Below, piece by piece: positions 1 to 64,000 of a stretch of 64,000 bases of DNA; positions within the stretch are counted from its first letter, which is position 1; each line of letters starts with the position of its first letter. Both the position numbers and the translations under genes were made by a program. The notes beneath the pieces are model-generated. The model saw only the letters and a list, made by a program, of their open reading frames with translations. It was not told the origin of the DNA and made no database searches. The stretch is taken from assembly GCF_003254055.1 (NCBI RefSeq), contig NZ_QKZT01000002.1, positions 186,001-250,000 of the forward strand, in the 5' to 3' direction. This stretch comes from Algoriphagus chordae. Its GTDB lineage: Bacteria; Bacteroidota; Bacteroidia; Cytophagales; Cyclobacteriaceae.

Positions 1-1391
1 GAGAGTACCTGCTACCAAGAAGTTTCTCAGAAATGGGCCCGGCGCTAGCCGTAGCAGATGTGAACTCTGATGGTCTGGAGGATATATTTGTAGGTGGAGC
101 TGTTGGCCAGGCTAGTAGCATCTTCTTACAAGGTTCAGACGGTTCTTTTATAGAAGCGGCCAATCCTATTTTCCAGCTACTTGCCCGAGCAGAAGATACC
201 GCTGCAGCCTTTGCTGACTTCAATGGAGACGGAAACTTAGATCTCTATATCGGAAGCGGAGGTCAGGAATTCCTGTCAGGCACACTGTTTTTAAATGACA
301 GACTGTTTTTTGGAGATGGAAAAGGAAGTTTTTCCTTTGATCCGAATGCCTTGCCTCAGCATGCAGAAAACACTTCAACTATTGCCGTCAATGACATAGA
401 CAACGATGGCGATCTAGACATCTTTGTGGGCTCTTCGGTTGTTTTTGGAGACTATGGGGCCGCACCCAAAAGCAGCCTCCTTATAAATCTAGGTCAAGGA
501 AAATTTCAAGATGTCACTAAGGAATGGTTTGGTGCGGAAATAAATCTAGGCATGATCAATTCAGCAGTCTGGGCGGATCTGACCGGCAATGGCCAAGCTG
601 AATTAGTACTAAGTGGCGATTGGCAGGGTATCCGAGTTTTTGAGAATAAGACTGGAAAATCGCTCCAAGAGAAAGAACTACCGGGATTGGAATATTCTTC
701 TGGCTGGATTCAAAGCCTCGTCATTGCTGATGTAAACGGCGATGGGAGACCAGATATTTTAACAGGAAATCTAGGACTCAACACTAAACTCAAAGCAAGT
801 ATGGAAAAACCTCTTTGGTTATATCATTCAGATTTTGATGAAAACGGGCAGGCAGATCCACTGATCTTTCACTACATGGGAGAGCGTCTGGTTCCATTAG
901 CCAGCAGAGATGAACTGATCAAACAGATTCCTGGAATCAAGAGAAAGCATAATTCCTATCAGAACTATTCTGAAATTACTGGTCCTACAGATTTATTTAC
1001 CGCAGAGTCTTTGGCCAATGCCTCCAAACAAGCCGCTTACGAATTTCGGTCTGGAGTATATTTTCAAGAAGAAGACGGAAGCTTTGCTTTTGAGCCATTT
1101 CCAGATCAGGCACAACTCTCTCCTATTTTCGCTATCCTCTGGGAAGAATCTCAAAAAACAGTCCTACTCGGAGGGAATTTCTCAGGATTCAGAGTTGATC
1201 TTGGGATCAATACAGCATCCGCTTTCACAGCCTATCGTTGGAAAGATGGAGCCTGGGAAACCAAAGCATTTCAAGATAGCATTCCCTCCAAAGCTGAAAT
1301 CAGACAGCTTAGCAAAATAACTGTAAACAAGAAGCCATTTAGCATAGGAGCAAGCAATTCGGGGCCTCTATACTGGATCAATCTTGATTAA
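1..1391 (+). CDS. FG-GAP/VCBS repeat protein, C-terminal part (5' end outside window)
   Basis: The reading frame is open from the window edge (first full codon at base 3), so the internal ATG at 33 is probably not the start and the gene is 5'-truncated by the window. The visible part of about 460 residues carries several FG-GAP/VCBS calcium-binding-like repeats of the form D-x-N/D-x-D-G-x-x-D-I/L (for example DVNSDGLEDIF, DFNGDGNLDLY, DIDNDGDLDIF and DVNGDGRPDIL). These form beta-propeller blades in extracellular Bacteroidota proteins, often in CRTAC1/ASPIC-UnbV-type proteins of around 1100 residues. The substrate or partner is unknown. It is followed after about 120 bp by a haloperoxidase-like gene on the same strand, so the two may be functionally linked. 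The family call is firm; the molecular role is not. Confidence 0.85.
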   Translation, partial: EYLLPRSFSEMGPALAVADVNSDGLEDIFVGGAVGQASSIFLQGSDGSFIEAANPIFQLLARAEDTAAAFADFNGDGNLDLYIGSGGQEFLSGTLFLNDRLFFGDGKGSFSFDPNALPQHAENTSTIAVNDIDNDGDLDIFVGSSVVFGDYGAAPKSSLLINLGQGKFQDVTKEWFGAEINLGMINSAVWADLTGNGQAELVLSGDWQGIRVFENKTGKSLQEKELPGLEYSSGWIQSLVIADVNGDGRPDILTGNLGLNTKLKASMEKPLWLYHSDFDENGQADPLIFHYMGERLVPLASRDELIKQIPGIKRKHNSYQNYSEITGPTDLFTAESLANASKQAAYEFRSGVYFQEEDGSFAFEPFPDQAQLSPIFAILWEESQKTVLLGGNFSGFRVDLGINTASAFTAYRWKDGAWETKAFQDSIPSKAEIRQLSKITVNKKPFSIGASNSGPLYWINLD

Positions 1392-1513
1392 AATCATTTG
1401 ATACTTGCTTTATTTCCAATAGCTTTGGGGTCCAAACAGAACAACTTGAAATCTGCTTCCTCGAAGTTACTCCCCGATTTCAGAAACAAACCTTTCATAC
1501 AAACTCAAAATAT

Positions 1514-2854
1514 ATGCGTATCGTCAAATTCATGCTATTTTCAGGATTACTCCTGATTGCAGTCTCTTGCGCAGAACCGGTCGATTATTCCCAAGCCATT
1601 ACAGATGGTCAATATATTAGTCAAGCTCAGGATAGAATCACAGAAGTAATCATTCACGACATATTCTCCCCGCCTGTGGCAGCGAGAATTTATACCTATG
1701 CCTCGCTTGCTGCTTATGAAGTAGCAGCATCAACAGATCCAAATTACGCTTCTTTGATGGGTCAATTAAATGGCTCAGAAGCAGTAACCTTTTCTCCTTC
1801 AGAGAAAGTTTATGCACCATTAGCCTCTTTGGCTGCCTATTATTATGTGGGTACAGGATTGATTTTCTCTGAAGAATTAATGAATGGGCATAGGGATGAA
1901 GCTTATGCGAAGTTGAAAGACAAAGGGATTCCTGATGATGTATTTGAAGCTTCGATAGCCTTCGGCAAAGAAGTGGGAGATGTCATCAAAGCTTACTCTT
2001 CTAAAGACAATTATCACCAGAGTCGCTCTTTTCCGAAATTCACGGTAACTGGAGAAGAAGGAACCTGGCAACCTACTCCTCCGGCATACATGGAAGCCAT
2101 AGAGCCACATTGGAATAAAATCAGAACTTTCGTTCTCGACTCAGCCTCCCAATTCACACCTTTACCTCCTCCTCCATTTTCTACTGAGCCAGGAAGCGAG
2201 TTTTTCAAGGTAGCCAAGGAAGTTTACGATATGGACAAAGCGGCTACGCAGGAGCAAAAAGACATTGCGCTTTTCTGGGATTGCAATCCTTACAAGATGA
2301 ATGTGAAAGGTCATGTGATGTTTGCTGAGAAGAAAATCACTCCTGGCGGGCACTGGATGAGCATCACCGCGATAGCTTCCAAAGCAGCCGATAAAGATTG
2401 GAAAGGAACAGCTGAAGCTTTTGCTATGACGGGAATCTCACTCAATGAGGCCTTTATTTCTTGCTGGGATGAAAAATACCGAAGTAACCTGATCAGACCT
2501 GAAACATATATCAATCAGCACATAGATGAGCAGTGGGTACCTCTTCTACAAACCCCTCCTTTCCCTGAGCATACCAGTGGACACAGTGTTGCCTCTTCGG
2601 CAGCGGCCTATACCTTAGCTCACTTGTTTGGAGATGAATTTCATATTGTCGATAGCTCGGAAGTAGCTTATGGTCTTCCGATAAGAGAATATAGTTCCTT
2701 CTCTCAAGCGGCCGAGGAAGCAGCCTTGAGTAGGTTTTATGGAGGAATCCACTACCGCCCAGCCATTGAATACGGCATTACTGAAGGCCGGGATTTAGCA
2801 GCCTTCATCTGGACCAAGGTGGACACCAAGGCTAAAAATGTAGCAAGCAACTAA
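1514..2854 (+). CDS. vanadium-dependent haloperoxidase / PAP2-superfamily lipoprotein
   Basis: The 446-residue protein starts with a lipoprotein leader (hydrophobic segment then SCAEP, lipid-attachment Cys near residue 19), so it should be membrane-anchored outside the cytoplasm. The C-terminal half has the three PAP2/vanadium-haloperoxidase signatures: K-x6-RP near residues 322-330 (KYRSNLIRP), a PEHTSGHS block near residue 350 in place of the classical PSGH, and SRFYGGIHYRP near 406, which supplies the Arg and His of the phosphate/vanadate pocket. It could be a vanadate-dependent haloperoxidase or an acid phosphatase; the sequence alone does not decide. The upstream neighbour is an FG-GAP repeat protein. 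A strong hairpin terminator follows the stop codon. Confidence 0.85.
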   Translation: MRIVKFMLFSGLLLIAVSCAEPVDYSQAITDGQYISQAQDRITEVIIHDIFSPPVAARIYTYASLAAYEVAASTDPNYASLMGQLNGSEAVTFSPSEKVYAPLASLAAYYYVGTGLIFSEELMNGHRDEAYAKLKDKGIPDDVFEASIAFGKEVGDVIKAYSSKDNYHQSRSFPKFTVTGEEGTWQPTPPAYMEAIEPHWNKIRTFVLDSASQFTPLPPPPFSTEPGSEFFKVAKEVYDMDKAATQEQKDIALFWDCNPYKMNVKGHVMFAEKKITPGGHWMSITAIASKAADKDWKGTAEAFAMTGISLNEAFISCWDEKYRSNLIRPETYINQHIDEQWVPLLQTPPFPEHTSGHSVASSAAAYTLAHLFGDEFHIVDSSEVAYGLPIREYSSFSQAAEEAALSRFYGGIHYRPAIEYGITEGRDLAAFIWTKVDTKAKNVASN

Positions 2855-2860
2855 TCATCA

Positions 2861-2890
2861 AAGCATCCGACATCTCGGATGCTTTTTTTA
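2861..2890 (+). terminator. Rho-independent terminator after haloperoxidase gene
   Basis: An inverted repeat (AAGCATCCGA / TCGGATGCTT) with a short loop is followed directly by a run of seven T, 7 bp after the stop codon. Confidence 0.85.
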
Positions 2891-3029
2891 TGCACAAAAC
2901 TCAAAATCTAGGACGAAATTGAAGATAGCTTCGCTCTTGATGTTTTTATTCCAACAGATATTCTGTACCTTTTCTTGTCACCTTTTTGAATTGGATTTTT
3001 CCACTTCTTGTTTTTAAACCAATTATTTC

Positions 3030-5204
3030 ATGTCAAAAACCATTATCGTTTCCAATCGCCTTCCTATTAGTTTAAGACACCGCAATGGCCGATTTGAGTT
3101 CAAACCAAGTGCAGGAGGTTTAGCCACAGGCCTTGGATCTATTTATAAAGAGGGAGATAACATTTGGATTGGATGGCCCGGAAATACCGTAGATGATCCC
3201 GAGCAGCGAGCAGAAATCATCCTTGAACTTCATGACCTGAAAATGGCGCCTGTTTTCCTTTCCAAGGAAGATGTGGAAGAGTTTTACGAGGGATTCAGTA
3301 ACGAGACGCTGTGGCCAGCATTCCACTATTTCACCCAATACATGGTCTACAACCCTGAGCACTGGGAAGCTTATGTACGTGTGAATCAGAAATTTTGCGA
3401 TGCCATCCTGAAGAAAGCTGGGCCAGACGATACGATCTGGATCCATGATTACCAGTTGCTCTTGCTTCCGCAAATGCTCCGTGAAGTATTACCTAATGCT
3501 ACGATCGCTTTTTTCCAACATATCCCCTTCCCTTCCTACGAGATTCTCCGTATGATCCCTTGGCGAAAAGAACTCTTAGCAGGTGTATGCGGTGCAGATT
3601 TGATCGGCTTCCACACCTACGATGACATGCGTCACTTCCTTAGTGCGGTGGGGAGAATCAACGGTTTGTCCAGCGAAAGCGGCTACATCCAAGCCGAAAA
3701 TAGAATCATCAATGTGGATTCTTTCCCAATGGGAATTGACTACGATAAATTTGCGAAGCAAGCAAAAAGCAAGAAAACGCTTCGCTATGTAACGGAATTT
3801 GGCAAGCAGGTAGAAAATCAGAAACTACTTCTCACCATAGATCGCCTAGATTATTCCAAAGGAATACCACAGCGTATTCAGGCTTTCAATCAATTGCTAG
3901 AACAACATAAAGAATTGCACGGCAAAGTATCTATGATCATGATCGTGGTGCCTAGCCGTGATAAAGTACAGTCTTACAAAGAACTCAAAGAAGAAATTGA
4001 CCTGCTGGTAGGTCGAATCAATAGTGAGTATTCTACACTGAACTGGGTGCCTGTTCATTATTTCTACCGAAGCTTTCCTTTCGAAGAACTCAGTGCATTC
4101 TACAATATGTCAGACATCGCGCTAGTCACCCCACTGCGTGACGGTATGAACTTGGTCTGCAAGGAATTTGTAGCCAGCAAAACTGATCAAACGGGCGTAC
4201 TGATCCTTTCCGAAATGGCTGGTGCATCTAAAGAGCTTCAAGATGCAATTCTCGTCAATCCTTACGACAGACAAGGAGTGGTAGATGCGATTTTCAATGC
4301 GCTATCCATGCCGCAAGAAGAGCAAATCGCTCGAATTAGCAGTATGCAGGAGAGCTTGAAAAAGTACGACGTGTTCCAATGGGTGAAAGTATTCATGGAT
4401 CGTCTGGATCATGTGAAGAAAAAGCAGGAGGAGCTCACCTCCAAAGATGTGGACACCAAAGTGATGAATGAGATCCAAGCGAGCTTCAAGAATGCTAAAA
4501 ACGCCGTTTTGTTCCTTGACTATGACGGAACTTTGACCGGGTTTCACTCAGACCCACAAAAAGCAGTACCGGATGATGAACTGAAAGGAATCGTAAAAGA
4601 CCTCAGCGAACTCGCACAGGTAGTCGTCATCTCAGGAAGAGACAAAGACACGCTGGGCAGGTGGTTTGAAGGTCAGAATATCGACATGATCGCTGAGCAT
4701 GGCGTGTGGGTGAAAAAGAAAGAGGATAAGGGAGACTGGGAGCTCTACGCAGATGTAGAAGATGGCTGGAAAGATGACATCCGAAAAGTGATGGAATATT
4801 ACGTACTCCGAACTCCTGGAGCCTTTATTGAAGAAAAACACCACTCACTCGTTTGGCACTACCGAAAAGTGGAGAGTGGTCTGGGAGATCTCAGAATGCG
4901 TGAGCTATTCAGTCACCTGAAATACATGGCGAGAGGTCACAACTTGCAGGTCTTGGAAGGAAACATGGTGCTAGAAATCAAGCGGCCTGATATCAACAAA
5001 GGTCGCGCAGCTACAGCGATGATGAAAGGAATGGAATATGACTTCATCTTGGCAATCGGCGATGACTGGACAGATGAAGATACCTTCAAGGCTATGCCGA
5101 AAAATGCCTATTCTATCCGAGTAGGTTATGCATATACCCAAGCTAATTTCAATATCAAATCAGTCAAGCAGGTGAGGCAATTGCTTCAGAAGCTGACTTC
5201 TTGA
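3030..5204 (+). CDS. bifunctional trehalose-6-phosphate synthase / trehalose-6-phosphate phosphatase
   Basis: This 724-residue fusion has an N-terminal GT20 trehalose-6-phosphate synthase domain (about 1-465; glucose-binding GGLATGL near residue 29, IWIHDYQLLLLP, and the RDGMNLVCKEF donor site) and a C-terminal HAD-type phosphatase domain (about 490-724; nucleophile motif FLDYDGTLTG near residue 497, GDDWTDED near 678). It should convert UDP- or ADP-glucose plus glucose-6-phosphate to trehalose-6-phosphate and then to trehalose in the cytoplasm. The OtsA/OtsB fusion is common in Bacteroidota. A GH15 enzyme, possibly trehalase-like, lies 1.4 kb away on the other strand. A hairpin terminator follows. 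The function is well supported by both domains. Confidence 0.96.
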   Translation: MSKTIIVSNRLPISLRHRNGRFEFKPSAGGLATGLGSIYKEGDNIWIGWPGNTVDDPEQRAEIILELHDLKMAPVFLSKEDVEEFYEGFSNETLWPAFHYFTQYMVYNPEHWEAYVRVNQKFCDAILKKAGPDDTIWIHDYQLLLLPQMLREVLPNATIAFFQHIPFPSYEILRMIPWRKELLAGVCGADLIGFHTYDDMRHFLSAVGRINGLSSESGYIQAENRIINVDSFPMGIDYDKFAKQAKSKKTLRYVTEFGKQVENQKLLLTIDRLDYSKGIPQRIQAFNQLLEQHKELHGKVSMIMIVVPSRDKVQSYKELKEEIDLLVGRINSEYSTLNWVPVHYFYRSFPFEELSAFYNMSDIALVTPLRDGMNLVCKEFVASKTDQTGVLILSEMAGASKELQDAILVNPYDRQGVVDAIFNALSMPQEEQIARISSMQESLKKYDVFQWVKVFMDRLDHVKKKQEELTSKDVDTKVMNEIQASFKNAKNAVLFLDYDGTLTGFHSDPQKAVPDDELKGIVKDLSELAQVVVISGRDKDTLGRWFEGQNIDMIAEHGVWVKKKEDKGDWELYADVEDGWKDDIRKVMEYYVLRTPGAFIEEKHHSLVWHYRKVESGLGDLRMRELFSHLKYMARGHNLQVLEGNMVLEIKRPDINKGRAATAMMKGMEYDFILAIGDDWTDEDTFKAMPKNAYSIRVGYAYTQANFNIKSVKQVRQLLQKLTS

Positions 5205-5231
5205 TATCCGTATTAATTATCAGAAATGAGG

Positions 5232-5260
5232 TAGGGGTGAAAGATTTTTCGCCCCTTTTT
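5232..5260 (+). terminator. Rho-independent terminator after trehalose gene
   Basis: A stem of about 10 bp (AGGGGTGAAA / TTTTCGCCCCT with one G-T pair) is followed by TTTTT, 28 bp after the stop codon. Confidence 0.8.
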
Positions 5261-5380
5261 CATGATTGAAATTTTTCAAGCCTGTCTGCTGTCGGCGGGT
5301 CTCATGATTTGGACCAGTTGATCTCGTATAATCCTAATTGCGTACTCTGCGTTACCCTCTGCGAGCTTCGTGGCTAATAA

Positions 5381-6274
5381 TCACAAATATTTCTTATACA
5401 AATTATCCAAGATCCTCTTATCGGTTTCGCTTAATCCTGCTTCTATATCCCGCTGTATAAAATGCAGTTTGAATGCACGGATAGCTGCCTTAGGATCTGA
5501 TACATCATAACCTATAATCCTTAATGCCAACACCGGGTCTAAGGTCTTTGATGGCAATGAATCCGTATTTTCTATTGGGAAAGAATCGGTATTCTGGCTG
5601 GATAGAACTGGAAAAACTTCCTCTTCATCATACCACAATCCATATCCTTCTTCCGCCAATTTTCTCCAAGGGAAATAAGTACTTGGATCTACTTTTCTAG
5701 AGGGAGCGATGTCCGAATGCCCGATGAAATTGGCAGTTGGAATTCGGAACTTCCACTTGAGCCTCTTCAGTAACAGCAACAAACTTTCTATCTGTGCTTC
5801 AGTGAATGGCTCGCTCCCATTGTTATCCAATTCAATGCCTATGGAAGCTGAATTCAAATCCGTATCAGATCCCCAGCGGCCACTTCCAGCATGCCAGGAA
5901 CGTAGGTAATCATTCAGCATCTGCACAATCTCCCCATCTCTGCCTACCACATAATGTGAACTCACCTGTGTACGGCTAACTGTGAAAGTATTAATCGTCT
6001 GCTTCAAAGAATCCTGAGCCGTATGATGAATGATCACATAATTCGGCTTTCTGATACTGAAATTCGTTGTACCAATCCAGTCATCAGTAATGCTCAATGT
6101 ATCGTAATCCAGTTCTGCCTTAGTTTTGGGGATTTCTTGAATGAAAGCTGTGGCTTCTTTGACTGCCTTCTCATGGGCCTTATTATTCTTTTTATAAATG
6201 TCTTTGGAGCAGGAGACAAAAGTGAGTGTGAAAATTACTAGGAGAAAGGAAGAGAGATAGTGTGGGAACTTCAT
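5381..6274 (-). CDS. N-acetylmuramoyl-L-alanine amidase (Amidase_2 fold) lipoprotein
   Basis: The 297-residue protein has a lipobox (FVSC, Cys22), so it is probably an envelope lipoprotein. The middle holds an Amidase_2/PGRP zinc-amidase domain: IIHHTA (first zinc His, about residue 82), SWHAGSG, SIGIELDN and FIGHSDIAPSRKVDPS (second zinc His and the conserved Lys/Asp region, about residues 184-197). It should cut the bond between muramic acid and the L-Ala of the stem peptide in peptidoglycan recycling or remodelling. The C-terminal segment after about residue 250 looks like a small helical peptidoglycan-binding-like tail. It is a single gene between two sugar enzymes with no obvious operon partner. 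Confidence 0.9.
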   Translation of the reverse strand: MKFPHYLSSFLLVIFTLTFVSCSKDIYKKNNKAHEKAVKEATAFIQEIPKTKAELDYDTLSITDDWIGTTNFSIRKPNYVIIHHTAQDSLKQTINTFTVSRTQVSSHYVVGRDGEIVQMLNDYLRSWHAGSGRWGSDTDLNSASIGIELDNNGSEPFTEAQIESLLLLLKRLKWKFRIPTANFIGHSDIAPSRKVDPSTYFPWRKLAEEGYGLWYDEEEVFPVLSSQNTDSFPIENTDSLPSKTLDPVLALRIIGYDVSDPKAAIRAFKLHFIQRDIEAGLSETDKRILDNLYKKYL

Positions 6275-6594
6275 CTGTAGGAATAGTTAATCTGAATTCG
6301 AAGCTACAAGTATTGTACTAAGTCTGAAAACTAACACTTGAAAATTGATGGATTATGAGGATAACCTTTGAGGTCTTTTTTGGACCTCGAAGGTTTTTTG
6401 TTCAAAAAATTAAAACCTTCGAGGAGACCCTTCGACTTCGCTCAGGGTGACACCCCAAAGGTTAATTGAAAAAGTCCTGCTTCTGGAGAAGCAGGACAAC
6501 ATTTATATCATTAAGATCACCGTAAATCTGCGCTATTTATCTGCGAGAATCTGCGGGAAATAAAGAAGATATCTGCTGGAAATTTATTTAAAAC
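6275..6594. other. intergenic region with dispersed hairpin elements
   Basis: No convincing ORF. It holds a perfect-arm hairpin at 6363-6395 (AACCTTTGAGGTC / GACCTCGAAGGTT with one wobble), a related element at 6414-6463 with ends AACCTTCGAGG and CCCCAAAGGTT, and a terminator-like hairpin at 6473-6497 downstream of the GH15 gene. The 6414-6463 element resembles the one at 42288-42340. Confidence 0.7.
6473..6497 (-). terminator. terminator-like hairpin downstream of GH15 gene
   Basis: GTCCTGCTTCT / AGAAGCAGGAC forms an 11-bp stem with a 2-3 base loop. Read on the minus strand it is followed by TTTTTC. It lies about 100 bp past the GH15 stop codon. Confidence 0.6.
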
Positions 6595-8376
6595 CTACAA
6601 GAAATTCGGTCTATCCAGCTTCTTCCCGATACGGAAAGCGGCATTCATCAATCCTACATGAGAATATGCCTGCGGGAAATTACCCCACTGACTTCCTGTC
6701 TTCTGATCCACATCTTCGGAGAATAACTGTAAGTGATTGCAATATTTCACCAACGTCTCAAAACCTTCCACAGCCTCATCCAATCTTCCTACACAGGCCA
6801 GCGCTTCAATATACCAGAAAGCACAGATCAGGAAGGTAGTCTCAGGCACTCCAAAGTCATCCATGTGCTTGTAGCGATAGAATAAGAAATCTTTCGCCAG
6901 CAACTCGTCTTCCAAGGCTTTCAAGTGGTCATTTGCACGCTCTAGATCTTCTCCGAAGTAACCCATGGTAATCAACTGCAGCGTAGATGCGTCCATATAG
7001 GTCGAGCCGATTGCCTGACCATAAGCCTTACGATCTGGAAGATAACACTCTTCTATTTTGACCACTGCCATATCTCTAAGTACGATGGCTTTTTGGTACA
7101 TCGCATCATCTTTCAGGCGGATGCCGATTTTTGCGGCAGCGCAAGCTCCTGCCCAGTGAAATAAGAAGGTATAGCAATGCTGTTGTGCCAAATTCCTAAA
7201 TTCCCAAAGTCCCGCATCCTTCTCATTCATCGTTGCTTCGATCTTATTCAGGAGATTCATAATCATCGGACGAGAACTGCTTCTCTCCTCTTCCGTAAAT
7301 CGCTGATCAGAATAAAGCGGCAACAATGAAACCAGAACTTGGCCGTACAAATCATTCTGAATGTGTGTGTAAGCTTGGTTGCCAAAGCGTACTGGTTTCT
7401 CTCCCAAATAACCATCCAAATCAGAGATCTCCTCGGTCAACAATGAATCTCCTGTAATTGAATAAAGTGGTTGGTATCGTCCATCCTCACCAGGACGTAA
7501 ATTATGTATAAACTCAAAGTATTTTTCCAATTCCTCAAAGTGCCCCAAAGAGTTGAAGCAGGTCAAGGTATAATAACTGTCCCTAATCCAGCAGTAGCGA
7601 TAATCCCAATTTCGTGTAGATCCTGGAGATTCCGGTAGGCTGGTCGTAGAGGCGGCGATAATAGCTCCTGTATCTTCGTACTGGTGGATCTTAAGTATCA
7701 GAGCCGACCTCAGAACCAGCTTTTGATGAAAATTAGAAATACTGGTAGATTTGATCCACTCCTGCCAGTAGGCAGTGGTGGCCTGTAGAAAACGCTCAGA
7801 GGTAGTCTCTATCGCTGCTTCCAATGGCCTGCCATATGTCAAGACCAAATAGATAGGCTTGTTCAGCGCAAAAGCTTTTCCGTCCATAATATAACTTAGC
7901 GGCGCATTAGTAGACAGTCTTAACTCCTGATCCGTATCCATAAACCGGATGTGATTTGATCCCATGCTAGACTTCAATAATCTACCTCCATGCTCAGCCG
8001 AAGGCTGACATTTGATAAGTATTTTTGGAGAACCCGATACTGCTTCGATTTTTCGAATCAGCATCAAGGGTTTGTAATAGCGATCAAAGTTTTTGAACCG
8101 AGGAGCAAAATCTGTCACAGCATAACTCCCCTCTTCTGACTTAACAGTAGTTTTGAGAATATTGGTATTCTCCAGATAGACTTGGCTTGACTTGAAGTCT
8201 CCGGATTCCGGGTGTATGGTAAACTGCCCGCCTTTCTCACGATCCAGCATTCCCCCAAAAATAAAATCAGAATCAAATCTTGGTAGACACATCCAACTGA
8301 TATTGGTGTCCAGTTCCACATGGGCGATATAGGCGCAATTGCCGATCACCCCACTTCCGTAGGTATGCTTTTTCAT
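6595..8376 (-). CDS. glycoside hydrolase family 15 protein (glucoamylase or trehalase type)
   Basis: The 593-residue protein has the bacterial GH15 layout: an N-terminal beta-sandwich (about 1-210; YGSGVIGNCAYIAHV, SWMCLPRFDS) and an (alpha/alpha)6 barrel (NWDYRYCWIRDSYYTL near 255; GLWEFRNLAQQHCYTF, which holds the probable catalytic Glu; FGVPETTFLICAFWYIEAL with the second catalytic Glu; and a QGNFPQAYSH-like end). There is no signal peptide, so it is cytoplasmic. Family members are glucoamylases, glucodextranases or, in mycobacteria, trehalases. The nearby trehalose synthase/phosphatase makes a trehalase role attractive, but the substrate cannot be read from sequence. Confidence 0.9.
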   Translation of the reverse strand: MKKHTYGSGVIGNCAYIAHVELDTNISWMCLPRFDSDFIFGGMLDREKGGQFTIHPESGDFKSSQVYLENTNILKTTVKSEEGSYAVTDFAPRFKNFDRYYKPLMLIRKIEAVSGSPKILIKCQPSAEHGGRLLKSSMGSNHIRFMDTDQELRLSTNAPLSYIMDGKAFALNKPIYLVLTYGRPLEAAIETTSERFLQATTAYWQEWIKSTSISNFHQKLVLRSALILKIHQYEDTGAIIAASTTSLPESPGSTRNWDYRYCWIRDSYYTLTCFNSLGHFEELEKYFEFIHNLRPGEDGRYQPLYSITGDSLLTEEISDLDGYLGEKPVRFGNQAYTHIQNDLYGQVLVSLLPLYSDQRFTEEERSSSRPMIMNLLNKIEATMNEKDAGLWEFRNLAQQHCYTFLFHWAGACAAAKIGIRLKDDAMYQKAIVLRDMAVVKIEECYLPDRKAYGQAIGSTYMDASTLQLITMGYFGEDLERANDHLKALEDELLAKDFLFYRYKHMDDFGVPETTFLICAFWYIEALACVGRLDEAVEGFETLVKYCNHLQLFSEDVDQKTGSQWGNFPQAYSHVGLMNAAFRIGKKLDRPNFL

Positions 8377-8725
8377 TAAGGTTTGGTTTGGTTTGAAAAG
8401 TCAGGCTTCTGGGTCAGCTATCAAGAAAGCAAAAAAGACTTAGGGATGCAAAGAATCCAAGAAATTCAGAAAATAGAATTTCTTCTCAAGGAAGTAATTA
8501 CTTCTGATTTAATTCTACCGTTCGTTGGTAGATAATCAAGACTTTAAAGACCCAACAAAATCTTATAATTCACTTTATTTTAGTTTGCGGACCAACCCAC
8601 ATCCCCTCTCTTTTCTAGATGGGGAGACTTTTATCAAAAAGATTGGATAGAATGTATAAAAAAATCTACCCTATTTAAATTTATCCACTTAAATTGCTGT
8701 AAATGAGAACCTAACAAACCTTAAA
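8377..8725. other. divergent intergenic region, no gene seen
   Basis: This AT-rich spacer lies between the divergent GH15 and lipoprotein genes and should hold both promoters. No confident -33/-7 pair, RNA gene or repeat was recognised. Confidence 0.5.
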
Positions 8726-9325
8726 ATGTTAAAAAAATTCAATTCATTACTATTAATTATCCTAATTCTCTTCGCAGGTTGCCAGCCTGAAGATTTAGTT
8801 GACCCTTTTTTAGATGATGATCCAGATGATTCAGGTTCTAAATCAAGTATTTCTTATAAAGTTGACGGTGAACTGATACAAGGGACCTTCAGTGAGGACA
8901 ATATTATTGATATAGGCTCTTTAACTGGCGAGGTGATTAAATCAACCAATTTAACAAATATCACTATAGGTGGAGCTATTCTTAAAAACAGCAAGATGTA
9001 CGGGATAGTGATTTACCTAACTACGGATAAAACATATGACCAATTAAAGAATGGTGATTCCTTCGTAGGGAATATAAGTAACCTTTCGCAATTGACTTTT
9101 GCAGGTTTTGGGATAGAAGACCTAATAGATGATACTGTATTTTCTTCTAGTGGTGATGAAGATGAGATAGAAAACCAAAATCTAGTTGTATCAATCACCA
9201 AAATTGATCATGATGAAGATATCATTTCAGGCACCTTCTCATTTGATGCACATGACGAGGAATTGAATCTCACTAAAAAGATTACAGAAGGTAAATTCAC
9301 CAATGTATTCTTGGAAGAAAAATAA
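8726..9325 (+). CDS. hypothetical lipoprotein, Asp/Glu-rich
   Basis: The 199-residue protein has a lipoprotein leader ending FAGCQ (Cys19), followed by an acidic Asp-rich linker (residues 23-38) and a beta-rich domain with alternating hydrophobic segments. It is probably an outer-membrane-anchored lipoprotein. No catalytic motif was recognised. It points toward the accessory region at 9.3-11.4 kb but is on the opposite strand to the propeller cassette. Confidence 0.7.
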   Translation: MLKKFNSLLLIILILFAGCQPEDLVDPFLDDDPDDSGSKSSISYKVDGELIQGTFSEDNIIDIGSLTGEVIKSTNLTNITIGGAILKNSKMYGIVIYLTTDKTYDQLKNGDSFVGNISNLSQLTFAGFGIEDLIDDTVFSSSGDEDEIENQNLVVSITKIDHDEDIISGTFSFDAHDEELNLTKKITEGKFTNVFLEEK

Positions 9326-9371
9326 TACTGGTTATTCAAAAATTATGTAGGATTTTGGACAGTTCAGAATA

Positions 9372-9542
9372 TTAGCCTCTATATTTAAAACCTGCAATAC
9401 CTGAATTCTGATCATTTGTTATAGTATAGGTAATCCTTTCAGAATCGATAACAGAAATTGTGCCTATAGGAATGTCCAAAGAATATTGTACGAGAGAGCT
9501 AATTTCCCACTTAAGACTTCGGTGTAAGGTTACTATTCTTTT
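9372..9542 (-). pseudogene. remnant of a six-bladed beta-propeller gene (C-terminal tail)
   Basis: On the minus strand an open stretch of 56 codons with no plausible own start ends in ITNDQNSGIAGFKYRG-stop. This resembles the C-terminus of the intact propeller gene at 9710-10771 (LTSDKDPGIAVFKY-stop), with matching IS-x-I-x-V/I-S-E spacing before it. The similarity is limited to the last 40 or so codons (about 9372-9505). From 9506 the sequence continues into the 189-bp repeat shared with the nadD 3' flank, so the fragment was cut at a rearrangement junction. Confidence 0.6.
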
Positions 9543-9694
9543 TTAACAGCAAGAGTTAGCTTGAATAGTAACAATAAGTAAATATTCAAAACTTAAATTT
9601 TGGTTTTGAATGCAGTTTGCTTTAAATCAAAGCACTGTGATTTCTACAAATACAATCTCTTATCCCGTGTATAATCTGCCACCCCATCAGGAAG
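9506..9694. repeat. left copy of a 189-bp imperfect direct repeat carrying the nadD tail
   Basis: It aligns with 11247-11435 over its whole length with scattered mismatches and few or no net indels. The last part (9644-9694, minus strand) translates to LLPDGVADYTRDKRLYL-stop, almost the same as the end of NadD encoded at 11385 onward. This copy is therefore a duplicated fragment of the nadD 3' end plus its downstream spacer, now sitting on the far side of the propeller/peptide cassette. Confidence 0.85.
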
Positions 9695-9709
9695 GAGAAC
9701 TAAAAATTA

Positions 9710-10771
9710 CTAATACTTGAAAACCGCAATTCCTGGGTCCTTATCGCTTGTCAATGCATAAATCTTTCGATCTTTCTCTGAAACGGTAATGGCACTAATT
9801 GAAACACTTGTTTTATATAGAGTTAGGGGGTTACCTTCCATGTCAAATTCGAATATCATATCGGAATTGATACCGGTTTTCTTTCTCTCTGAACTTGTTT
9901 TACCTATATAAACTAGGAAAACAGATTTTTCTCCAATAAAAATATCAGAATATCCTTTTTTAGTCTCCTCAGACACAAAAGCTAAGAGTTCATTCCCTTG
10001 TTGCTCAACTGTATAATCGACCTCATAATTCTTGGGACCAACTAGTGAGATAGATTGGCCCGAATTCAGATTCATCAACTGAAAATACTCAAATTGAATA
10101 GCCGCGTGACCTAGAATGTTATTTTTCGGATTATAATCAATAGGCCCCTGATACAAATTAGATAGTAAATACCCTGTTTGCTCATCTACCTGTTCTTCTT
10201 TTTTCCAAGGTTCAATAGAACCTGTCCTATTCCCAAGCGTATCAAATATTCCGAATTGGTAAGAGTCTCTCGTGACATAAGAAATTATCTCATTTGGACT
10301 CTTCCAATGCATAGAGTAACCTAAAAACCAAGCCTCATTCTGCCGGATAGTACGATTGGCAAGTGGAGAAGTGTCATTAAGCAAAAATTCATAAGAGCTT
10401 TTTCCGTTCAGATCATAGGCCCAAAAAGAATCTTTGGCTAAGCCCGCGTCTAATTCCCATATGCCTGATCGAATCTCCCCTGGCCCTTCGCCTATTTTCC
10501 CCACAGCCTTTCCATAAACTAAAGTATTTTTATCAAGAAAATGCAACTGCTTACCATTTCCCCCGAGATTGGAAACAATTATATATTCCTCTTTTAGAAT
10601 AATTTCCCTAGCATTTAAAATACTATCATAAACATACTTTTCTCCAACTAATTCTTTGACTTTAGGAAAGGAATCAAAACTAAACGTGATTTCACCAGTA
10701 CTATTTTTATTTTCTGAACTGCACGAAAAAATAGCTAAGACACAAAATATTACAATAAAATTCTTAAACAT
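9710..10771 (-). CDS. six-bladed beta-propeller lipoprotein
   Basis: The 353-residue protein has a lipoprotein signal (AIFSCSSE, Cys17). The body shows repeated beta-propeller blades and the hallmark GKIGEGPGE near residue 92 that is typical of Bacteroidota 6-bladed beta-propeller proteins (TolB-like/DUF5128 type). It is likely exported and anchored in the outer membrane. A 65-codon secreted Cys-peptide gene lies 58 bp upstream on the same strand, probably in the same transcript. A similar peptide-propeller pair exists at 32205-33653. Flanking direct repeats suggest the cassette was inserted. Function is unknown; binding of a peptide or glycan ligand is only inference. Confidence 0.85.
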   Translation of the reverse strand: MFKNFIVIFCVLAIFSCSSENKNSTGEITFSFDSFPKVKELVGEKYVYDSILNAREIILKEEYIIVSNLGGNGKQLHFLDKNTLVYGKAVGKIGEGPGEIRSGIWELDAGLAKDSFWAYDLNGKSSYEFLLNDTSPLANRTIRQNEAWFLGYSMHWKSPNEIISYVTRDSYQFGIFDTLGNRTGSIEPWKKEEQVDEQTGYLLSNLYQGPIDYNPKNNILGHAAIQFEYFQLMNLNSGQSISLVGPKNYEVDYTVEQQGNELLAFVSEETKKGYSDIFIGEKSVFLVYIGKTSSERKKTGINSDMIFEFDMEGNPLTLYKTSVSISAITVSEKDRKIYALTSDKDPGIAVFKY

Positions 10772-10829
10772 GTATTATAAAGTTAACCTACACCCATTGA
10801 ATAGGTGTAGGATTTGTGTTGAAATAAAT

Positions 10830-11027
10830 TTAAGGGCAAAAAGGCCCAGGCTTCTTAGTGGAATCCCCCCATGCACCACCTAAGAAATCAGTGCAGTATT
10901 CACGAAGTTCGAGACAACAAACCCATTTTTCACCTTCCACAGGTATCTCCTCTCCAGCCTGAATATCTCCACTGCTAAACATCATCGCTCCAAAGAGGAA
11001 CGCCATTCCAAATAATAACTTTTTCAT
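10830..11027 (-). CDS. small secreted Cys-containing peptide paired with propeller protein
   Basis: The 65-residue product starts with a signal-peptide-like segment (about 1-24, ending SSGDIQA) and leaves a mature peptide of about 41 residues with four Cys: a CC pair near residue 37-38, one about seven residues later, and one just before the C-terminal Pro. Size, leader and position directly upstream of a six-bladed propeller lipoprotein recall the NVEALA-type peptides of Bacteroides, but the NVEALA motif itself is not present. The second cassette encodes a peptide with the same CC...C...C order. No activity can be assigned. The gene is short but has a conserved context. Confidence 0.7.
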   Translation of the reverse strand: MKKLLFGMAFLFGAMMFSSGDIQAGEEIPVEGEKWVCCLELREYCTDFLGGAWGDSTKKPGPFCP

Positions 11028-11069
11028 AAAATTGAATAATTAGATTATTTTAAAAAATCCCGGCCAGAA

Positions 11070-11241
11070 TCAACCCACACCTTGTATTAGGATTCGAGAT
11101 GATGATCAAAATTGCAAAAAAATCAGGCTATTTGGAGACTGAGGCATAGCACCGCTATGGTGAAGGCGAAAATAGCAACGGAGTGACTGATTTTAAAGCA
11201 ATTTAGGTCAGCACTAGAACAGCTAATACAGGGTGTGGGTT
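11070..11241. mobile_element. MITE-like element with 19-bp terminal inverted repeats
   Basis: The left end AACCCACACCTTGTATTAG and the right end CTAATACAGGGTGTGGGTT are inverted copies with 18 of 19 matching. The 172-bp interior has no ORF and holds a small CATAGC-ACC-GCTATG hairpin near 11145. No clear target-site duplication was seen. The element separates the peptide gene from the right copy of the 189-bp repeat. Confidence 0.65.
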
Positions 11242-11246
11242 ACTGT

Positions 11247-11435
11247 CTCACTTAAGACTTCGGTGTAAGTTTATAGTTTTTTTTTTAATCGCAAGAGTTA
11301 GTTTGGATAGTAACAATAAGTTAATACTCAAAACTTAAATTTTGAATGGGAATACAGATTGCTTTAAGTCAAACGATTACGAACCTACAAATACAACTTC
11401 TTATCTCGTATATAATCTGCCACTCCATCAGGAAG
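11247..11435. repeat. right copy of the 189-bp direct repeat (overlaps nadD 3' end)
   Basis: It spans the spacer downstream of nadD and the last 17 codons of nadD itself, and aligns with 9506-9694. Together the two copies bracket the propeller gene, the peptide gene and the MITE-like element. Because this copy is continuous with the intact nadD gene, it is the ancestral position and the left copy is the duplicate. Confidence 0.85.
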
Positions 11436-11951
11436 AAGGTACTTGACAGATTTTCCGGCAAGAATGGATTTACGGATAAAGGTCGCTGAGATATCCAGAA
11501 GCGGTGCGTCGATCAGGGTAATATTCGGATGGTCAAAAGTCTTGGCTTCTCCTGGTCTAGGATAGACGAAGATCTCATAGTTGTCCAGAATAGTCTGGTA
11601 GTTCTTCCAGCGCTTCAGCTGAGTGAGATTATCCGAACCTAAAAATAAGCAAAACTGATGCTGTGGATATTGGTCAGTCAGGTAAGCGAGGGTGTCTATG
11701 GTGTAGCTTGGCTTGGGCATGGAAAACTCCACGTCTGAAGCCCGAAACTGATAATTGTCCTCGATCGCCAGCTCCACCATTCGCAGTCTATCAAACTCAT
11801 GAATCAAAGACTGGCGTTTTTTGAGCGGATTCTGCGGGCTCACCACAAACCAAACCTGATCTAAATCTGTGCGGTCATGAAGCGTGTCTGCTATGATCAG
11901 ATGACCAATATGTATGGGGTTGAAAGAACCGAAGTATAGACCGATTTTCAA
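11385..11951 (-). CDS. nadD: nicotinate-nucleotide adenylyltransferase
   Basis: The 188-residue protein has the NadD nucleotidyltransferase signature GLYFGSFNPIHIGHL at its N-terminus (the T/HxGH ATP-binding motif is HIGH) and ISATFIRKS near the C-terminus (the ISSTxxR motif). It adenylates nicotinate mononucleotide to deamido-NAD in NAD synthesis. The gene is 4 bp downstream of gmk on the same strand, at the end of a probable operon sigma factor - anti-sigma - gmk - nadD. Its last codons are duplicated at 9644-9694. Confidence 0.95.
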   Translation of the reverse strand: MKIGLYFGSFNPIHIGHLIIADTLHDRTDLDQVWFVVSPQNPLKKRQSLIHEFDRLRMVELAIEDNYQFRASDVEFSMPKPSYTIDTLAYLTDQYPQHQFCLFLGSDNLTQLKRWKNYQTILDNYEIFVYPRPGEAKTFDHPNITLIDAPLLDISATFIRKSILAGKSVKYLLPDGVADYIRDKKLYL

Positions 11952-11955
11952 GATT

Positions 11956-12528
11956 TTATCTAGCTAAAAATTCACTAACCAAATACTCAGCCTCTGCAGA
12001 GGACTTTGAGAATTCATCATTGACTACGGTGACGTCAAACTGTGGCTCAAACTTGGATTCAAACTCAGCTTTGAACAGGCGACGGGAAAGTGATTCCTCA
12101 GATTCTGTCCCACGATCATTCAAGCGTGCAGCTAATACTTCCAGGCTTGGTACTTTCACAAAAATGGCTAACGCATGTTCTCCAAAGTATTTCTTTAAAG
12201 CTAATCCACCTTTCACATCCACATCGAAAATGACTGCTTTGCCAGAATCCCAGATACGCTGGATTTCTTCTTTCAGTGTGCCGTAGAAGTTGCCTGCATA
12301 GACTTCCTCCCACTCTATAAATGCGTTCTCGTCGATTTTCCTGATGAATTCTTCCTGAGAAAGGAAGTAGTAATCTTTGCCATGAACCTCATGTCTTCCC
12401 CGCTTGTCGCGTGTACAGGCGGAAATAGAAAATCCCAAATTTGGGATGTTTTGGATCAAATGCTTCACTAAAGAAGTCTTGCCTGATCCTGATGGGGCCG
12501 AAAAAATAATGGCTTTACCTTGTGTCAT
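11956..12528 (-). CDS. gmk: guanylate kinase
   Basis: The product (190 residues from ATG 12528) begins [20 protein letters not shown], with the P-loop in the guanylate kinase form, followed by [20 protein letters not shown] (GMP-binding region) and [17 protein letters not shown] (lid). It phosphorylates GMP to GDP. An upstream in-frame ATG at 12564 would overlap the anti-sigma gene; the start at 12528, three bases after that gene's stop, fits the family N-terminus better. Cotranscription with the sigma/anti-sigma genes and nadD is likely from the spacing. Confidence 0.95.
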
Positions 12529-12530
12529 GA

Positions 12531-12803
12531 CTATTTGATATCCTGAATCTTCTGACGGATACAATCCGCCAATTCAGTAGGTACAGCGTGTTTGGTACAT
12601 TTGGTTTTCAATACATCTCGGATAGCCTGCTCCAGGTGGTAATGCTCGAAGCATGGCTGGCATTTGGCGAGCTTCTCCTTCAAGATTTCCTTGCCAGAAT
12701 CTTGAAGTTCTCCGTCCAAAATACTTTCTAGCAGCTCCAAGCATTTGCTTTCGTCACTGCATTGCACCTTTTTCTCTCCGGATGGGTTGTCATTCATTTC
12801 CAT
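12531..12803 (-). CDS. probable ZAS-type anti-sigma factor of the adjacent ECF sigma factor
   Basis: The 90-residue protein matches the layout of RsrA-like zinc anti-sigma factors: Cys21 in [13 protein letters not shown], a CQPC motif (Cys48, Cys51) and a later Cys69. It should bind and hold the sigma factor encoded 16 bp upstream, possibly with redox control. Unlike canonical H-x3-C-x2-C ZAS proteins, the residue four before the first Cys of the pair is Lys44, not His. Histidines at 54 and 56 directly after the motif might substitute. The role is inferred from gene order and the Cys pattern. Confidence 0.8.
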
Positions 12804-12819
12804 GGGTAATATTCTTTAA

Positions 12820-13422
12820 TTATGCCTCCTCTTCCTCTTCGTCCGTATTGTATCCCATATTCTGGGCATATCCTTGAAGTTTCTCTTTCAATAGATTTCT
12901 TGCACGATGCAATCTAGATCTCACTGTTCCGATAGGAATGTCCAGGATCTTGGCCATCTCCTCGTAAGTGAACCCTTCCAAATCGCACAAAATAATCACT
13001 GTACGGAAATCCACTGCCAAGCTATTGAGTGCATTTGAGATCTCATCACCGAGCATATCCTTGACGGATTCTGCCCTGAGATCGCTAGTGCTTTGGTAGT
13101 GAACATCATCCGAGTTGTAATAAGTTTCAACTTCCTGATAATCTACCTTCGTGGGCTGTTTGGATTTCTTCCTGTACTCATTGATAAAGCTGTTTTTCAG
13201 AATTCTGAAAAGCCAAGCTTTGGCATTTGTGCCCTGCTCAAATGAGTTGATAAACCGATAGGCCTTCAGGTAAGTGTCCTGCACAAGATCTTTGGCATCA
13301 TCTTCATCGAAGGTGAGCCTGTAGCCAAAATTGTACATTGAGTCTATGTGTGGCATAAACTCCCCATCGAAGATGGCATTTTTCTCTTCCTGAGAATATA
13401 TTCTGCGCTGAACTTCCGACAT
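12820..13422 (-). CDS. ECF-type RNA polymerase sigma factor (SigR/RpoE-like)
   Basis: The protein has region 2 (DLVQDTYLKAYRFINSFEQGT then AWLFRILKNSFINEYRK) and region 4 (FRTVIILCDLEGFTYEEMA ... IPIGTVRSRLHRAR, the helix-turn-helix), joined by a short linker: a standard ECF sigma factor. An upstream ATG at 13449 is possible; MSEVQRRIYS at 13422 is preferred because it puts the family-like N-terminus closer to region 2. A zinc anti-sigma gene follows on the same strand, so the pair is probably a stress-response switch. The C-terminus ends in a run of Glu. Confidence 0.9.
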   Translation of the reverse strand: MSEVQRRIYSQEEKNAIFDGEFMPHIDSMYNFGYRLTFDEDDAKDLVQDTYLKAYRFINSFEQGTNAKAWLFRILKNSFINEYRKKSKQPTKVDYQEVETYYNSDDVHYQSTSDLRAESVKDMLGDEISNALNSLAVDFRTVIILCDLEGFTYEEMAKILDIPIGTVRSRLHRARNLLKEKLQGYAQNMGYNTDEEEEEA

Positions 13423-13546
13423 ATGTCTCAAAAGTAATGATTGGGTCAATTTATAACTAGAAAATGAGCATAAATCGAACGCATCTGTTGTGAAATGCGT
13501 TCACAAATCTTCTTATTACAAGCAATTAACTTTAGTCTTAGCCGAG

Positions 13547-14386
13547 ATGTTTTTACTTAGACTCCTCTCCAGGTTACCTTTATCGGTACTTTATATTTTT
13601 TCAGACACCCTCTATTTAATCGCAAGATATGTAGTTGGGTACCGCAAAAAAGTGATCGACGAAAATCTACTTTATGCTTTTCCTGAGAAAACTCCCGCTG
13701 AAAGAAAGAGCATTCGAAACAAATTCTACAGGAACTTCACCGATGCTTTCTTCGCCGAGACATTCAAGATGCTGACTATTTCAGAAAAAGAACTCAAGCA
13801 AAGATTCCAGGTAATCAATCAGCATTTGGTCGATGATCCAGTCAAAAATGGAAAAAGCTCTCTGATGATGGCTGGTCACGTATTCAACTGGGAAATGGCA
13901 ATACTTGGAGTTGCACTAAACACTGAAGTGACAGCAGAAACGGTATTTCTTAAGCTAAACAATCCTTTCTTTAACAAACTGATGCTGGCGATCAGAACTC
14001 ATTTTGGAGGTATCATGACAGAGAAAACTGCCTTTAGACGTAGCATGATTACGATGAGAAATACGCCTAGAATTGTTCATTTGGCAGCAGATCAACGACC
14101 TCCTATCTCGGATAGTCGCTACACACGTGAGTTTATGAACAGACCGGCGCTATTTTTCGAAGGAGGGGAAGTTCTGGCCAAGAAAATGGAGCTCCCGGTT
14201 TTCTTTGGAACGATGACCAAAATCAAGCGCGGACACTACAGGTTTGAATTTTCTCCACTGGCAGCTCCCCCATATGCTGACCACGCACCACACAGCATCA
14301 CGGATGAGTTTTGCCGAAGGCTAGAAGAGAACATCAGAACCCAGCCTGACCTGTATCTCTGGAGTCACAAAAGATGGAAATTATAA
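13547..14386 (+). CDS. lysophospholipid/lipid A acyltransferase family protein, copy 1
   Basis: The 279-residue protein belongs to the LpxL/HtrB-type late acyltransferase family: an N-terminal membrane helix (LLSRLPLSVLYIFSDTLYLIARYVV), the catalytic H-x4-E motif in GHVFNWEMA, and a conserved ADQRPP segment. It should transfer an acyl chain to a lipid A precursor or similar lipid at the inner membrane. An in-frame ATG at 13490 exists, but starting at 13547 gives the same length and N-terminus as the paralogue 144 bp downstream. The two genes look like a tandem duplication that has since diverged. Confidence 0.88.
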   Translation: MFLLRLLSRLPLSVLYIFSDTLYLIARYVVGYRKKVIDENLLYAFPEKTPAERKSIRNKFYRNFTDAFFAETFKMLTISEKELKQRFQVINQHLVDDPVKNGKSSLMMAGHVFNWEMAILGVALNTEVTAETVFLKLNNPFFNKLMLAIRTHFGGIMTEKTAFRRSMITMRNTPRIVHLAADQRPPISDSRYTREFMNRPALFFEGGEVLAKKMELPVFFGTMTKIKRGHYRFEFSPLAAPPYADHAPHSITDEFCRRLEENIRTQPDLYLWSHKRWKL

Positions 14387-14529
14387 AAGAGTGGATAGAC
14401 GCAGTTCTGCGAAATTAGGGCCGTTCAGTACTCATTATAACAGATAAGTTTTTAGGACTGCAAGAATCCGGGTGATTTTACTTTCTTTGTGTGGAATTGA
14501 CCTGACGTCCGCGAAACACCCAAAACCAA

Positions 14530-15369
14530 ATGACCTTTGTAATAAGGCTCTTCTCTTATCTTCCACTTTCTATACTATATTTATTCTCTGATTTACTTTA
14601 TTTGGTAGCAAGGTTTATACTGCGCTATCGACAGCAAGTCATTGATGAAAATCTGTATAATGCTTTCCCTGAGAAATCAAAAAAGGAGCGCATTAAAATC
14701 CGGAATCAGTTTTATAGAAACTTCACTGACTCATTTGCAGAGACAATCAAACTGCAGACTATCTCAACCAACGAGTTTGAGAGAAGATTTGAAATGATCA
14801 ATACCGCTTGTCTAGATGAAACTGTTTCTTCAGGCTCCTCAGTCTTGCTCGTTTCAGGACATCTATTCAACTGGGAAATGGGTGTGATTGGCATCAACCA
14901 TGCCATCCAAGCTCCGGTAGAAACGGTTTACTTAAAGGTGAATAATCCATTTTTCAACGAGCTGATCAATACTATTCGGACACATTTTGGCGGAATAGTT
15001 ACAGAAAAAAAGGCTTTTCGAAGGACCATGCTTACCTTAGCAAAATCGCCAAGAGTAGTATTGCTTGGTTCGGATCAGCGTCCCCCAAGTTCAGAAAAAA
15101 GATATAAGAGGGACTTCTTAAATAGACCCGCAGTCTTTTTTGAGGGAGCAGACTTCCTTTCCAAAAAGATGAACCTGCATGTTGTTTATGGCAAAATGAC
15201 CAAGATCAAAAGAGGATATTATCGCTATGAGATGATCAAAATAGCAGAACCTCCTTTTGATGAACATCAGGAGCATAGCATTACAGATCAGTTTTGTGAA
15301 ATGCTCGAAGATAACATCAGACTTCAACCAGACTTATATCTCTGGAGCCACAAAAGGTGGAAGATCTAA
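14530..15369 (+). CDS. lysophospholipid/lipid A acyltransferase family protein, copy 2
   Basis: The 279-residue paralogue of the upstream gene has the same order: N-terminal membrane helix, RYRQQVIDENLYNAFPEKS, the H-x4-E catalytic motif in GHLFNWEMG, GSDQRPPSSE, and an identical DLYLWSHKRWK end. Two copies could add different acyl chains or act on different positions or substrates, as LpxL and LpxM do in enterobacteria; that split is inference. The 144-bp gap between the copies has no other gene. Confidence 0.9.
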   Translation: MTFVIRLFSYLPLSILYLFSDLLYLVARFILRYRQQVIDENLYNAFPEKSKKERIKIRNQFYRNFTDSFAETIKLQTISTNEFERRFEMINTACLDETVSSGSSVLLVSGHLFNWEMGVIGINHAIQAPVETVYLKVNNPFFNELINTIRTHFGGIVTEKKAFRRTMLTLAKSPRVVLLGSDQRPPSSEKRYKRDFLNRPAVFFEGADFLSKKMNLHVVYGKMTKIKRGYYRYEMIKIAEPPFDEHQEHSITDQFCEMLEDNIRLQPDLYLWSHKRWKI

Positions 15370-15527
15370 TTTGTGAATTGAAAGAACTTGTGTGCGCGGA
15401 TGGATTGAAAAATCACTCATTCCTAACCTCGTCTATTAATACTTGAGACATGATGTCAATTCTTACTTCTTGAATCTAAAATCTTGATACTAGCTACTTA
15501 AAACTAGTGTCTTGAATCTAATAAATA

Positions 15528-17795
15528 ATGGATTACCTCGATAGTTTAAACCCAGAGCAGCGACTAGCAGTAGAACACACCGATGGCCCAGTGATGATTA
15601 TCGCTGGTGCTGGCTCCGGCAAAACCCGTGTGCTCACCTACCGCATCGCTCATCTGATTTATGAAAAAGGCGTAGATGCCTTTAATATTTTATCGCTGAC
15701 ATTTACCAATAAGGCGGCGGCAGAAATGCGTCACCGTATTGAATCTTTAGCAGGTTTGGAAGCAAGGAACACCTGGATGGGTACTTTTCACTCGGTCTTT
15801 GCTAAGATCCTGAGAGTGGAAGCTCCCAAAATCGGATATCCTTCCAATTTCACGATATATGATTCGGACGATTCCAAATCACTGATCCGTACGATTGTCA
15901 AAGAAATGCGTCTGGACGACAAGGTCTATAAAGCCAATGCCGTACTATCTCGGATTTCTGGCGCCAAAAACCGACTGATTACCTGGAAGGTTTACCAAGA
16001 CGATCCCTATGTGAAAGCAGATGATGAAGCAGCGATGAAACCCAAAATAGGTGAAATCTATCAGCGCTACCAAGACAGACTTTTCAAAGCTGGGGCCATG
16101 GATTTTGATGATTTACTTTTCAATACCAACATCCTATTCCGTGATCATCTCGACGTATTGAACAAATACCAGCAGCGCTTCCGCTATGTGATGGTGGATG
16201 AGTTTCAGGATACAAATCTTTCCCAATACCTCATCACCAAAAAACTGGCAGCGGTACATCAGAACATCTGTGTGGTAGGTGATGATGCGCAGAGTATCTA
16301 TGCTTTCCGTGGAGCAGATATCCAAAACATCCTGAATTTCGAAAAGGATTACCCGGATCTATTTGTAGTGAAACTGGAGCAAAACTATCGCTCTACCAAG
16401 ACTATCGTAGATGCAGCTAATTCTATCATAGATAAAAATAAAACGCAACTCAAGAAAAGCGTATGGACTTCCAATGGTGAGGGAGATCTGATCGAACTAG
16501 TCAAAGCAAGTACCGACAGTGAGGAAGGCAGAATAGTGGCCTCCACTATTTTCGAAGAAAGAAACACCAAAAAACTTAACAACAGCGATTTCGCTATTCT
16601 CTACAGGACCAACTCCCAGTCCAGAGCGATGGAGGAAGCCTTGCGAAAGTTGAACCTTACTTATAAGATCGTGGGTGGACTTTCTTTCTACCAACGGAAG
16701 GAAATCAAAGACCTAATGGCCTATATGCGATTTACGGTGAATCCTGTGGATGAAGAGGCTTTCAAACGTATAGTCAATTATCCTAAGCGAGGCATAGGAA
16801 ATACCTCGGTGGACAAGATACTAGTTGCAGCCTTTGACCATGACATCCCACTATGGAAAGTCGTGCAGAATGCCCATAGCTTCATCGGAGGCCGAGCAGC
16901 CAGTCAGCTGGATGACTTTGCGACGATGATCAAGTCCTTCAAGATCGAGGTGGAGCGCAAGGATGCTTTCGAAGCAGCCAGTAGCATTGCCAAGCAAAGT
17001 GGTCTTTTGCGGGAGCTCTATGAAGACAAAACTATCGAAGGACTCAACCGCTATGAAAACGTCCAGGAATTGCTCAATGCAATCAAAGAATTTGTAGATA
17101 ACGAGGAGAATGAGGACAAAAGTTTAGGCTCTTTCCTACAAGAAATTGCTCTGCTCACCGATAACGATCGGGACAAAGACATGACCGATGCCATTACGCT
17201 GATGACTATCCACTCCTCAAAAGGCCTGGAGTTTAAGCAGGTTTTTGTAGTTGGTATGGAGGAGGATTTGTTTCCTTCTCAGATGATGATGCAATCTCGG
17301 GAAGATCTGGAGGAAGAAAGGAGATTGTTCTATGTAGCGACTACTCGAGCGATGGAAAAGTTATATTTCACCTATGCACTTACTAGATATCGCTACGGAA
17401 GATTGCTAAACTGTGAACCGAGCAGATTCCTGGAAGAGGTATCTCCAGACTGTATCAAGGTGAGCAAAAAAGTATCTTCCAAGGAAATGTCAGGGGCTTT
17501 CCGTAGAGAAGGATTACCAGGATCATCCGAATCCTCAGGCTATATTGGCATCAAGAAGAAACCGGAAACTAGGATGCCAACAGCCATGAAGCTGCATACC
17601 CCTAGCCCTGATTTCAAACCTTCAAATACCAACAATCTTCAGGCTGAGCAATTGATAGAGCATCCGAAATTCGGATTTGGCAAAGTTCAAAAGATTGAAA
17701 CAGAAGGAATTAACCGAAAAGCCACGATTAAATTCGAGCATTTTGGTGAGAAAACATTATTACTTAGCTTTGCGAAGCTCAGAATTATAGACTAA
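15528..17795 (+). CDS. UvrD/PcrA-type superfamily 1 DNA helicase
   Basis: The 755-residue protein shows the full set of SF1A helicase motifs: GAGSGKT (motif I, about residue 28), LTFTNKAA (Ia), DEFQDTN (II), GDDAQSIYAFRGA (III), QNYRST (IV), TIHSSKGLEF (V) and VATTRAMEKLY (VI), plus a C-terminal Tudor-like HPKFGFGKVQKIE segment typical of PcrA/UvrD. It should be a 3'-5' helicase in nucleotide excision repair, mismatch repair or replication restart. It is followed by DUF4290 and murA on the same strand. Confidence 0.95.
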   Translation: MDYLDSLNPEQRLAVEHTDGPVMIIAGAGSGKTRVLTYRIAHLIYEKGVDAFNILSLTFTNKAAAEMRHRIESLAGLEARNTWMGTFHSVFAKILRVEAPKIGYPSNFTIYDSDDSKSLIRTIVKEMRLDDKVYKANAVLSRISGAKNRLITWKVYQDDPYVKADDEAAMKPKIGEIYQRYQDRLFKAGAMDFDDLLFNTNILFRDHLDVLNKYQQRFRYVMVDEFQDTNLSQYLITKKLAAVHQNICVVGDDAQSIYAFRGADIQNILNFEKDYPDLFVVKLEQNYRSTKTIVDAANSIIDKNKTQLKKSVWTSNGEGDLIELVKASTDSEEGRIVASTIFEERNTKKLNNSDFAILYRTNSQSRAMEEALRKLNLTYKIVGGLSFYQRKEIKDLMAYMRFTVNPVDEEAFKRIVNYPKRGIGNTSVDKILVAAFDHDIPLWKVVQNAHSFIGGRAASQLDDFATMIKSFKIEVERKDAFEAASSIAKQSGLLRELYEDKTIEGLNRYENVQELLNAIKEFVDNEENEDKSLGSFLQEIALLTDNDRDKDMTDAITLMTIHSSKGLEFKQVFVVGMEEDLFPSQMMMQSREDLEEERRLFYVATTRAMEKLYFTYALTRYRYGRLLNCEPSRFLEEVSPDCIKVSKKVSSKEMSGAFRREGLPGSSESSGYIGIKKKPETRMPTAMKLHTPSPDFKPSNTNNLQAEQLIEHPKFGFGKVQKIETEGINRKATIKFEHFGEKTLLLSFAKLRIID

Positions 17796-17861
17796 TCACC
17801 TGCTCCCCTGCCTTTTGGTAATTTTTTTGTTACCTTAATTAGCGCAAAATAGGGATGCATT

Positions 17862-18530
17862 ATGGAGCACTTTGAACCAGACAAACAAAAACTCATTTTG
17901 AAAGAATACGGCAAAAACATTCAACGCCTCGTTGATCATATCACGGCGATTGAAGATCGGGATAAGCGTACCCAAAGCGCTTATACGGCAATTGAAATCA
18001 TCAAACAGTTGAATCCCACCATGAAGCAGGAGAACGACCAAAGGCTTTGGGACGACTTGTACATCATGTCGGATTTCAAACTGGAGGTAGACGCGCCTTT
18101 CCCCATGCCCGAAAAGGAATTACTCGGAAAGAAGCCACTTCCTATCGGTTATCCTAAAGGAGAGATTCGCTTCAAGCATTATGGTAGGAATATCGAAAAG
18201 CTAATTGCAAATGCCATTGAAATCGAAGATAATGAGGAGCAAGAAGCTGCCGTTATTTTCATTGGTCAGCTGATGCGAAGCTTTCATTCTACCTGGAACA
18301 GAGAAAATTTTGACGATGCCATAATCTTAGACGACATCAAGACGTTATCCAAAGGTAAATTGCATATCGATCTGGAGAAGGTGAAAGAAAATGGTTTGTT
18401 TGAATCCAATACACATCGTGATTTCAAATTACCGCTGCAAGAGGAACGAAGCAACACCAAAAACAAGCGATCAAATCACAATAATAAACGTCGTTCGAAT
18501 AACGGCCACAACAAAAAAAGAAGAAATTAA
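17862..18530 (+). CDS. DUF4290 protein
   Basis: This 222-residue protein of the Bacteroidota-restricted DUF4290 family has two similar helical segments, each with a YGKNI/YGRNI-x-x-L motif (near residues 18 and 107), then a strongly basic Asn/Lys/Arg-rich low-complexity tail (last 30 residues). No enzymatic motif was recognised. Its stop codon overlaps the murA start (TAATG), so the two are translationally coupled, which suggests a link to cell-wall synthesis; the molecular role is unknown. Confidence 0.85.
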   Translation: MEHFEPDKQKLILKEYGKNIQRLVDHITAIEDRDKRTQSAYTAIEIIKQLNPTMKQENDQRLWDDLYIMSDFKLEVDAPFPMPEKELLGKKPLPIGYPKGEIRFKHYGRNIEKLIANAIEIEDNEEQEAAVIFIGQLMRSFHSTWNRENFDDAIILDDIKTLSKGKLHIDLEKVKENGLFESNTHRDFKLPLQEERSNTKNKRSNHNNKRRSNNGHNKKRRN

Positions 18531-19837
18531 TGGGTTCATTTCGGGTCAATGGTGGAATTAAACTCAAAGGCGAGATAATTCCTCAGGGAGCAAAAAACGA
18601 AGCACTTCAAATTCTTTGCGCAGTTCTCCTAACACCGGAGAAAATTACAATTGAAAAAATCCCAAACATCGTAGATGTCAATAAGCTCATCGAGCTATTG
18701 AGCGATATGGGAGTGAAAGTCACCAAAGAAGGCCCAGAAACTTATTCCTTCCAAGCTGATGAAGTCAATCTTGATTTCATGGAAACGGAAGAATTTTTGA
18801 AAAAGGCATCTGCCCTCAGAGGTTCTGTGATGCTTCTCGGTCCCTTGCTGGCAAGATTCGGAACAGGCAAGCTTTCCAAGCCAGGAGGAGACAAAATTGG
18901 CCGTAGAAGAATGGATACCCACTTTACGGGTTTTCAGAAACTAGGAGCCAAATTCAACTACGACTCAAAAAATGAGATTTTCCACATCGATGGAAAAAAC
19001 CTCAAAGGCTGCTACATGCTTCTAGATGAAGCATCTGTAACAGGCACAGCTAACATCGTGATGGCAGCAGCCATGGCAGAAGGAACGACGACTGTATACA
19101 ACGCAGCTTGCGAACCTTACCTTCAGCAGCTTTGCGACATGCTCAACCGCATGGGTGCAAAAATCTCTGGAGTAGGATCCAATCTTCTGACCATCGAAGG
19201 AGTAAAAAAACTCGGAGGTACCACACACAAGATGCTTCCTGATATGATTGAAATTGGGTCATTCATCGGTCTGGCGGCCATGACTCAATCTGAAATCACC
19301 ATCAAAGACTGTCAAATCCCAAGACTAGGAATCATTCCGGAGACTTTCCGTAGAATGGGCATCAAGTTGGAATTCAGAGGTGATGATATTTTCGTCCCTG
19401 CGCAAAAGCATTACGAGATCGAGACTTTCATTGATGGTTCTATCCTGACGGTAGCAGATGCGATCTGGCCTGGTTTCACTCCTGATTTGCTAAGTATCGT
19501 TTTGGTTACTGCCACTCAGGCGAAAGGAACTGTCTTGGTACACCAGAAGATGTTTGAATCCCGCTTATTCTTTGTAGATAAGTTGATTGACATGGGCGCT
19601 CAGATCATCCTTTGTGATCCGCATAGAGCCACTGTAATCGGCTTGGACAGAAAAACTGAACTACGAGGAATCCGAATGACCTCTCCTGATATCCGAGCTG
19701 GAGTAGCTTTGCTTATCGCAGCACTTTCTGCTAGTGGTACATCTATTATCGATAATATCGAGCAGATCGACCGGGGCTATCAAAACATCGACGATAGACT
19801 GAGAGCACTTGGAGCAGAAATAGAAAGAATATCCTAA
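18530..19837 (+). CDS. murA: UDP-N-acetylglucosamine 1-carboxyvinyltransferase, Asp variant
   Basis: The 435-residue EPSP-synthase-fold enzyme starts MGSFRVNGGI and carries the conserved Lys22 (GAKNEAL) and the loop LLARFGTGKLSKPGGDKIGR. It adds enolpyruvate from PEP to UDP-GlcNAc, the first committed step of peptidoglycan synthesis, in the cytoplasm. In E. coli MurA the loop reads PGGC, with Cys115 as the fosfomycin target; here the residue is Asp121 (codon GAC at 18890-18892). Natural Asp variants, as in mycobacteria and chlamydia, are known to be fosfomycin-insensitive, so resistance is expected. A hairpin terminator follows. Confidence 0.97.
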   Translation: MGSFRVNGGIKLKGEIIPQGAKNEALQILCAVLLTPEKITIEKIPNIVDVNKLIELLSDMGVKVTKEGPETYSFQADEVNLDFMETEEFLKKASALRGSVMLLGPLLARFGTGKLSKPGGDKIGRRRMDTHFTGFQKLGAKFNYDSKNEIFHIDGKNLKGCYMLLDEASVTGTANIVMAAAMAEGTTTVYNAACEPYLQQLCDMLNRMGAKISGVGSNLLTIEGVKKLGGTTHKMLPDMIEIGSFIGLAAMTQSEITIKDCQIPRLGIIPETFRRMGIKLEFRGDDIFVPAQKHYEIETFIDGSILTVADAIWPGFTPDLLSIVLVTATQAKGTVLVHQKMFESRLFFVDKLIDMGAQIILCDPHRATVIGLDRKTELRGIRMTSPDIRAGVALLIAALSASGTSIIDNIEQIDRGYQNIDDRLRALGAEIERIS

Positions 19838-19872
19838 TCAAGTCCGGCCTCTGTGCCGGATTTGCTTTTTTT
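19838..19872 (+). terminator. terminator after murA
   Basis: The hairpin TCCGGC-CTCTGT-GCCGGA is followed, after TTTGC, by a run of T just past the murA stop codon. Confidence 0.75.
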
Positions 19873-19894
19873 ATACCCTTATTTTTAAATTTAG

Positions 19895-20869
19895 TTGGAA
19901 GAAATCAAGGTCACTAGGAAGCCACCTGCCAATCTTCGAAAGGAAGATGAAAAACTCTTTTCAGATGCCTATGAGGCGAATTTCAGCATTGAGACGATAC
20001 GCCATCTTAAAAACACTTTAGTACTTCAAGACACCGTTTTTTCACTTTCACGCCTGCGTTTTTATTCGAGTCATACGCATGTACATTCCTTAGGTATTCT
20101 GCCACTTGGAAAACGTGCAGTTTACTGTATGACTAAGAAATGGAAAAGAATCCCTCATGCTATTTGGATCACAGACGAATGGAGTGCGAATTACTTCCAT
20201 TGGATTACCGATTGCCTGCCGCGACTTTGGATCGGCTTGAACAGGGAGATTTCTGATCAGGTGATTTTACCTGACTCTTATCAGCATCTGCCTTTCGTAT
20301 GCCAGAGTTTAGCATTGCTTAATATCAACCCCATCTACTATCAATCAAATGAAAACCTCTTGGTAGAGGATTTGGTACTCACTCCTAGGACTGCAACTTT
20401 CCCCAACTTCAATCAGGACCTTGTCCAAAACACCAGAAATAAGCTTCAGATAAGTCCATCGATAGAGCCATTCCGAAGGGTATATGTAAGTAGAAAATTT
20501 GCCCCCAAGCGAAAAATACACAATGAAGAATCTGTAGAATCTATGCTAGCAGAATATGGCTTTGAGGTGATTTATGCGGAAGATCTCAGTTTTCAAGAGC
20601 AAATCAGATTGATGTCCGAGACCAAGATTTTAGTTTCTCTGCACGGAGCAGCACTTACCAATATGATTTTTTTACCTGAGGAAAGTAAAGTTGTGGAGCT
20701 TCGAAACCAAGGTGATTCTATCAGCCAATGTTACTTCAATTTGGCAAATGCACTAGACCTACCCTACTATTACACTTTGAATCAGGGAGATAGCAAAGAT
20801 TCCATTATGTCAGATTTCACGGTAGACATAGAAGCATTGAAGAAACTGCTCGACCTTCTATGTGATTAA
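19895..20869 (+). CDS. glycosyltransferase family 61 (DUF563) protein
   Basis: The 324-residue protein starts at a TTG (no suitable upstream ATG seen). It has the DUF563/GT61 features: WITDEWSANYFHWITDCLPRL in the first third, the YVSRKFAPKRKIHNE segment, and SLHGAALTNMIFLPEESKVVEL near residue 250. GT61 enzymes transfer sugars such as xylose or GlcNAc in glycan or capsule synthesis; acceptor and donor are not readable here. It stands alone between murA and the dehydratase gene. No membrane helix is evident. Confidence 0.8.
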   Translation: MEEIKVTRKPPANLRKEDEKLFSDAYEANFSIETIRHLKNTLVLQDTVFSLSRLRFYSSHTHVHSLGILPLGKRAVYCMTKKWKRIPHAIWITDEWSANYFHWITDCLPRLWIGLNREISDQVILPDSYQHLPFVCQSLALLNINPIYYQSNENLLVEDLVLTPRTATFPNFNQDLVQNTRNKLQISPSIEPFRRVYVSRKFAPKRKIHNEESVESMLAEYGFEVIYAEDLSFQEQIRLMSETKILVSLHGAALTNMIFLPEESKVVELRNQGDSISQCYFNLANALDLPYYYTLNQGDSKDSIMSDFTVDIEALKKLLDLLCD

Positions 20870-20948
20870 TTGCTATTCATTCCTGGCTACTTTCTTTCCT
20901 TCTCAATTTTTTTGGTAAATTCTAACTCGATTAGCCAAAATAACCTAT

Positions 20949-22667
20949 ATGTCAAAGGAAAAACTCCGTAGCCAAGACTGGTACGGGCGCACTGGAAAAG
21001 ACGGATTTATTTATCGCTCCTGGATGAAAAACCAGGGATTCCCCCATCATCTTTTTGAAGGAGATAAACCCGTAATTGGAATTTGTAACACCTGGTCAGA
21101 ACTCACTCCCTGTAACGCACATTTTAGAGATCTTGCTGAAGCGCTGAAGCGCGGAATCTGGGAAGCTGGCGGTTTCCCCTTGGAATTCCCCGTAATGTCG
21201 CTTGGAGAATGCTCCGTAAAACCTACGGCAATGCTTTTCCGCAACCTTGCCAGCATGGATGTAGAGGAAAGCATTCGCGCCAATCCTATGGACGGAGTAG
21301 TCTTGATGTGTGGATGTGACAAAACAACACCATCCCTCGTCATGGGTGCTGCTTCGGTGGATTTACCAGCGATGGTTCTTTCTGGTGGTCCTATGCTAGT
21401 AGGTAGATTCAAAGGTAAAAAAATCGGAACCTCAGATATCTGGAGATTTGCGGAAGATTTCAAACTTGGCAAAATCACCCAAGAGGAAATGATAGAAGCG
21501 GAATCTGCCATGTCACGCTCAGTAGGCTCCTGTGCTCCTATGGGAACAGCCTCTACTATGGCCGCAATGGTTGAATCCCTTGGTCTTTCATTACCAGACA
21601 ACGCAACCATACCAGCCGCTGATTCTAGACGAAAAGTACTTGCTCATATGACTGGCATGCGCATCGTGGAAATGGTGAATGAAGATCTGAAAATGAGTAA
21701 AATCCTGACTCGAAAGGCTTTTGAAAACTCCATCATGGTAAATGCTGCATTGGGTGGATCTACCAATTTCATCCTGCACCTCACTGCAATAGCCAAGCGA
21801 ATTGGAGTTGAAATAGATTTGACCGATTTCGATAAGTTTTCTTCCATGATTCCACTGATCGCTAATGTGCAACCATCAGGTGAGCACTGGGTGGAAGACT
21901 TATTTTATGCAGGCGGACTTCCTGCCGTAATGAAAGAAATAGAACCCTATTTACATCGGGAATCTATCACAGCCAATGGAAAAACTATCGGTGAAAACAT
22001 AGAAAAAGCGCAATGCTATGATAGAAACCTTATTGGCACCTTTGATATGCCAATCAAACCTGAATCTGGAATAGCTGTCCTGAAGGGTAATCTCTGTCCA
22101 AATGGCGCTGTTATCAAACCATCAGCAGCCACTCCAAGCCTCCTAACTCATACAGGACGTGCGGTTGTATTTGAAAACATAGACGATTACAAAGCTAGAA
22201 TCGACAGTCCAGAATTAGACATCGATGAGACTTGTGTGATGGTCATGAAGAATGTGGGACCAAAAGGCTACCCTGGTATGCCTGAAGTAGGCAATATGGG
22301 TTTGCCAGAAAAACTCCTCAAGAAAGGAGTCAAAGACATGGTTCGGATTTCTGATGGCCGCATGAGCGGAACGGGATATGGGACGGTTGTACTTCATGTT
22401 TCTCCAGAATCAGCAATTGGCGGACCATTAGCCTTCGTTCAGACAGGAGATATGATCGAGTTAAATGTCCCTGCCAGAACATTGAATCTGATGATCTCCG
22501 ATGAAGAATTCGAAAAGCGCAGAACTGAATTTAAGCCCCTGAATTTGCCATATGATCGAGGATATGTCAATCTATTCCTAGACAAAGTAAATCAGGCACA
22601 TGATGGAGTTGATTTCGACTTCCTCCAAGGCAGCTCAGGGTCTGAGGTAAAACGAGATTCGCATTAA
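20949..22667 (+). CDS. IlvD/Edd family dehydratase, probably sugar-acid type
   Basis: The 572-residue protein belongs to the Fe-S dehydratase family with the three cluster cysteines Cys55 (TPCNAH), Cys123 (CGCDKTT) and Cys195 (GSCAPMGTAST). The N-terminus (RSQDWYGRTGKDGF ... NTWSELTPCNAHF ... GGFPLEFPVMSLGE) resembles L-arabinonate/D-xylonate-type dehydratases more than classical IlvD, so a pentonate or hexonate is a likelier substrate than dihydroxyisovalerate. This distinction is from remembered family patterns and should be held loosely. No ilvB, ilvN or ilvC genes lie next to it. A terminator follows. Confidence 0.85.
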   Translation: MSKEKLRSQDWYGRTGKDGFIYRSWMKNQGFPHHLFEGDKPVIGICNTWSELTPCNAHFRDLAEALKRGIWEAGGFPLEFPVMSLGECSVKPTAMLFRNLASMDVEESIRANPMDGVVLMCGCDKTTPSLVMGAASVDLPAMVLSGGPMLVGRFKGKKIGTSDIWRFAEDFKLGKITQEEMIEAESAMSRSVGSCAPMGTASTMAAMVESLGLSLPDNATIPAADSRRKVLAHMTGMRIVEMVNEDLKMSKILTRKAFENSIMVNAALGGSTNFILHLTAIAKRIGVEIDLTDFDKFSSMIPLIANVQPSGEHWVEDLFYAGGLPAVMKEIEPYLHRESITANGKTIGENIEKAQCYDRNLIGTFDMPIKPESGIAVLKGNLCPNGAVIKPSAATPSLLTHTGRAVVFENIDDYKARIDSPELDIDETCVMVMKNVGPKGYPGMPEVGNMGLPEKLLKKGVKDMVRISDGRMSGTGYGTVVLHVSPESAIGGPLAFVQTGDMIELNVPARTLNLMISDEEFEKRRTEFKPLNLPYDRGYVNLFLDKVNQAHDGVDFDFLQGSSGSEVKRDSH

Positions 22668-22683
22668 GAATTGAGTAGTAATT

Positions 22684-22722
22684 AAAAAGCTTTCAGGTTT
22701 TCTAAATCTGGAAGCTTTTTTC
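22684..22722 (+). terminator. terminator after IlvD/Edd dehydratase gene
   Basis: AAAAAGCTTTCAG and CTGGAAGCTTTTTT form a stem across a short AT loop, followed by T residues. Confidence 0.8.
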
Positions 22723-22796
22723 TTTACAAGAATCTTTAAAAACATATGCTGAATTGTATTCGATCTCAAAGGTTTATTATAAGACACTTCCACCAT

Positions 22797-22864
22797 GCAT
22801 ACCTACAGGATGCTAATTCAAAACTTATCCTCTTTGCTACAGACCAGCCGTCCCAATGGGACGG
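22797..22864. repeat. outlying hairpin pair of the REP-like family (types A and B)
   Basis: GCATACCTACAGGATGC (22797-22813) and CCGTCCCAATGGGACGG (22848-22864) match the A and B hairpins of the array at 23972-25970, with the CTACAGACCAG flank before B. This pair lies left of the truncated transposase copy. Confidence 0.75.
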
Positions 22865-22905
22865 TTTCTGACTTTGACGTCACATTCTATTTTTTATTCT
22901 TGTTT

Positions 22906-23260
22906 ATTCATTATAATTCTACCTACGATTACCCCAGGGGGGGGGTAATTCGTCTGTAGAGAATCATACCGAACCGAAGCCCCAACCTGTAGGGTTGGCT
23001 GGTGGTAAAACCATAACCACTGTCCATTAGTCTAGAAACTATCACTGCAAAGATCGAATTCAAACCAAAACTCCTTTGCTTTCTGATTCTGGAGGCCTTT
23101 TTCATTCGCACATTTCCTTGAAAATATATGCTTCGTTGTAATCTATTTCAAAGGCTCTAAGTAGCTCCCGATATTCCGTTAAGAAATCTTTTTTAGTATG
23201 ATGAGCCTCCTGATTAACGATGTAGGAAATGACCTTGGATAGTTGACTTCTGGAATGAGA
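22906..23260. repeat. left copy of a 345-355-bp tandem duplication
   Basis: It is directly repeated at 23263-23607 (offset about 357 bp) with a few substitutions and a small indel. Each copy holds a C-type hairpin with a run of C/G (ACCCC/GGGGT), a D-type hairpin (CCAACCTGTAGGGTTGG), about 100 bp of unique spacer, and the 3' end of the IS200-like transposase gene. Confidence 0.9.
23102..23260 (-). pseudogene. truncated IS200-like transposase (3' end only)
   Basis: These 53 codons match the C-terminus of the intact transposase at 23449-23913 and end at the same TGA. The N-terminal HUH part is missing, so it is non-functional. It was produced by the tandem duplication that also copied the downstream hairpins. 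Confidence 0.9.
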
Positions 23261-23262
23261 AT

Positions 23263-23607
23263 ATTCATTAAAATTCTACCTACGATTACCCCAGAGGGGT
23301 AATTCGTCTGTAGAGAATCATACCGAACCGAAGCCCCAACCTGTAGGGTTGGCTGGTGGCGAAACAATAACCACTGTCCATTAGTCTAGCACTGCGAAGA
23401 TCGAATTCAAACCAAAACTTCTTTGCTTTCTGATTCTGGAGGCCTTTTTCATTCGCACATTTCCTTAAAAATGTAAGCTTCGTTGTAATCTATTTCAAAG
23501 GCTTTAAGTAGCTCCCGATATTCCGTTAAGAAATTTTTTTTAGTATGATGAGCCTCCTGATTAACGATGTAGGAAATGACCTTGGATAGTTGACTTCTGG
23601 AATGAGA
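23263..23607. repeat. right copy of the 345-355-bp tandem duplication
   Basis: Second copy of the segment at 22906-23260. Here the transposase reading frame continues upstream into the intact gene, so this is the parental copy. Confidence 0.9.
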
Positions 23608-23913
23608 AAACGCACCATAACCATCCTGCCACGCAAAAGGAAATGAACAAAACCCTTCTCGTTTGATCCACTTTGTTGATTCGGATTTGACATTCCCGAC
23701 TATAGATGAAATAGACTGATCAGGATTTAGACCTATAAAAATATGAATGTGGTCAGGCATGCTGTTGATTTGAATCATTTTGTGCTTGTTCTTCTGAAAA
23801 ATACCTGTCAGGTATTTATGGAGTCTTTCCTTCCAACTTTTCTGTATGGATGCATTTCTAAATTTTACAGCAAAAACAATATGCACGTAGAGTTGAGTGT
23901 AGGTATTAGCCAT
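23449..23913 (-). CDS. IS200/IS605-type Y1 transposase (REP-associated transposase-like)
   Basis: The 154-residue protein carries the HUH motif in SMPDHIHIFIG (metal-binding His-x-His) and a C-terminal helix with the likely nucleophilic Tyr in YIVNQEAHH, as in TnpA of IS200/IS605 and RAYT proteins. It should nick and join single-stranded DNA next to hairpins. No TnpB partner gene is present. Hairpins of the array family flank it on both sides: C and D just past its 3' end (23289-23353), A and B just upstream of its start (23972-24038). This fits hairpin recognition by the enzyme. The gene appears intact. Confidence 0.92.
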   Translation of the reverse strand: MANTYTQLYVHIVFAVKFRNASIQKSWKERLHKYLTGIFQKNKHKMIQINSMPDHIHIFIGLNPDQSISSIVGNVKSESTKWIKREGFCSFPFAWQDGYGAFSHSRSQLSKVISYIVNQEAHHTKKNFLTEYRELLKAFEIDYNEAYIFKEMCE

Positions 23914-23971
23914 GATTATTTGGGATACGTTTCACATAAAAACATCAATTTATGTATAATTTTATCACCAT

Positions 23972-25970
23972 GCATCCCTACAGGATGCCGATATCACACG
24001 GACATTTATACTACAAACCAGACGTCCCGATGGGACGACTTGAATCGCCAATTTGACTTCTTAAAGTTATATTCTCTGCTTCTTCCGCTAACACAGTTCA
24101 TTGCTTGCCCCAGCGGGGCAACTCGTTTGTAGCAAACATGTCCAATCGATTTCCCAACCTGTAGGATTGGCTCGTGAATAATTATACGACAATACCATGC
24201 ATCCCTACAGGATGCCGACTTCCCACAGATATTTAGGCTACAAACCAGACGTCCTGACAGGACGTTTTCGATGGATCATCCACACATTCCAATGCTTTTC
24301 CCCACGCTTATTCCAAATAAAACTCAATTCTACCATTGCCCCAGTGGGGCAACTCGTTTGTAGCAATCAGCTACCGAACCGGATTCCCAACCCAAAGGGT
24401 TGGCTCGTGAATAATTATACGACAATACCATGCATCCCTACAGGATGCCGACTTCCCACAGATATTTATGCTACAAACCAGACGTCCTGACAGGACGTTT
24501 TCGATGGATCATCCACACATTCCAATGCTTTTCCCCACGCTTATTCCAAATAAAACTCAATTCTACCATTGCCCCAGTGGGGCAACTCGTCTGTAACAAA
24601 CATGTCCAATCGATTTCCCAACCAGTAGGATTGGCTCGTGAAAATCACACGACACCACCAAGCATCCCTACAGGATGCCGACTTCTCACGGAAATTTATA
24701 CTACAAACCAGACGTCCCGAGGGGACGATTAGAATTCCCAATTACAATTCATAATAGATATATTCTCTAATTCTTCCGCTAACACAGTTCATTGCTACCC
24801 TTGCCCCAGCGGGGCAACTCGTTTGTAGCAAACGAGTCCAATCAATTTCCCAACCCTTAGGGTTGGTTCGTGAATAACTATACGGTACAACCATGCATCC
24901 TTACAGGATGCCGACTTCCCACAGATATTTAGGCTACAAACCAGACGTCCTGACAGGACGTTTTCGATGGATCATCCATACATTCCAATGCTTTTCCCCA
25001 CGCCTATTCCAAATAAAACTCAATTCTACTATTGCCCCAGCGGTTAACTCGTTTGTAGCAATCAGATATCGATCAAATTCCCAACGAATAGGATTGGCTC
25101 GTGAATAATTATACGACAATACCATGCATCCCTACAGGATGCCGACTTCCCACAGATAATTATGCTACAAACCAGACGTCCCGAGGGGACGATTAGAATT
25201 CCCAATTACAATTCTTAATAGATATATTCTCTAATTATTCCGCTACAGCAGTTCATTGCTACCATTGCCCCAGTGGGGCAACTCGTTTGTAGCAAACATG
25301 TCCAATCGATTTCCCAACCTGTAGGGTTGGCTCGTGAAAATCACACGACACCACCAAGCATCCCTACAGGATGCCGACTTCTCACGGATATTTAGGCTAC
25401 AAACCAGACGTCCTGACAGGACGTTTTCGATGGATCATCCACACATTCCAATGCTTTTCCCCACGCTTATTCCAAATAAAACTCCATTCTACTATTTCGA
25501 TTTCCCAACCTGTAGACGACAATACCATGCATCCCTACAGGATGCCGACTTCCCACAGATATTTATGCTACAAACCAGACGTCCCGAGGGGACGATTAGA
25601 ATTCCCAATTACAATTCTTAATAGATATATTCTCTAATTCTTCCGCTACAGCAGTTCATTGCTACCATTGCCCCAGCGGGGCAACTCATTTGTAGCAAAC
25701 ATGCCCAATCGATTTCCCAACCCTTAGGGTTGGCTCGTGAAAATCACACGACACCACCATGCATCCCTACAAGATGCCGACTTCCCACGGATATTTAGGC
25801 TACAAACCAGACGTCCTGACAGGACGTTTTCGATAGATCATCCACACATTCCAATGCTTTTCCCCACGCTAATTCCAAATAAAACTCCGAGCTACCATAG
25901 CCCCAGCGGGGCAACTCGTCTGTAACAAACATGTCCAACCGAATCCCCAACCTGTAGGGTTGGCTTGTGA
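23972..25970. repeat. tandem array of about nine 231-bp composite hairpin units (REP/BIME-like)
   Basis: Each unit holds four short hairpins in fixed order: A (GCATCCCTACAGGATGC), B (ACGTCCTGACAGGACGT or CGTCCCGAGGGGACG), C (TTGCCCCAGCGGGGCAA) and D (CCAACCTGTAGGGTTGG). B is preceded by CTACAAACCAG and C is followed by CTCGTTTGTAG, so C is an inverted B-type element and D an inverted A-type. A hairpins start at 23972, 24199, 24432, 24662, 24895, 25126, 25358, 25529 and 25761 (spacings about 227-233 bp, except one of 171 bp where the C hairpin is lost). Two different B-C spacers largely alternate along the array. Open frames across it are chance products. Confidence 0.92.
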
Positions 25971-26079
25971 AAAAATGCGTACCAAACATTTTTTACCTAC
26001 AAATACCAATTCAACTTGAATTTCGTGTTCCATTTATTCCAATTATTTATACATTAATGAAAACAAAATAATTATCTAT

Positions 26080-26841
26080 TTGAAACCCCAAAAAACCGCC
26101 ATAATCACCGGTGCTGGACAGGGAATTGGACTGGCTATCGCTGAGAAACTTGCAGCCCAAAGTATTAATCTAATCTTAAATGACCTGGAGGAAGGCTTGG
26201 TCACAGAAGCTTGTGAGCGAATCTCTCGTATTCACGGAGTATCAACTATTGCTATTGCTGGAGATGCTAGTTCGGAAAAGGTCATCGAGTCGATGATAAA
26301 AACTGCACTTTCTAATTTTGGAACAGTTGACATCGTCATTGCTAACTCGGGCATCACACTTTTTGGAGCTTTCTTAGAATATTCCAGGGCGGATTTCATG
26401 GAAGTATCACGTGTCAATCAAGCAGGCACTTTTTTCCTTGCTCAAGCAGCTGCTAGAGTAATGAAGGATCAACTAAACGGCGGCGCTTTGCTATTCACCT
26501 CCTCGGTTACTGCTCATCAGAGTCACGAAAATCTCGCTGCTTATGCCATGAGCAAGGCCGCACTGGAGATGCTTGCGAAGAACTTGGTGCTAGAACTTGC
26601 CCCTTACAACATTCGCGTCAACACCATTGCTCCGGGAGCGACCGCGACTAACAGAACAATACTTGATCCCGAATACGAAAACACCTGGTCGAAAATCACG
26701 CCTTTAGGCCGTGCTGCTTCTGTGCAAGACATCGCAAATGCCGCTGCATTTTTGGTCTCCGAGGAAGCAAGACATATTACCGGACAAACCTTAATCATCG
26801 ATGGAGGCTGGACCAGCGTCAGCCCTTCTCCTTATGCCTGA
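26080..26841 (+). CDS. SDR-family oxidoreductase
   Basis: This 253-residue classical short-chain dehydrogenase starts at a TTG (an ATG 25 bp upstream runs into a stop). It shows the cofactor motif TGAGQGIG near residue 11, NSG(I) in place of NAG, catalytic Ser in FTSSVT, and YAMSK (Tyr and Lys) near residue 152, ending ITGQTLIIDGGWTSVS. The substrate is an unknown hydroxyl/keto pair. It is the first gene of a three-gene overlapping operon with an acetoacetate-decarboxylase-like protein and a second SDR, which suggests one small catabolic or biosynthetic pathway. Confidence 0.9.
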   Translation: MKPQKTAIITGAGQGIGLAIAEKLAAQSINLILNDLEEGLVTEACERISRIHGVSTIAIAGDASSEKVIESMIKTALSNFGTVDIVIANSGITLFGAFLEYSRADFMEVSRVNQAGTFFLAQAAARVMKDQLNGGALLFTSSVTAHQSHENLAAYAMSKAALEMLAKNLVLELAPYNIRVNTIAPGATATNRTILDPEYENTWSKITPLGRAASVQDIANAAAFLVSEEARHITGQTLIIDGGWTSVSPSPYA

Positions 26842-27508
26842 AAATCATCAAATTGTTCTCAATAGCCTGAAGCTCTACAAACAGGCTCCCGCTCCATGGA
26901 AATTGCAAGGAGAGGGGATAATTTTGATTTATAAATTCTCCAAAGACTGGGTGGAAACTCATGGCAATTTACCTGATCATCTCAAGGGAAAGTTCAATGG
27001 AGGTTTAGGCTACCTGATGCTGGTAAACTATCAGACATCACCCGTCGGGCCTTACAAGGAACTGCTTTTTATCCCTGGGAAATTTGGACCCTACGGCAAG
27101 CAGGCTATCACCAAAATCTATGTGAGCTCGGAATCAAGCACACAAAATGGTCATGCTAACTGGGGAATCCCCAAAGAGACCCTGCCGATCAGCTGGGAGA
27201 AAAAGGATGGTAAGGAAATAATTGAAGTAAAAGACGGGGACAAAATTGCCTTCTCCTGTGAGCTAAAAACAGGTAAAATCCCCTTTCCTATTTCCACCAG
27301 CCTTTTGCCAATCGACTTACATCAATTGTGGGATGGAGTGGATTTTTTCACCAGACCATCGGGCCATGGCTGGGGTAAACGTGCTAGCATAAAAAACATA
27401 CAAATCGATCCTACTTATTTCCCTGATTTAAGTGGTCAAAAGCCTCTCTTTGCAGTCAAAATAGATCCCTTCAAAATCATTTTCCCCGAAGCTGACTATG
27501 CTTTATAA
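26834..27508 (+). CDS. acetoacetate decarboxylase-like (ADC-fold) protein
   Basis: The 224-residue protein (from ATG 26834, overlapping the preceding stop by 8 bp) resembles the acetoacetate decarboxylase superfamily: YLMLVNYQTSPVGPYKELLFIPG in the first half and ITKIYVSSESSTQNGHANWGIPKE in the middle, then a beta-rich end. The active-site Lys of true ADC enzymes could not be placed with confidence, so it may be a related enzyme acting on another keto acid. The longer frame from 26801 would overlap the SDR more deeply. It is followed by a second SDR with an 11-bp overlap. Confidence 0.65.
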   Translation: MPENHQIVLNSLKLYKQAPAPWKLQGEGIILIYKFSKDWVETHGNLPDHLKGKFNGGLGYLMLVNYQTSPVGPYKELLFIPGKFGPYGKQAITKIYVSSESSTQNGHANWGIPKETLPISWEKKDGKEIIEVKDGDKIAFSCELKTGKIPFPISTSLLPIDLHQLWDGVDFFTRPSGHGWGKRASIKNIQIDPTYFPDLSGQKPLFAVKIDPFKIIFPEADYAL

Positions 27509-28289
27509 GCCATTTACAGAAGCACATATTATCGTCACCGGTGCAGCTTCTGGAATCGGCCTTGAGTTAGTAAAACAACTATTGCCTTCCAATCCTCAGA
27601 TCCTTGCTGTGGATTTCGATCAGGAGAGGCTGGAGATATTGAAAAGCCAATTCCCAAAACTCTATATTCTTCAAGCTGACTTAAGCTTAAAATCAGGAAA
27701 TGAAGATATTTTAAACTGGGTTTCTGACAATTGGAATCGTGTAGATTTTTGCTTTGCAAATGCAGGAAAAGCAGAATTTGCTCCTGCGGAAGACCAAAAC
27801 TGGAAGGCCATGGATCAGCTCTTCCAACTGAATGTCTATAGCCCTATACAGATTGGCATGGCTATTCGCAGCCTTTTTCCCGGAGCTAATTTCCGTTTGA
27901 TCATCACCGCTTCTGCGATGTCATTCTGGACGATCCCAGGCTACAGTTTATATGCAGCTACCAAATCTGCCTTGCTCCAGTGGGCAAGAACTGTTTGGCT
28001 AGAAAAAACCGGAAACTGGCTAAGCTTGGTATTTCCCATCGCTACCAAAACCCAGTTTTTTGAAACTGCCGGTAAAGACATCCCAAAAGCATATCCTGTC
28101 CAATCACCAAGTTGGGTTGCCACAGCCATATTGAGAGGAGCAGCTAAAGGAAAAAAGAAAATCTTCCCCTCTCCCCTTTTTGTAAGCATGCTGGTTTTGA
28201 ATCGCTTTTTCAGGTTTATCCGAAGGCTATATCAAGTATTTGAATACCAGAAATATAAAAAGTGGCTTAAAAAACAATCTGAAGTCTAA
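27498..28289 (+). CDS. SDR-family NAD(P)-dependent oxidoreductase
   Basis: The 263-residue SDR has VTGAASGIG near residue 14, ANAG near 90, the Ser region in IITASAMSFW and YAATK near 150 for the catalytic Tyr/Lys. The C-terminal third is basic and hydrophobic (FVSMLVLNRFFRFIRRLYQVF), which could associate with the membrane. It overlaps the preceding ADC-like gene by 11 bp, so it belongs to the same operon. The substrate is unknown. Confidence 0.88.
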   Translation: MLYKPFTEAHIIVTGAASGIGLELVKQLLPSNPQILAVDFDQERLEILKSQFPKLYILQADLSLKSGNEDILNWVSDNWNRVDFCFANAGKAEFAPAEDQNWKAMDQLFQLNVYSPIQIGMAIRSLFPGANFRLIITASAMSFWTIPGYSLYAATKSALLQWARTVWLEKTGNWLSLVFPIATKTQFFETAGKDIPKAYPVQSPSWVATAILRGAAKGKKKIFPSPLFVSMLVLNRFFRFIRRLYQVFEYQKYKKWLKKQSEV

Positions 28290-28318
28290 GTCTGTTAACT
28301 TTATGAAAAACCAAAGCC

Positions 28319-28966
28319 ATGAAGAATTTAACACTCATACTCCTTGTGGTCTGTGTATTACAGGCCTGCCAACCTAAAGAAACTACTCCAGACACCTTAC
28401 CTATGAAAGTAGCTATGGCTTATGGATTTGATAAGTTTGACGAGGTCAATTCTATCGCCTACACTTGGAATGTGCAGCGTGACTCTGTCAATGTCATGAC
28501 TCGGGACTGGAAATGGAATATTAAGGATCGTACCGTTTACTATGCCAGTTCAGACACGAGTTTTACTTACAGCTTGGACATGCCTGCGGACTCCCTCCCT
28601 GCCATGGACAAAGGATTTATCAACGATAAATACTGGATGATGTATCCCTTCCAATTAGCATGGGATTCTGGCTATGAATACGAGACTGAGGAAAATGTAC
28701 CTTCTCCCATCGCTGGCACCAATTCAACCAAGCTAACTATCATCTATAATGGATCTGACGGCTATACTCCTGGTGATGCTTATGATCTGTATTTGGATGA
28801 AAATCATATGATACTAGAATGGGTTTTCCGTAGAGGAAACGGTCCCGACGGCAGACCTTTCACCTGGGAAGATGTAGAGCAATTTGGCCCTATCAAAATG
28901 GCAACGACCCATGCTAACAAGGATGGTCAGAAGTTCATCTGGTTCTCAAACATCTCTGTCAATTAA
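28319..28966 (+). CDS. hypothetical lipoprotein
   Basis: The 215-residue protein has a lipobox (LQACQ, Cys17) and is probably an envelope lipoprotein. The mature part has many Trp/Tyr residues and beta-like segments (YTWNVQRDSVNV, RDWKWNIKDRTVYY, MILEWVFRRGNGPDGRP). No known motif was recognised. It starts 29 bp after the SDR operon on the same strand, may be cotranscribed with it, and is followed by a strong terminator. Confidence 0.75.
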   Translation: MKNLTLILLVVCVLQACQPKETTPDTLPMKVAMAYGFDKFDEVNSIAYTWNVQRDSVNVMTRDWKWNIKDRTVYYASSDTSFTYSLDMPADSLPAMDKGFINDKYWMMYPFQLAWDSGYEYETEENVPSPIAGTNSTKLTIIYNGSDGYTPGDAYDLYLDENHMILEWVFRRGNGPDGRPFTWEDVEQFGPIKMATTHANKDGQKFIWFSNISVN

Positions 28967-28984
28967 GAGAGAGGATCTTCAAAA

Positions 28985-29018
28985 AATAGCCGTTTGTCTC
29001 TAGCAAACGGCTATTTTT
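28985..29018 (+). terminator. terminator after the SDR/lipoprotein operon
   Basis: AAATAGCCGTTTG and CAAACGGCTATTTT form a stem of about 13 bp, followed by T residues. Confidence 0.85.
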
Positions 29019-29080
29019 ATATCTTCAGGATCTGAATAGGTCCGAAATGCAAGTGAAATAAACAGGAAGCTTGGCATGAT

Positions 29081-29107
29081 TGCAGATAATCATATATATT
29101 ATATTTG
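29081..29107 (+). promoter_or_regulatory. possible Bacteroidota promoter of response regulator/kinase operon
   Basis: TATATTTG at 29100-29107 matches the -7 consensus TAnnTTTG. A TTG at 29080-29082 sits about 17 bp upstream, slightly closer than the usual 19-21 bp. Confidence 0.35.
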
Positions 29108-29149
29108 ACTTTGGGTTATCTAAAACCTAACTAGAAATTCCAATTACTA

Positions 29150-29596
29150 ATGAACGAAAGACCGATTAAACTTTTGCTGGCTGACGATGATGTAGATGAT
29201 CGGTTCTTTTTTAAAGACTCCCTTTCTAAGCTTCCCTTCGAAACCAAGCTCACCACCGTCACCAATGGCGTAGAATTGATGGATCTGCTTATGACCTCAG
29301 AGTCAGACCTTCCAGATGTAATATTTTTAGATCTCAATATGCCCATGAAGTCAGGCTTCGAATGCCTAGCTGAAATAATGGCGCATGACAAGTTCAGAAA
29401 TTTGCCTATCATCATTTACTCCACCTCCATGGATGAGCCAGTGGTAAAATCTCTCTATGAGCAAGGCGCTTTCCATTACATAAGAAAGCCTGGAGAATAT
29501 TCTAAATTAAAGGATGTGATTTTTAAAGGGCTGAGCAGCTTGACCAATAAATCAACAAAACCTTCTATAGACAATTTTGTAATCCAATCCCTGTAA
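29150..29596 (+). CDS. single-domain response regulator (REC only)
   Basis: The 148-residue protein is a receiver domain without output domain: acidic pocket ADDDVDD (Asp12-Asp13), phospho-acceptor Asp61 in FLDLNMP, Ser91/Thr92 in IYSTS, and Lys113 in RKPG. Such regulators act by protein contact or as phosphotransfer intermediates, as in Rcp1-type systems. The gene ends 8 bp before a large PAS histidine kinase gene, so the two form a likely pair. Confidence 0.93.
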   Translation: MNERPIKLLLADDDVDDRFFFKDSLSKLPFETKLTTVTNGVELMDLLMTSESDLPDVIFLDLNMPMKSGFECLAEIMAHDKFRNLPIIIYSTSMDEPVVKSLYEQGAFHYIRKPGEYSKLKDVIFKGLSSLTNKSTKPSIDNFVIQSL

Positions 29597-29604
29597 GCAT
29601 CATT

Positions 29605-32037
29605 ATGACAGTTCAACGTTCAACTACTTCAGGCCTCCCTATAGGCGGCGGTGAAATGGGCCAATTAATTCGGGAAAAAGACTGGAGCTCAACCCCCTTA
29701 GGACATCCCGACCATTGGCCACAAAGTCTTCGAACTACTCTGAACATCCTCCTTGCCTCCAAATTCCCAAAGTTTCTCTGGTGGGGAAAAGAACTGACTT
29801 GTTTTTATAATGATGCCTATAGACCAAGCTTAGGTTCAGAGGGAAAACACCCCTCCATATTGGGCATGGCCGGGAAAGAAGCTTGGCCAGAAATTTGGCA
29901 CATCATCAAACCATTGATGGATAAGGTTTTGGACAATGGAGAGTCACTCTGGTTTGAAAACTTACTCGTCCCGATCCATCGAAATGGGAAAATCGAAGAT
30001 GTGTATTGGACTTTCAGTTATAGTCCCGCCAGAAATGATGACGGAACAATCGCAGGCGTATTAGTTACCTGTGCAGAAACTACGCAAGAGGTACTTTTAA
30101 AAAGAAAACTTGAAAGTAGTGAACGTAACCTTAGACTCATCATCCAGCAAGCCCCAGCTTCAATAGCCACTTTCAAAGGACCAGATTATGTGACTGAAAT
30201 TGCTAATTCCAATGCCCTTGAACTTTGGGGTAGAAAGGCAGAAGAGGTGATGCATAAACCAATTCTGGAAGCTATGCCTGAACTTGTTGGGCAAGGCATT
30301 AAAGACCTACTTGACGACGTTTACACAACAGGAAATCGCTTTGCCGCATCAGAATTACCTGTTCAGCTTCTTCGTGACGGCAAGCTAAAAACCGTTTATA
30401 TCAATTTCAGCTATGAAGCGCTCTACGATGCCAATGGCAAAATAGACGGAATAATCAGCATAGGCCATGATGTCACTGATCAAGTCATTGCCCACAAGAA
30501 AATCGAGGCAAATGAGGAAAAACTAACCATGGTCATAGATGCCTCAGAACTAGGTACCTATGATTTCAATATCAAAACCAAGAAGCTGGATGGTTCGAAA
30601 AAACTTCATGAAATTTTTGGATTGAATGAAGCTGATGACATCGATCATGAAAGCTTTGTAAACAGCATTTACACCAAGGACCAAGCTATTAGAAATGCTG
30701 CCTTTGAGAAGTCTTTCAAAGATGGAAATTTAGCCTATACCTGCAGGATAAATACACCAGAGCAACATACCCGTTGGATAGAAGTAAAAGGAAAAGTCCA
30801 CCTTGACGAGGAAGGAAATCCTCATAAAGTCTTAGGAACCGTTCGTGACATTACCACTGAAAAAGTAAACATTCAAAAATTAGAAGAAAGCGAACAGAAA
30901 TTCAGACTCTTGGCCGATTCACTTCCACAACATATCTGGACTGCTGATCCAGAAGGAAACCTAAACTACTTTAACCAATCTGTCTATGATTTCTCAGGAT
31001 TCAGTTCTGAGCGCATTGAGCAAGAGGGATGGATTTCCATCGTTCATCCAGATGATAAGGCAGGAAACATTAAGGCTTGGACAGAGTCTGTTTCCACAGG
31101 TAAAGACTTCTTATTTGAACATAGATTTCGCAAGTATGATGGAACCTACAGATGGCAATTGAGCCGCGCCAAACCTCAATTCAATGAAGATGGGCAGATT
31201 CAGATGTGGGTAGGTTCGAGTACAGATATTCACGATCAAAAAGAATTCACTAATGAGCTAGAGCGATTAGTCATAGAGCGTACAAATGAGCTAGCTCAAA
31301 ATGTAAAGGATTTAGCCAGTATGAATAAGGAGCTTCAGTCCTTCGCCTACATATCCAGCCATGACTTGCAAGAGCCGCTGCGCAAAATCCAGACTTTTTC
31401 CACACTTCTTCTAGAGAATGAATACGATAACCTTACGGATGACGGTAAGGAGCATTTCAAAAGAATGCAAAACGCAGCCAAGCGAATGCAAGCTCTAATC
31501 TCTGACTTACTTGCTTATTCCAGAACGAGCATATCGGATCGAAAATATGAGCCTACCGATTTGAATAAGTTAATTGTCGAAGTGAAAATGGACCTCAAGG
31601 AAGAATTAGCGCATCATCAGGCAATACTGGAATCCGAAGAACTTTGCACCCTAAATATCATTCCATTTCAATTTCGGCAGCTACTACAGAATTTGGTTAG
31701 CAATTCTTTGAAATTTTCAGCTAAGGACAGAGAACCACATATCAGCATTTCCAGTGAAAAAGCATTTGGAAGTGAATTGGAGTTGGATCGCCTATCCCCA
31801 AATACTAAGTATTGCCATCTCAGGATTTCCGACAATGGTATTGGCTTTGAAGAAAAGTACGCAGAACGGATTTTTGAATTGTTTCAGCGACTCCATGGAA
31901 GGGAGAAATTTCAAGGCACTGGAATTGGGCTGGCAATTGTGAAGAAAATCGTCGATAATCACAATGGTTATATCACCGCTCATGGCAAACCTAATGAAGG
32001 CGCCACCTTTGACATCTACCTTCCTGAAAAACAATAA
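29605..32037 (+). CDS. PAS-domain sensor histidine kinase, soluble
   Basis: The 810-residue protein has a GAF/PAS-like N-terminal module and several PAS/PAC segments (about residues 170-290, 295-425 and 425-550), then a HisKA domain with phospho-acceptor His586 (SSHDLQEPLRKIQTF) and a HATPase domain with the N-box QNLVSNSLKFS, ISDNGIGFE and GTGIGLAIVKK. No transmembrane helix was seen, so it should sense a cytoplasmic cue. The RLHGREKFQGTGIGLAI end resembles bacteriophytochrome-type kinases, but no bilin-binding GAF domain was seen. The response regulator just upstream is the likely partner. Confidence 0.93.
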   Translation: MTVQRSTTSGLPIGGGEMGQLIREKDWSSTPLGHPDHWPQSLRTTLNILLASKFPKFLWWGKELTCFYNDAYRPSLGSEGKHPSILGMAGKEAWPEIWHIIKPLMDKVLDNGESLWFENLLVPIHRNGKIEDVYWTFSYSPARNDDGTIAGVLVTCAETTQEVLLKRKLESSERNLRLIIQQAPASIATFKGPDYVTEIANSNALELWGRKAEEVMHKPILEAMPELVGQGIKDLLDDVYTTGNRFAASELPVQLLRDGKLKTVYINFSYEALYDANGKIDGIISIGHDVTDQVIAHKKIEANEEKLTMVIDASELGTYDFNIKTKKLDGSKKLHEIFGLNEADDIDHESFVNSIYTKDQAIRNAAFEKSFKDGNLAYTCRINTPEQHTRWIEVKGKVHLDEEGNPHKVLGTVRDITTEKVNIQKLEESEQKFRLLADSLPQHIWTADPEGNLNYFNQSVYDFSGFSSERIEQEGWISIVHPDDKAGNIKAWTESVSTGKDFLFEHRFRKYDGTYRWQLSRAKPQFNEDGQIQMWVGSSTDIHDQKEFTNELERLVIERTNELAQNVKDLASMNKELQSFAYISSHDLQEPLRKIQTFSTLLLENEYDNLTDDGKEHFKRMQNAAKRMQALISDLLAYSRTSISDRKYEPTDLNKLIVEVKMDLKEELAHHQAILESEELCTLNIIPFQFRQLLQNLVSNSLKFSAKDREPHISISSEKAFGSELELDRLSPNTKYCHLRISDNGIGFEEKYAERIFELFQRLHGREKFQGTGIGLAIVKKIVDNHNGYITAHGKPNEGATFDIYLPEKQ

Positions 32038-32102
32038 CTAGCTGAAAAGGCATTGCAAAACCATCTTATGACGAAGGCCTATTCAGCTTCTTTAGGATTT
32101 GT

Positions 32103-32184
32103 CACAGCTCTGCCCGCCGTTCATGTCATACGAATGGTAACGTAAATCAAAGTCCAATTTATAATTCAGTTCAGCGCTAGTTGA
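32103..32184. repeat. left copy of an 82-bp direct repeat flanking peptide/propeller cassette 2
   Basis: It matches 33741-33822 without gaps, with about 10 mismatches by eye. It ends in an imperfect palindrome (TCAGTTCAGCGCTAGTTGA). The peptide gene begins 21 bp after this copy. Confidence 0.85.
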
Positions 32185-32204
32185 TTTGAATTACACTTAT
32201 TCAA

Positions 32205-32492
32205 ATGAAAAAATTAATTGTATTTGTTATCATATTCGGAGCATTCCTAGCAGCTTCTGACTCACATGGTTTAGGAGGCTGGGCAAGAAACTCCACAGCA
32301 ACAGAACTGTGGCATATTGATAGTACATCAATTAAGATTGGGCATCCACCATTTTTTAGTTTTTCTTTTTCAAAAATAACCTGTTGTGTGGATGGTACAG
32401 AGATGAGTGCCTGTAATCGGGAGGCAGAAAACCCGAAGTGCGAAAAAACAGTAGTTAGAGGAGCTTATGCACCTCTCAAAGTAGCCAGTTAA
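32205..32492 (+). CDS. small secreted Cys-containing peptide paired with propeller 2
   Basis: The 95-residue product begins with a signal-peptide-like segment (about residues 1-22, cleavage possibly near SDSHG). The mature peptide carries four Cys in the order CC, C, C (TCC near 59-60, C near 69, C near 79), like the peptide at 10830-11027. It is followed after 33 bp by a six-bladed propeller lipoprotein on the same strand. No activity is recognised. The call rests on leader, size, Cys pattern and the duplicated gene context. Confidence 0.65.
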   Translation: MKKLIVFVIIFGAFLAASDSHGLGGWARNSTATELWHIDSTSIKIGHPPFFSFSFSKITCCVDGTEMSACNREAENPKCEKTVVRGAYAPLKVAS

Positions 32493-32525
32493 TTAAATCC
32501 TCGGGCATCAAACTTAACCTTACCT

Positions 32526-33653
32526 ATGAGAAAATTTATTATACCTCTCAGTCTTATCATTGCATTTTTTTCTTGCAAAGAGTCAGACCCTATGCTTATA
32601 GATTCAAGTAAAAAGTCTGATTATTTTGATTTAGCTACCTACTATCAGGCTACAGATTACATAGGCTTGAGTTTCCCTGATTCTGTTCCTTTAGTAAGGA
32701 TCTTTAGTTCAAAAATTAAAAATAACAAGTTGTATATCCATGATAATGGCACAAATCAAATACTAGTTTTTGATCTAAAAAATGAAAGCTATTTATATTC
32801 TATTTCTGAAATAGGTGAAGGACCCGAAGAGTATAAAACTATCAATAATTTTGATGTTGATGAGAATAATATTTTATACATCTATGACTATGGAAGAAAG
32901 GTGATTTCATTTAAAGATGGACAGTTTCAAAAGGAATGGAATGACTTAAAATTACATGTGAGAGGTTTTCAAAAGACAGTAAATGGCTTTCTGCTAATAT
33001 CTCCTGACAATGGTTATAAACTGAACAAAAAACCAATAATAGAAATCGACGAAAACGGTAAAGTCTTACATTCAATGGGTGGAGAATTGGTGGAAAAATT
33101 GGCAATCCCAATAAAATACTTTCAAAGAATAGGTAACTCCATTTATATCAATGACATGCTCAACACTAACATCGTTAACTTTAATGTGGAGACTGGTAAA
33201 ATTGATTCAACAAAATTCAACCTTAAGAACAACTCAAATTTTTCTCTTATTGATTTTTGGCAGATCAATTCTGATGATTTTTTCTTGATGATAGTACCCA
33301 CTTCGACTGAATTGGAAGCAGGATTAATCCCTTACTTTAAGGAAAATAAATTTGTATCAAACTACAGTTCCTTCCTCTGTTCTTTGGACTTAATTGCCAT
33401 GAGTTCATTTCCAACGAACGATGATAAAGGGGAGTATGATTACACATTAATGACTGAAGAATTCTTCCCTAGCTTCGAAGACTATTTGACAAATATCACA
33501 GTAGAGAAGGGAGGAAGTTTAGAGTTGGATGGACATCACTACATTTTTGAAGATTATAAGCTAGAGAAAGAAAAATTTGATGCTAACCGAGGAAAAATTC
33601 AAGGGATTTTAACTAACAACAAAATTCTCATGAGAAAGTATATCCGAAAATAA
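32526..33653 (+). CDS. six-bladed beta-propeller lipoprotein, cassette 2
   Basis: The 375-residue protein has a lipobox (FFSCKES, Cys17). It has beta-propeller blade repeats and the SEIGEGPEEYK motif near residue 99, which matches the IGEGPGE motif of the cassette 1 propeller. It should be exported and membrane-anchored. The overall similarity to cassette 1 is modest, so the two are distant homologues rather than a recent duplication. The peptide gene directly upstream is probably cotranscribed. Function is unknown; binding of its peptide partner is inference. Confidence 0.85.
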   Translation: MRKFIIPLSLIIAFFSCKESDPMLIDSSKKSDYFDLATYYQATDYIGLSFPDSVPLVRIFSSKIKNNKLYIHDNGTNQILVFDLKNESYLYSISEIGEGPEEYKTINNFDVDENNILYIYDYGRKVISFKDGQFQKEWNDLKLHVRGFQKTVNGFLLISPDNGYKLNKKPIIEIDENGKVLHSMGGELVEKLAIPIKYFQRIGNSIYINDMLNTNIVNFNVETGKIDSTKFNLKNNSNFSLIDFWQINSDDFFLMIVPTSTELEAGLIPYFKENKFVSNYSSFLCSLDLIAMSSFPTNDDKGEYDYTLMTEEFFPSFEDYLTNITVEKGGSLELDGHHYIFEDYKLEKEKFDANRGKIQGILTNNKILMRKYIRK

Positions 33654-33682
33654 AAAGCAAGAAAAGTTGAAAACCTAACACC

Positions 33683-33716
33683 AAGCCGTTTGCTAGATAC
33701 AAGCGGCTATTTTTAT
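33683..33716 (+). terminator. terminator after propeller 2
   Basis: AGCCGTTTG and CAAGCGGCT form a 9-bp stem (one wobble) around an 8-base loop, followed by ATTTTTATG. Confidence 0.75.
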
Positions 33717-33740
33717 GTGTAAATCATCTTCGGGATATAC

Positions 33741-33822
33741 CACAGCTCTGCCCTCCGTTCATGTCACACGAATGGTAACGTAAATCAAAGCCTAGCACAT
33801 AATTCAGCTCAGCGCTAGCTGA
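33741..33822. repeat. right copy of the 82-bp direct repeat
   Basis: Direct repeat of 32103-32184; the two copies bracket the second peptide/propeller cassette. Confidence 0.85.
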
Positions 33823-33883
33823 GATTCGCAACGCCCTTTGAGTTCTGAGTTATCAGGATGAAATCTCGAAGGAATACAACGCA

Positions 33884-33950
33884 GGGTTTGCCACCCGAAA
33901 TGGGATAAGGATTGCAAATCCTACCATACATACTCGGAATTACAAATTCC
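33884..33950. repeat. cluster of three short palindromes (REP-like)
   Basis: Three palindromes with a TTxCxAA-type centre (GGGTTTGCCACCC, GGATTGCAAATCC, GGAATTACAAATTCC) lie within 67 bp. The spacing and centre are similar, but no protein or transposase partner is next to them. Confidence 0.6.
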
Positions 33951-34033
33951 TAGCAGCAGCGCTAATACCAATCCTACTATAATTTGCATCGCTTCAGGAA
34001 GAGGCTTATCTTATTTGGCTAAACCCTATAGCC

Positions 34034-35542
34034 ATGCCCGCCTTTTCTATCTTCGTCTTATTACTCACACTTTTTTCAAGCCATCAAGAGACTGAGGTCA
34101 TCAAAGTAAGACAACCTAACATTCTGTTTTTGATAGCTGATGACTGGTCTTATCCACACGCTGGAGTATATGGAGATCCGGTGATCCGAACTCCAACCTT
34201 CGATCGTTTGGCTGCCGAAGGAGCATTATTCACCAATGCTTACACAGCCTCTCCTTCTTGCTCTCCTTCCAGGGCAGCTGTTCTCTTGGGCAGGTATCCC
34301 CACCAAAATGAAGCTGGAGGTAATCTATGGTCAGAATTCCCAGCTCAATACCCTACTTATGTGAGTCTCTTGGAAGAAGATGGCTATTTCGCAGGATCAA
34401 CCAGAAAAGGCTGGGCGCCGGGAGATTTCAAAGTGTCTGGCTTATCGCACAATCCTGCAGGGAAAACCTATGAGGATTTTAAAACATTTTTCTCCCAAAA
34501 ACCCGATGATCAGCCCTTCACCTTTTGGTTTGGTAGCACGGACCCACATCGAGAATATGTCACTAATACAGGAATCCAAACAGGCATGGCCTTGGATGAT
34601 GTGATAGTTCCTGGCTTCTTCCCAGATCTGGATTGTGTCAGAAATGACATCTTGGATTATTACTTTGAGGTAGAGCGATTTGATCGGGAATGTGGTCAAT
34701 TGATCAAAATGCTAGAAGAAGCCGGTGAGCTTGACAATACCATTATCGTGATGACTAGTGACAATGGCATGCCTTTTCCGCGAGCCAAAGCCAATTTGTA
34801 TGATTATGGCACACGAATGCCCCTGGTGATCAGATGGCCAGAGAAAATCAAGCCTGGAACTGTCATCGATGACTTTGTGAACTTCGTGGATTTTGCCCCA
34901 AGTTTTATCGAAGCGGCAGGACTTACTGCTGAGACTATGACTGGGCAATCACTTTGGCCACTGCTGGCAGGAGAAAAACAAGATCGAGCACAAGTCTATC
35001 TAGAACGAGAGCGACATGCCAATGTTAGAAAAGGTGATCTATCCTATCCCATGCGGGCAGTCAGGGATCATCAATACTTATACATTCGAAATATGATGCC
35101 TGAGCGCCTGCCTGCCGGAGATCCTACCGTGCATCAATCGGTGGGACAATATGGAGATGTGGACAATTCTATCACCAAGTATATTATCATGGCTATGGAA
35201 GGAAGAGCCAAGGCAGGCTTACCTGATTACTTCAAATTAACTTTTGACTTAAGACCTGCAGAGGAACTCTATGATGTGGTCAAAGATCCTTATCAATTGA
35301 ATAATTTGGCAGAGGACAAATCCCTTGCTGGGATCAAGGAAAACATGAGTAAAAAGCTACAAACTTGGATGGAAGAAACCGGAGATTTGAGAGCCAGCGA
35401 GCCAGGATCATTATATTGGGACGAACTCCGCTATACACCAAACTACCAGATGGAAAATTATGATTTCCAACAAAGATTGGAGGATTATCGGATTAAGCCG
35501 CCTTTCGGAAAATATGCGAAAGAAGGGATTCCATGCCTTTGA
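34034..35542 (+). CDS. sulfatase, S1 family (Cys-type), SGSH-like
   Basis: The 502-residue protein has an N-terminal signal-like helix and the sulfatase core: Asp36-Asp37 metal ligands in LIADDWSYPH, and the formylglycine motif C-S-P-S-R with Cys76, followed by SDNGMPF near 250 and the YDYGTRMPLVIRWP segment. It should hydrolyse sulfate esters or N-sulfate on carbohydrate outside the cytoplasm. The active-site pattern is closest to heparan N-sulfatase-like S1 members by eye, which is a weak assignment. A second sulfatase lies on the opposite strand 1 kb downstream. No susC/susD pair or maturase gene is visible in the window. Confidence 0.9.
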   Translation: MPAFSIFVLLLTLFSSHQETEVIKVRQPNILFLIADDWSYPHAGVYGDPVIRTPTFDRLAAEGALFTNAYTASPSCSPSRAAVLLGRYPHQNEAGGNLWSEFPAQYPTYVSLLEEDGYFAGSTRKGWAPGDFKVSGLSHNPAGKTYEDFKTFFSQKPDDQPFTFWFGSTDPHREYVTNTGIQTGMALDDVIVPGFFPDLDCVRNDILDYYFEVERFDRECGQLIKMLEEAGELDNTIIVMTSDNGMPFPRAKANLYDYGTRMPLVIRWPEKIKPGTVIDDFVNFVDFAPSFIEAAGLTAETMTGQSLWPLLAGEKQDRAQVYLERERHANVRKGDLSYPMRAVRDHQYLYIRNMMPERLPAGDPTVHQSVGQYGDVDNSITKYIIMAMEGRAKAGLPDYFKLTFDLRPAEELYDVVKDPYQLNNLAEDKSLAGIKENMSKKLQTWMEETGDLRASEPGSLYWDELRYTPNYQMENYDFQQRLEDYRIKPPFGKYAKEGIPCL

Positions 35543-35612
35543 TTAGAATAATTATTCAACTTTTCATTAGGGTCAAACTAGTTTTTTATCTCCATTATCT
35601 AAAAACTTATAA

Positions 35613-36371
35613 ATGAGATTAAAAGGAAAAACTGCTATCATAACCGGAGCTACCAGCGGTATGGGAAAAGCCATGGCAGAACGATTTGTCAAAGAAGGGG
35701 CTTACGTGATTTTGAGCGGTCGTGATGAGGTGAGGGGAAAAGAACTGGAGAAAAACCTTGTGTTAAAAGGTGGAAAAGCGCTGTTTATTGCAGGCGACAT
35801 TTCTCAAATAGCTGAGAATAAAAAGCTCGTTGACGAAGCTGTTCATAATTTCGGAAAACTGGATATAGTAGTTACAAATGCGGGAAAGTTAGGCTTGGGA
35901 TCGGTGACAGATATATCTTTTGAAGATTGGAATGAAACCATTAGCACCAATCTGAGTTCGGTATTTTACCTGAGTCGATTTGCTATTCCCGAGATGCAGA
36001 AGAATGGCGGGGGAGTTATCCTTGCGAATAGTTCTATTGCAGCATTTAAAAGTTTTCCCAATCATGCAGCCTATTGCGCAAGCAAGGCAGCCTTAGTTGC
36101 TTTAGTGAAAGAGATGGCCTTGGACTACGGACCAACAATACGTGTTAACACGATCTGTCCTGGCCCAGTTGACACTCCCATGATTTGGGATTCTGCCAAA
36201 GCATTTGACGATCCTGATACAATAGTGGAGCAAACCGCTAATACTACCTTGATGAAACGTCTTGGAAAACCAGAAGATATTGCCTCGCTGGCATTATTTC
36301 TGGTTTCCGATGAAGCATCTTGGATCACTGGTGCTGCTTACACTATTGATGGTGGGATTTTAGCAAGGTGA
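35613..36371 (+). CDS. SDR-family oxidoreductase (FabG-like)
   Basis: The 252-residue SDR has ITGATSGMG near residue 11, TNAGK near 90, the catalytic Ser in ANSSIAAFK and YCASK for Tyr/Lys near 155, and ends ITGAAYTIDGG. It is a classical NAD(P)-dependent dehydrogenase; its location between two sulfatases suggests oxidation of a sugar or sugar alcohol from polysaccharide breakdown, which is inference from context. It is a single gene, 71 bp after the sulfatase. Confidence 0.88.
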   Translation: MRLKGKTAIITGATSGMGKAMAERFVKEGAYVILSGRDEVRGKELEKNLVLKGGKALFIAGDISQIAENKKLVDEAVHNFGKLDIVVTNAGKLGLGSVTDISFEDWNETISTNLSSVFYLSRFAIPEMQKNGGGVILANSSIAAFKSFPNHAAYCASKAALVALVKEMALDYGPTIRVNTICPGPVDTPMIWDSAKAFDDPDTIVEQTANTTLMKRLGKPEDIASLALFLVSDEASWITGAAYTIDGGILAR

Positions 36372-36489
36372 AATTTGATGATAGGTTTATAAGAAGCAAT
36401 TTGAAAATCCTATGGTAGGGTAGCTGCTCTCAATCGCAAACTCGAAGTACCCTCAAAAGGTTTGAAACCTTCACATACCATGATGACGA

Positions 36490-38121
36490 CTACTTCAACA
36501 CCAACGCATTCTCACTTGGCTCAAAACCTATTCGATGTGCCAGCACATAAAGTGAATCGCCAGCAGTCATTTCAAAGGGAAACTGATATACTGACCAAAC
36601 ATCTGAAGCACTTTTTCTAAATCCTACTGAGGCTCCTTTGGTAGCGGAAGTAAGCGAGACCATGCCATCTTCATAACGAACTTCCACGGACTCAGTCATC
36701 GGCGCATGATCTTCACCATTCCACCAGTCTGAGACCATTTCCATTTCCGCCAACTCACCCAGATCACCGTATTCATCAACCCATTGCAAGTGTGCTTTGC
36801 GAAGCTCAGAAAGCTTGTCGGCATAGTCAGGATCTCCTGCAAGGTTATTAAACTCATAAGGATCTGACTGAGTATCATACAATTCTTCTTCTGGCTTACT
36901 CTCATCAAACCAGCGATCTTGATTTGCATTCAACTTTCCTTCTTCATGCAACTGCAACAAATGAACCATCAGAGGATTCTGCAATCTGTAGCGAACATTC
37001 TGGTAGTTAGGCTTATCTGGCATGTAATTCTTGATGTATTTGAATCTACCATCAGAGACAGCTCGCACTCGATCTAATTCCGAATCCACTCTATCTCGTG
37101 CTGCGTAGATATACTCTCTAGGTGCAGATTTCTGATTTCCCATAAAAGCCTGTCCCTGCATATTATTTGGGATTTTCACTCCTGCTAGAGAAAGTACAGT
37201 CGGTCCGAAATCAACAAAGCTCACCAACTGATCATCCACAGTTCCCGGCTTAATGAAGGGAGCCTTGACGAAAAGTGGAACTCGTAAGCCTCTGTCGTAT
37301 AGCTCGCGCTTGTAATATGGCATTCCGTCCCCATGATCAGAATAATAGAAAATAATCGTGTTCTCATACAGCCCATCATCCTTCAACTGCTGCAAAAGTT
37401 TGCCTACTAGCGCATCAAAACGCATTACATTGGTGATAAATCTCGCTATGGTTCTTCGTGAAATCGAGTCATCAGGATACACCGGTGGCACCGTTACCTC
37501 TGCTGGATCCACCAGTAGATCTTCGTTCTCCCTTGCCCAAACCTGTGATTCGTGCGTGATGGTATAATTGAAAATGGAGAAAAATGGTTGGTTAGGATCC
37601 TTTCGATTTCTCCAGTGGGCTTTATTACTACTCTCATCCCACATAGTCTCTGGCGGATCAAACTGATAATCCTCCTTTACATTATTACTTGTATAATAAC
37701 CCGCCATTCGCAGGTATTCTGGAAAACCATGCATCCCTTCAGGGATCATCGCAGAATATGATTTGTGCCCAGAAGGATAGGCGGATTCATTCCCCTTAGA
37801 CATCCCTAAAGTCCGCATGTGCATAGCGCCGATCGAGGCTTGATAGGCTCCTGTGATCAATGCGGCTCTACTTGGCGAGCAAACACCCGCTGTGGAAAAA
37901 GCATTGGTAAAAATCACGCCTGCTTTGGCCAGAGAATCCAATACTGGAGTTTGACCTCCAGTGCCACCAAATGCTCCTAAATGCTCAGGTGACATGTCCT
38001 CATTCACAATCCAAACAATATTAGGTCGCTCAGGATATTCAATCTCCTTAGGAGATTTGGATTTCTCCTGACAGGAAAAAAACAAAATGGAAAGAAGACA
38101 AACGGACAATAAATACTTCAT
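36490..38121 (-). CDS. sulfatase, S1 family (Cys-type), lipoprotein
   Basis: The 543-residue protein has a lipoprotein leader (LFFSCQE, Cys17), then a sulfatase core with NEDMSPEH (Glu41-Asp42) and the formylglycine motif C-S-P-S-R at Cys81, SDHGDGMPYYKRELYDRGLRVPL near residue 265 and a long C-terminal beta-sandwich. It should be an envelope-anchored sulfatase. It is divergent from the oxidoreductase gene at 38298 and probably shares a regulatory region with it. The two sulfatases are related but not close duplicates. Confidence 0.92.
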   Translation of the reverse strand: MKYLLSVCLLSILFFSCQEKSKSPKEIEYPERPNIVWIVNEDMSPEHLGAFGGTGGQTPVLDSLAKAGVIFTNAFSTAGVCSPSRAALITGAYQASIGAMHMRTLGMSKGNESAYPSGHKSYSAMIPEGMHGFPEYLRMAGYYTSNNVKEDYQFDPPETMWDESSNKAHWRNRKDPNQPFFSIFNYTITHESQVWARENEDLLVDPAEVTVPPVYPDDSISRRTIARFITNVMRFDALVGKLLQQLKDDGLYENTIIFYYSDHGDGMPYYKRELYDRGLRVPLFVKAPFIKPGTVDDQLVSFVDFGPTVLSLAGVKIPNNMQGQAFMGNQKSAPREYIYAARDRVDSELDRVRAVSDGRFKYIKNYMPDKPNYQNVRYRLQNPLMVHLLQLHEEGKLNANQDRWFDESKPEEELYDTQSDPYEFNNLAGDPDYADKLSELRKAHLQWVDEYGDLGELAEMEMVSDWWNGEDHAPMTESVEVRYEDGMVSLTSATKGASVGFRKSASDVWSVYQFPFEMTAGDSLYVLAHRIGFEPSENALVLK

Positions 38122-38297
38122 GTGCAGATGGTTTAGAATAATTCAAGGTATTCTATTTAACCTAAAAATTAAAACCTTCTACGTATCATCTTAAAGAAAA
38201 CCATACAAGATTCCTCCATTTTGGCTATTGACCCTGAAAAATTTGGAATCAGACAAAGCTTTGGTAACTTAAAAGCCCAACACTTTGAATCCAACTT

Positions 38298-39812
38298 ATG
38301 GCTCCGATTAAGAATTTGAACCGAAGAGAATTTATTGGTTCCGCCGCCACTGTCGCTGCTTCCATATCTATTGTTCCTTCTAATGTAATCGCTGGTCTCG
38401 GCAAAATTCCGCCATCCGACCAAATCACTGTGGCAAACATTGGATGTGGAACACAGGGCTTAAGAGAAATGGGTGAGCTCTTACAAAACCCAAAGGTTAG
38501 ACTTGTAGCAGTATGCGATGTAAATAAATACACCGAAAATTACATTGACTGGTCTCCCTATGGAATCCGAGATGGAATCCGAAAAACCCTGGGAGATGAT
38601 AGTTGGTGGAGCGGTGTAAAAGGTATAGCAGGAGGCAGAGACGTGGGTCAGGCTTATGTGGAGAAGTTTTATACTAAAAACAGTCCTACAGGCACTTATA
38701 AAGGCTGTGCTTCCTATGAGGATTTTAGAGAGTTTTTTGCAAAAGAAAATGGAATCGATGCCGTCAAAATCATGACTCCGGATCATACCCATGCTTCTAT
38801 TGCCCTTGCCGCCATGAACATAGGAATACATGTGGTTACGCACAAGCCTATTTCCAACAGGCTTCTGGAAGGAAGAACTGTGATAGAAAAAGCTAAGTCA
38901 AGTGGCGTTATCACACATTTACTTGCCTGGTCGGATCGCCCAGAATATCGGCAGATCAAAGCTTGGATGGATGAAGGTCTGATCGGTGAGTTAAAAGAAA
39001 TTCACAATTGGTCCTATCGACCAGTTTGGAAGCAATGGACCAAGCGTCCCACAGGAAATGAAAGCATCCCAGATGGATTCAATTGGGATCTATGGCTTGG
39101 ACCAGTTCCTGAAATGGATTACCACAAAAACTACACACATAATGTCTTCCGGGGCTGGTACGATTTCGGCGGAGGCTCGGTAGCTGACATGGGGCATTAT
39201 AGTCTCTTTCCTCTATTTGAAACGCTTGGTATTGACCGTTCCCCGATCAGCGCTAAGGCATTTGGCACCACCACTCGCGAGGAAGTCAACAGCGTGTATC
39301 AATGGGTGGAAAATGACGTGGCTTTTCCTGCTAGCTGCATGATCAAATGGAAATTCCCAGAACAAACAAGTCTTCCAGCTTTTGACCTATTATGGTACGA
39401 TGGAGGCATGAAGCCTTTTGCTCCAGAGGAGCTGGAAATAGATGGAAAAGACACGCCAAATGAGGGATTGATGTTGGTAGGCACGAAAGGAAAAATCTTG
39501 GGTGGATTCAGAGGAGAAGATCCTGTATTACTTCCCGAAAGTAAAATGGCAAGCCGCCCAAATTCAGAGAAAATTGATTCTGATACGGTTGAAAGGAATA
39601 CCTCAGCTTGGATAGAAGCTATACAGGCTGGCAAGCAAACGGCAGGAAGTTTCATCCGAGCGCAGAGCATCACAGACACAATCAACTTAGGAGCAGTAGC
39701 CTTGCGAGTAGGAAAAAAAGTGGATTTTGATGAGAAAAACCTTCAAATCACCAATGATCCCGAGGCAAATAAATTCTTAACAAGAGCCTATAGAAAGGGC
39801 TGGGAGATATAA
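38298..39812 (+). CDS. Gfo/Idh/MocA-family oxidoreductase with Tat-like signal
   Basis: The 504-residue protein begins with a Tat-type leader (NRREFIGSAATVAASISIVP) and then the Gfo/Idh/MocA nucleotide-binding fold: VANIGCGTQGLREMGEL near residue 45, VAVCDVN near 75, VKIMTPDHTHASIALAAM and the HKPISNRLLEGRTVIEKA segment (EKP-like). It should oxidise or epimerise a sugar or polyol with a tightly bound NAD(P). An exported sugar oxidoreductase fits the sulfatase neighbourhood. The substrate is unknown. A sugar isomerase-like gene with the same kind of leader follows. Confidence 0.9.
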   Translation: MAPIKNLNRREFIGSAATVAASISIVPSNVIAGLGKIPPSDQITVANIGCGTQGLREMGELLQNPKVRLVAVCDVNKYTENYIDWSPYGIRDGIRKTLGDDSWWSGVKGIAGGRDVGQAYVEKFYTKNSPTGTYKGCASYEDFREFFAKENGIDAVKIMTPDHTHASIALAAMNIGIHVVTHKPISNRLLEGRTVIEKAKSSGVITHLLAWSDRPEYRQIKAWMDEGLIGELKEIHNWSYRPVWKQWTKRPTGNESIPDGFNWDLWLGPVPEMDYHKNYTHNVFRGWYDFGGGSVADMGHYSLFPLFETLGIDRSPISAKAFGTTTREEVNSVYQWVENDVAFPASCMIKWKFPEQTSLPAFDLLWYDGGMKPFAPEELEIDGKDTPNEGLMLVGTKGKILGGFRGEDPVLLPESKMASRPNSEKIDSDTVERNTSAWIEAIQAGKQTAGSFIRAQSITDTINLGAVALRVGKKVDFDEKNLQITNDPEANKFLTRAYRKGWEI

Positions 39813-39906
39813 GCTGAGTCCAACAATTATCTATGGACGATCCAAACAGTACTCATTTATTTATAAATTAGACAAAAACCACTTAACTCTTAAACACTAA
39901 TTAACC

Positions 39907-40854
39907 ATGAACAAAAGAAGGGATTTTCTCAAATCGGCTGGATTAGCTACAGCTGCAATAGGCCTTGGGGTACCACAAATGGCTTTTTCCTATAAAAAAG
40001 CTGACCCACTTTTTAAAATTTCTCTCGCCGAATGGTCGCTAAACAAGCAGCTTTTCTCTGGCAAAATGGATCACCTAGACTTTCCTATACTCGCCAAAAA
40101 GAATAATATAGATGCCGTAGAATATGTCAATCAGTTTTTCAAGGACAAAGCTACTGACATGGCTTACCTGAAGGAAATGAAAACCCGAGCTGATGGCGAA
40201 GGCGTAAGGTCTGTGCTAATCATGTGTGATGGTGAGGGAATGCTCGGCGCAGCTACTCCCGAAGGAAGAAAACAAACAGTAGAAAATCACAAAAAATGGG
40301 TGGAAGCAGCAAAGTTTCTCGGTTGTCACTCAATCCGTGTGAATGCCTATTCGGCTGTTCCTTGGAGCACTTCAAAAAAAGATGAACAAACCGCCATAGA
40401 TATCACTAGTTCTGGATTGCGCCAACTCTGTGAATTCGCTGAGGATTTCGACATCAATGTACTGATCGAAAACCATGGAGGATTCTCCAGCAACGGAAAA
40501 TGGCTAGCCAAATTGATCAAAGAAACTGAGCATCCTCGTGCAGGCACTTTGCCTGACTTCGGCAATTTCAGAATAGCTCAGGTGGAAGGCAAAAATATAT
40601 CCTACGATTCCTACCGGGGAGTGGATGAGCTGATGCCAAAGGCCAAAGGCGTTAGTCTGAAACCAACTGTATGGGATGATGCTGGTATAGAACATCCGCT
40701 AGACTATACCAGAATGATGAAGATCGTTCTTGCCCATGGATTCCATGAATATGTAGGAATAGAACATGGTGCAGAAGGTCGTGAATGGGAAAGTATTTTT
40801 GAGATCCGTAGAGACCTGGAGGATGTAAGAAGAACCCTCGAAGCAGAAAGATAA
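39907..40854 (+). CDS. sugar phosphate isomerase/epimerase-like TIM-barrel protein
   Basis: The 315-residue protein starts with a Tat-type leader (NKRRDFLKSAGLATAAIGLG) and has the AP-endonuclease-2/xylose-isomerase-like TIM barrel: ISLAEWSLNKQ, IRVNAYSAVPW, NVLIENHGGFSS (metal Glu/His), LPDFGNFRI and EYVGIEHGAEG. It should act on a sugar or sugar derivative in the envelope or on an exported product. It lies 94 bp after the Gfo/Idh/MocA gene in the same orientation, a frequent pairing in Bacteroidota. A terminator follows. Confidence 0.88.
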   Translation: MNKRRDFLKSAGLATAAIGLGVPQMAFSYKKADPLFKISLAEWSLNKQLFSGKMDHLDFPILAKKNNIDAVEYVNQFFKDKATDMAYLKEMKTRADGEGVRSVLIMCDGEGMLGAATPEGRKQTVENHKKWVEAAKFLGCHSIRVNAYSAVPWSTSKKDEQTAIDITSSGLRQLCEFAEDFDINVLIENHGGFSSNGKWLAKLIKETEHPRAGTLPDFGNFRIAQVEGKNISYDSYRGVDELMPKAKGVSLKPTVWDDAGIEHPLDYTRMMKIVLAHGFHEYVGIEHGAEGREWESIFEIRRDLEDVRRTLEAER

Positions 40855-40861
40855 ATCAATC

Positions 40862-40893
40862 CGGCTCTGAAACTAGAATCAGAGCCGTTTTAA
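40862..40893 (+). terminator. terminator after the sugar isomerase-like gene
   Basis: CGGCTCTGA and TCAGAGCCG form a 9-bp stem around AACTAGAA, followed by TTTT. Confidence 0.85.
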
Positions 40894-40901
40894 CAGCTAT
40901 A

Positions 40902-41288
40902 ATGAAAACTGAATTTATCTCCACAGTGCCAGTTTTGCCATCACAGCATATCGCCCGAGATCTCGATTGGTATGCTCATAACTTTGGTTTTGTCAAAACC
41001 TTCGGTGATCACATGTATGCTGGCATGCGCTTGGAAGAAATCGAACTGCATTTACAATGGCATGCCGACACAGCTGATGATCCACTTTTAGGCGGTTCGG
41101 TGGTGAAAATTTTTGTCAAAAACATAGAGCCCTATTTTGAAGCTTTGGTGATCAAGGGGATATTGAAATGTGATAAGCTTCGCAAAAACACTCCTTGGGG
41201 AACGCATGAATTTGGGCTCTACGATTTGAATAACAATGCCATTTTCATAGTCGAGGACATTGAATCCTCTGCCGAAAAAACATCTTAA
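40902..41288 (+). CDS. VOC-family (glyoxalase/bleomycin-resistance fold) protein 1
   Basis: The 128-residue single-domain VOC protein starts FISTVPVLPSQHIARDLDWYAHNFGFVKTF and has the paired beta-alpha-beta-beta-beta modules, ending AIFIVEDIESSAE. The pattern is closest to bleomycin-resistance or unclassified VOC proteins; no specific metal or substrate can be assigned. It starts 48 bp after the isomerase stop, beyond a terminator, and another VOC gene follows by 42 bp. Confidence 0.8.
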   Translation: MKTEFISTVPVLPSQHIARDLDWYAHNFGFVKTFGDHMYAGMRLEEIELHLQWHADTADDPLLGGSVVKIFVKNIEPYFEALVIKGILKCDKLRKNTPWGTHEFGLYDLNNNAIFIVEDIESSAEKTS

Positions 41289-41336
41289 ATACTTCAATTG
41301 ATTTTCAATTCAGATAGGTTTTAGCCTATTTTGAAA

Positions 41337-41720
41337 ATGCAACAACTTGGACAAATCGCTCTTTTGGTAAGAGATTACGATGAGGCGATTCAATATTATA
41401 CCCAAACTCTGGGCTTTGAACTAATCGAAGACACACATCTCAGCGATGTAAAACGATGGGTACGTGTATCGCCGCCAGGTTCTGCTTGTCAATTACTCCT
41501 TGCAAAAGCAGCCGACGAACTCCAGCGTAACCAAGTTGGCTTTCAAGCTGGTGGCAGAGTATTCCTGTTTTTATACACTGACGACTTCTACAGAGATTAT
41601 CATAACTACACCGCCAAAGGCGTAGAGTTCATCCGAGAACCTTCCGAAGAAGCCTTTGGTACCGTTTCAGTATTTAAAGACCTGTATGGCAATCTCTGGG
41701 ATTTGATAGAAAGGAAATGA
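41337..41720 (+). CDS. VOC-family protein 2
   Basis: The 127-residue VOC protein (ATG at 41337 preferred over the TTG at 41331) begins QQLGQIALLVRDYDEAIQYYTQTLGF, with the hallmark D-Y-x-E-A-I-x-x-Y and the closing SVFKDLYGNLWDLIE metal-binding Glu region. It resembles extradiol dioxygenase/glyoxalase-type members of unknown substrate. The tandem VOC gene upstream belongs to the same superfamily but is not a close copy. Confidence 0.82.
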   Translation: MQQLGQIALLVRDYDEAIQYYTQTLGFELIEDTHLSDVKRWVRVSPPGSACQLLLAKAADELQRNQVGFQAGGRVFLFLYTDDFYRDYHNYTAKGVEFIREPSEEAFGTVSVFKDLYGNLWDLIERK

Positions 41721-41868
41721 AAAATTGTTTGATGAGCGATGGTAGATGTGCGGTGAAGCTCCACATATTTTAAGCATATTCTAAAAGGCTTACCTCCTAC
41801 TTTCGAGCCAACTAACCGAGTTATTCAAAACAATTCATAATTTTAAATTCACTCATTTTAAATTCCCT

Positions 41869-42099
41869 TTGGAAACCCAGCCTAACAACCCTCTTCACGG
41901 AATCAAACTCGCTGATATAGTAGCACATCTCGTAGAATTCTACGGATGGGAAGAACTCGGCGAGCGCATTACTATTCGCTGCTTCACCCACGATCCTTCA
42001 ATCAATTCGAGTTTGAAATTCCTCCGAAAAACTCCTTGGGCACGAGAGCGCGTAGAAGGCTTGTATTTAAAAGCGTTGAGAGACGCGAAGAAAAAGTGA
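41869..42099 (+). CDS. VF530/DUF2132 family small protein
   Basis: The 76-residue protein starts at a TTG. It matches the VF530-like family with [27 protein letters not shown] and [20 protein letters not shown]. These proteins are small helical proteins of unknown function, some proposed to bind DNA. It is a single gene with no operon partner in view. Confidence 0.8.
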
Positions 42100-42287
42100 T
42101 TTTTTCTCGTAGTGGCACAAAGACTTTTCTGGTTCAAAAAAAGTTCGACCCACTCCTTCTGTTCTAGCCAATTTTAGAAGAAATACACTAATTTAAAACA
42201 AAACACTTTCGCTGCGCCGTTGCGCCGCCGCGGGAAACTAAAAACCAAAGATCTTCAAGAATGCCACTTTGTGGTTTCAAAAAACAA

Positions 42288-42340
42288 GACCTTCGAGGAG
42301 ATTCCTCCTACTTTGTAGTCGGAATAACACCTCAAAGGTC
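42288..42340. repeat. dispersed hairpin element, second copy
   Basis: Ends GACCTTCGAGG and CCTCAAAGGTC are inverted with one mismatch and the interior is 31 bp. The element at 6414-6463 has the same ends, and 6363-6395 has the same stem. Confidence 0.65.
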
Positions 42341-42342
42341 AC

Positions 42343-42371
42343 AAAAAAACCCGAAGAAATCTCCGGGTTTA
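42343..42371 (-). terminator. terminator downstream of dnaN
   Basis: On the minus strand AAACCCGGAGA / TCTTCGGGTTT forms a stem and is followed by TTTTTT. It begins about 22 bp past the dnaN stop. Confidence 0.8.
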
Positions 42372-42392
42372 TCGTTTTATAGTCTGTGGTTA

Positions 42393-43517
42393 TTATACGT
42401 AGTTATTCAACATCACTGGCATTACCAGCATTAGGATGTCTTCATTTTCGTCTTGCTCAGCTGGAAGGATCAAACCTGCACGGTTAGGCGCAGAGAACTT
42501 CAGGCTAACTTCTTTGCAAGAAAGGTTGTTTAGCATCTCAACCAAGAATTTCGCATTGAACCCGATTTCGATATCCTCGCCATCGTGGTCACAAGAAAGT
42601 CGCTCATTCGCTTCATTGGAGAAATCCAGATCTTCGGCAGAAATCACTAATTCACTACCTGTTAATTTCAATCTCACCTGATGCGTAGTTTTATTCGCAT
42701 AAATCGCGATTCTTCTCAAGGAACTCAATAGCTCAGAACGATCAATTGTCATCACGTTCGGGTTTTCCGCAGGGATTACGTTTTCGTAATCTGGGAAACG
42801 CTCGTCGATCAAACGACAAATCATCTTGATGTTATTGAAGTTGAAGTAAGCATTTGACTGATTGAATTCAACCGTCACAGGAAGATTTTCAGAAGGCAAA
42901 GTTGACTTCAACAAGTTCAAAGCCTTGCGAGGAATAATCAATGTAGCAGGCTCCTGAGAAGCAATATCTACTCTTCTGTATCTCACCAATCTATGTCCAT
43001 CAGTTGCGACGAAAGTAGTATTGGTAGGACTTAAGTTGATGTAAACACCGGTCATCGCTGGACGAAGTTCATCTGAACTAGTAGCGAAGATTGTATTGGA
43101 AACTGCCGAGGAAAGCACCTCAGTGGACATATCCACAGATGTTGCGTTGCTTACAGTTGGGATTTTAGGAAAGTCAGTAGCATTCTCACCTGCCAGTCTA
43201 TAGCGACCGTTGTCAGAGCTGATTTCTACTGCGTAGGTATCGTGATCGATACTGAAAGTCACGGGCTGCTCAGGAAGATTTTTCAGCGTTTCAATCAAAA
43301 TCTTTGCAGGCACCGCGATATTTCCATCTTCTTTGGCCTCCACGCTGATTTCTGTAATCATTGAAGTCTGCAAATCAGATGCAGTAATGGTCAACTGACT
43401 CTCTTTGATCTCAAAAAGGAAATTTTCCAAAATTGGCACTACGGGATTGGTTGTCACCACACCGTTAATTGCCGAAAGCTGCTTTAATAAGGCAGAAGAG
43501 GAAACAATGAATTTCAT
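42393..43517 (-). CDS. dnaN: DNA polymerase III subunit beta (sliding clamp)
   Basis: The 374-residue protein has the three-fold clamp layout, with conserved segments MKFIVSSSALLKQLSAI, ENFLFEI, GRYRLAG, MTGVYINLSP, FVATDGHRLVRYR and DENEDILMLVMPVMLNNYV at the C-terminus. It forms the ring that tethers replicative polymerase to DNA. dnaA is not adjacent here; it lies upstream of gldG on the same strand. Confidence 0.97.
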   Translation of the reverse strand: MKFIVSSSALLKQLSAINGVVTTNPVVPILENFLFEIKESQLTITASDLQTSMITEISVEAKEDGNIAVPAKILIETLKNLPEQPVTFSIDHDTYAVEISSDNGRYRLAGENATDFPKIPTVSNATSVDMSTEVLSSAVSNTIFATSSDELRPAMTGVYINLSPTNTTFVATDGHRLVRYRRVDIASQEPATLIIPRKALNLLKSTLPSENLPVTVEFNQSNAYFNFNNIKMICRLIDERFPDYENVIPAENPNVMTIDRSELLSSLRRIAIYANKTTHQVRLKLTGSELVISAEDLDFSNEANERLSCDHDGEDIEIGFNAKFLVEMLNNLSCKEVSLKFSAPNRAGLILPAEQDENEDILMLVMPVMLNNYV

Positions 43518-43730
43518 ATGATTATAATTTGTCTGTTGAAGGCCATATGGAATCTCGCAAGCATTATAATCATACTAGCCTGACCAGCTTAGTAATGCTC
43601 GATTTCATATCGTAGGGCTTAATTAATTTTTACTTTTGAATGGAGGTAAATTTATAAATAAATTCTAATTCGACCCTCCGTATAATTGATTCTCTAGAAA
43701 ATTATTGAAATAGATGCTATTTTATTTAGG

Positions 43731-45419
43731 CTAGTGTTTCTTTCGGCTGTATTTATTTCGCCTCATCCACCAGACAGATCCACCGAAAAGCATCAAAACC
43801 AGAACTGGAACCAATACATTCAATCCCTGCCAAAAGGTCTTTTGCTGCGCAACCTTCACCTTATTCAAAGGACGAATTTGGAAAGTGCGTGTGCGGGAAG
43901 CAATGATCCCCTCAGGTTCGGCTAGATATTGGGCTAGATTTTTCAAGAATAGCTTATTGGCAAAGGTAGTCTGACTAAAAGGATCTTCCCCTAGCGCTAG
44001 CGGAGCACCGTTTTCCAGGTTTGTTTGAGCCTGAAAAACATCCCCATCACCGATCACGACGACTTTGCCTTTTCCACTTTCCTTAAAGTCTGCTTTCGCA
44101 AATCCATCAGGGAGAAAACGGTTTTTGTATAAAGAAGTGAATTCCCCTTCCAGCAAATAGGCAAGTGGCAAATTCTTCATCCCGAACTCTTTCACATCAG
44201 GCTCTTGATCCATATCGCTGAAAGCAACACGAACTGGTGCTGGCAAGATCCTAGATAGGTCTGAACTGAAGATCAGTGGGGTTTTGATGATTCCATCGGC
44301 TTTCACCGTGTCCAAACTACTCGCAAATCGGAAGCTCAGTACATCTAATCCCTTGGTAATCGGATGTTCCTGCATTCTTCCCGCCATGATATAAAACGGC
44401 CAAGGCAAACGTACCATTTGCTGCTGATCGCCGAAATTACCACCCATCACCGGAAAATAACCAAAATTTAAATCCTGAATCAAATCCTTATTAACTCGGA
44501 TTCCATAGCGAAAAAGAAGCTTATCCAATCCCAAATCAACAGGCATTGCTATCGTTCCTTCACCTCCAGCATTCTCTATTTCCACAGCCACGCCATCTAG
44601 TAATACTACTAGATTTCCGCCTCCCATGACATACTGATCAAGTAAATACACTTCCTGCTCTGTATAACTTTCTTTGGGACCTTGGATAAAAATCATCTTG
44701 AAATGGGCCAAATCTGCTGGCTTTTCTGCCTGCTCCAATGGCACCTTATACAATTCAAACTCTCCATCGAGTGCCTCCACCATACCATAACCATCGTCCG
44801 AACTCATCTCTCCATGTCCCATAATCATGGCTATGGAGGATGACTCAGGAGAAATCAGCTTGCGAATAGCATTGCTCAACTCAAACTCTAAATTCTCAAT
44901 GGATTGATTCAGTATCTGATCAGAACTCATTCCACGCTCTCCTTTTAGAATCAAGGCTCCTGTTTCAAATTCTTCATTACTTACCAAAACCCCAGGGAAA
45001 ATCAGTTGAGTCTGTAAACCGGTTGCTTGATTGACGGAAAGATTGGTAGGAACAATACCGTATTGAGTCAGTGAGAGCACAAACTCCTCTTGCTCTGCAG
45101 ACTCAATGCTTAGCGGATCAAAATAAGAAAAGCTGATTTTCTCAGGGCTGTAAGCATTGAATGTACGAACCGTTTCCTCAACTGATTTTTGCAATCTTCG
45201 AATTCCTCCTGGAAGATCATTACCCACCAAAAGTATATCCACGTGAAGTGGCTCTGTGATTTCGGAAAGCACTTGTTCAGTTGCAGGATGAAGTGAAAAA
45301 CGTTTTTCCTCCGTCAGGTCAATTCTGAAGTGAAGGAATTGCGCCAGCAAAAAGAATAACAGAATCCCTCCGAAAAGGAATAACCAAGGCTTGGCGGTAT
45401 TTCCATTTGACTTTTTCAT
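43731..45419 (-). CDS. gldG: gliding-motility ABC transporter auxiliary protein GldG
   Basis: The 562-residue protein has an N-terminal membrane helix (LFLFGGILLFFLLAQFLHF), a large extracytoplasmic ABC-transporter auxiliary domain (STLHPATEQVLSEI-like start; ILVGNDLPGGIRRL; AMIMGHGEMSSDDG) and a C-terminal membrane helix (VLVPVLVLMLFGGSVWW), which matches GldG. It should partner GldF and GldA in a transporter required for gliding in Bacteroidota. It is the last gene of gldA-gldF-gldG, with a 155-bp gap after gldF that holds a TCTTCGGTCTTCGG-type direct repeat. Confidence 0.88.
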   Translation of the reverse strand: MKKSNGNTAKPWLFLFGGILLFFLLAQFLHFRIDLTEEKRFSLHPATEQVLSEITEPLHVDILLVGNDLPGGIRRLQKSVEETVRTFNAYSPEKISFSYFDPLSIESAEQEEFVLSLTQYGIVPTNLSVNQATGLQTQLIFPGVLVSNEEFETGALILKGERGMSSDQILNQSIENLEFELSNAIRKLISPESSSIAMIMGHGEMSSDDGYGMVEALDGEFELYKVPLEQAEKPADLAHFKMIFIQGPKESYTEQEVYLLDQYVMGGGNLVVLLDGVAVEIENAGGEGTIAMPVDLGLDKLLFRYGIRVNKDLIQDLNFGYFPVMGGNFGDQQQMVRLPWPFYIMAGRMQEHPITKGLDVLSFRFASSLDTVKADGIIKTPLIFSSDLSRILPAPVRVAFSDMDQEPDVKEFGMKNLPLAYLLEGEFTSLYKNRFLPDGFAKADFKESGKGKVVVIGDGDVFQAQTNLENGAPLALGEDPFSQTTFANKLFLKNLAQYLAEPEGIIASRTRTFQIRPLNKVKVAQQKTFWQGLNVLVPVLVLMLFGGSVWWMRRNKYSRKKH

Positions 45420-45574
45420 TTAAAGGCACATCCGGTTTTTGTCAGTAAAAGGACAAAAGCAACTTTTGCTTTGTTTAACACTAGAATATAGGCCGCTTCG
45501 GTCTTCGGTCTTCGTTCTTCCGTCCTCAAAATCAAGGGCAAGATGGCTAATATCGTGATGTTGGATAGTCTTCT

Positions 45575-46294
45575 TCATTTATTTCTCAAAACCAAAACTG
45601 CCCCAGCCAAAAACAACCATATCATCCCCAGCATAAAGAAGATGTCTCCTGAATATACTACCCCCCTACTCAAACTGATGTAATGATAACTCAAACTCAT
45701 TTCCTCCACCCAATAGCCGATATCCCCAACCTGCATTTCTGCAAAAGCTGAAAACCCGAAGTATAGCACAAAGCATAAAAACACGCCTAAAACAAAGGCA
45801 ACTACCTGCTGAGAAGTAAGCGAGCTAGCGAATAATCCCACCGCTGCGAATACTGCTCCGATCATAAGCAATCCAATCCATGAACCGAAAAAGCCAGCTT
45901 GGTCAATATTCCCAATAGGATCTCCTAATTGAATAATGCTGTAGAGATAAAGTAAAGTCGGCAAAACTGCCACCAAAACCAGACAAAGCAGCGCGAAATA
46001 TTTTGCCAATACAATCTGCACTAAAGAAAGAGGCGAAGTTCTCAGTAGCTCCCATGTCCCAGTCTTGCGCTCATCGGCAATTGCCCGCATGGAGAGTGCC
46101 GGAATCAAAAAAGTAAATACGTAAGGTGTATAAGTAAACAGTGCTTCCAGATCTGCAAAACCATATTCTAGCACGCTACTTTCTGGGAATACCCAAACGA
46201 TCAAACCAATCGCTACCAGAAACAAGGCTAACACTAGATAGCCAAGTAGGCTTCCGAAAAAGGCATTGATTTCTTTCAGAAAAAGGCTTTTCAT
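45575..46294 (-). CDS. gldF: gliding-motility ABC transporter permease GldF
   Basis: The 239-residue polytopic protein has about six membrane helices, beginning LKEINAFFGSLLGYLVLALFLVAIGLIVWVF and including MRAIADERKTGTWELLRTSP, the typical ABC-2 permease motif. It pairs with the ATPase GldA (2 bp upstream, same strand) and GldG downstream. It exports an unknown substrate needed for gliding or for surface adhesin function. Confidence 0.9.
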   Translation of the reverse strand: MKSLFLKEINAFFGSLLGYLVLALFLVAIGLIVWVFPESSVLEYGFADLEALFTYTPYVFTFLIPALSMRAIADERKTGTWELLRTSPLSLVQIVLAKYFALLCLVLVAVLPTLLYLYSIIQLGDPIGNIDQAGFFGSWIGLLMIGAVFAAVGLFASSLTSQQVVAFVLGVFLCFVLYFGFSAFAEMQVGDIGYWVEEMSLSYHYISLSRGVVYSGDIFFMLGMIWLFLAGAVLVLRNK

Positions 46295-46295
46295 A

Positions 46296-47204
46296 CTATG
46301 CGTTGGTGATTTCTCGAAAGATTAACTCCAGATTTTTCTTGCGTTGATTGAGGCTGATTAGGTTCAATGAACGCTCAGTAATGACCTGCATAATGGCTTT
46401 TCTGGCAGAAGATGGATCGCTGGTAGAAATAAGCAATTCATTTTTCCCTTTTGCACCAAAATCTACCATTCCAATATTTTGAAACCAGTCGCACTGCATA
46501 TCCTCCTCTGTTTCCAGAATTAAGATCGTTTCTGCGGCATTGGATTTCAAATTCGAAAGTGCGTCGGACACCAAGATTTTACCCTTATCTATGATGACCA
46601 CATCATGACAAATTGCCTCCACTTCCTGCATGATATGGGTGGAAAGAATAAGTGTTTTATCCTTCGCCACTTCTTGAATCAGACTCCTGATTTCCACAAG
46701 TTGATTGGGATCGAGACCTGTAGTAGGCTCATCCAGAATAATAACCTGCGGATCATGGATCAATGCTCTAGCCAAGCCTACTCGTTGTCGGTAACCTTTG
46801 GAGAGCTGAGCAATCTTCTTATGTTGCTCAGGTTCGAGACCGGTACGATGCAGTAATTCCTGCGTTCTGGATTTCAATTGCTGTCCAGACACCCCATACA
46901 GTCCACCAGAGAACTCTAAGAATTCCCGCACATACATATCAAGGTAAAGTGGATTATGCTCTGGCAGATACCCTATCAATCGACTAACTTCCTTGGGCGA
47001 ATTTAGCGCGTCCTTGCCCATCACTTTCACCTCGCCCGAATCAGCAGACAAAAACCCAGTTATGATTTTCATCGTGGTGGATTTCCCTGCGCCATTTGGC
47101 CCCAAAAAACCAAGTATCCTTCCCGGCTTTGCCGAAAAAGACACTTCATCAAGTGCTTTTTGTTTTCCGTATAGTTTGCTGAGTTGGGAGACTTCTAGTG
47201 ACAT
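46296..47204 (-). CDS. gldA: gliding-motility ABC transporter ATP-binding protein GldA
   Basis: The 302-residue ABC ATPase has the Walker A GPNGAGKST near residue 35, the signature LSKGYRQRVGLARAL near 137, and Walker B VIILDEPTTGLDP. It is the first gene of a gldA-gldF-gldG operon. The context (GldF and GldG directly downstream, spacing 2 bp) decides the name over generic ABC-2 ATPases. Confidence 0.9.
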   Translation of the reverse strand: MSLEVSQLSKLYGKQKALDEVSFSAKPGRILGFLGPNGAGKSTTMKIITGFLSADSGEVKVMGKDALNSPKEVSRLIGYLPEHNPLYLDMYVREFLEFSGGLYGVSGQQLKSRTQELLHRTGLEPEQHKKIAQLSKGYRQRVGLARALIHDPQVIILDEPTTGLDPNQLVEIRSLIQEVAKDKTLILSTHIMQEVEAICHDVVIIDKGKILVSDALSNLKSNAAETILILETEEDMQCDWFQNIGMVDFGAKGKNELLISTSDPSSARKAIMQVITERSLNLISLNQRKKNLELIFREITNA

Positions 47205-47322
47205 GTAGCTTTTTTTGTCAGGTCAAAAGTAAGGAAAAAATAGAGTTTTCATTAGGTGAGACAGGTTTGGAGCATAATATCTAAGTCCAAGCTTTTACTT
47301 TCCGACTTTCTTTTATTGTCAA

Positions 47323-47367
47323 CACCTTGTATTAGAGATACATGATACCTTGTATTTCAAATACAAG
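47323..47367. promoter_or_regulatory. possible operator: perfect palindrome with a degenerate neighbour copy
   Basis: CTTGTATTT-C-AAATACAAG at 47349-47367 is a perfect 19-bp palindrome. A related CTTGTATTAGAGATACATG lies at 47326-47344. Both are 34-75 bp upstream of the ATPase start at 47401. CACCTTGTATTAG at 47323-47335 also matches one end of the MITE-like element at 11070, so one of the two copies may derive from such an end. Confidence 0.5.
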
Positions 47368-47400
47368 ATATTATATTAGCATTGATTTACAATAAGTTAT

Positions 47401-48621
47401 ATGATACAAAAGCAAACACTTGGGGAAATAATCTTAGACCAGAACGAGAATTTCCTGCAAAAATCTCTAATCGAAAGAGAGGAAACCTTACCTGACTACA
47501 CGAATCAAATCGTGATAGTTAGTGGTGTAAGGCGTTGTGGGAAAAGTGTGCTAATACGTAACAGCTTTTCTGAAAAGCAATCTGGTCTATATCTAAATTT
47601 TGAGGATCCAAGACTGGTAAACTTTGAGCCAACAGATTTCCCCAAACTGGAAGAGCTAAGACAAGATTTTGGGAAAACGACCATCCTTTTAGATGAGTTG
47701 CAATGGGTAGAGGGTTGGGAGGTTTTCGCAAGATCATTACATGAAAAAGGACAGCCGTTGTACATCACAGGCTCCAATGCCAGTATGCTCAGTCGTGAAT
47801 TAGGAACACGGCTTACCGGCAGATACAAGCAAATAGAACTATTCCCATTCAGTTATACCGAGTTTTTAAGCTTTAAAGGCTTAGCTCCCGAGGAAGTAAG
47901 TTTTGAATCCTATTTCCAATTGGGAGGCTTTCCTGAATATCTACAAAACCAAGATCAGGAATACTTGAGGACATTGATGCGTGATGTATTGACCCGTGAT
48001 GTGGCCGTACGAAGAAACATCTCTAACGAAACTCAACTGATCCGATTGGGAGTATTCTTAGCGTCCAACATTGGAAAAGAATTCAGTTATTCTAAAATGT
48101 CACAACTGCTCGAAATCAAGTCAGTCAGGACAGTGATAGATTATTGTGATTACTTAGAAGAAAGTTACTTATTTGATTTAATTCCTATGTATTCCAAATC
48201 TATCAAAAAGCAACTGGCTAATCCTAAGAAGGCATATTGCGTAGATCCTGCATTAGCATCAGCAAATTCGCTTTCCTTCAGCAAGGATCTAGGACGAAGA
48301 CTAGAAAACTTCGTGTACTTACACCTGAGAAGATCATTTCAAACAATCCATTACTACAGAACTAAAAACTCTGAATGCGATTTTCTAATCAAATGGAATG
48401 AAGAAATAATAGGCGCAGTACAGGTCTGTTGGGAATTAAACCCCGACAATCTAAATAGAGAAGTAAAAGGAATCCGAGACGCAATGAAAGAAACTGGGCT
48501 TAGCTCTGGTTTTATCGTCACATACAATCAAGAAGACCATTTCGAAGGGATAACTGTGATACCCGCTTGGAAATGGTTTTTAACTACCTCAATGCAACAT
48601 TTTGAAATTTACTTGCCCTGA
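47401..48621 (+). CDS. AAA ATPase with DUF4143-type C-terminal domain
   Basis: The 406-residue protein has Walker A GVRRCGKS (residues 42-49), Walker B ILLDELQ near 98, and a C-terminal half typical of the AAA_14/DUF4143 group (YFQLGGFPEYL, SFSKDLGRRLENFVYLHLRR, CDFLIKWNEEI, which is a nuclease-like element). Members are widespread and often of unknown function; a possible endonuclease-like C-terminus is noted from the family, not shown here. The palindromic sites upstream suggest its own regulation. The gene overlaps the 3' end of the convergent thioredoxin-like gene by 13 bp. Confidence 0.85.
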   Translation: MIQKQTLGEIILDQNENFLQKSLIEREETLPDYTNQIVIVSGVRRCGKSVLIRNSFSEKQSGLYLNFEDPRLVNFEPTDFPKLEELRQDFGKTTILLDELQWVEGWEVFARSLHEKGQPLYITGSNASMLSRELGTRLTGRYKQIELFPFSYTEFLSFKGLAPEEVSFESYFQLGGFPEYLQNQDQEYLRTLMRDVLTRDVAVRRNISNETQLIRLGVFLASNIGKEFSYSKMSQLLEIKSVRTVIDYCDYLEESYLFDLIPMYSKSIKKQLANPKKAYCVDPALASANSLSFSKDLGRRLENFVYLHLRRSFQTIHYYRTKNSECDFLIKWNEEIIGAVQVCWELNPDNLNREVKGIRDAMKETGLSSGFIVTYNQEDHFEGITVIPAWKWFLTTSMQHFEIYLP

Positions 48622-49139
48622 GCCAAATTCCCCAGCAATAGGTCTATTTCAGTAATCCCTACATATTCGGCTACCAGCTGCTTTTTGGCATCATACACAT
48701 AAATGGAAGGAACACTTCTGATTTGATAGAAGCTAGCGACGTTCATGTCAGCATCAAGTAGAAAATGAACGAAAGGCTTACTTTTGATATTCAAGCTATT
48801 TGCAAAACCTATCATTTCCTCCACAGGCTGTACAGTAGTCAAAATCAAATTGTAATCCTTGAACTCATCTATCCTTTTGGAAAGTGTACCGAGTTCTTCC
48901 TGGCACAGATGACAAGTGGAGCTAAAGTAAATAAAAAGAGTTGGCTTATTTCCTGCCAGCTCATGGATGGAATATGCCTTCCCATTTATGTCATTCAAGG
49001 TGTAATCCGGAAGCGTGTTTGGCGCAGTAAGCGTAGTCGGCGCTGCTTCAGCCGAAGGACCTACTTGGGATAAATAACCCATATATGCCGCACCTGCTAC
49101 CAGCACAACAATAAGAATAATCAGATTTGTTTTTTTCAT
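48609..49139 (-). CDS. membrane-anchored thioredoxin-like (TlpA/redoxin) protein
   Basis: The 176-residue protein (start at 49139, MKKTN) has an N-terminal membrane helix (LIILIVVLVAGAAYMGYL) and a redoxin domain with the CHLC redox motif (Cys76, Cys79), preceded by TLFIYFSSTC and followed by SVPSIYVYD with the cis-Pro. It should keep envelope or secreted substrates reduced or deliver reductant. An upstream in-frame ATG at 49178 would add an unlikely soluble N-terminus. It overlaps the convergent ATPase gene by 13 bp. Confidence 0.88.
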   Translation of the reverse strand: MKKTNLIILIVVLVAGAAYMGYLSQVGPSAEAAPTTLTAPNTLPDYTLNDINGKAYSIHELAGNKPTLFIYFSSTCHLCQEELGTLSKRIDEFKDYNLILTTVQPVEEMIGFANSLNIKSKPFVHFLLDADMNVASFYQIRSVPSIYVYDAKKQLVAEYVGITEIDLLLGNLAQGK

Positions 49140-49302
49140 GACTTCGATCTCTGGAAAATTATTCTTCAAAGAAAACAAATAACTTCCTTAAAACCCGCTA
49201 AGAGGCAAATTTCTACTTGATGTAATAAGGGAATGACTTAGCGCTTCACCAAGAAATATGTCTCAAATGGACATGAGATCATGTTTTAGTTTCTGTAAAC
49301 AC

Positions 49303-50001
49303 CTATTTCTTCCCTCTTGGTCTTAGAGGCCGGCATTCTACATCTGCCACGAAGTAATTCGGGTGAGTTTCCAGTGTTTGCACGATAGTCAAAGCAACAT
49401 CCTGAGGACGCATCATGTTTTCATTCGCATTGGCACCCTCTATATCATCGAAGAAATTGGTCTGAGTAGATCCCGGATAGATCGTAGAAACTTTGATCCC
49501 AAAATCCCGCAACTCCATATACATGGAATGGGAAATCCCACGAACAGCATGCTTTGTCCCTACATATCCTGCAAAATTGGCGACACCATTCAGTCCTGCG
49601 ATAGAGGCAATATTAAGAATATGTCCTTCATCAGCGGCTTTCATGGCTGGCACTAGTCTCTTGCTCACATAGAATATCCCGTGGACATTGGTATCAAACA
49701 TGTCTTTCCAATCCTCAGAGGACATTTCTTCAAATTTCCCGGCAACTCCAAAGCCAGCATTGTTGACAAGAATTCTAATATCTGCACCTAGTTTGCTTGT
49801 AGTCTCCTGAAAAGCCTTTTCTACCGAATCCTCTTTAGAAACATCGCAGGTGAAAAAATGAAAATTCGCATGTTGATAATCTGGTTTATTTCTCCCCCAG
49901 CCTGCCACGACAGTTCCTTTTTCGATTAACAATTTGACTACTTCCAGTCCTATCCCTTTGCTCACGCCTGTAACTACTGCGATTTGATTATTGAGTTGCA
50001 T
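49303..50001 (-). CDS. SDR-family oxidoreductase
   Basis: The 232-residue SDR has VTGVSKGIG near residue 11, NNAGF near 85, IASIAGLN for the Ser and YVGTKHA for Tyr/Lys near 145. It is a short classical SDR of the keto-reductase type; the C-terminal NADVECRPLRPRGKK ending resembles broad-specificity SDRs with a conserved RPLRPRG-like tail. The substrate is unknown. It lies apart from other genes by about 130 bp on each side. Confidence 0.87.
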   Translation of the reverse strand: MQLNNQIAVVTGVSKGIGLEVVKLLIEKGTVVAGWGRNKPDYQHANFHFFTCDVSKEDSVEKAFQETTSKLGADIRILVNNAGFGVAGKFEEMSSEDWKDMFDTNVHGIFYVSKRLVPAMKAADEGHILNIASIAGLNGVANFAGYVGTKHAVRGISHSMYMELRDFGIKVSTIYPGSTQTNFFDDIEGANANENMMRPQDVALTIVQTLETHPNYFVADVECRPLRPRGKK

Positions 50002-50148
50002 ATTGAAATTTTAAAGTGATTACCCTTACAAAGTCATTTCAGATAAAATAGTTCTTTACTCTTTCCAGTTTTTGCATTCTAACAAATGGATAGTTACTGT
50101 TTGCCCTAATTTTCTAAATTTGAGTATTAGCTAACCATACCATCAACC

Positions 50149-51447
50149 ATGAAAAAATTATTTTTACCATTAATGCTTGCGCCAATTTTTGCCGTAAGCA
50201 GTGCTGTAGCTCAATCCAGTCTCCGGCCGACCATCGACACCAAGGCAAATTCAATCGAATCAAAGGTGATTGAGTGGCGCCGAGACATTCACATGTATCC
50301 TGAACTGGGCAATCAAGAAACCCGAACAGCTAAAAAAATCGCTGATCATCTCCGTTCACTTGGAATAGAAGTGACCGAAAATGTAGCCGTCACTGGAGTG
50401 GTGGGTGTACTGAAAGGCGGAAAACCTGGGCCAACTGTCGCGCTTCGTGCAGATATGGATGCCCTTCCAGTCACCGAGAGAAATGACCTTCCTTTCAAAT
50501 CCGTAAATACTGCAACCTACAATGGTCAGGAAACCGGCGTGATGCATGCTTGTGGTCACGATACTCACGTAGCAATCCTGATGGGTGTAGCCGAAGTGCT
50601 AGCCAGCATGAAGGACGACTTAGAGGGTAATGTCAAGTTCTTATTTCAACCTGCTGAAGAGGGAGTTTACGATACTGATTTAGCCGGCGCAGAGCTCATG
50701 GTGAAAGAAGGCGTGATGGACGATGTGGATGCTGTTTTCGGTCTACATATCAATTCCCAAACAGAAATCGGGAAAATAGGCTACCGATCCGGACCAATCA
50801 TGGCTGCAGTTGACAACCTAGAAATCACGGTAAAAGGAGTGCAAGCCCATGGTGCTTATCCTTGGTCAAGTGTAGATCCAATTGTGGCGAGCTCACAGAT
50901 TATCATGGGATTGCAGACTATTCTTTCCAGAAGCGTAAATGTCACCCAAAACCCAGCAGTGGTAACTATTGGAGCCATTCACGGTGGTATCCGTCACAAT
51001 ATTATCCCAGAGGAGGTTAAAATGATCGGCACTGTCCGAACCTTTGGAGATGAACAGCAGGAACTGGTCCACAAGCGGATTACTGAGATCGTGCCCAACA
51101 TCGCCGCAAGTGCTGGAGCTACCGTAGATCTGCAACTCAAGAAACTTTATCCTTCCACGGTAAATAATCCTGATTTGACAAAAGAAATGCTGCCATCATT
51201 AGAAGCAGCAGCCGGAGCAGAAAATTTGATTTATCTCAATCCAGTGACTGGAGCAGAGGATTTCAGCTTTTTCCAGCGAGAAAAGCCAGGTGTGTTTATA
51301 TTTCTAGGGGGAATGAAAAAAGGCGGTGATCCATTGACTACCCCTTCTCACCACACTCCTGGATTCTATATCGACGAAGGTGGATTTGTCTTGGGAATGC
51401 GAACCTTGAGTTATTTCGTAGTGGATTATATGGAAAATAATAAGTAA
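50149..51447 (+). CDS. M20-family amidohydrolase, secreted
   Basis: The 432-residue protein has a signal peptide (LFLPLMLAPIFAVSSAVAQ) and the M20D/amidohydrolase core: RRDIHMYPELGNQE, ALRADMDALPV, ACGHDTHVAILMG (metal and catalytic site), PAEEGVYDT and GAEDFSFFQREKPGVFIFLGG. It should cleave an N-acyl amino acid or hippurate-like amide in the periplasm. A near-consensus -7 element TAAATTTG lies at 50115-50122. A terminator shared with the convergent hydrolase gene follows. Confidence 0.92.
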   Translation: MKKLFLPLMLAPIFAVSSAVAQSSLRPTIDTKANSIESKVIEWRRDIHMYPELGNQETRTAKKIADHLRSLGIEVTENVAVTGVVGVLKGGKPGPTVALRADMDALPVTERNDLPFKSVNTATYNGQETGVMHACGHDTHVAILMGVAEVLASMKDDLEGNVKFLFQPAEEGVYDTDLAGAELMVKEGVMDDVDAVFGLHINSQTEIGKIGYRSGPIMAAVDNLEITVKGVQAHGAYPWSSVDPIVASSQIIMGLQTILSRSVNVTQNPAVVTIGAIHGGIRHNIIPEEVKMIGTVRTFGDEQQELVHKRITEIVPNIAASAGATVDLQLKKLYPSTVNNPDLTKEMLPSLEAAAGAENLIYLNPVTGAEDFSFFQREKPGVFIFLGGMKKGGDPLTTPSHHTPGFYIDEGGFVLGMRTLSYFVVDYMENNK

Positions 51448-51480
51448 AGAGTATTAAAACATAATTTTCAATAATTGCCA

Positions 51481-51509
51481 AAACCCGATTCCTGATGAAT
51501 CGGGTTTTG
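51481..51509. terminator. bidirectional terminator between convergent genes
   Basis: AAAACCCGATT / AATCGGGTTTT forms a stem of about 11 bp around CCTGATG, with A and T runs on either side, and lies between the M20 gene and the alpha/beta hydrolase gene. Confidence 0.8.
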
Positions 51510-51529
51510 TGTTTCTAGGCAATTTTTAA

Positions 51530-52720
51530 TTAAAACAGAGGAGGTATCTTATAGTCACCCTCATTATATTTTTCAAAAATGAGATTTGAATCAGACAGCT
51601 TTTTATAGGCCGCTACTTTCTGGGCCAGGTCATTACTGATAAATGCTGCTAGTAGCTCATCTATTGCAGCATCACCCATTACCTGCTGTAAAGCATGCCC
51701 ATCTTTGAGAAGTAACAACGTGCAATTGGCATAGAATTCGGCCAGTATATCATAAGATTTGGGGTAAATCATTTGATCAAAAGCAGCTCCGATCAGCACC
51801 ATTCTTCCTTGGAACTCGAGCATTCGATCATAGTTGGTTCCGTAAATCGGGAAATTGGTTTTCAGGTATGCATCCCAAATCGGCTGACTCCATTTCTTCA
51901 TTAAATCTAAGCTTGGGTTTGTTTTTGGAGAAGCATCTTGCAATCCCATGAGCGCTAGAGAATGCTCAAACAATCTGACAGCTAAGCCGAAGTTTTCTTC
52001 GATATTTTCTCTTGCAGAAAAGCCTGTCAAAAAATCCTGATACTTCATAAACTCGAGCAGGTTGTGCATTGACCTGCTTTTCATCCTGACACTTTCTCGG
52101 TCATAATTAGCATAATAGCTAAAATCAACTACTTGCTCCTGATTGAGTTTCAGCTCTTGGAAAAACAAATCATAAGGCGGAAAACTTAGGTTCTTTTGTA
52201 TATCAAACACCAAGGGATTGACGCTGATAATTCTGCTTACATGCTCGGGAAAAAGTGTCAGATAATGCTGCAGCACAGTTGCGGATGAGGAATAACCCAA
52301 CAAAATCGCCTGCTCATCGCCAATAAGCTTCTTTCTGATCAGTTCTATATCTCGAGCAACTTGATCTTGGTTGTAAAGCTTATAGGCCAATCGATAATCA
52401 GGAACTCCGGAATGCATTACCCCGCTCCTCAATTCCTCATTATCCTTTCTTCCCTTGATCAAAACAATATTGCTAGATTCTGTGATTTCTAGCATTTCAT
52501 AAAAGGGAACGAAAAGAACATCAAAAGCATCCTCTAAGAGAAACACTGTTTCCTTCCCCGCATCAAATTCATTTAAGAATTCAACTTGAATTTCGATTTC
52601 CCTTGAATTAGGAAGATGATGGTCGTAAGGGACTAAAATAGATTGTGCTTGAAGTGAAGCACTCATAAAAAGGAAAAGCAGGGCTAGTCTCACCTCTCTA
52701 ATTTTATGGTTTAAACTCAA
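51530..52720 (-). CDS. alpha/beta-hydrolase-fold secreted protein
   Basis: The 396-residue protein has a signal peptide (EVRLALLFLFMSASLQAQS). The GYSSSATVLQHYL region near residue 140 fits a nucleophile elbow (G-x-S-x-S), and KDGHALQQVMGD near 343 may supply the catalytic His; the acid residue is unclear. It is probably an envelope or secreted hydrolase of unknown substrate. It is the last gene on this strand before the DEAD-box gene (58 bp away). Confidence 0.65.
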   Translation of the reverse strand: MSLNHKIREVRLALLFLFMSASLQAQSILVPYDHHLPNSREIEIQVEFLNEFDAGKETVFLLEDAFDVLFVPFYEMLEITESSNIVLIKGRKDNEELRSGVMHSGVPDYRLAYKLYNQDQVARDIELIRKKLIGDEQAILLGYSSSATVLQHYLTLFPEHVSRIISVNPLVFDIQKNLSFPPYDLFFQELKLNQEQVVDFSYYANYDRESVRMKSRSMHNLLEFMKYQDFLTGFSARENIEENFGLAVRLFEHSLALMGLQDASPKTNPSLDLMKKWSQPIWDAYLKTNFPIYGTNYDRMLEFQGRMVLIGAAFDQMIYPKSYDILAEFYANCTLLLLKDGHALQQVMGDAAIDELLAAFISNDLAQKVAAYKKLSDSNLIFEKYNEGDYKIPPLF

Positions 52721-52777
52721 TCTACTAATAGAGCTCGATTTGTTTTATAGAAAATTAACTCCTTATCGCCCACTCTT

Positions 52778-54151
52778 CTATTTGCCCTTGTTTTTCTGAT
52801 GCTTGGTCTTCAGCTGATTTCTGTTGGTCTTGGCTTTGGAATTTTTATTTCCACGCTTCTTCTCTTTTTCCTGTGCCTCTAGGTGTGCATTTGGCTTTTT
52901 ATATTCCTTCTTCTCATGGAATGCTCCTTTATAATCAGGATTGTCCCGTTGTAGCAAGCGATCTAGCTCACGAGCATAAGCTTGCTTTTCTTCAAAAGGC
53001 GTAGCAGTCACATCCACTTCATTAGGGATTTCTGCTTCCTCCACCTTCATGCGGATGATCTCCTCGATCTTATCAAAGTGATATTCCTCGGCAGGATTTA
53101 CAAAACTGATAGCCTTGCCTTCGTTTTCAGCCCTACCTGTTCTGCCGATTCTGTGTACATAATCCTCATAGATCAGTGGCACATCGAAGTTGACCACATG
53201 AGAAACCATCGTCACATCCAATCCTCTGGAAGCAACATCCGTAGCCACCAAAATCCGAACATCGCCACCCTTGAAATCTTCAATGGAATTGATACGTGTA
53301 TTCTGCCCTTTATTCGCATGAATCACTCGCACTTCTCCGTAACTTCTATGGCTTAGAAAAGCAAATACCTCTTCGGCATTTCTTCGGGATCGGGTAAAAA
53401 TTATTGCTCTGCTGATATCTTCATTTTTAAATAAATGCGCGAGCAGGCTCAATTTCGTTTTAATATTTGGCACAAGGTATTTCACTTGACCTATAGTCTC
53501 AGCTGTAGTCGCCTGAGGAGTAACTTCTACTCTTTCAGGAAACTCTAAAAACTCCGCGGCGAAACGATCGATTCGCTCTCCAAAAGTTGCAGAGAAAAGC
53601 AAATTCTGTCTCTTTCTAGGAATGATTTCCAAAATCGATCTGATCTGAGGCATAAAGCCCATATCCATCATTTTGTCCGCCTCATCCAAAACCATGGTTT
53701 TGATTTCCTTAGTCAGGATCTTTCCTTTTCTATAAATATCCAAGAATCTCCCAGGAGTGGTCACGATAATATCAACACCTTTCTCTAGGATTTCTATTTG
53801 GGTTTTTGGTCCCAAACCTCCATAAAGTGCTACCATTCTCAAGTCGGTATTAGCAGACATCTGAATGACTACTTCTTCGATTTGCATCACCAACTCACGG
53901 GTAGGAGCCAAAATAACTGCTCTGGCATGATCTCCTTGGGCATATTTCACCTTCATAAGAACCGGCAACACATAGGCAGCAGTTTTACCTGTCCCCGTCT
54001 GCGCAATCCCTAAGACATCATGACCGGCAAGTGCCAGCGGAATTGCTTTTTCCTGAATAGGCGTAGGATGAACATAGCCCGCATCCGCCACTGCATTCAA
54101 TAGCTGTCGATTTAGCTTAAATGCTTCAAAAGTTGAGGCCTCATTGCTCAT
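52778..54151 (-). CDS. DEAD-box RNA helicase (RhlE/CsdA-like)
   Basis: The 457-residue protein has Q-motif TPIQEKAIP, AQTGTGKT (I), PTRELVMQ (Ia), TPGRFLD, VLDEADKMMDMGF (II), LLFSATF (III), IIFTRSRRNAEEVF, ATDVASRGLDV and HRIGRTGRAENEGKAIS (VI). The C-terminal tail (after about residue 385) is highly basic and Lys-rich, which fits RNA binding in ribosome assembly or RNA decay. It is divergent from dihydroorotase at 54199. Confidence 0.95.
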   Translation of the reverse strand: MSNEASTFEAFKLNRQLLNAVADAGYVHPTPIQEKAIPLALAGHDVLGIAQTGTGKTAAYVLPVLMKVKYAQGDHARAVILAPTRELVMQIEEVVIQMSANTDLRMVALYGGLGPKTQIEILEKGVDIIVTTPGRFLDIYRKGKILTKEIKTMVLDEADKMMDMGFMPQIRSILEIIPRKRQNLLFSATFGERIDRFAAEFLEFPERVEVTPQATTAETIGQVKYLVPNIKTKLSLLAHLFKNEDISRAIIFTRSRRNAEEVFAFLSHRSYGEVRVIHANKGQNTRINSIEDFKGGDVRILVATDVASRGLDVTMVSHVVNFDVPLIYEDYVHRIGRTGRAENEGKAISFVNPAEEYHFDKIEEIIRMKVEEAEIPNEVDVTATPFEEKQAYARELDRLLQRDNPDYKGAFHEKKEYKKPNAHLEAQEKEKKRGNKNSKAKTNRNQLKTKHQKNKGK

Positions 54152-54198
54152 GATTCGTTAATTTTGGTTGAATAAGTAAAATCCAAAAAGGAGTAAAG

Positions 54199-55542
54199 AT
54201 GAAAAGTATTCTGATCACCGGTGCAAATATAGTCAATGAAGGTCGGATAAGTCCGGGCGATGTGTTAGTAGAAAACGGAAGAATCTCAAAACTGGGGGAA
54301 GATCTCAGTACTGAGAAGGCAGATATCCATATTGATGCCAAGGGAAAACATCTTTTCCCAGGACTGATAGATGATCAGGTACACTTCCGAGAGCCTGGGC
54401 TTACACACAAAGCAGAGATCTACACAGAGGCAAAAGCCGGAGTAGCTGGTGGCACTACCTCCTATATGGAAATGCCGAACACTATTCCTCAAGCGACTAC
54501 CCTAGAATTACTTGAGCAGAAGTACTCCAGAGCTGCAGAGGTTTCATTAGCCAACTATTCATTTTATATGGGAGCGACAAATAGCAATCTGGATGAAATC
54601 ATGAAAGTGGATTTCAGCAAGGTATGTGGCTTGAAGATTTTCCAAGGCTCTTCCACAGGAAACATGGTCGTAGATAATATCGAATCATTAGAGGGGATAT
54701 TTAAAGAATGTAAAGCAATCATCGCCATCCACTCTGAGAATGACGAGATCATCGCAGCCAACCTAGCGGAGTACAATTCTAACTATGGTGATGATATACC
54801 GGTAAAATACCATCCGAAAATCAGATCTGAAGAAGCTTGCTACGATGCTTCGAGTCGGGCAGTAGCTATGGCAAAAAAGCATGGGACACGACTTCACATT
54901 CTTCATATCAGTACAGCAAAAGAACTAGGTCTTTTCACCAATACTATTCCATTGGAAGAGAAAAAAGTAACTGCTGAGGCATGTATCCATCATATGTGGT
55001 TTTCTGAAGCAGATTATGACACCAAAGGAAATCTGATCAAATGGAACCCTGCAGTGAAAACGGCTGAAGATCGAGAAGCAATTTTCAATGCTATGCTCGA
55101 CGGCACCATTGACGTGGTGGCGACGGATCATGCGCCACATACCTTAGAAGAAAAAGCGCAAGTTTACACCAAAGCACCTTCAGGTGGACCTTTGAATCAA
55201 CATAGCTTGGTGGCTATGCTGGACTTCTATCATCAAGGGAAAATCAGTCTGGAGAAAATCGCCTTAAAAATGTGTCATAACGTAGCAACCTTATTCCATA
55301 TCGAGGAAAGAGGCTTTATCAGAGAGGGATATTATGCTGATTTGGTGTTGGTAGATTTAAATAACCCATGGAAAGTCGCCAAAGAAAATATTTTATCTAA
55401 GTGTGGTTGGTCCCCATTTGAAGGACACACTTTCAAGTCAAAAGTCACACACACAGTCGTTTCTGGACATTTGGCGTACGAAAACGGTCTATTTCACGAA
55501 GATAAAAATGGTGAGCGCATGAAATTTTCAAGAAATTTTTAA
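54199..55542 (+). CDS. dihydroorotase
   Basis: The 447-residue protein has the class I dihydroorotase layout: GKHLFPGLIDDQVHFREPGLTHK (metal-binding HxH within DQVHF near residue 60; PGLIDxHxH variant), the carboxylated-Lys region MEMPNTIPQ, GLKIFQGSSTG, and DVVATDHAPHTLEEKAQVYTKAPSGGP near residue 310. It makes dihydroorotate from carbamoyl-aspartate in pyrimidine synthesis. Class I enzymes are typical in Bacteroidota. The gene symbol is withheld because class I/II naming differs between species. Confidence 0.93.
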   Translation: MKSILITGANIVNEGRISPGDVLVENGRISKLGEDLSTEKADIHIDAKGKHLFPGLIDDQVHFREPGLTHKAEIYTEAKAGVAGGTTSYMEMPNTIPQATTLELLEQKYSRAAEVSLANYSFYMGATNSNLDEIMKVDFSKVCGLKIFQGSSTGNMVVDNIESLEGIFKECKAIIAIHSENDEIIAANLAEYNSNYGDDIPVKYHPKIRSEEACYDASSRAVAMAKKHGTRLHILHISTAKELGLFTNTIPLEEKKVTAEACIHHMWFSEADYDTKGNLIKWNPAVKTAEDREAIFNAMLDGTIDVVATDHAPHTLEEKAQVYTKAPSGGPLNQHSLVAMLDFYHQGKISLEKIALKMCHNVATLFHIEERGFIREGYYADLVLVDLNNPWKVAKENILSKCGWSPFEGHTFKSKVTHTVVSGHLAYENGLFHEDKNGERMKFSRNF

Positions 55543-55550
55543 AAATCATC

Positions 55551-55581
55551 TTGCGCTGATTCACCTTAATCATTACTTTTG
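55551..55581 (+). promoter_or_regulatory. promoter of tRNA-His (-33 TTG, -7 TACTTTTG)
   Basis: TACTTTTG (55574-55581) fits the Bacteroidota -7 consensus TAnnTTTG; TTG at 55551-55553 is 20 bp upstream, matching the usual spacing. The tRNA starts about 38 bp after the -7 box. Confidence 0.75.
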
Positions 55582-55618
55582 CAGACCGTTTGGAATAAAC
55601 GCATCCAAATGAATAAAT

Positions 55619-55693
55619 GGTGATTGTAGCTCAGTTGGTTAGAGCGCTGGTTTGTGGATCCAGAGGTCGCCGGTTCGAACCCGGTCTTTCACC
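55619..55693 (+). tRNA. tRNA-His (anticodon GTG)
   Basis: The cloverleaf reads G-1 at 55619, acceptor GTGATTG (55620-55626), D-arm GCTC-AGTTGGTTA-GAGC, anticodon loop TTGTGGA with GTG, T-arm GCCGG-TTCGAAC-CCGGT, acceptor 3' CTTTCAC and discriminator C. G-1 and C73 are features of tRNA-His. Two pairs of the acceptor stem are T-T (5-68 and 6-67), and the last anticodon-stem pair is T-T. The 3' CCA is not encoded in full. A hairpin terminator follows. Confidence 0.93.
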
Positions 55694-55694
55694 C

Positions 55695-55724
55695 AAAAAC
55701 CCCTCATTATGAGGGGTTTTGCTG
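55695..55724 (+). terminator. terminator after tRNA-His
   Basis: AAAACCCCTCA / TGAGGGGTTTT forms a stem of about 11 bp around TTA, followed by GCTG and T-rich sequence. Confidence 0.8.
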
Positions 55725-55785
55725 TTTATAGACAAGCTGTTGGCACAGCATTTGATAAAAACTGACAGAACTAAACCAACTACAG

Positions 55786-55926
55786 ATGTTTACTTTGTTC
55801 AAATCCCCGCCAAAATTCCCTCAAGTAAAGCCTATCAACATTAGAATGGCAAAATGTTACTTGATGAAATTTGAAGAATCGCTAAGAAATTTCGAAGAAA
55901 TCCAAAAAGAAGCGATTCACTCCTGA
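55786..55926 (+). CDS. possible small protein of 46 residues
   Basis: A short ATG frame encodes about 46 residues (MFTLFKSPPKFP...IHS) with a mixed, slightly basic composition and an amphipathic C-terminal half. It lies in the 490-bp interval between tRNA-His and the debranching-enzyme gene. There is no recognisable motif and no ribosome-binding evidence, so it could be chance. Confidence 0.3.
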   Translation: MFTLFKSPPKFPQVKPINIRMAKCYLMKFEESLRNFEEIQKEAIHS

Positions 55927-56033
55927 TTTTCTAACAGAAACCAAAGGTTATGGAAACATAACCTTTATTTTTTCCAATTTCATTTTTCTTGTCGGTACAA
56001 AACTCTATTTTTAGCAACATAGAATTTTTCCGC

Positions 56034-57950
56034 ATGAGTTATATCCATTTCGATAAAACACAATTAATCAATCTGAATTATTCTCTTGAAAGAGAAATAA
56101 TCAGAACCAATCGTTCGGGTGCTTATACCAGCACTTCGATTATTGGCTGCAACACCCGAAAGTATCACGGGCTACTCGTCGTTCCACAACCGCAAATTGA
56201 TTCTCAGAATCATGTCATGCTTTCTACCGTTCACGAGACAGTGATTCAGCATGGAGCGAGCTTTAATCTCGGCATCAGTAAATTCCCCGGGAATTATTCT
56301 CCGAGAGGCCATAAATATCTGAAAGACTTTGATTCAGAGCCTATCCCGAAGTTGACCTACCGTGTAGGCGGGGTGCTATTGCAAAAAGAATTGATCCTGG
56401 ACACCAATCGTGATCGATTGATGATTCGCTACACCTTATTAGAAGCGCATTCACCAACCAAGATTCGAATCCAGCCATTCTTGGCATTTAGAGGATTCCA
56501 CGATCTATCTAAGGCAAACACCTTCATCAACAAGAAATATAAAAAAGCTCCAAATGGCGCAGTTTTCCACTTGTACGATGCCTATGATCCACTTTACTTA
56601 CAAGTTTCCAAGAAGGTAGATTTTGTGCCTGCACCAGATTGGTATTATAATATAGAGTACATCTTGGAGCGAGAGCGTGGATATGAGTATCAGGAAGATT
56701 TATATGTTCCTGGATATTTCGAATTTGAAATTGAAAAAGGAGAATCTGTTATTTTTTCGGCAGGACTGACAGAAGCAGATCCTAAAACGCGTCAAAATGC
56801 CTTCAACAAGGAAATCGCTAGAAGAATCCCTAGAAATAATTTTGAAAATTGTCTCAAGAACTCAGCTGGTCAATTTCTAAGACAGCGAGATGGAGATACC
56901 AGAGTCATAGCCGGATATCCATGGTTTGGATGGTGGGGCAGAGATACATTTGTAGCTGCACCTGGCCTTACCTTAGCCACCGGAAACCCGAAGACCTTCC
57001 TGGAGATCATGGACACCATGTCTCGTGATCTAAAAGGGCCACTTTTCCCTAATGTAGGATCTGGTGTAATCACCAATATGAATTCTATCGATGCGCCACT
57101 TTGGTATTTCTGGGCCTTACAGCAGTACATCAAGTATACTGGCGACAGCAAGACCATTAAGGATCGCTACTTAGGAAAGATGAAGGGAATTATTGACGGA
57201 TACCTGCAAGGGACAGATTTCAATATCCATGTGTTAGAAAATGGCCTTGTTTACGGAGGAGAAGAGGGTAAAGCACTTACTTGGATGGATGCCGTTACGC
57301 CAGATGGACCTGTAACTCCAAGATCGGGCTGCCCAGTAGAAATACAAGCGCTATGGTACAATGCATTATGCTTTTACCATGAATTGACAGGAGATGAAAC
57401 AATGGCAGCACATGCTACAAAAATCGCTGACACTTTTGAAAAGGAATTCTGGTCAGAAGAACATGGCTATTTGGCAGATTATATCAATGGCGAAGAAAAA
57501 GATTGGGCAATACGTCCAAACATGGTTTTTGCGACCTCCTTGCCTTATGTAATGATCAGCGATGAGATATGTGATCAGGTTCTAGAGACAGCTAAATCAA
57601 AATTACTTACTACCCGAGGAATGCGTTCCCTTTCTCCTGATGATCCAGCCTACAAAGGATATTATTTCGGAGATCAGATCAGCAGGGATGAAGCTTACCA
57701 TAATGGAACAGTGTGGGTTTGGCCACTTGGTCATTTTGTAGAGGGATATATTAGGCTTCATGGCAAGTCCGGAGCCAATTTCATCCAAAAAATCGTAAAT
57801 GGTTTTGACGGGGTAATGACACAATACGGTATAGGGGCAGTAGCAGAAATATATGATGGAGATCCGCCGCATCGCTCCAAAGGAGCGATATCGCAGGCAT
57901 GGAGCGTATCAGAATTACTTAGAATGATGGATTTGGTCAAAAAGATATAA
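56034..57950 (+). CDS. glycogen debranching enzyme (amylo-alpha-1,6-glucosidase, GH133-type)
   Basis: The 638-residue protein (ATG at 56034; the TTG at 55989 would add 15 residues without family similarity) has the GDE N-terminal domain (NLNYSLEREIIRTNRSGAYTS, IIGCNTRKYHGLLVVP) and the amylo-1,6-glucosidase C-terminal barrel (IAGYPWFGWWGRDTFVAAPGLTL, DGPVTPRSGCPVEIQALWYNAL, AYHNGTVWVWPLGHFVEGY). It hydrolyses branch points of glycogen or maltodextrin in the cytoplasm. A GT4 gene and a GH57 gene follow in the same orientation. Confidence 0.92.
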   Translation: MSYIHFDKTQLINLNYSLEREIIRTNRSGAYTSTSIIGCNTRKYHGLLVVPQPQIDSQNHVMLSTVHETVIQHGASFNLGISKFPGNYSPRGHKYLKDFDSEPIPKLTYRVGGVLLQKELILDTNRDRLMIRYTLLEAHSPTKIRIQPFLAFRGFHDLSKANTFINKKYKKAPNGAVFHLYDAYDPLYLQVSKKVDFVPAPDWYYNIEYILERERGYEYQEDLYVPGYFEFEIEKGESVIFSAGLTEADPKTRQNAFNKEIARRIPRNNFENCLKNSAGQFLRQRDGDTRVIAGYPWFGWWGRDTFVAAPGLTLATGNPKTFLEIMDTMSRDLKGPLFPNVGSGVITNMNSIDAPLWYFWALQQYIKYTGDSKTIKDRYLGKMKGIIDGYLQGTDFNIHVLENGLVYGGEEGKALTWMDAVTPDGPVTPRSGCPVEIQALWYNALCFYHELTGDETMAAHATKIADTFEKEFWSEEHGYLADYINGEEKDWAIRPNMVFATSLPYVMISDEICDQVLETAKSKLLTTRGMRSLSPDDPAYKGYYFGDQISRDEAYHNGTVWVWPLGHFVEGYIRLHGKSGANFIQKIVNGFDGVMTQYGIGAVAEIYDGDPPHRSKGAISQAWSVSELLRMMDLVKKI

Positions 57951-57960
57951 AAGACTTTTT

Positions 57961-59247
57961 ATGAAGGTGCTAATGTTTGGGTGGGAATTCCCACCACATA
58001 TTTCAGGAGGTCTTGGTACAGCGTGCTATGGTTTGGTCAAGGGATTGGCTCACCATCATCAAGACATCATATTTGCAGTACCTAAACTCTGGGGAGACGA
58101 AGAGCCCTTGGCAGATTTTGTCAATGCGAGTGATGTCACCATAGATTATCGAGAAAAACGATTCAAAAAATTCTGGAAAAACCTGACTTACTTAGAAGTA
58201 AGCAGCTTTTTGGTACCATATCTCGGTCCAGATGAATTCAAGAAATTCACAGACTATGCTATCCATGATAGGACAGACGTAGATGAGAGTGTTTTTTCAA
58301 ACAAATTTGAATTCAGCGGCAAGTACGGCAAGGATTTGATGATGGAAGTATCCCGTTATGCCTTAGTAGCCGCGCATATCGCCAAGGACAAAGAACATGA
58401 CATCATCCATGCACACGATTGGCTTTCTTTTCCGGCAGGTATTGCAGCAAAGGAAATTAGCGGCAAGCCATTAGTAGCACACGTTCACGCCACCGAATAT
58501 GATCGATCAGGCGAATCTGTCAATCAGGTCGTCTATGACATAGAAAGATCAGGAATGCATGCTGCCGATCATATAGTGGCGGTAAGCCAGTTGACGAAGA
58601 ATATCATAATTAACAAATATGGAATCGATGCTAATAAGGTAACTGTACTACACAATGCAGTATTAGACGCTAGCATTATCAAGTCCAGCTACAACAAGAA
58701 GGTACCGGAGAAAATCGTGACTTTCTTAGGTAGAATCACTTTCCAAAAAGGCCCTGAGTACTTTGTAGAAGCCGCCAAAAAAGTCATCGAGCGTGACCCA
58801 AATGTGCGCTTTGTAATGGCCGGAAATGGAGATCTATTGAATCGAATGATTGATCGTGTAGCCGAACTTCGGATTGCTACCAAGTTCCATTTTACAGGTT
58901 TTCTAAAAGGGGACGACGTAGATCACATGTATGCTATCTCAGACGTGTATGTGATGCCATCCGTATCCGAGCCCTTTGGCATTTCACCTCTAGAAGCCGT
59001 ACGACACAACACACCAGTGATTATCTCCAAGCAATCCGGTGTAGCTGAAGTTCTTACTAATGCCATCAAGGTTGATTTTTGGGATATTGACTCCACGGCA
59101 GACGCAATTTTCGCATTGCTTCATTACGATGGTATTTCCAAAATGTTCAAAGAACTGGGAACTGAAGAATTGAAAAAATTAAAATGGGAGCATGTGGCCG
59201 AGAAACTTGTCACTGTGTACCAAAAAACATTATCGCAGAAACCATGA
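57961..59247 (+). CDS. glycosyltransferase family 4 protein, glycogen-synthase-like
   Basis: The 428-residue GT4 enzyme starts MKVLMFGWEFPPHISGGLGTA, with the starch/glycogen-synthase-like N-terminal glycine-rich loop, and shows VAHVHATEYDRSG, VTFLGRITFQKGPEYFVEAA and the donor-site segment VMPSVSEPFGISPLEAV. It may extend alpha-glucan chains or transfer glucose to an acceptor sugar. It lies 10 bp after the debranching-enzyme stop and overlaps the GH57 start by four bases (ATGA), so the three are one operon. Confidence 0.9.
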   Translation: MKVLMFGWEFPPHISGGLGTACYGLVKGLAHHHQDIIFAVPKLWGDEEPLADFVNASDVTIDYREKRFKKFWKNLTYLEVSSFLVPYLGPDEFKKFTDYAIHDRTDVDESVFSNKFEFSGKYGKDLMMEVSRYALVAAHIAKDKEHDIIHAHDWLSFPAGIAAKEISGKPLVAHVHATEYDRSGESVNQVVYDIERSGMHAADHIVAVSQLTKNIIINKYGIDANKVTVLHNAVLDASIIKSSYNKKVPEKIVTFLGRITFQKGPEYFVEAAKKVIERDPNVRFVMAGNGDLLNRMIDRVAELRIATKFHFTGFLKGDDVDHMYAISDVYVMPSVSEPFGISPLEAVRHNTPVIISKQSGVAEVLTNAIKVDFWDIDSTADAIFALLHYDGISKMFKELGTEELKKLKWEHVAEKLVTVYQKTLSQKP

Positions 59248-60449
59248 GAACCATATGCTTTTACTTCCAGGTTCATCAGCCTTACCGACTGAAACCTTAT
59301 CGCTTTTTTGATATCGGAGACGATCATCATTATTGGGACGATTTCTCCAATCGCAGTATCATGAGAAAAGTAGCACAGAAATGCTACCTCCCTATGAATG
59401 CTTTGCTATTAGATTTGATCCAAAAACATGACGGCGCCTTTAAGGTAAGTTTCTCTATGTCCGGCGTGCTGCTTGATCAACTTGAAGCCTATGCTCCAGA
59501 TGTGCTAGAAAGCTTCCAAAAACTAGTAGCAACTGGCCATTGTGAATTGCTCAATGAAACTTATGCACACACCTTAGCTGCTTTGAAAAGCAAGGATGAG
59601 TTTCAGAGTATGGTGAAAAAGCATCAGGAAAAAATCAAGAAACTATTCAATGGCTATCAGCCAAAAGTCTTTAGAAATACAGAGCTAATTTACTCGGATG
59701 AGATCGGTGCCACAGTAGCAGAAATGGGTTTTGAGGCCATTCTGACGGAAGGGGCCAAACACGTATTAGGATGGAAAAGTCCTAATTATGTCTATTGCAA
59801 TAGCATAGATCCTAAGTTAAAAGTGTTGCTTAAAAACTTCCAACTTTCGGATGACATCGCTTTTAGATTTGGCAACAAAAGCTGGGATGACTATCCACTC
59901 ACCACAGACAAGTTTGTGAAATGGATAAACGATGTGCCACAAGAAGAGGAGACCATCAATCTATTTATGGATTATGAGACCTTTGGTGAACATCAGTGGG
60001 CAGAGACAGGTATTTTCGAATTCATGAAAGCACTACCTGACGCTGTATTTAGCAAAACTAATTTCAGCTTTTCCACACCTTCCGAAGTTGCTGAAAAGAT
60101 TGCCCCAGTGGGCAAGATACATGTTCCTATTCCCATCTCATGGGCAGATGAGGAGCGTGATTTGACAGCTTGGCTAGGAAATGATCTTCAGGATGAAGCC
60201 TTTGATAGGCTATTCGAAATGGAGAAACTAGTGAAAGACATTGATGACGAAGATATTCAGCGTGATTGGGCATACTTACAAACCAGTGACCACTTTTACT
60301 ACATGTGTACCAAATTCTTCTCCGATGGAGATATTCACGCATACTTTAGCCCTTACGATTCGCCCTATGATGCATTCATCAATTACATGAATGTGCTTAG
60401 TGACTTTATGATACGGGTAAAAGAGAAAAGTATTCTCCCACAGATTTAA
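59244..60449 (+). CDS. glycoside hydrolase family 57 alpha-glucanase
   Basis: The 401-residue protein (ATG 59244, which overlaps the previous stop) has the GH57 layout: YFQVHQPYRL (first conserved region), FRNTELIYSDEIG near residue 150 (nucleophile Glu), LFMDYETFGEHQWAE (catalytic acid region) and a helical C-terminus. It should be an amylopullulanase/branching/alpha-amylase-type enzyme on maltodextrin or glycogen. The ATGA overlap with the GT4 gene implies translational coupling. A terminator follows. Confidence 0.92.
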   Translation: MRTICFYFQVHQPYRLKPYRFFDIGDDHHYWDDFSNRSIMRKVAQKCYLPMNALLLDLIQKHDGAFKVSFSMSGVLLDQLEAYAPDVLESFQKLVATGHCELLNETYAHTLAALKSKDEFQSMVKKHQEKIKKLFNGYQPKVFRNTELIYSDEIGATVAEMGFEAILTEGAKHVLGWKSPNYVYCNSIDPKLKVLLKNFQLSDDIAFRFGNKSWDDYPLTTDKFVKWINDVPQEEETINLFMDYETFGEHQWAETGIFEFMKALPDAVFSKTNFSFSTPSEVAEKIAPVGKIHVPIPISWADEERDLTAWLGNDLQDEAFDRLFEMEKLVKDIDDEDIQRDWAYLQTSDHFYYMCTKFFSDGDIHAYFSPYDSPYDAFINYMNVLSDFMIRVKEKSILPQI

Positions 60450-60472
60450 GATTTAGTATCTTCTATTAAACT

Positions 60473-60504
60473 AAAAAAGACCGCTTCTGATCGGTCTTTT
60501 TGCT
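60473..60504 (+). terminator. terminator after the GH57 operon
   Basis: AAAAAAGACCG / CGGTCTTTTT forms a stem around CTTCTGAT, followed by T residues. Confidence 0.85.
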
Positions 60505-60745
60505 TTTATGGGGTTCAACGTTTTCTTACTTAGAACACATATCCATGCACTTCATTTCTGGAAGGTTTACAGAAAATCATTCCGATATTCCGGGTCAGAA
60601 TCAAAAGTAGGTTCTTTGTCATTCAACATAATTTCGCCAGTTGATTTCCCTCTCACTTTTTCAATTCTCACCAATCCTTACCATTCCCTTCATCGGTCAA
60701 AATGAAAGAGTTTGATGCCTTGACAGAATTACATAGATCTTAGCC

Positions 60746-60769
60746 AAAAAAAAAGCCTCGAAAGGCTCT
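60746..60769 (-). terminator. terminator of the downstream lipoprotein gene
   Basis: On the minus strand GAGCCTTTCGAGGCT forms a short stem followed by nine T. It lies about 20 bp past the stop of the lipoprotein gene at 60789. Confidence 0.8.
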
Positions 60770-60788
60770 GAATTCATTGGGTCAATTA

Positions 60789-61373
60789 CTATTCAACAGC
60801 AGTATCATTAGGGTCTCTAAAAAAGACATTAAAGTCCTTTGACTTACTAATAGATTGAGATTCTAATAATATTTCATTTCCCCCTAGACTCGGGCTGAAA
60901 TAGAAAACATGTGAATTATCAGCTATATATTTCATAAGTGTAGACGCAGTTTCATCTTTATAAATATCCTTTTCAAGGAAATCATAAATAGGAGCCCCCA
61001 CTACTAAAGCTCCTGATTCTTTTGGGGTGATAAGAATAGGATTTACACTCTCATAATCTGCCAATACCAATGTATCCTCTTTACCATTATATTCAAATAT
61101 TGAATATAGGAAAGGACCACTGTCTGTCTTATCACCAAAATACTGGTCGAGTACAATATAAATGGAATCAGCAGAAGGGTTTTTATATTCAAAATAATAA
61201 TAAATCCTTGGGATCACGTATCCCCTATTTGAATTAAGAGAGTCATCTTCATAATGGCTGATATAAATTTGACTTAACAAAATTTCAATAGCTGTAGTTC
61301 TATCCCTTTTCCCACCAGAAGTATTGCATCCAATAAGGAATATTAACATGACAGCCACAATTACTATTTTCAT
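60789..61373 (-). CDS. hypothetical lipoprotein
   Basis: The 194-residue protein has a lipobox (LIGCNTS, Cys16) and an extracytoplasmic beta-rich domain (IYYYFEYKNPSADSIYIVLDQYFG, YSIFEYNGKEDTLVLADYE, SGALVVGAPIYDFLEK). No enzymatic motif or family was recognised. It is separated from panB by 30 bp on the same strand and may be cotranscribed. It may well be a species-specific surface protein. Confidence 0.7.
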   Translation of the reverse strand: MKIVIVAVMLIFLIGCNTSGGKRDRTTAIEILLSQIYISHYEDDSLNSNRGYVIPRIYYYFEYKNPSADSIYIVLDQYFGDKTDSGPFLYSIFEYNGKEDTLVLADYESVNPILITPKESGALVVGAPIYDFLEKDIYKDETASTLMKYIADNSHVFYFSPSLGGNEILLESQSISKSKDFNVFFRDPNDTAVE

Positions 61374-61403
61374 TCCTTTCGAATTCAGACAGTTACAAAC
61401 TAA

Positions 61404-62225
61404 TCAATAACTCTCTCCCTCATTAGGAAAGTCCTTACTCTTCACATCTTTGATGTATTGACCAAAAGCCTCCATCATAACCCCTTCCAGATCAGCGTAT
61501 TGCCTCAAAAATCTCGGTTTAAATTCTTGTGTGATTCCCAGCATATCATGAACCACTAAAACTTGTCCATCTACTCCACCGCCGGCTCCTATTCCAATGA
61601 TGGGAATGGAAACTGATTCTGCTACTTTTTTGGCTAGGTCTGCAGGGATTTTCTCCACTACTATCGCAAAGCATCCTAGCTCTTCCAAAAGCTTAGCGTC
61701 CTCCAACAATTTGTTTGCCTCTGTGTCTTCTTTGGCTCTTACAGTATATGTTCCGAACTTATAGATCGACTGAGGCGTCAATCCCAAATGCCCCATGACA
61801 GGAACTCCAGCACTCAGTATTCTAACCACAGACTCTTTGATCTCAGACCCACCCTCTACTTTCACGGCATGAGCACCTGATTCTTTCATGATCCGAATCG
61901 TAGAGCGCAAAGCCTCAGAGCTATTTCCTTGGTAGCTTCCAAAGGGAATATCCACCACCACAAAAGACCTACTCACTGCACGCACTACAGAAGATGCATG
62001 GTAGATCATCTGATCCAAAGTGATAGGTAAGGTAGTCTCATGACCAGCCATGACATTAGAAGCCGAATCACCCACTAGAATAATATCGATCCCAGCGGCA
62101 TCCACGATTTTGGCCATGGAATAATCATAGGCCGTAAGCATGGAGATTTTCTCACCCCGATCCTTCATCTCTTGAAGGATATGTGTGGTGATTCGCTTAA
62201 TATTTGCAGAAGAATGTACTGACAT
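61404..62225 (-). CDS. panB: 3-methyl-2-oxobutanoate hydroxymethyltransferase
   Basis: The 273-residue protein has the PanB TIM-barrel motifs: [48 protein letters not shown] and [49 protein letters not shown]. It adds a hydroxymethyl group from methylene-tetrahydrofolate to 2-oxoisovalerate in pantothenate synthesis. The phosphoribosyltransferase gene lies 4 bp upstream in the same orientation, so the two may be cotranscribed. Confidence 0.96.
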
Positions 62226-62229
62226 AATG

Positions 62230-62721
62230 TTAGTGTAGATAAACGAAGTAATTATCTCCCGAGAAATCTACTTTGATATGCTCATTGAGTGTAGTAGAAA
62301 GTTCGAAACCAGTGTAATCAGGTCGAATTGGAAAAAGGCCATGACTACGATTTACCAGTACAGCTATCTCCATTCTAAAGAGTTCTTCACCCAAAAAAGG
62401 CTTCATAGCGTAAACTAGCGTTTTACCAGTGTTGAGCACATCGTCCACCAAAATCAAGGATTTTCCCTGCAAATCAATTTCTTTGGAAAGCTGCACCTTG
62501 CCAGAGGCGATATCTGTTTTATCTAGCATGATTTCAGTTTGCTCGATAGTAAGTGGGGAGATAGCTCTAAGTTCGGCGGCTAACAAGTCGGCAAGAATCC
62601 TTCCCATACCTGATATCCCCGCAAATACGACCGCCTTTGAGTTGAGATTTCTCTCGTATATCTCATAGGCCATTCTGGTGATTTTCTTCTTTATCTGCTG
62701 ATGATTGAGTACTTCGCTCAT
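62230..62721 (-). CDS. phosphoribosyltransferase (PyrR-like)
   Basis: The 163-residue protein (start MSEVLN at 62721) has the type I PRTase fold with the PRPP-binding motif [14 protein letters not shown] near residue 95 and an N-terminal [15 protein letters not shown] start. It resembles PyrR bifunctional regulators/uracil PRTases, but PyrR function is not proven by sequence. It is 4 bp upstream of panB and follows rsgA in the same orientation. Confidence 0.85.
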
Positions 62722-62782
62722 AGTATTTTTCAAAAATGAAAATTAGTCCAATTCTACTTGGATTCAAAATCAACTAGGATGC

Positions 62783-63706
62783 TTATCTATAGTCATCCTC
62801 CTCATTGAGAATATTCAAATAACTTTCGTATCGGTAAGGATGAATAAAGCCTGCCTCCACCTTGTCTATCACCACACAGCCGGGTTCGTTCACATGTTGG
62901 CAATCATTGTATTTGCACTGCCCTAGGTATTTTCTCATCTCAGGAAAATAATGTGAAAGCTCAGTATCCTCAATTTCTAGAATCCCAAATTCTTTTATCC
63001 CTGGAGTATCGATGAGATCTCCACCATTTTCTAAGGCAAAAAGCTCTGCAAAAGTAGTCGTATGAACACCTTTGGATGTAAAGCCAGAAACTTCCTTGGT
63101 ATGTTGTTCGGCTTCTGGTACCAAAGCATTAAGCAAGGTGGACTTCCCTACTCCCGAATGCCCAGAGATGAGCGTAGATTTCCCCGCCAGAACAGCATCA
63201 AATTTATCCTTCAAATTCTCTTCCATCAGCGCTGAAACTTCCATCACTTGGTATCCCAGTGGCTCATAGATCTCATGAATATCCAAAAGCCAATCTTCCG
63301 CTTTTTCCCCTGACAACTGATCCATTTTATTCACTACCAAAATCGCTGGAATTCTGAAACTCTCCGTACTGACAAGGAATCTATCTATAAAACCTAAGGA
63401 TGTCCTCGGACTCTTCATGGTAATGACAAGAATAGCTTGATCCAGATTGCTGGCGATGATATGCGAAAAATGCTGCTTTCGTGTAGACTTGCGGATCACG
63501 TAGTTTTCTCTGGGCAAAATATCAGATATCACCGCAGTTTCCTGATTCTCTTCCTTAGCCAATTCCACCCAATCCCCCACGGCAATAGGGTTTGTCAGCT
63601 TAAGATCATCTTGCTTAAACTTCCCTTTCAGTCTGGAAGCAACAACTTCACCCTCGGTCTGCACCAAATACCAACTACCAGTAGATTTTATTACTCTTCC
63701 TTTCAT
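62783..63706 (-). CDS. rsgA: ribosome small-subunit-dependent GTPase A
   Basis: The 307-residue protein is a circularly permuted GTPase: an N-terminal OB-fold (ISTGSWYLVQTEGEVV), G4 NKMDQLS, G1 GHSGVGKSTLLNAL, G3 DTPGIKEFG, and a C-terminal zinc finger CKYNDCQHVNEPGC. It acts in 30S ribosome maturation. It is upstream of the phosphoribosyltransferase gene on the same strand, and downstream of the partial glycosyltransferase gene. Confidence 0.96.
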   Translation of the reverse strand: MKGRVIKSTGSWYLVQTEGEVVASRLKGKFKQDDLKLTNPIAVGDWVELAKEENQETAVISDILPRENYVIRKSTRKQHFSHIIASNLDQAILVITMKSPRTSLGFIDRFLVSTESFRIPAILVVNKMDQLSGEKAEDWLLDIHEIYEPLGYQVMEVSALMEENLKDKFDAVLAGKSTLISGHSGVGKSTLLNALVPEAEQHTKEVSGFTSKGVHTTTFAELFALENGGDLIDTPGIKEFGILEIEDTELSHYFPEMRKYLGQCKYNDCQHVNEPGCVVIDKVEAGFIHPYRYESYLNILNEEDDYR

Positions 63707-63777
63707 CTATTTATTGTTTTTCAGAGGTCACCCGATACATACACCAAGTGTATATCTCACCTCAGGCCGGCTCGATT

Positions 63778-64000
63778 TCATTTTTCTAACACTAGTTGCT
63801 CTACCTTGTTTATGATTTTAGCTGCCGCTCCTACATTCATTTCTACCCAATTTCTTGCTGCCTCAGTGCTATTCTGATAGAAATCTGCATGCTCCAATTT
63901 CTCAAAAACTAATTTCAAACTCGCGACGTCACTCACTTCGAACCCACAGCCATTTGCCTGACTTTCTGCTGATTCGGGAAATTTATCTGTCTTTTCAAGT
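63778..64000 (-). CDS. C-terminal part of a probable Kdo transferase (gene runs out of window)
   Basis: On the minus strand the frame is open from the window edge and ends at the stop near 63778. The 73 visible residues include KFPESAESQANGCGFEVSD and EMNVGAAAKIINKVEQLV, matching the end of KdtA/WaaA-type 3-deoxy-D-manno-octulosonic acid transferases (a conserved NGGGF-like patch and a GA-x-K-I tail). The start is beyond 64000. The family call is moderate because only the C-terminus is visible. Confidence 0.65.
   Translation of the reverse strand, partial: LEKTDKFPESAESQANGCGFEVSDVASLKLVFEKLEHADFYQNSTEAARNWVEMNVGAAAKIINKVEQLVLEK

Follow-up and report, generated by a model that had tools for sequence, protein, structure and literature searches.

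Organization of the locus

The analysed window is a stretch of 64,000 nucleotides of Algoriphagus chordae (contig NZ_QKZT01000002.1, positions 186,001 to 250,000). Positions 22797-25963 of this window, between a dehydratase gene and a dehydrogenase gene, carry nine tandem hairpin-bearing units and, beyond a Y1 transposase gene, a diverged unit (U0) and a half-unit (Table 1). The segment 22781-26000 contains 32 perfect hairpins with a stem of at least 6, whereas 40 dinucleotide shuffles gave 0.25 on average and never more than 1. The nine-unit array proper occupies 23972-25963. Units measure 227-233 bp, with the exception of unit 7 (171 bp), which is without hairpin C and most of D.

Each unit consists of a doublet A-B followed by an inverted doublet B'-A' (hairpins C and D). 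Hairpin A is GCATCC..GGATGC and B is CGTCC..GGACG; the inverted hairpins are TTGCCCC..GGGGCAA (C) and CCAACC..GGTTGG (D), and CTACAAAC-type tags lie on the outer sides of B and C. In U0, the tag on hairpin B is CTACAGACCAG and hairpin C contains a run of nine G. Two spacer types, alpha (units 1, 4, 6, 8) and beta (units 2, 3, 5, 7, 9), largely alternate along the array. Identity between units is 87-97% (alpha-alpha), 83-94% (beta-beta) or 68-80% (alpha-beta), and Tandem Repeats Finder (TRF) reported periods of 233 (6.0 copies) and 463 (3.0 copies). Judging from the sequence itself, a false multiplication of identical copies during assembly is unlikely because the units differ by 3-32%.

The first-pass annotation of this DNA had described about nine tandem units of about 231 bp, with conserved flanks, two largely alternating spacer types and related hairpins bracketing the transposase, and all of this is borne out (U0 and the C-D half-unit lie to the left of the gene, the array to the right). 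Its four 17-bp hairpins per unit do form an inverted pair of doublets, but hairpin length is mostly 15-19 bp and several copies of C and D, in units 1, 3, 5 and 7, are degenerate.

Table 1. Features of the array and its surroundings (window positions)
Feature	Position	Strand	Details
IlvD/Edd-family dehydratase gene (left neighbour)	20949..22667	+	572 aa
Diverged unit U0	22797..22998		A 22797-22813 (imperfect), B 22848-22864, C 22928-22949, D 22982-22998
Transposase gene fragment, last 57 codons	23105..23275	-	88% protein identity to residues 98-154
C-D half-unit adjoining transposase gene 3' end	23285..23352		C 23285-23303, D 23336-23352
Intact Y1 (HUH) transposase gene	23449..23913	-	154 aa; DHIH, WQ, Y115-IVN-Q119-EA-H122-H123
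Unit 1 (alpha)	23972..24170		A 23972-23988, B 24023-24037, C 24105-24121, D 24154-24170 (imperfect)
Unit 2 (beta)	24199..24403		A 24199-24215, B 24249-24265, C 24336-24352, D 24387-24403
Unit 3 (beta)	24432..24634		A 24432-24448, B 24482-24498, C 24569-24585, D 24618-24634 (imperfect)
Unit 4 (alpha)	24662..24866		A 24662-24678, B 24713-24727, C 24801-24817, D 24850-24866
Unit 5 (beta)	24895..25097		A 24895-24911, B 24945-24961, degenerate C about 25032-25047, degenerate D about 25081-25097
Unit 6 (alpha)	25126..25330		A 25126-25142, B 25177-25191, C 25265-25281, D 25314-25330
Unit 7 (beta, 171 bp)	25358..25515		A 25358-25374, B 25408-25424, C lost, D truncated
Unit 8 (alpha)	25529..25733		A 25529-25545, B 25580-25594, C 25668-25684, D 25717-25733
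Unit 9 (beta)	25761..25963		A 25761-25777 (stem 5), B 25811-25827, C 25900-25912 (stem 5), D 25947-25963
Short-chain dehydrogenase gene (right neighbour)	26080..26841	+	253 aa

Transposase gene and protein

The transposase matches Pfam Y1_Tnp (6.1e-29) and passes the cut-off of the NCBIfam IS200 model NF033573 (75.1 bits, cut-off 55). Its predicted structure model has a pLDDT of 90.8, and the nearest solved structures, by sequence and by fold, are of the IS200/IS605 type (IS608, ISDra2). D54, H55, H57, W95, Q96, Y115, Q119, H122 and H123 are invariant in 31 aligned proteins, and the Y---Q--HH motif is present at 98 of 100 transposase loci. In the window as in relatives, the gene is positioned at the D-A junction of units. 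The gene fragment belongs to a 347-bp tandem duplication (22905-23608; TRF period 347, 2.0 copies, 93% matches). Among plasmids there were 106 records below 60% identity (best Bernardetia 53%, Persicobacter 39%), and among viral contigs two partial relatives.

Structure of the hairpin module

A common tag, CTAC-NN-AC[CG]A[AG], marks the hairpins at a fixed distance from the loop: of 101 occurrences of CTACC, 94 are placed at -18, and position -12 is taken by 74 of 152 ACCA and by 61 of 79 ACGA. Of 74 sites near the gene that were picked solely by the 11-nt tag, 58 had at least 6 of 7 positions paired in fixed register, and none did so when the register was slid by 1 to 4 nt; among tag-only sites far from the gene, 0 of 10 paired in fixed register. 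Stem pairing persists across different stem sequences.

The basic module is a doublet in which B follows A in the same orientation. The two centres are separated by about 51 nt, and 49 of the 50 doublets recognised fall in the range 47-54 nt. Both hairpins have a conserved, AC[CG]A[AG]-like foot on the 5' side, and the B stem region is preceded, at seven nt, by CTAC. Two doublets combine in inverse orientation, giving A-B-B'-A' or B'-A'-A-B; loci that have the gene carry it in the A'-A junction. By the tag rule, an A-B doublet is found at only 23 of 50 clade loci and a complete A-B-B'-A' run at only 5 of 50; the exact tag pattern misses true sites, matching 10 of the 17 tag-only sites within the window.

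Association with one transposase clade

Hairpins with a CC-loop-GG apex were counted around 100 transposase loci (the best 80 of at least 560 matches to one query and 20 hand-chosen places, with close relatives over-represented): there are 267 in the 190 kb within 1 kb of the loci and 23 in the 494 kb lying 2-5 kb away, against 2.8 in shuffles. Two or more hairpins within 1.5 kb are present for 48 of 50 sampled members of one clade (SH-aLRT 89, no bootstrap) versus 13 of 51 others, the hairpins having been counted before tree building and the clade having been delimited on the tree displaying the labels. That the hairpins belong with the Y1 transposase, as first proposed, is upheld.

Phylogenetic unrelatedness of hairpins and transposase, named beforehand as grounds for refutation, was tested and not found: the label "two or more tagged hairpins" requires 18 changes on the transposase tree, where shuffled labels need 31.1 and none of 500 shuffles gets as low. 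No clustering is seen for the weaker label "untagged hairpins only" (18 changes, 20.1 after shuffling, with 50 of 500 shuffles as low). Four rows (L055, L056, L057, L072) have long branches and unsure placement, and the contig behind clade row L120 bears the title Streptomyces griseus MAG, probably wrongly. The repeat family is widespread and accompanies one lineage of single-strand-cutting transposase.

Dispersed copies and comparison between genomes

Genome-wide, the tag pattern has 37 matches at seven places in the window's genome (reversed control 0). Of 18 other clade genomes, 13 have matches, 123 altogether (control 1); the totals of 123 matches and seven places are sums made over tables by hand. 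The exact tag has no match in the other 5 of these 18 genomes, and the pattern has 0 matches in 4 non-clade genomes. DNA similarity had suggested that the array was unique to its site, which is ruled out by the tag pattern at six more places of the genome. Dispersed copies in the window's genome, Dyadobacter and Flavobacterium are mostly inverted doublet pairs, of the form A-B-B'-A' in the first two and most commonly B'-A'-A-B in Flavobacterium. Of eight Flavobacterium doublets that seemed solitary, six have an inverted partner of another stem type beside them (one of these partners is partial). Among genomes of the same genus, a tag match is found in 5 of 5 with a transposase of at least 61% identity, and at least one in 7 of 31 without a close gene, some of them real hairpins (these counts include uninspected matches in G008, G014, G034 and G023); copies thus outlive or lack the gene.

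In the closest relative, A. aquimarinus, the matching locus holds 2.5 units versus nine in the window. At five places, picked for having hairpins in the window's genome, this genome is richer in hairpins than A. aquimarinus at four and equal at one (the A. aquimarinus places L174-L176 were left out, and of two C9 places and C24 the first C9 place alone was compared). These differences look like turnover and not like a fixed structure. The C3 and C22 places have no tagged hairpins at their counterparts in A. aquimarinus; no exact empty site was found at either, the intergenic flanks of C3 being unalignable between both species and C22 being a complex repeat that holds other elements. A unit-transposase-unit arrangement in G009 corresponds to a single unit in G019. 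Copies also occur at matching sites across species, at the C9 place in four genomes and at the C14 place in two.

Relation to known systems

By defining features, the hairpins and their transposase are not a canonical REP/RAYT system, so that the reading as canonical REPs with a RAYT has to be given up. Class 2 TnpAREP/RAYT proteins have a Y---NP motif (PMC6006769), whereas the protein here has Y---Q--HH (Y-IVN-Q-EA-HH) and reaches 29.5 bits with the NCBIfam REP_Tyr_transpos model, under its 80-bit cut-off. REPs have GT[AG]G at the foot, which is found 0-2 nt 5' of the stem in 0 of 32 window hairpins on either strand; here the tag is CTAC-NN-AC[CG]A[AG], in which CTAC precedes the inner stem by 14 nt. 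The RNAMotif rule given for REPs asks for a basal stem of at least 7 nt (PMC6006769); 17 of the 32 window hairpins have a stem of 7 or 8 and 15 a stem of 6. The likeness to REP/BIME, REPIN and TnpAREP systems as described in PMC8266576, PMC3116915 and PMC6006769 lies in short 5'-tagged hairpins, in inverted pairs, around a low-copy Y1 gene, scattered in intergenic DNA and in tandem clusters; unlike in REPs and REPINs, each half is a same-orientation doublet. The array, which had been thought unusual, is indeed long but not new in kind: regular tandem REPIN clusters beside a transposase are reported, the largest with four units in P. fluorescens SBW25 (PMC3116915).

Assigned by motif and not by the published HMM, the transposase resembles TnpAY1 subclass 1.2 as described by Quentin et al. 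2018 (PMC6006769) in DH[IV]H, WQ, Y---Q--HH, a length of about 150 aa, occurrence in Bacteroidetes and low copy number. That classification lists subclass 1.2 with neither IS nor REP features (REP "no" in its table), and its role had thus been open; the clade described here differs in having cognate hairpins, at least two of them near nearly all sampled loci. In the open-licence literature, no description of hairpins of subclass 1.2 was recognised. The name RayT is used in Chryseobacterium, in passages in which hairpins do not figure (PMC11194056).

Like IS200/IS605 elements (IS608, ISDra2), the hairpins have conserved 5' feet, comparable to the 5' guide sequences (PMC8266576); they differ in that each end has two hairpins and not one, near-identical copies are missing from the genome and many copies lack the gene. 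CGTC-tagged palindromic repeats (PMC3733652) are likewise short palindromes, in Bacteroidetes too, but their CGTC is described as unpaired and without transposase association, whereas here CGTC, where present, lies within the stem and the association is strong. Membership of a known RNA family was rejected, Rfam matches up to E = 1 being only snoR11 and mir-2002, far under gathering scores. CRISPR was ruled out from sequence alone, as were integron attC sites, whose core-site consensus the tag does not fit.

Interpretation

The array is probably an amplified cluster of REP-like, non-autonomous elements belonging to the adjacent Y1 transposase. TnpA would recognise the hairpins in single-stranded form, most simply on the lagging strand, with the 5' feet serving as guides, and its tyrosine would cut near CTAC, by which composites could spread into new intergenic sites. 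Direct units lying side by side may then multiply through slippage or unequal recombination, one or two units per step, which would produce alternating spacer types. Growth of the array need not involve the transposase, since the edges of the TRF duplications lie off the tag.

Alternatively, the hairpins could be decayed ends of an old IS200-like element, on which the transposase is inactive, with arrays changing only by replication slippage and homologous recombination. Arrays and solitary units on contigs without a Y1 gene, the copies kept at matching C9 and C14 sites, the two-unit periodicity and the 347-bp duplication taking in part of the gene are all in its favour. We nevertheless consider it unlikely, given that pairing, tag and A-B spacing are all preserved across genera, that the gene is intact with the nine positions named above (D54 to H123) invariant, and that close species differ in presence or absence of copies.

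It is improbable that the locus is an ordinary IS200-like insertion sequence with two-hairpin ends, in which the gene with C-D and A-B would be the element and the B'-A'-A-B copies internal deletions (MITEs). This reading fits the IS200 score, the D-A position of the gene and the commonest Flavobacterium form, which is the same frame minus the gene; however, the window's genome has no near-identical second full gene (its four other full-length paralogues are 38-50% identical, and the one 88% match is a fragment), and the dispersed A-B-B'-A' form of this genome and of Dyadobacter is not a gene-plus-ends frame. A DNA or RNA structural array kept by host selection (mRNA 3' protection, termination or nucleoid binding) is very hard to credit: the position is intergenic and the C14 unit, 95.3% identical between two species whose adjoining genes are 86.0 and 89.2% identical, could reflect constraint, but copy number varies widely at matching places, two places lack tagged hairpins in the sister genome and no Rfam match comes near threshold.

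Returning to REP-like elements of the adjacent transposase, a wider proposal can be put forward tentatively, namely that in the Bacteroidota a lineage of IS200-like (class 1) TnpA has come to act, at low copy number, as the partner of REP-like repeats of its own, in parallel to the class 2 RAYTs and independent of them. The half of its four-hairpin composite, the same-strand doublet with fixed spacing of about 51 nt, would amount to minimal cargo-free left and right single-strand transposon ends, able to pile up as long arrays. The inverted partners of most Flavobacterium doublets that seemed solitary make this proposal less probable. If it holds, partnerships between transposases and REPs would not be confined to class 2 but extend to the IS200-like class, and the growth of REP clusters could be followed in a natural series of these repeats that runs, at matching sites, from a single composite up to nine tandem units. 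With tag, spacing and host range now defined for its cognate hairpins, the role of subclass 1.2 can be put directly to a cleavage and strand-transfer assay.

Hairpin array and its locus

The contig that carries the array is 407 kb long, and the genome 5.19 Mb. The array is placed between a gene for an IlvD/Edd-family dehydratase (left) and one for a short-chain dehydrogenase (right). The gene order is common to the window and Algoriphagus aquimarinus DSM 23399, with long aligned blocks at 78-86% DNA identity, which suggests a host within Algoriphagus or close to it. The first-pass annotation had described a hairpin array beside a Y1 transposase, as a candidate structural array of DNA or RNA, and the observation of the array stands: nine units were found, and positions 22781-26000 hold 32 perfect hairpins (stem of at least 6) versus 0.25 in shuffles. 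A unit comprises two hairpins of the same orientation, A and B, which form a doublet, and their inverted counterparts C (B'-type) and D (A'-type). Spacers of two types follow one another from unit 1 to unit 9 as alpha, beta, beta, alpha, beta, alpha, beta, alpha, beta. The array repeats at 233 and at 463 bp. Its growth would most simply have proceeded by tandem duplication, considering the two-unit periodicity, the repeat of 403 bp at 25113-25888 (96% matches) and another of 347 bp at the locus that takes in part of the transposase gene. A run of nine G at 22940-22948, inside hairpin C of the diverged unit, is likely a slippage site.

Hairpin features of the window and dispersed copies in the same genome
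Place	Feature	Position	Remark
Window	Diverged hairpin unit	22797-22998	Leftmost element of the locus
Window	Transposase fragment	23105-23275	Last 57 codons
Window	C-D half-unit	23285-23352	Between transposase fragment and intact transposase
Window	Intact transposase	23449-23913	Minus strand
Window	Nine hairpin units	23972-25963	Right of intact transposase
Contig C3	Tandem array		302 bp
Contig C9, two places	Tandem arrays		299-312 bp and 290 bp
Contig C22	A-B doublet three times		About 480-508 bp apart
Contig C14	One A-B-B'-A'
Contig C24	C-D half-unit		Contig end

Association with the transposase

Hairpins were counted around relatives of the transposase at 100 loci, a biased sample made up of the best 80 of at least 560 matches to one query and 20 chosen places. 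Sequence less than 1 kb from the gene (190 kb in all) contained 267 with a CC-loop-GG apex, whereas the 494 kb at 2-5 kb contained 23 and shuffled near flanks gave 2.8. In a tree of 101 proteins, the window transposase falls in a group of 50, which was read off with the hairpin labels shown on the tree. Among these sampled relatives, at least two such hairpins within 1.5 kb were present at 48 of the 50 group loci versus 13 of the 51 others (p 3e-14), which supports the earlier proposal that the hairpins belong with the Y1 transposase; tandem repeats with at least two hairpins occurred at 18/50 and 1/51 loci, respectively. Contig titles in the group include Algoriphagus, Dyadobacter, Pedobacter, Mucilaginibacter, Flavobacterium, Terrimonas and Chitinophagales. 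In a Sphingobacteriales MAG, a 49-bp tandem array adjoining the transposase (L075:4557-4861) repeats a single tagged hairpin 6.2 times, always in the same orientation, so a lone hairpin of the module can be amplified too.

Of 18 further genomes from the group, 13 contained the tag (CTAC-NN-AC[CG]A[AG]) combined with the apex, as did 0 of 4 outside it, with 123 matches versus 1 for the reversed pattern. Results that count against a partnership with the transposase include the five of these 18 genomes that contain no exact tag match and the hairpin copies that occur in genomes without a close transposase gene.

Tag, pairing and doublet

On both strands, 5' of the hairpins, CTACC occurs 101 times, 94 of them at position -18 relative to the loop; ACCA stands at -12 in 74 of 152 occurrences and ACGA in 61 of 79. 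Of 74 sites near the gene that were picked solely by the 11-nt tag, 58 paired at no fewer than 6 of the 7 positions in a fixed register; none did when the register was slid by 1 to 4 nt, nor did any of 10 tag-only sites far from the gene in the fixed register. Distinct tagged sites have 18 different 5' arms, which indicates that the stems vary but remain paired; of their 427 cells, 344 are paired versus at most 273 in 1000 shuffles, counts of a kind that relatedness inflates.

Recognised A and B hairpins point the same way, and in 49 of 50 cases their centres are separated by 47-54 nt; between B and inverted B the distance ranges from 22 to 182 nt. By the tag rule, under which many hairpins carry no recognised tag, the doublet is present at only 23 of 50 group loci and the complete A-B-B'-A' run at 5. 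Dispersed Flavobacterium copies show high information content on the 5' side of each hairpin and a drop just 3' of B; by analogy with the 5' guide sequences described in PMC8266576, this suggests that the A-to-B strand would be the one recognised.

Dispersed copies and comparison between genomes

The exact pattern of tag and apex has 37 matches at seven places in the window's genome (0 for the reversed pattern) and 14 in A. aquimarinus. No Y1 match was found on C3, C9, C14, C22 or C24. Places for comparison were picked from the window's genome; A. aquimarinus has three further places (L174-L176) beyond those compared. A. aquimarinus has two and a half units at the window's locus versus nine, and 14 hairpins versus 28 at the first C9 place, although array lengths may be wrong because the assemblies consist of many contigs. 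That C9 place also has matches in genomes G028 and G019; genome G009 has unit-transposase gene-unit where G019 has a single unit. Between the matching A. aquimarinus flanks of the C3 and C22 places, no tagged hairpin was found, which may reflect either loss or original absence. The search for an exact empty site found none, which also counts against a partnership with the transposase. The repeat consists of transposase-linked, tagged, paired hairpins whose number and position differ between species.

The C14 unit (L157:4093-4327) is common to A. aquimarinus (L178:4004-4238) at 95.3% identity, spacer included, versus 86.0 and 89.2% for adjoining genes, reflecting either constraint or recent exchange.

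Other repeats were observed beside these copies. Downstream of the C3 array, a stretch of about 150 bp (L154:6179-6324) is matched at many A. aquimarinus places (much of a total of 47 matches, the best at 84-89% identity) and belongs to another dispersed intergenic repeat family. On C22, L158:4050-5450 is a repeat of about 490 bp with the A-B doublet and other palindromes, including GTAGCCCCAGGTTTTAACCTGGGG, which resembles a double-foot REP and is also present in A. aquimarinus. In the latter genome, a block of about 9 kb between hairpin units (L177:5383-14572) carries seven open frames that match Pfam families (LAB_N/PMT, glycosyltransferase 2, DUF347, outer-membrane beta-barrel, PepSY-like, histidine kinase, response regulator); when the window's genome was searched for this DNA, short repeat matches only were returned, and unit-unit recombination may have moved or removed the block.

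In Flavobacterium notoginsengisoli, a 91-bp doublet query gave 40 matches at 23 places: 13 B'-A'-A-B pairs (in 11 the two matches are separated by 25-34 nt), a longer run, a single A-B-B'-A' and eight without a partner among the query matches. Reading the DNA surrounding these eight showed that six have an inverted partner (B'-A'-A-B in five, some hairpins being imperfect, and A-B-B'-A' in one); L205 is clearly a solitary doublet, and L221 a degenerate copy with no visible partner. At anchored sites of Dyadobacter sp. LHD-138, a C-like hairpin lies downstream at 11 of 15 and a perfect D-type at 7 of 15. The usual dispersed form is therefore an inverted doublet pair in two possible frames, and solitary doublets are rare.

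Transposase and relation to known systems

The transposase is a Y1 HUH protein (Pfam, 6e-29) that scores above the NCBIfam IS200 cut-off and below the REP-associated one; its motifs (DHIH, WQ, Y-IVN-Q-EA-HH) agree with those of TnpAY1 subclass 1.2 of Quentin et al. (PMC6006769). Its predicted fold is confident (pLDDT 90.8), and the top Foldseek matches were the TnpA proteins of ISDra2 and IS608, with E. coli TnpAREP (4er8) in 30th place; a sequence search returned ISDra2 and ISHp608 among its matches, 4er8 being absent. The fold, the conserved catalytic residues, the conserved 5' feet and the constant spacing suggest that the transposase would recognise and cut the hairpins on single-stranded DNA. 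The repeat system works like REP/BIME but lacks defining features of the canonical REP/RAYT family, and is a new REP/BIME-like variant linked with a lineage of IS200-like transposases.

The window's genome encodes four further full-length paralogues of the transposase (38-50% identity). Two Y1 paralogues have their own hairpin sets: GTAAGGCTGGAC[TTCA]GTCCAG on both sides of the gene at L055 (contig C16), and repeated GACCC and CCCCCAGT hairpins at L057 (contig C19). At L062 (G041:C18), the locus of a related transposase, different hairpins with four-nt loops, CTGTGCC[TAAA]GGCACAG, lie 5' of the Y1 gene and recur at about 700 bp.
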